Below, in pieces: positions 1-23,028 of a DNA stretch of 23,028 nt (the stretch's first letter is position 1; the number at the start of each line of letters is the position of its first letter). Below the pieces are notes generated by a model, which was not told the origin of the DNA, made no database searches, and saw only the letters and a list, made by a program, of their open reading frames with translations. The stretch spans positions 1 to 23,028 of IMG/VR virus record IMGVR_UViG_3300036846_001120; one strand, 5' to 3'. The translations under genes and the position numbers were made by a program. The stretch is from a virus.

Positions 1-676
1 AGAACTGCGTGCTGGCATCGCTTGCGGGCATCCTTGCATAGCACCGGATGTCACCGACCCAGGTCGCGAGGCCCGATCCGGATGTGGCGTCGCTGCGCCA
101 GAGCAGATCGTCAAATATCTGGGCGTTGATCCCAACGTTCATGCCGAGCGTCAGCTTGTTGGCATAGTTGTTGGTGGTGCCGCCGCGGGTATTCAGTGAG
201 CCCAACGTGAAGTCGTTCGACGTGTTGCCGTTCTTGCGCACCGTGAAAGAGCCGGTGGTGTTGTTGATCACCACCTCGAACTCGAATGCATACCAGGTGC
301 TGGCAAGAGTTACCGCGCCGGTATAAGTCGCCAGCGTCGTTCCGGTCGGGCCACCAGAGGTGAGCAGGATCGCCCCGTCGCTGCGGAAGACGATTGAACA
401 TTGCGCGCTCGCGCCGTCACTGAGCTGCAGATAAGCTCCAAGTGACGTCCCGGAAAGTGCCGCCGTTTGCTGGTAGGCGCAAACTATGTGATGGACCGCG
501 TCGTTGGCCCCGCTGCTCTTCACGTAATTGACGGCAGTACCGGAAAGACCAACCGCCTGGCTGCCGGCAAACCTTCCGGCCACGAAACCCGTGCCAAGAC
601 CGCTGTCCCAATAACCGGCAACGGCGTCGGCCGAAGTGGTGTAGAGATCGAACGAATCGCCGAATATCCAGGCCAT
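1..676 (-). CDS. Lectin/LamG-like virion protein, C-terminus cut by window edge
   Basis: An open reading frame with no stop runs from an ATG at 676 off the left edge, giving about 225 residues beginning MAWIFGDSFDLY. An SD-like AGAGG sits just upstream. The protein is Gly/Ser/Thr-rich with alternating hydrophobic strands, and contains WYAFEFEVVINN, a KNGN turn and FDDLLWRSD. This layout is typical of concanavalin A-like (LamG or laminin-type) beta-sandwich domains in phage tail and fibre proteins, which bind surface sugars or support adhesins. Its start lies ten bases after the stop of the fibre-like gene at 686-1120, so it continues the same operon. The fold is inferred from pattern only and the missing end could carry other domains. 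That it is a real coding region is well supported; the precise function is not. Confidence 0.72.
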   Translation of the reverse strand, partial: MAWIFGDSFDLYTTSADAVAGYWDSGLGTGFVAGRFAGSQAVGLSGTAVNYVKSSGANDAVHHIVCAYQQTAALSGTSLGAYLQLSDGASAQCSIVFRSDGAILLTSGGPTGTTLATYTGAVTLASTWYAFEFEVVINNTTGSFTVRKNGNTSNDFTLGSLNTRGGTTNNYANKLTLGMNVGINAQIFDDLLWRSDATSGSGLATWVGDIRCYARMPASDASTQF

Positions 677-685
677 CGCGCGCCT

Positions 686-1120
686 CTATGCCTCAGTGAC
701 AGTCGTACCTGTGGTAAGCTGCGGCGCTACACTGGACGATACGGAAAGACTTGGCGTGATCGGCCCACGGTATAAAATCTTGCCCGCTCCCGTCAGCGAC
801 GTACCAAACGCCGCAAAAGTCTCTGTCTCGCTGCCACCCGTCGCGGTTGGGAAAATCACCCCAGCCGTCAATGTCGCGGTGGCTCCGACCACTGTGAAGC
901 CCGCCGAAGTCCTGGCCACTGCCTGTCTGGCATAACCAGGATACGTCGCCTCGCTGGTGGTTTGATTCCCGCCCGCGCCAGGATCAGCAGTATGGAGCGA
1001 TGCATACAAGTTCGTCAGCGGCGCACTCGCGGCGTTGTCCGCTATGCCCGCAATCGCAGTACCGTTCAGGATAAGTTTAAGAAGGTCGTTATCAAAGGTC
1101 GAGCCCTTCCCGCCCGGCAT
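686..1120 (-). CDS. Phage fibre-like small structural protein (paralog of 15369-15806)
   Basis: This 144-residue protein belongs by eye to the common small phage structural family with the signature LHTADPGxGGNQ followed by a GYARQAVAR strand. It has a short N-terminal helix (DNDLLKLILNGTAI) and a beta-sandwich body ending in TTGTTVTEA. It is clearly related to the 145-residue protein at 15369-15806, sharing the LHTADP core, the TSEAxYxGYAR block and the closing strands. Such proteins are usually annotated as tail-fibre or head-decoration proteins; no enzymatic motif is seen. The ATG at 1120 is preceded by GGGAG at good spacing. It lies 18 bases after the gene at 1139-1666, with the lectin-like gene directly downstream. 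Its virion location is inferred from context. Confidence 0.8.
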   Translation of the reverse strand: MPGGKGSTFDNDLLKLILNGTAIAGIADNAASAPLTNLYASLHTADPGAGGNQTTSEATYPGYARQAVARTSAGFTVVGATATLTAGVIFPTATGGSETETFAAFGTSLTGAGKILYRGPITPSLSVSSSVAPQLTTGTTVTEA

Positions 1121-1138
1121 GGTTCATCTCCCTGTCTC

Positions 1139-1666
1139 TTACGCAGATGCCGCCGTAAATGTATAGGTCAGCTGCAGGATATCGGAGCTGACAACCGACT
1201 TCGGCGAACCGAACTGCGCACCCGAGAACAATATGCCGCTGGTGCCGTTGATCGCCGAGGACGAGATCAAGAAGGCACCGTAAACCGTCAGGGATGCGTT
1301 GAACGTAAACGATGCCTGAGTCGTGGAGTTGGAGATCGACTGGCTGGCTGGCGGCGTCGAGCTCCAGTTCTGCCGTACCCCGGCCGTATACTGCGTCACC
1401 TCGCCAGAACTCGCCGCGATGTTGGCCGCTGCATCGCTTGGCAAAATAGTGTAGTTGTTGGAAAACAGCGCAATATACCAGGCAGTGGTGACTGCCTGGG
1501 CACCAAGTGCAGCCCCTAGAAGGTAGTTAAGCCCCTGGTTGACAACGATATTCTCGCACGCAAACTCGTCGATCACCCGTTTGTCCTGGATGATTTTCCC
1601 GAGGAGGCGCCCCCCGACGAGAGCCCTGTTAGGCACCAGCAGCTTCGTGCGAGGAATCGGCAACAT
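1139..1666 (-). CDS. Phage fibre or decoration-like structural protein
   Basis: The protein is 175 residues from the ATG at 1666. A GTG nine bases further upstream is in frame but lies directly on the SD, so the ATG is preferred: AAGGAG sits 8-9 bases before it. The N-terminus is basic (RTKLLVPNRALVGGRLLGK). The rest is a beta-rich domain with the pattern of small phage fibre-like proteins: AWYIALFSNNYT, a variable loop, TAGVRQNW, and paired strands near the C-terminus. It resembles the LHTADP family of its neighbour at 686-1120 in layout (N-terminal helix, ALxxxDP-like strand, later GILFSGAQF strand) but has no strong sequence match by eye. It is divergent to the plus-strand gene at 1692, with only 25 bases between the two start codons. 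No catalytic motif is seen. Confidence 0.78.
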   Translation of the reverse strand: MLPIPRTKLLVPNRALVGGRLLGKIIQDKRVIDEFACENIVVNQGLNYLLGAALGAQAVTTAWYIALFSNNYTILPSDAAANIAASSGEVTQYTAGVRQNWSSTPPASQSISNSTTQASFTFNASLTVYGAFLISSSAINGTSGILFSGAQFGSPKSVVSSDILQLTYTFTAASA

Positions 1667-1676
1667 CGAGATCACT

Positions 1677-1684
1677 CCTTAAGG
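1677..1684. promoter_or_regulatory. Shared SD palindrome between divergent genes
   Basis: The palindrome CCTTAAGG supplies SD sequence to both divergent genes. On the plus strand AAGG lies 7 bases before the ATG at 1692. On the minus strand the same bases begin AAGGAG, 8-9 bases before the ATG at 1666. The 25-base gap has no room for a promoter, so both transcripts must begin outside it. Confidence 0.6.
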
Positions 1685-1691
1685 TTGCACC

Positions 1692-2051
1692 ATGAGCATC
1701 TGGCAGAGCGGCACCTTCTACATCGGCGAGACCTGGATCATCTCCGGCTACGTCCGAGACGCCAATGGCGTCATCGTCGACCTCACCGGAGCTACTGTAC
1801 AATTACGCATTACGCTGGGCAATTCAGTGATCTTCGACCTAACCGGCACGATCCTCCCGCCCCCCACCGCAGGCGGCTACCTGTTCGAAATCACCCCAGC
1901 CCAACAGACAGGACTGGCCCTAACCACTTACCGGTACGAGGTCAGGGCCACCCTGGCCGATGGGACCGTCACTGTCCAGAACGTCGGCGAGATCACGGTC
2001 GTCCCCTCCAAATTCGTGAATTTCCCGGTTTCAGCTGGCGCCGCGGCCTAG
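1692..2051 (+). CDS. BppU-like baseplate/tail protein, only plus-strand gene
   Basis: This 119-residue protein starts MSIWQSGTFYIGETW and is a single beta-sandwich. The blocks GETWIISGYVRDANG, VDLTGATVQLRI, GGYLFEITPAQQTGL and YRYEVRATLADGTV follow the typical pattern of the BppU N-terminal domain and similar baseplate upper proteins, which join receptor-binding proteins to the tail. Coding is supported by a convincing amino-acid pattern and an SD (AAGG) 7 bases before the ATG. It is the only credible plus-strand gene in the window. Its TAG overlaps the TAG of the convergent lysin gene through a shared CTAG at 2048-2051. A perfect TTGACA lies on this strand at 1539-1544 but no good -10 follows it, so the promoter is uncertain. 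The function is inferred from fold pattern only. Confidence 0.8.
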   Translation: MSIWQSGTFYIGETWIISGYVRDANGVIVDLTGATVQLRITLGNSVIFDLTGTILPPPTAGGYLFEITPAQQTGLALTTYRYEVRATLADGTVTVQNVGEITVVPSKFVNFPVSAGAAA

Positions 2052-3043
2052 GCAGCGGCTTCATCAGCGGCCAGAATCTCATCAATCTCCAGGAACAGCG
2101 TCTCGGCCTCTGGCATGATCTCCACCTCCATACGGCCGATCGGCCCCCAGTGCTTTTGGAGATTCCTGATCCCTACCGCGGCGCTCTCGACCGCAAACGC
2201 CGGGCATTTTTTCGACAAATCCTGGAACTGCGCACCTATGCCGCTGCCGTAGTTTTCCCAATCGTCACCGGAACAGCTTACGTCCTCCTCGAACGCCGCC
2301 AGCTGGCACTGAGGCTCGCGTGCATAAAGTGCGTGGCAGTACTCATAAAACAGCATTTCGGCGTCGGTCGCACACGCATGGTAATTCCAGCTGGTCTGGA
2401 ACAGCCCAGCCTCGCAAGTGTCACTCTGAACATTGTCAGCACTCTGATCGCGCCCACAGCAATACTTGCCCGAGCTTTCTCTCATGCCGAGTCCCAGCAG
2501 GAACACGAACACCGATCGCAGAACCTTTCTCCCGGCAATGCCGTTGATCATACCCACGCGCTGAAACTCATCACGATAAAGCGCAAGCGCATCGTGCTCG
2601 GTATCGCCCATGTCGGCCTTGGCGATCTCGTGCATCGTCATGTCACCGCGCTCGAACTTGCGAACGCACGTAGCATAGGCCAGCGCCATGCCTTTGATGT
2701 AGGCCAGCGGCGCAACGCCGCGATCGTCCCAGAGCAGATCAGCAACGTCGCTCTCGATCGCAGCGTCCACAATCTCGTCGATCACATCGAGCGACAACGG
2801 CTCAAGCATCGGCGCCGGGTATGGCGGCAGATCATGGACCTCGGCAAGTTTGGCCCACGTCTGCGGCCCGACGACACCATCATTGTCCAGATCATGGTCG
2901 TCCTGGAACGCCTTTACGGCGTTCTCGGTCTCGGGACCAAACGTACCATCTAGCTCGCACAACAGACACTCCTGCACAAGGAGCACCAGCGAGCCATAGT
3001 CGCCATCACGAATCACCGGCCGGTCTATAGGTACCGTATACAT
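2048..3043 (-). CDS. Peptidoglycan-binding lysin (lysozyme/transglycosylase-like)
   Basis: The protein is 331 residues from the ATG at 3043, which overlaps the stop of the upstream gene (ATGA). A longer frame exists upstream but is out of character and antisense-like. Residues about 8-65 form a PG_binding_1-type domain (GSLVLLVQECL, LDGTFGPETENAVKAFQ, DNDGVVGPQTWAKL). The catalytic-looking part is at about 180-300: GMRESSGKYCCGRD with Glu189 as candidate catalytic acid, then EAGLFQTSWN, as in lysozyme or soluble transglycosylase folds that cut the glycan backbone. The C-terminal half has at least eight cysteines (195, 196, 210, 224, 236, 246, 257, 280), suggesting disulfides outside the cytoplasm. 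No signal peptide is seen and no holin lies nearby, so it may be a virion lysin or an endolysin needing a distant holin. Confidence 0.82.
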   Translation of the reverse strand: MYTVPIDRPVIRDGDYGSLVLLVQECLLCELDGTFGPETENAVKAFQDDHDLDNDGVVGPQTWAKLAEVHDLPPYPAPMLEPLSLDVIDEIVDAAIESDVADLLWDDRGVAPLAYIKGMALAYATCVRKFERGDMTMHEIAKADMGDTEHDALALYRDEFQRVGMINGIAGRKVLRSVFVFLLGLGMRESSGKYCCGRDQSADNVQSDTCEAGLFQTSWNYHACATDAEMLFYEYCHALYAREPQCQLAAFEEDVSCSGDDWENYGSGIGAQFQDLSKKCPAFAVESAAVGIRNLQKHWGPIGRMEVEIMPEAETLFLEIDEILAADEAAA

Positions 3044-4167
3044 CAAGGTTGACCTGCTGTACTGCCAAATCCCGAGCCGCGGATGATCTTGACATCGAGG
3101 TAGTCGCCAATCGCCGCCGACTGCATCGGCGAACCGCCGCTCTGCAGAGTGGCAATGTACTGGTTCACACCGTCTTGCCGGCGATATAATGCCGAGGCGC
3201 TCACTGAATCCGGAAAGATGTACTTGGGCTCGGTTATGTTGAGCGTCCGGCCACCGGCAGAGGCGATACAAGCGCCCTTGGTCGTCATGAACATGATCGA
3301 CACATCGACCGGCGTCGTTGCCGTGATCGGCACCTGAGGCGGGTTGGCAAGTTCAGCAGGGATGTCCACCATGGACCCGGGGATCACACCACTATCCATG
3401 ACCCGTGTACGCTTCATCTCGGCGAAAGTCGGCCCAGTCAAGAACCAGAGAGCCTCCTTCGTCCCCACATAGACACCATCGGCGACCGTCCCGAGCATGG
3501 TGATGTCAGCCTCGAACAGCTTGTATCCGGACGTCGCATCAACGTAATCATAGAGAAACAACTCGGTTGCCCATAGCGTAGGGCCCTGGCCAAGGTAGAG
3601 TCGGCCATTGAAGTAAGTCATGCAGGTCGCATTCGGTGGCTGCTTCAAAAGCCGTCCGGCGACCGGTGGGAGCGTCTCCGTTGGGTTGACCACCGGCGAG
3701 AGCCAGAGATCAGTCGGATCGCCCCACGGAGCCCAGCTGCGCCCGGGGATGTTCACCACGCCACGGTCGACCGTACCCACATAGTAGACCGAGTCGCCTA
3801 CCTGGGCATAAGCCAGCGGTGGTTCGCCACTAGCCGGGTCCGTGCCGATAAACACCAGCAGCTGGTGGGAATAGTCCGGGTTGATGATGCTCAGCTCGCT
3901 GTTGACCACCCCCAGAACGATCCCCTGGTACGACGTGAACAGCGAGTGTACATTCCCTGGAAGCTTCAACGTGTAGCCACGCCGCCGCGACGGCTGACCG
4001 CTGTCATCCAGGACGATGTTCCTGGCACGAACCAGGTCCTTGTCGCCTAATCGCTCGAGCTGCATCGTATTTTTTAGTCCATCCCAGCTATTTAGAATCT
4101 TGCCGACCTCTGGAGGTGCCGGCAGCGGAGCGTTCTGGGCTTGTCGAAGAAATTGACTCTGTGCCAT
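3043..4167 (-). CDS. Structural tail protein, beta-propeller-like
   Basis: The protein is 374 residues from the ATG at 4167, chosen over an in-frame start 27 bases upstream because GAGGGGG precedes it at ideal spacing. After a Pro/Ala-rich start it has RARNIVLDDSGQPSRRRGY, a block typical of long repeating beta-structure proteins near the tail of podovirus-like phages. These are sometimes compared with DNA-stabilisation or tail hub proteins such as P22 gp10. Repeated strand units (GIVLGVVNSELSIIN, LAYAQVGDSVYYVG, CMTYFNGRLYLGQG, VADGVYVGTKEALWFLTG) look like blades of a beta-propeller. It sits between the giant virion protein and the lysin, overlapping the lysin start by ATGA and the giant gene's end by none. 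Role at the tail or connector is inferred from fold pattern and position. Confidence 0.75.
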   Translation of the reverse strand: MAQSQFLRQAQNAPLPAPPEVGKILNSWDGLKNTMQLERLGDKDLVRARNIVLDDSGQPSRRRGYTLKLPGNVHSLFTSYQGIVLGVVNSELSIINPDYSHQLLVFIGTDPASGEPPLAYAQVGDSVYYVGTVDRGVVNIPGRSWAPWGDPTDLWLSPVVNPTETLPPVAGRLLKQPPNATCMTYFNGRLYLGQGPTLWATELFLYDYVDATSGYKLFEADITMLGTVADGVYVGTKEALWFLTGPTFAEMKRTRVMDSGVIPGSMVDIPAELANPPQVPITATTPVDVSIMFMTTKGACIASAGGRTLNITEPKYIFPDSVSASALYRRQDGVNQYIATLQSGGSPMQSAAIGDYLDVKIIRGSGFGSTAGQP

Positions 4168-4174
4168 GACCCCC

Positions 4175-7100
4175 TCACTGCCCGATGTTGCCATAGCGCA
4201 ACGCTCTCTGGGCGCTGATGTCCCGCGGCGTTACCCCGATCGGCAGACCCGTAGCCTGCGCCTGCGCGGACTGGCGCATGTGGTTTGCAAGCTCCCGCTG
4301 GAACCCGGCCTGCGGCGGCACCATGCCGGGGTGTTCCTGCTGCCACTTCTGCGCTTCACCCATCCAGGTGTTGAACATCCCCTGGTCGCCCCGCGTATAT
4401 GCCACCTCCATGTGCCGGACGATATTCGACGAATTAAGCTCACGCATGGTGCGCAGCCCGACTGCCTCCCGGGTGACTTCCTGGTACTCGGCTTGTTTTG
4501 CTGGGTCGATTCCAAGCGCCGTCAACATGATATCGTACGCACTCGGTGACCCAATCGGCAGCTTCTGCCCTGTCAGATTGTCGACAAATCCTCGCTCACC
4601 AAGCCGGTACGCTTCAAGACCACCTTTCAAATTCTCGGGTACCACCTTGGTCATCCCATTGAGATAGTCGCCATTCAACATATCGCGTGCCGCGCTTGCG
4701 AAGTTGGCAAGATCACTAACCGCCGGCCCAGCCGCCGACTTGAGCCAATCACGCTCCATGTCTTCCAGCTTACGTTTCTCGAAAGCAATATTCAAAGTTG
4801 CCGACCCCGGTATAATATCGCCCTCACCCCAATGAGCGAAATCCACCCCTGCCGCCCGCGGCAGCCCACGAGCAACGATCTCGCCCATATCCTTGCCAAA
4901 TGTGTCACTTAAGAAATTTCGATAGTTGGCGACAAGATCATGATCATCCCGGTTGGTGAACCAATCAGCCAGCCTGTCGTAGACCGTGGCCGCCACCGAC
5001 ACCATAGGCAGCCCCAGCGTGCCCGCAAAAAACGTCGTTGCCGCCGCATGTGAAACCAACCATCTGGTAGCCTCTGCACGCTGCTGCGGGTCACCCGTAA
5101 ACAAATTACGTACATTGTTATAAAGAAACCCCGACATGCGACTGCGCCAGCCCATGAACTGCATAAGAAAAGGTGCAGCCTGTCCCAAATCACCACTCTT
5201 GGTAAACTGCCGAGCATTGAAGCCAGCTGTCCAGTTGCCCTGACTTTTGTCTATCATCTCAGAAATGAAATCTGCTTTTGAGTTGACGAACTGGCTCTTG
5301 TACGGTGTATCTCTGTACAAAGCGTCCGCCGCGAATAAAGCTGTCAATCTCGGGGCCAACTCGGAATAAATCCCCATGGAGTTCAGCGCCTTGAATGCCG
5401 CGCCAGTACGCCCTTGCGCCAACGGCGAATGCTCAGTCTGCGTCGGCGAATACATGGCGCCTAGGTCACCCCGCACCGCCGAATCCATGATCAACTTGAT
5501 TTCACCCGACGGCACACCACCAGCCTCCAGAGCCTCCTGGGATATCCCGGCCGTAAATTTGTCAGGCCCTTTCGCGATGGCACGAAGTGCCCGAAAGGTA
5601 GGCGCCTGAGCACCCAGTATCGCGCTCGCTGCAGGGCCATATCCGTGCGTTGCCGCAAGCACGGGGTAAAGTGTTGTAGCCACCTGCGACTGCAGCATCA
5701 GGGCGTAAGGCACCGAGAACCCGATATGCATCGTATGTGTCACGTGCCGGGCCGCATCGAGCATCGTGGACGGAGCGTAGGTTGCCTGATTTCTATCGCG
5801 CTGCATCAACTCCGATACCGCCTGTGAAACACCTAATGCAGTATTAAGCGGGATAGTCTGATCGTGGTTGATCTCCCTGACCCGATCGAGCATATTCTGG
5901 GTAGCTACACCAAGTTCAGGATCATTCGTCGTACGTGCCAGGTGACGCGACATTACCTCGTTTGCATAAAGCGAACTCTGTATCATGTTCTTGCTGAAGC
6001 CCTGGACATTCGCCCGCTGCGACATAAGACGAGTAATCGAATTTTCTGGTGTTGTATTCAGCAAAGCACGTTTGAAGTCTAGCATATGCGCGTCAAAAGC
6101 ATCGTTCAGCTTAGCTTGCGTAGCCGCATCGAACTCCGTCAAATCCGGACGGCTGGCCGCCTCCGCTGCAACAACCCGCTTCATCGCATCAGTGGATATT
6201 TGCTGGAACATGTCTGTGACTTTGCCACGACCGATAGAATCTTTTGTCTGATCCAGAAAACCCTTGGCTTGAGCCTCCACCACTGAACGAGATAATGCCG
6301 CTGCCTCAGAAGCATTTTTTACCTTCATGTACACGGTTGGATGCTCACCACCCAGCATAATTGCAACATCCGGCGCAACACGCGCCATGTGGTTCTGAAA
6401 CTGGGCAAGCTTGGTCTGATCAACCTGCGTCGTCCCTTCCTCTTCCCCCGGCTGCATGGCCAGCTTAGCTACGACGAAATAATCCCCATCCCGCCCAAGA
6501 TGGAAGTAAGGCGCGGCAGTTGCGTTAACCTGCTGCTGTTTGATACTAGCGAGGCCCTTTCGTAGAGAATCATTGGTTTTCGTAAGCTCGGACAACCTCT
6601 CTGCCGATGGTGGATTCTTCACATCATCAATCTGCGCCTTGACCGTATCGCGAGCCGCGCTCAACGCCCCCATCCTGTCGTCAAACTCTTTTATATAGAA
6701 AGCCTCCCTCTTAAGGGGATCGGTGTGTATTTTAGGTTGGTTGTATTGAAATTCCTTGAACGCATCCGTCGTATGCAGACCATTCGCCCGTTCAAGCTCC
6801 TGAAGTCCATCGACAAATTTTGCATGGATATCCCCGGACGCAATTGCCCGAAACGCCTCATAAGTCTGCCGGCCACCAGGTACCCCCCCAAGCTGATTCC
6901 AATCGTTCATGTACTCACTATGCGCCTGCACCTTCGCCGGATTCTCGCGAACCTCGGCAGTCTGCTCAGGAAGAGATTTCCTTGGATCAATCCCAAAAGC
7001 AGTAGCAGTCATCAATTTATTGACAAGGTCATAACCTGCTTGCGGAAGAGCCTTGGACGCTTGTGCAGCACGAGAACCTGCAGCCTTCAAAATATCTGCG

Positions 7101-10100
7101 CGTGGTGCTTCCACCTTCTTGACATTCTCCCACTGCTGCATCGCAGGATTAACATCCCTATAGGCCCACACCAGATTATCTGTATCGGTAAGCCCATGGA
7201 AAAACCTACGCAGTCCTTCTCGTGGATTGAGTGACTTATCCTTGAGTTGTTGTGTGACATTAGCACGACCTTCGTCCGCACCTGCCGCTGCAGTACCAGT
7301 TCCCTTATCCGCCACGCGCGCGTAACTATCACGCCCCAACCAGACATTAGGATACTGCTGCTGCTCCTTCAGCAGATCGTCGCCGTGCGACATGATGCGA
7401 TCGAACGCATTGAACAAACGCGGAGGGAGCCCGATCATGCCGCGCGCCGCGTCAATGAACCGGTCCCAGAGGCTGGTACCCTCTACGAATTGCGACTTCA
7501 GGAAAGAACGATAGACCGGGTTGGCAACTCCCTCCGCGACCATTTCGTGTGCATCGGTTATGCCGGCGTGATCCCCCTTGCTCTTGAGCTGATCGTAGAT
7601 GCCGCGCATCGCCTGCGCTGCGGCACTGGTGCCCTCAAGCGCCCGGGACAATGCTGCGTGGACCGCCTCATGGAGTGTGGTTATCGTCGCGTTTGCAGCA
7701 TTGTAGAGCACCGAAGTCTGCTGCTTCGGAAAATACTCGCCCTCCTTGCCGGCAACACCATCCCTGAAAGCCAGTGTTACGTTTTTCGGCACACCTTGCT
7801 TGACCCACGCCGCAAGCTCAGCTTCCTCCGGGTCGGCACTATGCTCGGCGATGTGATCGAGCGCGTCGTGCATCTTGACGCCACGCTGCGACATGTCCGT
7901 CACGTCGGCATCGAGCTGCGTCACTGGCAGTCCGTCTCGCGAATTAATGACCCGAGCTCGCGAGTCTTCGGGTACACTCAGGGCGCGCGTCTCCTGAAGC
8001 ACTGCTTCATATCGCGTATTCAGATACGCATTGACCATGCCCCGCGTCTTCTGGCTGAGTCCGGTGAGCCGGATATTGCCCAAGTTATCCGCGTCGGGAT
8101 CAGCCTCGGGGTTCGCCGCCAGAGCCTTCTGATACTCCGCCGGCGAATCCGCATCGTTGACGGTCTTTAACCAGTCTTCGTGTTGCTTGATCGCCGCAAG
8201 CGCATCCGAACGATCCTCCAGCACCTTCTTCAATCCCTCTAACGCACGGCGTGCCTTGGCCATGCGTTCATCGAGATCACCCGTTGGTGCAGGTACTGCC
8301 TCGGCGCGCGGCGACGCTGAGGATGCTGCGGCGTCCGCAGGCAGCTGCGCCTTCTCTGCAACTGCAGACCGCAGATTCTCAGCCCTGGTATTGAGCACCC
8401 TGGCCATGCCGGGGTTGTTCTTCGCATTCGCCTCAGACCCATTTATGAATTTTGCCTCATCGGCAAACTCCTGTGCAGCCTCTGGATTGGTTCTAGCTAT
8501 CTCAACAATACGAGGCGCAACTCCACTGAGCGTAGCTGCGCGATCGTCCACAGTCTCGATCGGGGCATCGCTGGCCACAGGCCGCGGAACCCGCCGGAGG
8601 AAGTCCGGGATACCTTCCAGCTCAGCTACCGGCGCAACTACCGGAGCCACAACAGGAGGCGCAGCAGCTTCCGGCCGGACGAGACCCGGAAGTTCCTCAG
8701 CAGGGCTTGCCACATCGCTTTGAAACTCTAACAGCTTATTGTGCCGTGAGAGTATTCTGCTCAATGCTGCGCTTTTTGATGTGCTTGGTGCCACAGGGCC
8801 GTTAAACTTGTTGGCTATGTCAACAACGGTTTCCCGTGGAAGCTCCTTCAGGCTTTGGTATACCGGCTGGAAAGCAGCGTTGTCGCCAAGAGCGGCTGTT
8901 AACTCAGCGACTTTTGCACCGCTACGGCGTGCGCCAGCGCTCTGAAAGTCAGTGCGTTCTCCTGGAGCAACCGGAGGCTCGGCAGCCGGTGCAACTGCCG
9001 GCGCAACTTCCTCCGGCCGGATACGGCGTGCACCGGCGCTCTGAAAGTCGATACGCTCTCCTGGAGCGACTGACGGTTCGGCTGCCGGTGCAGCGACAAG
9101 TCCTGGCGACTCTTCAGCCGGCCGCAACTCATCCTTGACCTTACCCTTCGCATCAAGAATATCGAGCGCCTTGCCCCATTTCTCTTGTACTTTTGTCAGG
9201 TCGTTACCTGCAACTTCACGTGCAATAAGCTCATCGACCAACGGTTGTCGCATCGCCGCCTGTACCTCAGGCGTCGCTTTTCCATACTCTGCTGTAGCTT
9301 CTTTGAATCTACCCTTAGTGAAATCTATTACATACGGAGGGGGTGCAGCAGCGGGAGGCACAGCGGCAGGAGGCACAGCAGCAGGAGGCGCAGCAGCGGG
9401 AAGCACAGCGGCAGGAGGCGCAGCAGCGGGAGGTGCAGCAGCAGGAGATGCAGCAGCAGGAGGTTCGGCAGCAGGAGGTTCGGCAGCAGGAGGTCCAGCA
9501 GCGGGAGGTGCAGCAGCGGGAAGTGCAGCAGCGGGAGGCACAGCAGCAGGAGGTACATCAAGAACAGGAGGAGCCAGATCACCTTGCCTGGCTTGATTAC
9601 GGTCGATCGCACCGGCGATCACCCGGTAACGATCTGCTGTACCTGTGAACCCATCTTTCTCGGCACGATCTGCAAGCCTGTACAACTGGTCCGGTGTTTG
9701 CTGCAAGGCATCGGCAAACTGACCTTTCTCGATTGCCCCAGCCGTACGCGCCATGAACTGCGCACGAGCTGGATCAGCCCCCTGCAGCTCATCAGCCATA
9801 CCGCGCAAGACAGCCGGAATATTTCCACCCGGCTGAGCCGGCGGTAACGACGGTGGTGGTTCAAGCGCCTGAGCAGTTGATTTATCGAGGTCCCCAGTCT
9901 TAATGGTATTCGCATTTTTTCCAGCAAGCTCACGCATGCCGCCAAACGCACCACCAACAATCCCGCCAAGTGCCGCACCACTCAAGGCCTGCCGCACAAC
10001 ATCAGATGCCCGATCCGCGAACCCACGATCAGGATCACCCATCTGCTGGGTCAACCACTCAGTCGCACCTCCAGCAAAACCCTGCGTCAATGCAGAATAC

Positions 10101-10750
10101 TTGATCCCCTGCAAAATCCCTTTCCCGAAATACGCCTCCAACTTCCCCGGCAGCCATCCCTGCACAACAGCTTCCGGCACACCAAGCACCAATGCCTTGC
10201 CTGGCTGGGTGAGTTCGCCCGTCTCGCTAATCTGCCGCTGGACATTCGCGCCAGCCGCAAATGGAAACATCGTCGCTGCGGCACCCGCCAAACCACGCAT
10301 AGACGCGGCTCTTGCCGCCGCTGCAATCGCGGCTGCACTCGCTCCAGCCGCTGCTTCCGGCGCTGTTGCTGCCGCAAGTGCTCCCCCACCAAGAGCCGCA
10401 AGAGTAGTCGGCACCATGCGCCCGATCTGGTACCCGATCCCGGAAGGTGACCAGGGATTGGCTTCCAGGTCAGGGCGCGCATACGACTGCTCGCGGGCAT
10501 GCGCCGCATCGGCAAAGTCGGAAAAAGATTGGGCCGTATCAGTCGCACCTACCCCCTGAGCCACGGCCTGGAGCGCTCGCGCTCCTTCCGACATCGCCCC
10601 ATGAAAGCCGGACATAATACCGGAGGTGAACCAGTCGCCAGTGCCGGTCGCCGGAATGTCAGCCGGCGCCGGCCGCGGCGGCGCCTGCTGGCTTGGATCA
10701 TATGCCAGCAAGTGGTCCGAGAACGACGGGAAACTCTCAAGCAACGCCAT
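4175..10750 (-). CDS. Giant polyvalent internal virion/ejection protein with HEXXH motif
   Basis: This single 2191-residue frame has no enzymatic annotation that can be read with certainty. The N-terminal 100 residues are polar; residues about 112-170 and 250-275 are Gly/Ala-rich hydrophobic stretches that could enter a membrane. Residues about 399-470 are a PPAA repeat spacer, followed by a duplicated APGERxDFQSAGARR block. HEAVH at 1027-1031 with HEMVAEG (Glu1073) about 42 residues later matches the zincin metallopeptidase layout seen in polyvalent phage and plasmid proteins. Residues about 1870-1965 resemble the large polyvalent protein-associated (LPD38-type) domain. Helical linkers fill the rest. 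Position between the Ala-rich virion protein and the tail genes suggests a packaged protein ejected with DNA. No T7/N4-type RNA polymerase motif was recognised. SD is weak (AGG). Confidence 0.85.
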   Translation of the reverse strand: MALLESFPSFSDHLLAYDPSQQAPPRPAPADIPATGTGDWFTSGIMSGFHGAMSEGARALQAVAQGVGATDTAQSFSDFADAAHAREQSYARPDLEANPWSPSGIGYQIGRMVPTTLAALGGGALAAATAPEAAAGASAAAIAAAARAASMRGLAGAAATMFPFAAGANVQRQISETGELTQPGKALVLGVPEAVVQGWLPGKLEAYFGKGILQGIKYSALTQGFAGGATEWLTQQMGDPDRGFADRASDVVRQALSGAALGGIVGGAFGGMRELAGKNANTIKTGDLDKSTAQALEPPPSLPPAQPGGNIPAVLRGMADELQGADPARAQFMARTAGAIEKGQFADALQQTPDQLYRLADRAEKDGFTGTADRYRVIAGAIDRNQARQGDLAPPVLDVPPAAVPPAAALPAAAPPAAGPPAAEPPAAEPPAAASPAAAPPAAAPPAAVLPAAAPPAAVPPAAVPPAAAPPPYVIDFTKGRFKEATAEYGKATPEVQAAMRQPLVDELIAREVAGNDLTKVQEKWGKALDILDAKGKVKDELRPAEESPGLVAAPAAEPSVAPGERIDFQSAGARRIRPEEVAPAVAPAAEPPVAPGERTDFQSAGARRSGAKVAELTAALGDNAAFQPVYQSLKELPRETVVDIANKFNGPVAPSTSKSAALSRILSRHNKLLEFQSDVASPAEELPGLVRPEAAAPPVVAPVVAPVAELEGIPDFLRRVPRPVASDAPIETVDDRAATLSGVAPRIVEIARTNPEAAQEFADEAKFINGSEANAKNNPGMARVLNTRAENLRSAVAEKAQLPADAAASSASPRAEAVPAPTGDLDERMAKARRALEGLKKVLEDRSDALAAIKQHEDWLKTVNDADSPAEYQKALAANPEADPDADNLGNIRLTGLSQKTRGMVNAYLNTRYEAVLQETRALSVPEDSRARVINSRDGLPVTQLDADVTDMSQRGVKMHDALDHIAEHSADPEEAELAAWVKQGVPKNVTLAFRDGVAGKEGEYFPKQQTSVLYNAANATITTLHEAVHAALSRALEGTSAAAQAMRGIYDQLKSKGDHAGITDAHEMVAEGVANPVYRSFLKSQFVEGTSLWDRFIDAARGMIGLPPRLFNAFDRIMSHGDDLLKEQQQYPNVWLGRDSYARVADKGTGTAAAGADEGRANVTQQLKDKSLNPREGLRRFFHGLTDTDNLVWAYRDVNPAMQQWENVKKVEAPRADILKAAGSRAAQASKALPQAGYDLVNKLMTATAFGIDPRKSLPEQTAEVRENPAKVQAHSEYMNDWNQLGGVPGGRQTYEAFRAIASGDIHAKFVDGLQELERANGLHTTDAFKEFQYNQPKIHTDPLKREAFYIKEFDDRMGALSAARDTVKAQIDDVKNPPSAERLSELTKTNDSLRKGLASIKQQQVNATAAPYFHLGRDGDYFVVAKLAMQPGEEEGTTQVDQTKLAQFQNHMARVAPDVAIMLGGEHPTVYMKVKNASEAAALSRSVVEAQAKGFLDQTKDSIGRGKVTDMFQQISTDAMKRVVAAEAASRPDLTEFDAATQAKLNDAFDAHMLDFKRALLNTTPENSITRLMSQRANVQGFSKNMIQSSLYANEVMSRHLARTTNDPELGVATQNMLDRVREINHDQTIPLNTALGVSQAVSELMQRDRNQATYAPSTMLDAARHVTHTMHIGFSVPYALMLQSQVATTLYPVLAATHGYGPAASAILGAQAPTFRALRAIAKGPDKFTAGISQEALEAGGVPSGEIKLIMDSAVRGDLGAMYSPTQTEHSPLAQGRTGAAFKALNSMGIYSELAPRLTALFAADALYRDTPYKSQFVNSKADFISEMIDKSQGNWTAGFNARQFTKSGDLGQAAPFLMQFMGWRSRMSGFLYNNVRNLFTGDPQQRAEATRWLVSHAAATTFFAGTLGLPMVSVAATVYDRLADWFTNRDDHDLVANYRNFLSDTFGKDMGEIVARGLPRAAGVDFAHWGEGDIIPGSATLNIAFEKRKLEDMERDWLKSAAGPAVSDLANFASAARDMLNGDYLNGMTKVVPENLKGGLEAYRLGERGFVDNLTGQKLPIGSPSAYDIMLTALGIDPAKQAEYQEVTREAVGLRTMRELNSSNIVRHMEVAYTRGDQGMFNTWMGEAQKWQQEHPGMVPPQAGFQRELANHMRQSAQAQATGLPIGVTPRDISAQRALRYGNIGQ
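8923..9092 (-). repeat. Internal 99-base-spaced duplication in giant gene
   Basis: Two copies of about 71 bases at 8923-8993 and 9022-9092 are offset by 99 bases (33 codons). They encode the block APGERxDFQSAGARR twice within a Pro/Ala-rich linker. Several substitutions separate the copies, so the duplication is not recent. The frame is kept. Confidence 0.8.
9343..9554 (-). repeat. PPAA-coding repeat tract in giant gene
   Basis: A tract of about 210 bases built from 12- and 15-base units (variants of GCAGCAGGAGGC) encodes PPAAxPPAA repeats at residues about 399-470 of the giant protein. The units are in frame, so gain or loss of a unit alters spacer length only. The likely role is an extended linker between the N-terminal hydrophobic part and the rest of the protein. 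Confidence 0.85.
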
Positions 10751-10762
10751 CGGTCTTGCCTG

Positions 10763-11725
10763 TTACTGCTGCGGTGGAACTTCGTACAGTTTTGCAGCTG
10801 CTCCAACAATCGGAGCCAACGCATTCATGATAATCTGCCGCCGTTTAGCCTCCTCGGCCTGCGCAGCAGCAAGCCTGGATGTTCCCCAGAACGGAGCTTG
10901 CGAAGCTGCTGGGTCAGCCTCCAACGCCTGACGCTTCTTCTTAGCCTCGTTAAGATCATCCTCCAATGCACCAAAATACTTGTGCGTTAGGGTTTCCTGC
11001 GGAGTTGCAACATGCGCAAGCTGGGCTCCAAACAACATCTCCGCAACTTTCACCGGCATTTTTGATACAGTCTTGACAAACTCATCCTCCGTATATTGAT
11101 GAGGCGCAGTACCAGCAAGCGCCTGCGGCAACGTAGCGCCAGTCGTGATTGCTGCTCTCGCAACTGCAGCAGGATTCTCCGGCAATTTGATCGAACCATC
11201 AGGGTGCACGATCCCCCCTGGGTCGTGTGCCGCAGCATGAATTGCTGCCGCATTTTGCATATACTGCTTGAAATCAGGGTCCTGGGCATATCCAGCTGGA
11301 TCTTTTTCAGCCTTCGCCAACTCACCAGGATTATCCATGAAACGCTGCTGCGCCAACGGATGACCCAGCGCCGCCGCTGCAGCAGCACGATCCGAAAGAC
11401 TCGTATCACCTTGCCTGCCAGCAAAAAAATTCGCTACCTGCTCCATTACTGATGGCGGCGTAGCGAGCGCACTCGCCCTGCGCATGAGGTCTTGATGAGC
11501 GAAAAATCCCGCTATCGCAGCAGTAGCTGGTGACGATTCCGGATTTTGTGCAGCCGCAGTCGCCTGGCCACTGAACAACTGGCCACTGCCACTCTGCGCC
11601 GGCAGCATCTGCGGCGCCTGCGCCGTTGCAGGTGTTGCCTGTACCCCAGGCGCGAACGATGTCGCAGCACCAGTATCAGGTTCACCAGCTGCATAATGCG
11701 CTATACCGCGTCTGAGCGCTGCCAT
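10763..11725 (-). CDS. Ala-rich internal virion protein candidate
   Basis: This 320-residue protein is rich in Ala, Gln and Pro, with a low-complexity first 70 residues (for example ATPATAQAPQM) and mainly helical later parts. DDLNEAKKKRQALEADP and RLAAAQAEEAKRRQIIMNALAPIVGAAAKL are amphipathic or coiled helices near the C-terminus. No enzyme motif is seen. It starts two bases after the adaptor gene's stop and ends 12 bases before the giant gene, so the two products are probably made together. Short Ala-rich helical proteins next to a giant virion protein are commonly internal core or ejection proteins in podovirus-like phages, which is the basis for this call. GAGAGG lies upstream of the ATG at 11725 with somewhat long spacing. 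The function is not established by sequence alone. Confidence 0.72.
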   Translation of the reverse strand: MAALRRGIAHYAAGEPDTGAATSFAPGVQATPATAQAPQMLPAQSGSGQLFSGQATAAAQNPESSPATAAIAGFFAHQDLMRRASALATPPSVMEQVANFFAGRQGDTSLSDRAAAAAALGHPLAQQRFMDNPGELAKAEKDPAGYAQDPDFKQYMQNAAAIHAAAHDPGGIVHPDGSIKLPENPAAVARAAITTGATLPQALAGTAPHQYTEDEFVKTVSKMPVKVAEMLFGAQLAHVATPQETLTHKYFGALEDDLNEAKKKRQALEADPAASQAPFWGTSRLAAAQAEEAKRRQIIMNALAPIVGAAAKLYEVPPQQ

Positions 11726-11727
11726 GA

Positions 11728-12507
11728 TCAGTACCTCTCATAGCTCCAGCCGTTTCGACCAAATCCCCATTGAAGGGGCTTGAACAGCTTGGACTGGGCG
11801 TCCCGCTTCGTGTCATTGACCGCGTCGTCGAACGCCGCTCTGAACTCCTTGGCACGATCCCACGCACCACCCCCGGCAACATCAAGGTCAACCCCACGCA
11901 GTGCCAGGTACGCCGACCAGTTCAGGAAATCCATGTGATGCTCTTCCGGAACCTCAGGAACACCGTCCGGCACACTGAGACTCAAAGAAGTGAGAGGCAG
12001 CCGCGCTACCCGCATGTTGCCGACAATCCCTGAATAAGGCGACAACGGCGTAGGATAAAGACGCAACTGGATCGCCGTGTAGGACCCCCCGGCATCCTGG
12101 ATCACACCTTCATCCGTCGTCCACGCCACCGGCTTGCCTGGCGGCATGCTCGAAAGCTGACTCGGATCAAAGAAATAAGTATCAGGCTGATGATAATTAT
12201 CGAGATCGGCATGCCCGGCACGAGCCATATCAGCCTTGTCCCCGGTCATCCGCACCGACAGCACACTGATGACATGAGGATTGAGCGTATAAAACTCCTG
12301 ACTATCCACAGTGGTGAACTGGCACACCGCAGGTGTGCTCGCATCACGGATGCATCTGGTTTGTCGGGCAAACCTGGTCTGCCCCTCGTTGATATATTTT
12401 TCTAAACCGCGATCACTCCATAAGTAATCGCTAGCTCCAGCGACTTGGTCACTTACATCACGCAGTATGTGATGCCGCAGCTCGGCAAGGAGTTCTCCCA
12501 TTGTCAT
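11728..12507 (-). CDS. Head-tail connector/adaptor-like protein
   Basis: The protein is 259 residues if translation starts at the ATG at 12507, placed five bases after the upstream stop with GAG at usable spacing. A GTG at 12564 would add 19 residues and overlap the upstream gene. The N-terminal part TMGELLAELRHHILRDV, then YLWSDRGLEKYINEGQTRFARQTRC, then FTTVDSQEFYTLNPHVISVL matches the widespread phage adaptor pattern: a helix, a D-x-x-L-x-x-Y-I-N-E helix and a beta domain. Such proteins form a ring under the portal and close the head. The C-terminal part ends HHMDFLNWSAYLALRG followed by a helix, also typical. It sits after the capsid block and before the internal virion proteins. The start choice is less certain than the family. 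Confidence 0.75.
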   Translation of the reverse strand: MTMGELLAELRHHILRDVSDQVAGASDYLWSDRGLEKYINEGQTRFARQTRCIRDASTPAVCQFTTVDSQEFYTLNPHVISVLSVRMTGDKADMARAGHADLDNYHQPDTYFFDPSQLSSMPPGKPVAWTTDEGVIQDAGGSYTAIQLRLYPTPLSPYSGIVGNMRVARLPLTSLSLSVPDGVPEVPEEHHMDFLNWSAYLALRGVDLDVAGGGAWDRAKEFRAAFDDAVNDTKRDAQSKLFKPLQWGFGRNGWSYERY

Positions 12508-12511
12508 GAAA

Positions 12512-12838
12512 TCACTCGATCCGCCTGTACGGAAAACGTAATCTGGCTCTGTATCCCTGGACACGCTGCGTCTGCGGATCGATGACTGGCACCGAGGTCA
12601 CCGCGTCGTTCAAGACGCTTATCACCTCTTGCGGTACCTGCGCCTCGACACCAGCCATCAACAGATACGGCCTGCCATTGGCCGAGATGAAAAGCCCGGT
12701 CGGCGGGATCGCCGGGTCTTCCTCCAGGACAACCTTGAACCGCGCGGGAACTTTTACCGTAGCTGGTGCATCGGATAATTTGGAGCGCGCATTGCGCGGC
12801 GACTCCTGCTCATCATCCTCAGGAAGCGATATACTCAT
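12512..12838 (-). CDS. Small hypothetical virion-module protein
   Basis: I do not recognise this 108-residue protein. It has an acidic, disordered N-terminus (LPEDDEQESPRN) and a compact beta part (VKVPARFKVVLEEDPAIPPTGLFISANGRPYLLMAG) followed by a helix (VPQEVISVLNDAV) and a basic C-terminus (GYRARLRFPYRRIE). The ATG at 12838 overlaps the stop of the poly-Glu gene by four bases (ATGA), so translation of the two is probably coupled. Its position just upstream of the adaptor-like gene suggests a small structural or assembly role. No membrane helix, Cys motif or catalytic motif is seen. Confidence 0.72.
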   Translation of the reverse strand: MSISLPEDDEQESPRNARSKLSDAPATVKVPARFKVVLEEDPAIPPTGLFISANGRPYLLMAGVEAQVPQEVISVLNDAVTSVPVIDPQTQRVQGYRARLRFPYRRIE

Positions 12839-13125
12839 TCGTCTTCTTCCTCTTCTTCCTCTTCTTCCTCTTCTTCCTCTTCTTCCTCATCACCCTCCTT
12901 GACCGCCGTGTCGAAACTGGTGGCGTAATCGTCCTTCTTGTCCGGGATGATCTTGTCAAGATTTCTGGTGATGAACGCGATGACGCCAGCCTCGTCATCA
13001 AAGACGAACTGCTGCTCCGGGTCCACATACGGACCATCGGATTTGCGGTTCTTGGCGACAATCGCCGGATCGTTCATACAGACAACAAACCCATTCTGGG
13101 CCCGTTCGATGCGTATGCTATTCAT
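12835..13125 (-). CDS. Small protein with poly-glutamate C-terminus
   Basis: This 96-residue hypothetical protein has an ordered first part (MNSIRIERAQNGFVV, then VFDDEAGVIAFITRNLDKI) and then KEGD followed by about 17 consecutive acidic residues and a final DE. The poly-Glu tail is encoded by a 9-base repeat at 12842-12886. AAGGA precedes the ATG at 13125 at good spacing, and the stop overlaps the next gene (ATGA). Long acidic tails on phage proteins can mimic DNA, bind basic partners or hold capsid proteins, but nothing here chooses between these. The ordered part resembles small hypothetical proteins often found between capsid and adaptor genes in related phages, which is recollection rather than a search result. 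Confidence 0.75.
   Translation of the reverse strand: MNSIRIERAQNGFVVCMNDPAIVAKNRKSDGPYVDPEQQFVFDDEAGVIAFITRNLDKIIPDKKDDYATSFDTAVKEGDEEEEEEEEEEEEEEEDE
12842..12886 (-). repeat. 9-base microsatellite encoding poly-Glu
   Basis: Five perfect copies of TCTTCTTCC (read as GGAAGAAGA on the coding strand) run from 12842 to 12886. The unit is three codons, so slippage would change tail length without a frameshift. Flanking bases continue the acidic codons imperfectly on both sides. Confidence 0.95.
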
Positions 13126-13140
13126 CGTCCAGATCCTTGT

Positions 13141-14913
13141 TCACCCTGACCTTACCAGCCGCCTACCATCACCACCAGACGGTGAAGCGCCTCCCTGAAG
13201 CGCCATACCGCTCCGGCGCCCATACAGCGACATGACCTGCCTGGGCAACGGAGCACTGCCATACGCGGCGCCAATACCGGCCGCCAATCCATGCGAGAGC
13301 GCGGTATATGGCATCTGTCCGAACGCACGCCCGACGCCATTAGCCTGCCCGAACGAGAACCGCATCCCGAAGGTCGAACTGACCGCAGCTGCATCACCGG
13401 TACTGGGAGCCTGTCCCAGAAAGCCAGCATTCGCCCCCAGACTGCCGGAACCAGCCGCCAGCCCGGCAGCCTGGAAAATAACACCGCCGGCGCCAGCCGC
13501 TGCTCCCGCGCCTCCGGCGCGCGCAGTAACTGCCCCAAAGGCCGCACCAATAGCGTTGCCACTCGCCTGAGCCGCTCCAGCCGCGGCGAGCATCGGCGAG
13601 CCCAGGCCAGCAGCACCGCCGACCCCGACGGCTGAGCCAGCGGCAACTGCCGGCATCACCGCGACGGCGTCGCCGGCACCAATCGCCAGGCCAGTCGATT
13701 CGGCCTCAAAAGCATACTCCGCAAACGCATTCCCGTAGCCCTGAGCGATCCCAATGACAGCATTGCCCGAGACCCCCAGAGCCCCGCCAGACGCACTGGC
13801 GAAGCCCGCTACGCCGGCCTGAGCCACCCCAGCCGCGTCCCCAAAGGCGGCGGAGAAGCCAGCCACACCGGACATGGATGGCGCAGATGCGTGACCCGTG
13901 CCAGCACCAAAGGCCACGCCGGCAACAGCCGTAAGGACCGCTGAGGCACCCTCGGCACCCCCCGCCCCACTCGCCGTGGCAAAGCCGGCAGACCCGCGGA
14001 CACTCGATGCGCGCGCCGCGCCAACCCCGGCCGCCTGGCCCTTGGCCTTCTTCTGCTTGCCGCCAAGGGTCGTGCTGAAGGCGGACGAAACGCCTGTGCC
14101 GGCCGCGCGCCCGCTGGCAAATTGCGTCGATACCCCAGTAGTTCCGACCGCCGTGGCACCACCAACGCCACTCGCCTGACCTTGGCATGAAGCAAAGAAA
14201 GCAACAGATGCCCATTGCTCCAAAACAACCTGGGTGACGACCTCCTGCGTAGACTGGGCGGCGACCGCGACCCACTCCTCGACCGCAACTTGGGTAACAG
14301 CAGCTGAAGTACCTATCGAGGACGTTGGAAACCCAGAGGTAAATCCCGATGGGACTACCCCAGCAAAAGCGCTGTCACCAAAATTGGCAGTGATCTGATC
14401 GCTCGTTGTTCCGGTCGTCGCAACCGGATGAGCAGGGCCCAAAAGACCACCAAAACCGGTGAGCGACGCCCCCCCAGTTCCAGTCGCTGGATTATTGCCT
14501 GCCGAAGCGTTCCAGTTGCCCGCCGCACCATTGCGGAACCAGATCAACTTGGCGCCCAGATCAATGGCGACACAACAAACGCTGCCGTTTGAAAACGCAC
14601 CAAGACTGGTCTTGATCACACCCTCGACGACGTAAGTGCCGCCCTGGTTGACCCCAGCAGTACCGGCGCCGTTGCCGCTACCTGCACCGATGCTGTTCGT
14701 CAGCGGAAAGGCACCAGTCGCAACGCCGACGCCGGAATCGGAGTTGGCAACATTGGTGAACGTGCATTCCCAATAATATTTGCCGCTTATCTGGCTATTG
14801 ACCGAACGCACGCTGCCGATCGTAGTCGCAGTGTTGCCGGTCGCGACGAGGTTACCGCCGCTCAGTGTGATCGTTGCGGATTTGTCGGATGGATTCCAGG
14901 TGGTGTTGGCCAT
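13141..14913 (-). CDS. SPRY-domain protein with long Ala/Gly-rich tail
   Basis: This 590-residue protein probably sits on the virion. Residues about 1-195 match the SPRY (B30.2-like) beta-sandwich: NSQISGKYYWECTF, GVGVATG, VCCVAIDLGAKLIWFRNGA, and FPTS at its end. Residues about 205-240 hold two similar segments, TQVAVEEWVAVA and TQVVLEQWASVA. Residues about 245-565 are extraordinarily rich in Ala and Gly (AxGxGxAxG patterns, period loosely 20) with one basic interruption (KQKKAKGQ at about 286-293). The last 25 residues are basic (YGRRSG, GRRLVRSG). SPRY domains mediate binding, here perhaps to host or capsid. The Ala/Gly region may be fibrous, like polyglycine-type adhesin cores, but this is inference. 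AAGG lies close before the ATG at 14913. Low complexity makes its shadow frames open too. Confidence 0.8.
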   Translation of the reverse strand: MANTTWNPSDKSATITLSGGNLVATGNTATTIGSVRSVNSQISGKYYWECTFTNVANSDSGVGVATGAFPLTNSIGAGSGNGAGTAGVNQGGTYVVEGVIKTSLGAFSNGSVCCVAIDLGAKLIWFRNGAAGNWNASAGNNPATGTGGASLTGFGGLLGPAHPVATTGTTSDQITANFGDSAFAGVVPSGFTSGFPTSSIGTSAAVTQVAVEEWVAVAAQSTQEVVTQVVLEQWASVAFFASCQGQASGVGGATAVGTTGVSTQFASGRAAGTGVSSAFSTTLGGKQKKAKGQAAGVGAARASSVRGSAGFATASGAGGAEGASAVLTAVAGVAFGAGTGHASAPSMSGVAGFSAAFGDAAGVAQAGVAGFASASGGALGVSGNAVIGIAQGYGNAFAEYAFEAESTGLAIGAGDAVAVMPAVAAGSAVGVGGAAGLGSPMLAAAGAAQASGNAIGAAFGAVTARAGGAGAAAGAGGVIFQAAGLAAGSGSLGANAGFLGQAPSTGDAAAVSSTFGMRFSFGQANGVGRAFGQMPYTALSHGLAAGIGAAYGSAPLPRQVMSLYGRRSGMALQGGASPSGGDGRRLVRSG

Positions 14914-14934
14914 CGCCTTGGCCGATCCCAGTCA

Positions 14935-15372
14935 CTATCCAAGACGCGCGCGAGCTTCATTCATACGGGCTCGGATCACGTCAGAATCAGTGACACCGTC
15001 CGCGTAGCATTCCAGCACCGCAGTGCTCATCACCTTCTCGATCGCACGCGCGCGCGAAACACTCGCCTCCGACATGGCTTTCACGGCGATGCCCACAGCG
15101 TTTACGCTGTGCGGGTAGAGACGAGCCGCTTTCGGCTTCAGCCAGTCAGGCAACCCGGATGGCAGCCCACGCTCGCACAGCCAGGCATGAGAGTAGCAAC
15201 GCAGCCTGACCGGGATCGTGCGCGCATGCGTGCGTGCGTAGTGGATCGTCGCGAGCGCTTCGTCATTGTTTTTTGGCTGAGGCAGATGCGGCGCGACGTG
15301 AAACCACAGATCGCAAATCCCGACGACGTCGAGATCAATCAGGCAACGCCTGAAGGCGTCGGCATGGTTCAT
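14935..15372 (-). CDS. Conserved-looking hypothetical phage protein
   Basis: The protein has 145 residues and is mostly helical. Recognisable blocks are CDLWFHVAPHLPQP near residue 20, ALATIHYARTHA, RLRCYSHAWLCERGLPSGLPDWLKPKAARLYP, and a helical C-terminus (ADGVTDSDVIRARMNEARARLG). I recall similar small proteins (VAPHLPQ, YSHxWLxERGLPSxLPDxLKPKAERLYP) in capsid modules of other tailed phages, always without a known function. The ATG at 15372 overlaps the stop of the fibre-like gene by ATGA, so it is translationally coupled to it. Unlike its neighbours it is not beta-rich, so it is probably not a decoration protein; an assembly or chaperone role is possible but untested. Confidence 0.78.
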   Translation of the reverse strand: MNHADAFRRCLIDLDVVGICDLWFHVAPHLPQPKNNDEALATIHYARTHARTIPVRLRCYSHAWLCERGLPSGLPDWLKPKAARLYPHSVNAVGIAVKAMSEASVSRARAIEKVMSTAVLECYADGVTDSDVIRARMNEARARLG

Positions 15373-15806
15373 GACAACGTGATAGTAGTCGCTGTGGTTA
15401 AAACCGGCGTGACTCCCGCTCCCGCGACGATGTTCGGCGTGACCGTGCCGCTCCAGAGAATCGGCGTCGCACCACCGCCGGTCTTGCCTGTACTGAAGTT
15501 GGTCACCGTGCCTGCGCCACCCGAGCCGGCCGGGAACGTGATGTTGGAGACCGGCGAGCAGTTAGCGGGGCCAACACCTGTTACCGTCCACCCGCCGGTC
15601 GTACGCGCTACGCTGGCTCTAGCGTAGCCCGTATAGGCAACTTCACTGGTCGCCTGGTTGCCGCCCGTGCCAGGATCAGCCGTATGCAGCGCAATCGCGA
15701 TGTTGGTCTGTGGGCTGGCAGCAGCATTATCCGCATAGTTCGCCCACGCGGTCGCGTTGTAGATCAGCTGCAGGATCGAAGTCTCGGTCGTGCCGGCGAT
15801 AGCCAT
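15369..15806 (-). CDS. Fibre/decoration-like small structural protein
   Basis: This 145-residue protein is of the small phage structural family with the LHTADPGTGGNQATSE core and GYARASVARTTGGW strand. An N-terminal helix (SILQLIYNATAWANYADNAA) is followed by paired beta strands through TPVLTTATTITLS. It is a clear paralog of the protein at 686-1120, 14 kb away in the same operon. Here it lies three genes after the major capsid protein, the place where head decoration or head-fibre proteins usually sit; the other copy lies among tail-like genes. AGGG precedes the ATG at 15806 closely, and the gene overlaps the following hypothetical gene by ATGA. Function is inferred from family and context. 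Confidence 0.8.
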   Translation of the reverse strand: MAIAGTTETSILQLIYNATAWANYADNAAASPQTNIAIALHTADPGTGGNQATSEVAYTGYARASVARTTGGWTVTGVGPANCSPVSNITFPAGSGGAGTVTNFSTGKTGGGATPILWSGTVTPNIVAGAGVTPVLTTATTITLS

Positions 15807-15808
15807 TA

Positions 15809-16204
15809 CTAGCCCTGAATATGGAAGCAGATCACCTTGGCGTTGCCGCAGACCGCCGCCGAAAGCGTCACGGAGCCATTACCGGCCAGATCGGAGACGA
15901 CGGTGATGGCGCCAGTAGTGTCGACCGTCATGGCAGCCGTTGCTGTCTTGATGCTGTTTGACGCCGGCATGCCAAGCTGCCAATGCCACGTCAGCACCCC
16001 GGTAACATCAATAATATCGACTGACATCGGCGCGAACCCGCAGTTGATCTGCGCGGTGTTGCCGGTGCTCGACGTGAAATAACCATAGACATCAGCCGCC
16101 TCACCGACAGAGTCCACACAGTTGCCGATCAGATTTCCGGGCCCGGTATAGGTCGCCGGGAAAGCGGCAACATGCAATGAGGTATCAATGATCTGAACGG
16201 CCAT
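15809..16204 (-). CDS. Small beta-rich protein, capsid decoration candidate
   Basis: I do not recognise a named family for this 131-residue protein. It starts MAVQIIDTSLHVAAFPA and is made of short beta strands (SVDIIDVTGVLTWHWQL, TAAMTVDTTGAITVVSDL, GSVTLSAAVCGNAKVICFHIQG) with few charged residues and three cysteines. It has a very strong SD (AAAGGAG) before the ATG at 16204, suggesting high expression, as expected for a capsid surface protein. It lies two genes after the capsid gene and ends three bases before the next gene. A decoration or head-fibre role is the best guess. No catalytic residues or membrane segments are seen. Confidence 0.72.
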   Translation of the reverse strand: MAVQIIDTSLHVAAFPATYTGPGNLIGNCVDSVGEAADVYGYFTSSTGNTAQINCGFAPMSVDIIDVTGVLTWHWQLGMPASNSIKTATAAMTVDTTGAITVVSDLAGNGSVTLSAAVCGNAKVICFHIQG

Positions 16205-16235
16205 CGAAAACTCCTTTGATCACGATCGGCACGAA

Positions 16236-16673
16236 CTACTTTGCCTTGGCCACAGGTGGCTGAAGCACAAGATCAATCTTGCCCGTGGCAGGCGTGCCCG
16301 TCTCGATCACCATGATCGTGACTACCGCTTCTGCCGGCAAACCGCCATCGCTCACTATGTCGGCCGTAATTGTTGCAGGTCCAGGGGCAGTTGCTGCCAG
16401 CGTGGCGCTCGTCGGGTCAGTATCGCTTGCCGTTACCGTCACAGGACCTGTGGACGACCATTCGGAAGACGCAATATTGACAGCGGTGCCATTCACATCC
16501 GTGAAACTTACCGTCGCGGTTCCGGTGCCACCCACCTCCATCTGCTGGGGAGGTGGAGGTGCAGCCTTAGGTGCTTGCTTGAGACGAGCCTCGTTCTGCT
16601 CAGGTGTAAGACTGACCACAAACTGCACGGGGTCGGTCTTGGGTTGCTCGGATGCAGGCTGATCATCAGTCAC
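16236..16673 (-). CDS. Ig-like domain capsid-associated protein
   Basis: This 145-residue protein starts at a GTG (16673) preceded by GAGGAG at 8 bases, and ends 31 bases before the next start. After an acidic, Pro-rich N-terminal part (residues 1-45, with APPPPQQ) comes a single beta-sandwich: GGTGTATVSFTDVNGT, SSTGPVTVTASD, TSATLAATAPGPATITADIV, PAEAVVTIMVIETG. This is the bacterial Ig-like (Big_2-type) pattern common on phage capsids and tails, where such domains bind host surfaces or sugars weakly. It is the first structural gene after the capsid gene apart from the inserted HNH gene, so capsid decoration is likely. Its SD overlaps the stop codon of that HNH gene. Confidence 0.78.
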   Translation of the reverse strand: MTDDQPASEQPKTDPVQFVVSLTPEQNEARLKQAPKAAPPPPQQMEVGGTGTATVSFTDVNGTAVNIASSEWSSTGPVTVTASDTDPTSATLAATAPGPATITADIVSDGGLPAEAVVTIMVIETGTPATGKIDLVLQPPVAKAK

Positions 16674-16684
16674 TTGAAATCTCC

Positions 16685-17188
16685 TCAGGTTCTCGCGAAC
16701 TCGCCGTGATGTTCTGCGGCAGCTTTTCTGTACGCCTCCGAAGCCTCTTCAGCAGTCTTGAAGCTACCAAGGTAAAGTCGTTTGCCATTCACTCCGATCG
16801 TCGCCACGTAGTACCCACACTGATTACCATGCGCCGATCGCTGGAACCGTACTCCCTTAAAGCCCGTACTGCTATCATCGCGCACAGTGCGGTTCCGCTG
16901 ATTTTCCTGCCGCGTCGCCTTGCGAAGATTACTCCAACAGTTGTTCTTCGTATTGTGATCGATGTGGTCAACTTCACCTTGTGGAAATTTCCCAGTCATC
17001 CACAAGAAAGCCAGCCTGGATGCATGATAGTTCGCTCCATCGATCCTGATCTTACGGTACCCATTATCAAAGTACCCTGCTGTATCACCTACCCTTACCC
17101 GCGTTCGCTTCACCCGCCAGGTGAATTGCCCAGTCTCGAAGTTGTAATCCAGCACCTCACGCACACGGTCGCAACTCAATTCCGACAT
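16685..17188 (-). CDS. HNH-AP2 homing-type endonuclease (downstream of capsid gene)
   Basis: This 167-residue protein has the two-part layout of free-standing HNH-AP2 homing endonucleases. An N-terminal YNFETGQFTWRVKRTR block is followed by the HNH core at about 90-120 (EVDHIDHNTKNNCWSNLRKAT, with D-H, N and N-L-R positions), then NRTVRDDSSTGFKGVRF and the AP2 DNA-binding strands ending YLGSFKTAEEASEAYRKAA. These enzymes cut DNA to spread their own gene. It sits directly after the major capsid gene, and its TGA lies inside the SD of the next gene, as if inserted between two structural genes. GGAGGA precedes the ATG at 17188 but can pair into a hairpin (17193-17224). A related 168-residue copy flanks the capsid gene on the other side. 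Confidence 0.9.
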   Translation of the reverse strand: MSELSCDRVREVLDYNFETGQFTWRVKRTRVRVGDTAGYFDNGYRKIRIDGANYHASRLAFLWMTGKFPQGEVDHIDHNTKNNCWSNLRKATRQENQRNRTVRDDSSTGFKGVRFQRSAHGNQCGYYVATIGVNGKRLYLGSFKTAEEASEAYRKAAAEHHGEFART

Positions 17189-17192
17189 CGCA

Positions 17193-17224
17193 CATTCCTC
17201 CGCTTGACAGATGCGGGGGATATG
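17193..17224 (-). promoter_or_regulatory. Hairpin covering the HNH ribosome binding site
   Basis: On the minus strand TCCCCCGC (17213-17220) can pair with GCGGAGGA (17196-17203), seven of eight bases, across a nine-base loop. The pairing extends outward (CATA with TGTG) after one bulged base. GGAGGA, the SD of the endonuclease, lies inside the stem. Translation would be reduced when this RNA folds. Confidence 0.55.
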
Positions 17225-17231
17225 TTACAAT
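17204..17231 (+). promoter_or_regulatory. Sigma70-like promoter pattern, antisense to capsid gene
   Basis: The plus strand reads TTGACA (17204-17209), 16 bases, TACAAT (17226-17231), close to bacterial consensus but in the direction opposite to the operon. It would transcribe antisense across the capsid gene. It overlaps the hairpin over the HNH ribosome binding site, so the match could be a by-product of that structure or chance. Confidence 0.3.
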
Positions 17232-17252
17232 GGGTTTACTTTCGATAGTGCA

Positions 17253-18320
17253 TCATGATGTCGCAGTAACTTCGAGCCTCGCCATGAATGCGTCCTGCAG
17301 GATCACAGTGCTGGTATACAGCTTCCAGCCCACCGTCCCACGTTGAGCCAACGGATCGCCTGGTGCAGGCTTAGGATTGACCACCATTGGTGTCATCGAA
17401 GACTTGCCCTTGAGCGGCACGATGCCGAAAGCATCACGACCAAAATAAAGCACAGGGTACACATCCCAGTTGACACCGCTGGTCGAGCGGTATGTCGTCG
17501 CGCCGCTGGTGGCGGCGCCGGCGTTGGGAAATGGCGCGATCACCGTCGAGCTCAGATACCGGGTCTGCTCAACCGTGCCGATCTCGCCCTCGAACGGCGA
17601 TGAATGCGGCCCGTAGCTCGCCACCGGCACGAAGCCGATCATGTTGCGGATATCGCTTTCCAGATCGGGATGAACGAGACCGAAGTACGCGGCTTCCACC
17701 GACTTGGTCTGGAAGTCGGGATTGCTCGCCACGACCTGGGAAATCTTCCTGGCATTCTGCCGATTGAGACCTGTAGACACCCGGCGCTGATCAGTCAGGG
17801 TAATGACGCCGGCGACATTCGCGCGCCCCGCAACCAGATTCTGATACCAGACATTGGTGCCTGCCTTGAGCGTATTAAATCGTAGAGTCTCTACTGTTAC
17901 TGCCGCCTGCTCGCCCAGGATGTCCGTGGACTGCTGCAGCACCGGATCGGTGTGGGTATCCTCGATCACATCAGTAATGGTGATGTAATCACCATACTGG
18001 TATAGCTGCACCGTATAATCCTGATTCGCGAGCATGGACCCCGCAGGCGTCACACCCTCCACCAGGGGCGTCAGCGCCAGTGGTATGAAGAACGGCTGCC
18101 CGGCGCCGTTGGTACCTCCGCCGTTCGGACCGGCCGTGCCGGTCGCACCCTGCAGGAAGTAGCGCCGAAACTTAGCGGTCTGCGTCGAGTTGGTCGGGAG
18201 GGGATACGTCTGGCCAAATTTCTCGATATGAAGGTATGGCATCGCCCGCTTAAGCATACGTACGACGCTGTATGCAGCCACCGCGGGAGAAATATCACCA
18301 TAGCTGGTCACGGCAACCAT
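17253..18320 (-). CDS. Major capsid protein, N4-gp56 type
   Basis: This 355-residue protein forms the capsid shell. It fits the N4-gp56 major capsid family: an N-terminal arm (MVAVTSYGDISPAVAAYSVVRML), LHIEKFGQTYPLPTNSTQTAKFRRY, then a core with VEGVTPAG, TVQLYQYGDYITITDVIEDTH, an E-helix (QSTDILGEQAAVTVETLRFNTL), TLTDQRRVSTGLNRQNARKI, FGLVHPDLESDIRNM, VEQTRYLSS, and a C-terminal VGWKLYTSTVILQDAFMARLEV. Length is usual for the family. The ATG at 18320 is chosen over a TTG six bases upstream because AGGAG lies 7 bases before it. That SD overlaps the stop of the upstream HNH gene. It lies between the scaffold candidate and the decoration genes, flanked by two HNH-AP2 endonucleases. Confidence 0.93.
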   Translation of the reverse strand: MVAVTSYGDISPAVAAYSVVRMLKRAMPYLHIEKFGQTYPLPTNSTQTAKFRRYFLQGATGTAGPNGGGTNGAGQPFFIPLALTPLVEGVTPAGSMLANQDYTVQLYQYGDYITITDVIEDTHTDPVLQQSTDILGEQAAVTVETLRFNTLKAGTNVWYQNLVAGRANVAGVITLTDQRRVSTGLNRQNARKISQVVASNPDFQTKSVEAAYFGLVHPDLESDIRNMIGFVPVASYGPHSSPFEGEIGTVEQTRYLSSTVIAPFPNAGAATSGATTYRSTSGVNWDVYPVLYFGRDAFGIVPLKGKSSMTPMVVNPKPAPGDPLAQRGTVGWKLYTSTVILQDAFMARLEVTATS

Positions 18321-18329
18321 GTTCAACTC

Positions 18330-18836
18330 CTAGGTTGTACAGGCGAAGTCGCCGTGCAGCTTCTCAGCCGCACGCACATACGCCGCATGAGCTTCCTCTG
18401 GTGTCTTAAAATATCCGAGGAAGGTGGTTTTGCGATGCCTTTTAATCTGAGAAAACCAACGTCTCCGTCGCGCATGCCAAGAAACACCCTTAAGACCCGT
18501 CGTATTGTTAGCCTGCTGCGGTCGATTGCACTGATTCTGCGATCTCGTACACACCCGGAGGTTCACCCAACGATCGTCCGTTGGAATACGATTTACGTGA
18601 TCCACAAACTCTGGCATCTCCCCGGTCATGTAAAGCACCGCTAAGTGCGAAGTCATATACAACCTGTCAAAGAGCCTAATCTGATAATACCCGATCGGAC
18701 GCAAAGACCCAGCACGTCGGCCTTTTATCGCCTTGTTGCTTCGCGGCTTCGCCCAAACGAAGATTCCAGTCTCCGGATCGTACACCAGGCAGCTCTTGAG
18801 CTCTTCCTGCGTCAGCGTTACCCTGTTCAAAGCCAT
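18330..18836 (-). CDS. HNH-AP2 homing-type endonuclease (upstream of capsid gene)
   Basis: The protein is 168 residues from the ATG at 18836; a longer frame to a TTG at 18905 adds an Arg-rich stretch that is probably not translated. The order of parts is the same as in the copy at 16685-17188: YDPETGIFVWAKPRS, then an HNH core (FVDHVNRIPTDDRWVNLRVCTRSQNQCN) and an AP2-like domain (TTGLKGVSWHARRRRWFSQI, TTFLGYFKTPEEAHAAYVRAAEKLHG). The two proteins share about a third of their residues by eye, most strongly in the HNH and AP2 blocks, so they are homologs but not a recent duplicate. Its TAG overlaps the SD of the capsid gene. A short hairpin (18840-18856) lies over its own SD. It is inserted between scaffold and capsid genes. 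Confidence 0.88.
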   Translation of the reverse strand: MALNRVTLTQEELKSCLVYDPETGIFVWAKPRSNKAIKGRRAGSLRPIGYYQIRLFDRLYMTSHLAVLYMTGEMPEFVDHVNRIPTDDRWVNLRVCTRSQNQCNRPQQANNTTGLKGVSWHARRRRWFSQIKRHRKTTFLGYFKTPEEAHAAYVRAAEKLHGDFACTT

Positions 18837-18839
18837 GAT

Positions 18840-18856
18840 CGAGATTCTCGCTCTCG
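18840..18856 (-). promoter_or_regulatory. Small hairpin at HNH ribosome binding site
   Basis: On the minus strand CGAGA and TCTCG form a perfect five-base stem around a seven-base loop, ending three bases before the ATG at 18836. The weak SD (GAGA or GCGAGA) lies in the stem or loop. It is shorter than the hairpin at the other endonuclease gene and could be chance. Confidence 0.35.
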
Positions 18857-18868
18857 GTTGATGGTCAG

Positions 18869-18900
18869 GGCCGATCCGGCGTCGAAAGCGCCGCTCGGCC
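18869..18900 (-). other. Intergenic stem-loop after scaffold gene
   Basis: GGCCGA and TCGGCC at the ends, with an inner GGCG/CGCC pairing around a seven-base loop, make a two-tier hairpin. It starts nine bases after the stop of the scaffold candidate. No U-run follows on either strand, so a standard intrinsic terminator is not supported; RNA processing, attenuation or mRNA protection are possible. Confidence 0.5.
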
Positions 18901-18908
18901 CGCAAAGT

Positions 18909-19898
18909 CTAGTTCATCCTGGCAAACTCAGCAAAAGCCGAATCGAAGTCCGCGGGCGGGGCCACCACATTGGTCCGCTTGGTGGCGACCGGCGCGAGGC
19001 GCGCTGCGGCAGCAGCCAGCGCAGGGTTCACCGGCGACGGAGCTGGACTCGAGACCGGGACAGCGGCCGGGGTGGACACCTGGGCTGGCGCTGGCATGGC
19101 AGACTGAGTGTCCTGCTTGAATCGGTTAATCAGATCGACGACCTCAGCCGCCGTTCCTGATTTGATAACATGCTCATAAGCTCCACGCAAATACGCAGGT
19201 TGACGAGCCGCCCAGGAATTCAGTTGGCCTGAGACAGTGTCGTAGTCGGTAACCTGAGTCTGTAGCTCGTTGAGCTGCGACCGGTCCGCCAAGGTGTCGA
19301 TCGTCTGCAGGTAAGGCGCCAATGACGCGGCCATGTCCTGGTACATGCGCCGCGCGGTCTGGGTCATGATGCCCCGGATCATCGTCTCGGTAGCGCGGGC
19401 GACATCAGGCCAGTCGGTATAGAAAGTCTGCAGCTGGGTCACTTCTTCCCCGCTGAACAGCGGAGGTTCCTGGTACGCTTGCGGTAGAGGAGGAAGAGGG
19501 AGAGGAGGTTGCGGTGGGGGCTGCGGTTGCGGTGGAGGCTGCGGCTGAGGCTGCGGCTGAGGCTGCGACGACGACTCGACTGGGGCAGGAGGCTGCGGCT
19601 CAGCCGGCGCGGGGCACTCCACGGGCGCGGGAGGTACAGGAGGCTGCGGCTCAGCCGGCTTGGGTTCAGCCGGCTTGGGTTCAGCAGGCTTGGGTTCAGC
19701 AGGCTTGGGCGCAGCCGGCGCTGGCTTCCTAGGCGCAACGGCAGCAACCAATGCTGATTCCGCCTCGGCAGCCGCGGCCTCGGCGAACGCCGCGTCGAAC
19801 AAATCTCCCTGGGCCGGCTCAACCGCCGGCGCAGGCACGGAAAGCGCAGGCGCCGGCTCGGCAGCGGGAGCCGCATTAGCGCGCGGAGCACGTGCCAT
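18909..19898 (-). CDS. Putative capsid scaffold protein, Pro/Ala-rich
   Basis: This 329-residue protein lies between portal and capsid genes, the standard place of a scaffold. The first 150 residues are low complexity: ANAAPAAEPAPAL, a PKPAE repeat encoded by 15-base units, and a QPQPQPPPQPQ stretch. Residues about 150-265 are helical (EVTQLQTFYTDWPDVARATETM, ARRMYQDMAASLAPYLQTI, RSQLNELQTQVTDYDTV, a helix after AARQPAYLRGAYEHVIKSG). The C-terminus has another Ala/Pro stretch, then ATKRTNVVAPP and ADFDSAFAEFARMN, a charged tail that could bind the capsid protein as scaffold C-termini do. There is no protease motif. The SD before the ATG at 19898 is weak. The scaffold call rests on position and composition, not on a recognised family. 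Confidence 0.72.
   Translation of the reverse strand: MARAPRANAAPAAEPAPALSVPAPAVEPAQGDLFDAAFAEAAAAEAESALVAAVAPRKPAPAAPKPAEPKPAEPKPAEPKPAEPQPPVPPAPVECPAPAEPQPPAPVESSSQPQPQPQPQPPPQPQPPPQPPLPLPPLPQAYQEPPLFSGEEVTQLQTFYTDWPDVARATETMIRGIMTQTARRMYQDMAASLAPYLQTIDTLADRSQLNELQTQVTDYDTVSGQLNSWAARQPAYLRGAYEHVIKSGTAAEVVDLINRFKQDTQSAMPAPAQVSTPAAVPVSSPAPSPVNPALAAAAARLAPVATKRTNVVAPPADFDSAFAEFARMN
19651..19710 (-). repeat. 15-base repeats encoding PKPAE in scaffold gene
   Basis: Four near-identical 15-base units (TCAGCCGGCTTGGGT and variants) run from 19651 to 19710 and encode tandem PKPAE-type repeats in the putative scaffold. They are in frame, so copy number affects linker length only. Confidence 0.9.
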
Positions 19899-19917
19899 AT
19901 TCTCTACTCTTTACCCT

Positions 19918-20208
19918 CTACTCGGTTATGGTGCGCTCACCGGACAAGTCAGACAACAGCTTTTCCAATGTGCGTGCCTCACCTTGCAGGAAAGGTACAT
20001 CATTGAGGGATGCCTTGACCAGCCGGGCCTGGCATGCCTGCAGGCGACAGCTGAGGAACTGGCGCAGCACCATTAACTCCGGCACCCCCCGCGCTTGCTG
20101 CAAGCGCCGCAGCAAGTCCACCTCCTGCTGGCGCGCCTGAGAGGGCTGATGGAATCGCTCCGGCGCCCCCGGCAGAAGCGGCAGCAGCAGCGGGTCCTGC
20201 AAGCTCAT
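19918..20208 (-). CDS. Small helical protein overlapping portal 3' end
   Basis: This 96-residue protein (MSLQDPLLLPLLPGAPERF) is read from an ATG at 20208 lying inside the portal gene in another frame, and it overlaps the last 209 bases of the portal. AAAAGGG stands about 8 bases before the ATG, a strong SD inside the portal coding sequence. After the Leu/Pro-rich start the protein is a helix-rich, probably coiled-coil unit (QARQQEVDLLRRLQQA, LMVLRQFLSCRLQACQARLVKASL, FLQGEARTLEKLLSDLSGERT). An in-frame upstream extension to 20307 lacks a good SD and looks like portal shadow. Downstream of 20000 it is the only frame with coding character before the scaffold candidate. Function unknown; small helical proteins here may act in head assembly. 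Confidence 0.75.
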   Translation of the reverse strand: MSLQDPLLLPLLPGAPERFHQPSQARQQEVDLLRRLQQARGVPELMVLRQFLSCRLQACQARLVKASLNDVPFLQGEARTLEKLLSDLSGERTITE

Positions 20209-22465
20209 TTTGTATACCCTTTTCCAATATGCCCAGGGCCGTATCCACAAGTTGTGCGTCGGCGTTGGCGGTGTTCTTCTGGCCCTGGGCGATGTTCTTG
20301 AAGGCATCGGACAGGATCTTGCGGAGATTGGCTTCCATGATCTTGTTCTGCTGATCCTGTTGCTCCTGCTGACTCTGACTCTGGGCCTGCTGTCTCCGGC
20401 CAGCCTCGTCCTCGGTCACCAGGATGTCGTCCATGTCCCTGGCCTTGACCTGGGCCTCGGTGAGCTTGCGCTCGTCGACGTGGATCATCTGCTCGGGCTT
20501 GAGCGTCTGCACCAGCGAATCAGCCTGCATGCCACGAAGCTCCTTGGCCATGAGGCTGGTGGCTCCGCGCGCGATCACGTCATAGTCACCATCAGGCGCC
20601 TGGGCGGGATTGAAAACACGGTTAAAAAGTACCATGGAGTTGATCACGCTTTGCGTGAAGGTATCAAAACTGCGGATGATATCCTTGAAGGGCAGCGCGG
20701 CTTCACCGCGCAGCATCGATGCCCCTGCTGCAGTGCGCAGCGGCTCGCTAGGAACCTTCTCCATGTCGCCGCCTGTTGCCGGACCGACGAATGTCTCGCT
20801 GTCGGCGAACCTCAAACCCAGCTCGACGATCTTGAGCAGGCTGTCAAGATGCGCATCGATACTGACATTGCGCACCGCAGGCCATTGCGCCTCGGGCCCG
20901 GAACCTTCGCGATACCAGACTTTATACGCGGTAATAGCGGCCAGATCCTGATCGAGACGCAGTAAGTCGGTGTTGAGTTCGAGATTAGGCCCGCACACGG
21001 CGCTCGCGTTATCGAGCAGCATGCGCGTTGCGGCGGCGACCATCATCTGCGAGTCCCTGATGGCCTGGGGCAACCCAAAACCGACAGGACTTGTGTCGTC
21101 CTCGTCAAAGAGAAAAGTGTGGATCATGGGGGGAATGGGTACAGAGGGCATCTCCCTGGTGAGATCTTCCCAGGGATTAAGCCGCGCGCCGATGACGTTG
21201 GCGTCAAGCATCCAGATTTCCGCGTCGATATAGTCGGAAAGCTTGTCGGGGGAAACCTCTACCCCGACCTCCTGGAGCAGCCTGCCGTCCACCGGGCCAT
21301 GCCATACCATGACCTCGTACTTCATCGTCTCGCTTTTCATCTCGTTGACGTTGACCTTTACACCCATGGCCCGCAGTTCCATCTCGAACTGCTGGGCACG
21401 GTAGTTGCCCAACGCATTGCGCTGGAGGTAGGAGTCAATAACGTCAGGAAAAAAATCAGGCCGGCCGCCTAGCTCCTTCACCTGAGTCCGGCTCATGACA
21501 TGGCGCACGAAGTAGCCGTCCATGCCCTGCAGCGTCTTGGCGCTCAAATCGGGATAAAAATCCCAGACGGGCAAGAACTCGAAGTAGGGCTTGAAGGTCG
21601 TCTGCTTGACCGGCTTGACGGCCGGTACCGGCGCCTGTGGCGCCTGTGGCGCCTGTGGCGCCGGCGGACCTGCACCATTCATCTGCGCCGGTCCCGCCTG
21701 GGACAAGGGCGGTGCTGGAGGCTTGGCGATCTTCCACGTCACCGTCTCCGACTTGCGCACAAACGGACCGCGCAGGACGCCGAGGCCGTACATGATGCCC
21801 GAGCGGATCACAGCCCTGTTAAGGGCGACATAGTCCAGCGCCTGATGCCCGCCCAGCTCCTGAAGCTGATCGTCGATGAGCGTGGCAAGCTTATCGGCAC
21901 GCAGGTCCGCGTAACGATCGAGTGCCTCCATCACGTAGTTGTTGAAGGCGAAGGCATCGGACGGATCAGGGCTCTGCACCCCAGCCTGGGAGTCTTTCTC
22001 CTGCGCGAGCGTGATCGCATCCCGCACTTCCTGTGCAGTAATATCCGGCCACGGCGCGGCATGAAGCTCCCAATTACGCTCGTTGCCCTGGAACATGAGA
22101 TTCATGATGCGGGCAAGCACGCTGATGCACTTGGTCCTCGTGATTTTTGGATATGCCTTGCTCCTGTTCGGGCTGAAAGATTTCTCGACCTCGGGGTCGT
22201 AGAGCCCCAGATACTGTCTCTGGTTGGCCAACCAGCGCAACTCCACGATGCGCCGATCGCTCACGTACTGCATGAACATCTGGTTGAAGCGCGTACCCAG
22301 CGTACGAAGTGCCTCGGGGGAAATCTTCTTAACCGGAGGGTCAGATGTAAAATCGAGTGCCTTGGTGGGTGCAGGCGTCGGCACCGGGACCACCGGCGGC
22401 TTGAGGGCCGGATCAGGATAGGCCTTGGCCGTATTCAGCGGAGGCTCTAACGTCGGAACTGCCAT
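20000..22465 (-). CDS. Portal protein
   Basis: This 821-residue protein fits the portal of N4-gp56-type phages: large, lying between terminase and capsid genes. Blocks include YVSDRRIVELRWLANQRQYLG near residue 75, SKAYPKITRTKCISVLARIMNLMFQ, a helical stem-like part (LDRYADLRADKLATLIDDQLQEL), a Pro/Ala-rich loop at about 260-290 (APQAPQAP, encoded by 9-base repeats), KPYFEFLPVWDFYPDLSAKTL, and RDSQMMVAAATRMLLDNASA. The C-terminal 130 residues are low complexity: a Gln-rich stretch near 690 (SQSQQEQQDQQ) then Ala/Gly-rich sequence. Portals form the dodecameric DNA channel at one vertex. The ATG at 22465 overlaps the upstream stop (TAATG). The last 209 bases also encode part of a second protein. 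Confidence 0.9.
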   Translation of the reverse strand: MAVPTLEPPLNTAKAYPDPALKPPVVPVPTPAPTKALDFTSDPPVKKISPEALRTLGTRFNQMFMQYVSDRRIVELRWLANQRQYLGLYDPEVEKSFSPNRSKAYPKITRTKCISVLARIMNLMFQGNERNWELHAAPWPDITAQEVRDAITLAQEKDSQAGVQSPDPSDAFAFNNYVMEALDRYADLRADKLATLIDDQLQELGGHQALDYVALNRAVIRSGIMYGLGVLRGPFVRKSETVTWKIAKPPAPPLSQAGPAQMNGAGPPAPQAPQAPQAPVPAVKPVKQTTFKPYFEFLPVWDFYPDLSAKTLQGMDGYFVRHVMSRTQVKELGGRPDFFPDVIDSYLQRNALGNYRAQQFEMELRAMGVKVNVNEMKSETMKYEVMVWHGPVDGRLLQEVGVEVSPDKLSDYIDAEIWMLDANVIGARLNPWEDLTREMPSVPIPPMIHTFLFDEDDTSPVGFGLPQAIRDSQMMVAAATRMLLDNASAVCGPNLELNTDLLRLDQDLAAITAYKVWYREGSGPEAQWPAVRNVSIDAHLDSLLKIVELGLRFADSETFVGPATGGDMEKVPSEPLRTAAGASMLRGEAALPFKDIIRSFDTFTQSVINSMVLFNRVFNPAQAPDGDYDVIARGATSLMAKELRGMQADSLVQTLKPEQMIHVDERKLTEAQVKARDMDDILVTEDEAGRRQQAQSQSQQEQQDQQNKIMEANLRKILSDAFKNIAQGQKNTANADAQLVDTALGILEKGIQNELAGPAAAAASAGGAGAIPSALSGAPAGGGLAAALAASAGGAGVNGAAPVPQLSPAGMPGPAGQGIPQ
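21630..21656 (-). repeat. 9-base repeat encoding APQ in portal loop
   Basis: Three perfect copies of GGCGCCTGT lie in frame and encode the APQAPQAP part of a Pro/Ala-rich loop of the portal. Flanking sequence continues the motif imperfectly. Confidence 0.9.
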
Positions 22466-22644
22466 TACTGCCGTCTCTCGGATAAGGGCTTCTTGCGGCG
22501 ATGGTGCACCCAGACATTACAGCACTGCTCGTCAAGCGTAGGCTTGCACCAGCACAGTGGCGTACACTCGTGCTTCCCATCGGCAGGCATTACGTGCAAC
22601 AACGCATCCAGATCGCTGGCAGTAACTTGCCATTGCGCAGCCAT
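22465..22644 (-). CDS. Small Cys-rich protein between terminase and portal
   Basis: This 59-residue protein starts at ATG 22644, one base after the terminase stop, and its TAA overlaps the portal ATG. SD AGGTAGG stands immediately upstream, overlapping the terminase stop. The sequence has a His/Cys cluster (HECTPLCWCKP, then DEQCCNVWVHHRR): Cys27, 31, 33, 41 and 42 and His25, 47 and 48. This resembles a small phage family with CWCxP and VxVHH motifs that I recall next to terminase or portal genes, of unknown function. The cluster could bind a metal such as zinc. Coupling to both neighbours suggests a role in packaging or portal assembly, but this is only inference from position. It is basic at the C-terminus (RRKKPLSERR). 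Confidence 0.8.
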   Translation of the reverse strand: MAAQWQVTASDLDALLHVMPADGKHECTPLCWCKPTLDEQCCNVWVHHRRKKPLSERRQ

Positions 22645-22645
22645 C

Positions 22646-23028
22646 CTACCTCACATGGTAACTATTACGCTCCGGCTGACGTTGCCATGGCGCGCCCTGA
22701 CGCCGGGCTGCAAGTGATCCTTGCGGGAGACGGTAGCGCGCCTCACGCTGACGGTCACGATGGAAGAACCTGCACAAATAGCCGAAAGCGTCACCAGGGT
22801 GTGAGTACTGGTTCTTCTCAGGATCATGCCCACGGAGCGTCTCGCGCTTCAAGTCGGCAGAGTAGCGCCAACCTCCTTTCAAAGCACGAATCAGCATCTG
22901 GCAAGAAGGATCGATCTGCAGGGCCGCCCGGCCTTCGATGAGCGCGTTGGTGTAGTGGTCGATCGCATCCAGTCTCAAGGGAAGGCGATTGTTGGACTCG
23001 ACGTCAACCTCGTAGTGCTGCCTGAATA
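22646..23028 (-). CDS. Terminase large subunit, C-terminal end (5' truncated by window)
   Basis: An open frame enters from the right edge and ends at TAG 22648-22646, giving about 127 residues. It contains RLDAIDHYTNALIEGRAALQIDPSCQMLIRALKGGWRY and then LKRETLRGHDPEKNQYSHPGDAFGYLCRFF. The (L/I)IDPxCxxLxxALxGGYRY followed by PEKNxYSHxxDAxxY pattern is the end of the nuclease domain of large terminases (the DNA-packaging motor), where the final Asp of SHxxDA is part of the metal site that cuts concatemers. ATPase motifs lie outside the window. A small Cys-rich gene starts one base after the stop. The last 40 residues are basic and Arg-rich (RDRQREARYRLPQGSLAARRQ). The other frames here show no better coding character. 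Confidence 0.85.
   Translation of the reverse strand, partial: FRQHYEVDVESNNRLPLRLDAIDHYTNALIEGRAALQIDPSCQMLIRALKGGWRYSADLKRETLRGHDPEKNQYSHPGDAFGYLCRFFHRDRQREARYRLPQGSLAARRQGAPWQRQPERNSYHVR

Follow-up and report, generated by a model that had tools for sequence, protein, structure and literature searches.

The window, by which we mean the whole stretch of DNA analyzed, is a 23-kb virus contig with a run of head genes on the minus strand (Table 1). In the direction of that strand, a connector-like gene is followed by one gene without identification, a first HNH gene, the major capsid gene, a second HNH gene, and further genes. Profile searches assigned the second HNH gene to Pfam HNH_3 (E 3.4e-13) and phrog_99 (E 1.4e-62), with both the HNH catalytic motif and the family profile present in its product, and the gene directly upstream to the phrog_1357 major head protein (E 1.2e-56) and Pfam Phage_capsid_4. 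Comparison of the second HNH gene with its copy in the related locus L002 gave a dN of 0.077 and a dS of 1.17, which indicates strong purifying selection. The 64 nt between the capsid stop codon and the HNH start codon contain a hairpin; at the other end of the gene, the arrangement of the HNH stop codon and the Shine-Dalgarno sequence (SD) of the next gene is similar in the relatives. An alanine/proline-rich long repeat was also seen at about 9300-9600 of the window, inside a 2191-aa gene (4175-10750, minus strand). No DNA match to the window was found among phage isolates, and no relatives were found in genome contigs searched with the HNH query; genome contigs searched with the capsid gave one match, an alphaproteobacterial MAG.

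Table 1. Features of the capsid-HNH region of the window
Feature	Positions	Strand	Details
Connector-like gene of the head-gene run		-	phrog_332
First HNH gene, just upstream of the capsid gene	18330..18905	-	HNH_3 plus AP2; SD almost absent
Major capsid gene, directly upstream of the second HNH gene	17253..18320	-	Stop codon 17255-17253
Conserved block	17226..17251	.	GCACTATCGAAAGTAAACCCATTGTA (minus strand) with near-palindrome ACTTTCGATAGT (17238-17249, +)
SD- and AUG-sequestering RNA hairpin	17186..17232	-	About 17 pairs, two bulges, one mismatch, 9-nt loop 17212-17204
5' arm	17213..17232	-	Anti-SD, anti-start
Antisense sigma70-like promoter (predicted)	17204..17231	+	TTGACA-N16-TACAAT; 11/12, TG before -10 (consensus scan)
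3' arm	17186..17203	-	Contains SD and start codon
Shine-Dalgarno sequence	17196..17201	-	GGAGGA
Second HNH gene (free-standing, homing-type endonuclease)	16685..17188	-	167 aa, ATG start; HNH_3, phrog_99
Right junction	16671..16687	-	HNH stop TGA, then at once GGAG, the SD of the next gene (GTG start 16673)

In the core stem of the hairpin, TCCCCCGC (17220-17213) pairs with GCGGAGGA (17203-17196), and an outer stem is formed by ACAU (17225-17222) with AUGU (17195-17192) and by CAUUGU (17232-17227) with GCGAUG (17191-17186). Since the outer pairing reaches the start codon, the AUG is buried as well as the SD. The original prediction had described a homing-type HNH endonuclease gene downstream of the capsid gene, with an SD that pairs with an upstream arm at seven of eight positions and with further outer pairing. 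The profile assignments agree with this description, the count for the core is exact (the exception is C17217/A17199), and the outer pairing is longer than had been claimed, with the AUG included. Neither of the two checks that it had named refuted it: the SD is paired in the minimum-energy fold, and the stem is kept in homologous leaders despite changed letters. The fold of 17180-17240 (minus strand), in which the SD is paired, had a minimum free energy of -19.3 kcal/mol (z -2.77), and 3 of 200 shuffles were equally good; the 51 nt originally proposed gave -14.6 (z -1.67). The hairpin persisted in a 161-nt context, and opening the SD was costly for each of the upstream 5' ends tested, while an RNA starting at or after about 17218 left it nearly free.

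The cost of opening the SD of the window gene was 8.9 kcal/mol, a value reached by 8 of 400 upstream-only shuffles (p=0.022). This is modest evidence when the leader is taken alone; nine leaders taken together are far beyond chance. Some 20 nt would separate the stem from a ribosome stopping at the capsid stop codon, a distance at which the ribosome would probably not melt it. An intrinsic terminator was rejected, given that no G+C-rich stem with a T run occurs at the position of the hairpin on the minus strand, and Rfam covariance models gave no match at E<=1 in 17000-17500. The first HNH gene is not hidden by such a hairpin, nor is the SD hidden in its relatives upstream of capsid genes. A G+C-rich inverted repeat was seen before this first gene, and CGAGA..TCTCG adjoins its ATG.

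A search of virus contigs with the capsid protein gave 195 relatives, of which 80 were kept, and about 320 loci were collected in all after further scans. Most of these lack an HNH gene at the site in question; it is present in nine nonredundant leaders, namely, the window (WIN), L002, L034, L041, L044, L049/L061, L063, L168, and L175. Among the HNH proteins aligned, that of L002 is 87% identical to that of the window, and all others are 39 to 43% identical to it. The SD or the start codon lies inside a stem in all nine leaders, although the letters have changed. Between WIN and L002, whose stem is GTACGTTCCCTG/CAGGGGATGTGC, both arms changed from CCGC/GCGG to CCUG/CAGG, and two-arm changes likewise keep the stem in the seven further leaders: ACTCTCCCC/GGGGAGAGT in L041, ACACTCTCT/AGGGAGTGT in L044, GTCTCTCC/GGAGAGAC in L063, GGTCTCCCGT/ACGGGAGACC in L168, TTTCCTGGAG/CTCCAGGAGA in L175, TGAAGCG/CGCTTCA plus CCATCGT/ACGATGG in L034, and CTCAG..TCCTA/TAGGA..CTGAG in L061, for which the minimum-energy fold in isolation differs.

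To quantify the hiding of the SD, a single rule was used in every gene to pick the start preceded by the best SD, and the free-energy cost of opening that SD was computed on the segment from -60 to +18. The median cost for the nine leaders was 11.2 kcal/mol, compared with 3.0 for other HNH genes (n=117), 3.4 for the genes that follow empty sites (n=51), 4.0 for capsid genes (n=63), and 3.6 for other genes (n=1023; Mann-Whitney p 8e-6 for the nine leaders against the last group). A cost of at least 7 kcal/mol was found in seven of the nine leaders, in 16% of the capsid leaders, and in 12% of the other genes. It was also reached in only 9% of the other HNH genes, so that a general property of HNH genes was rejected, and in 4% of the leaders of next genes at empty sites, so that a general property of the insertion site was rejected as well. 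A composition effect of a nearby promoter was rejected in the same way, since only 7 of 90 other genes with good promoters reach 7 kcal/mol. Dinucleotide shuffling of the upstream part gave p values from 0.0025 to 0.19 for the nine leaders (Fisher combined p=1.7e-9). The weak cases were L034 and L049/L061, with a cost below 5 kcal/mol and shuffle p values of 0.15 to 0.19.

Seven of the nine leaders have a good sigma70-like promoter just upstream, with its -10 element abutting the 5' arm; a promoter score of at least 6 was obtained for these seven and for 4 to 18% of the controls. Examples are TTGACA-18-TACACT in L044, TTGACG-18-TATAGT in L063, TTGACG-15-TATACT in L041, and TTGACA-15-CATAAT in L175. 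The pattern in the relatives is CTTGAC..TATAVT, and the C that precedes the -35 hexamer in several leaders is shared with the alphaproteobacterial promoter consensus, CTTGAC(N17)CTATAT (PMC2573895). Because the -10 element touches the 5' arm, the predicted RNA would start within the hairpin and lack this arm. In five of the seven promoter-bearing leaders, opening the SD takes 10-15 kcal/mol on the full leader but 1-3 kcal/mol on RNA from the predicted start. A sense promoter yielding RNA without the 5' arm was not recognized in the window (best match score 4.0, which is ordinary for controls) or in L002. The promoters of the relatives are sigma70-like; a late promoter motif is not known for these phages.

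A strict double criterion, requiring a promoter score of at least 6 and a relief of at least 5 kcal/mol by the predicted start, selected five of the nine leaders, 2 of 1012 other genes, none of 51 empty-site leaders, 1 of 63 capsid leaders, and 4 of 117 other HNH genes. All four of these HNH genes lie behind unrelated capsid genes, whose products match the major head protein profiles phrog_371 (L132, L221, L226) and phrog_9953 (L142). Among all HNH genes collected, a cost of at least 7 kcal/mol was found for 11 of 17 behind any recognized capsid gene and for 7 of 109 others (p 1.4e-7), an association that is somewhat post hoc, in that the matches to the strict criterion prompted the look-up of upstream genes and those of the other HNH genes were checked afterwards. 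This check covered chiefly upstream proteins of roughly 230 aa or more and left about a dozen upstream proteins without identification. It brought up one more capsid context, phrog_1328 (L187, L212, L244), in which the HNH genes have no such hairpin. The layout of promoter and SD-hiding hairpin was also seen at the edge of L101 (10-65, plus strand), where TTGACA-N17-TATAGT and then GCCCTCC/GGAGGGC over the SD precede a small non-HNH gene.

The hairpin region of the window also contains a predicted antisense promoter, whose -35 element sits in the loop and whose -10 element lies at the base of the 5' arm. L002 keeps both hexamers (12/12) and the 16-nt spacing, although 8 of the 16 spacer positions have changed and its loop has about 9 nt more. 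Over the hexamers and the 20 nt that follow, WIN and L002 agree at 30 of 32 positions, compared with a third-codon-position identity of 0.59 (p 1e-5). The conserved block at 17226-17251 is likewise identical at 24 of 26 positions despite that third-position identity; it was found only in the WIN lineage, and a phage-wide promoter motif was rejected since the block was not found elsewhere. An antisense score of at least 9.5 was obtained for five of the nine leaders (WIN, L002, L041, L044, and L063) and for 5 of 1243 control leaders. The antisense RNA would start near 17238 and head into the capsid gene from behind. This predicted start points away from the HNH gene, and the RNA would therefore overlap only with the capsid read-through message. 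The antisense promoter may be a by-product of a bidirectional promoter, a means of interfering with read-through, or part of an operator that includes the near-palindrome.

Filled and empty sites were compared in the relatives. L039 has an empty site, whereas L043 and L041 are filled, and the flanks of L039 and L043 are identical at 99.3% (1264 nt) and 99.9% (1392 nt). Relative to L039, a stretch of roughly 32 nt with the capsid-end hairpin is exchanged for a cassette of roughly 545 nt. The capsid genes of L039 and L041 differ at 4 of 1068 positions (1059, 1062, 1065, and 1067); the changes in L041 are synonymous and fall in the last codons, the stop codon changes from TAA to TGA, and the protein is unchanged. 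Such a recoded capsid end in the filled allele would be expected if the target of the endonuclease spanned the end of the capsid gene. The TGA stop codon of the filled allele falls within the TTGACG of the cassette promoter. L061 and L063, which are about 92% identical in this region, differ in the cassette that occupies the site; either cassette has a hairpin and a promoter of its own, and the two HNH proteins are about 62% identical. The occurrence of near-identical phages with and without the cassette indicates, as judged from these alignments, that it is mobile; presence and absence at one site, with an altered presumed target in the filled allele, were seen in the relatives only.

These observations probably reflect a mobile HNH cassette whose start is folded shut on capsid read-through RNA and which usually has its own promoter. 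The cassette would have entered the head-gene run just after the major capsid gene, ahead of the structural gene that comes next, and RNA entering from the capsid gene would fold the HNH start shut, so that the strong capsid message would yield little endonuclease. In the family, RNA from the cassette's own sigma70-like promoter would start inside the hairpin without the 5' arm and could be translated; the gene would stay silent when it is read through and be expressed from its own start. In the window the hairpin half of this arrangement is intact, and the gene probably has low-level expression or a promoter that was not recognized. The use of the hairpin is most likely to block translation from capsid read-through mRNA, and the silenced transcript is most plausibly late read-through, because the hairpin-entering promoter of the relatives is sigma70-like. 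The hairpin and its conservation, the promoter and its place in the relatives, and the filled and empty sites of near-identical phages are seen directly in the sequences, from which we infer the effect on translation, the activity of the promoters, and the reason for the silencing. Weighing against this reading are the lack of a recognizable sense promoter in WIN and L002, the two weak leaders, the phrog_1328 context without hairpins, and the first HNH gene, whose start is not hidden in this manner.

Other explanations were weighed against this one. Chance pairing between a purine-rich SD and a pyrimidine-rich stretch would be compatible with the window leader taken alone (p about 0.02) and with the 12% of ordinary genes that reach 7 kcal/mol, but it is highly improbable in view of the combined family p of 1.7e-9 and the long stems with different letters in nine leaders. 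It is distinctly unlikely that the structure serves the capsid gene, standing in for the G+C-rich capsid-end hairpin as a 3'-end stabilizer or attenuator, with burial of the SD as a side effect. A strong hairpin of the type GGGGGCTTCGGCCCCC does occur just after the capsid stop codon in most empty-site relatives, and it is this hairpin that the cassette replaces. At empty sites, however, it seldom hides the SD of the next gene (at least 7 kcal/mol in 4%), whereas the cassette stems lie on the SD or the start every time; moreover, no T run follows the window stem, and the capsid-end hairpin is weak or absent in the closest relatives of WIN.

The conserved element could also act mainly at the DNA level, as an antisense or bidirectional promoter combined with an operator, the RNA hairpin being partly a by-product of symmetry. 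The antisense hexamers and their constant spacing are kept between WIN and L002 though spacer and loop changed, and comparable scores are found in 0.5% or less of the controls. This explanation is nevertheless unlikely: the stem arms differ from the promoter hexamers, the stems change together with the SD and not with the hexamers, and L034, L049, L168, and L175 have the hairpin and the sense promoter without the antisense promoter. It is conceivable, though doubtful, that a compact two-level shield against read-through has arisen in the HNH cassettes that settle behind major capsid genes, or has been retained by them in phages that are unrelated. In that case, a ribosome binding site hairpin whose 5' arm is entered by a sense sigma70 promoter would be joined, in several lineages including that of the window, by a nested antisense promoter whose outward RNA or transcription would act only on capsid read-through.

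The preferred reading, a mobile cassette silenced on capsid read-through RNA, would carry a control known from few T4-like endonuclease genes over to uncultured phages whose capsids are of several unrelated types. It would also tie this hairpin control to one context, a place downstream of the phage gene that normally has the highest expression. This suggests that survival behind the capsid gene requires silence on its message, while a host-type promoter supplies the enzyme. If true, it would yield a simple rule by which the tolerance of selfish genes for strong operons could be predicted, and it would be a natural design where a gene has to be insulated from read-through. For homing assays, a ready target exists in the near-identical phages with filled and empty sites.

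Hairpins that sequester the ribosome binding site, combined with a promoter whose RNA omits the 5' part, are known from I-TevI, I-TevII, I-TevIII, and segB of T4 and from mobE of Aeromonas phage Aeh1 (PMC2988022, PMC3014915). The likeness lies in an endonuclease gene within another transcription unit, with a hairpin that covers its consensus SD when the RNA comes from read-through and, in the relatives studied here, a promoter at the 5' arm whose own RNA would be free; mobE is also a free-standing HNH gene. The phages are unrelated and the insertion site is another one, and here an antisense promoter sits in the loop and no sense promoter was recognized in the window. The promoters of that group are of the T4 type (late for I-TevI), giving genes that are off early and on late, whereas those of the relatives here are sigma70-like, and because the promoter type differs, the timing probably differs as well. 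Of the I-TevI-like control put forward in the original prediction, the conserved SD-hiding hairpin stands, but the proposal that it keeps the endonuclease low early is not supported, since the promoters of the relatives are host-type in appearance and not late.

In IS10/Tn10 (and in IS50 and IS200), the start is folded shut on outside transcripts and open on the element's own transcript, and an outward antisense promoter lies nearby. The logic is the same as here, a mobile-element gene being shielded from external promoters with an antisense promoter close by; however, the antisense RNA of IS10 overlaps the start of its own mRNA, whereas the antisense start predicted here points away. Another free-standing endonuclease gene next to the major capsid gene is segD of T4 (genes 23/24; PMC2988022). 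That gene is antisense and lies between terminators, whereas the HNH gene described here is codirectional with the capsid gene and protected by a hairpin.
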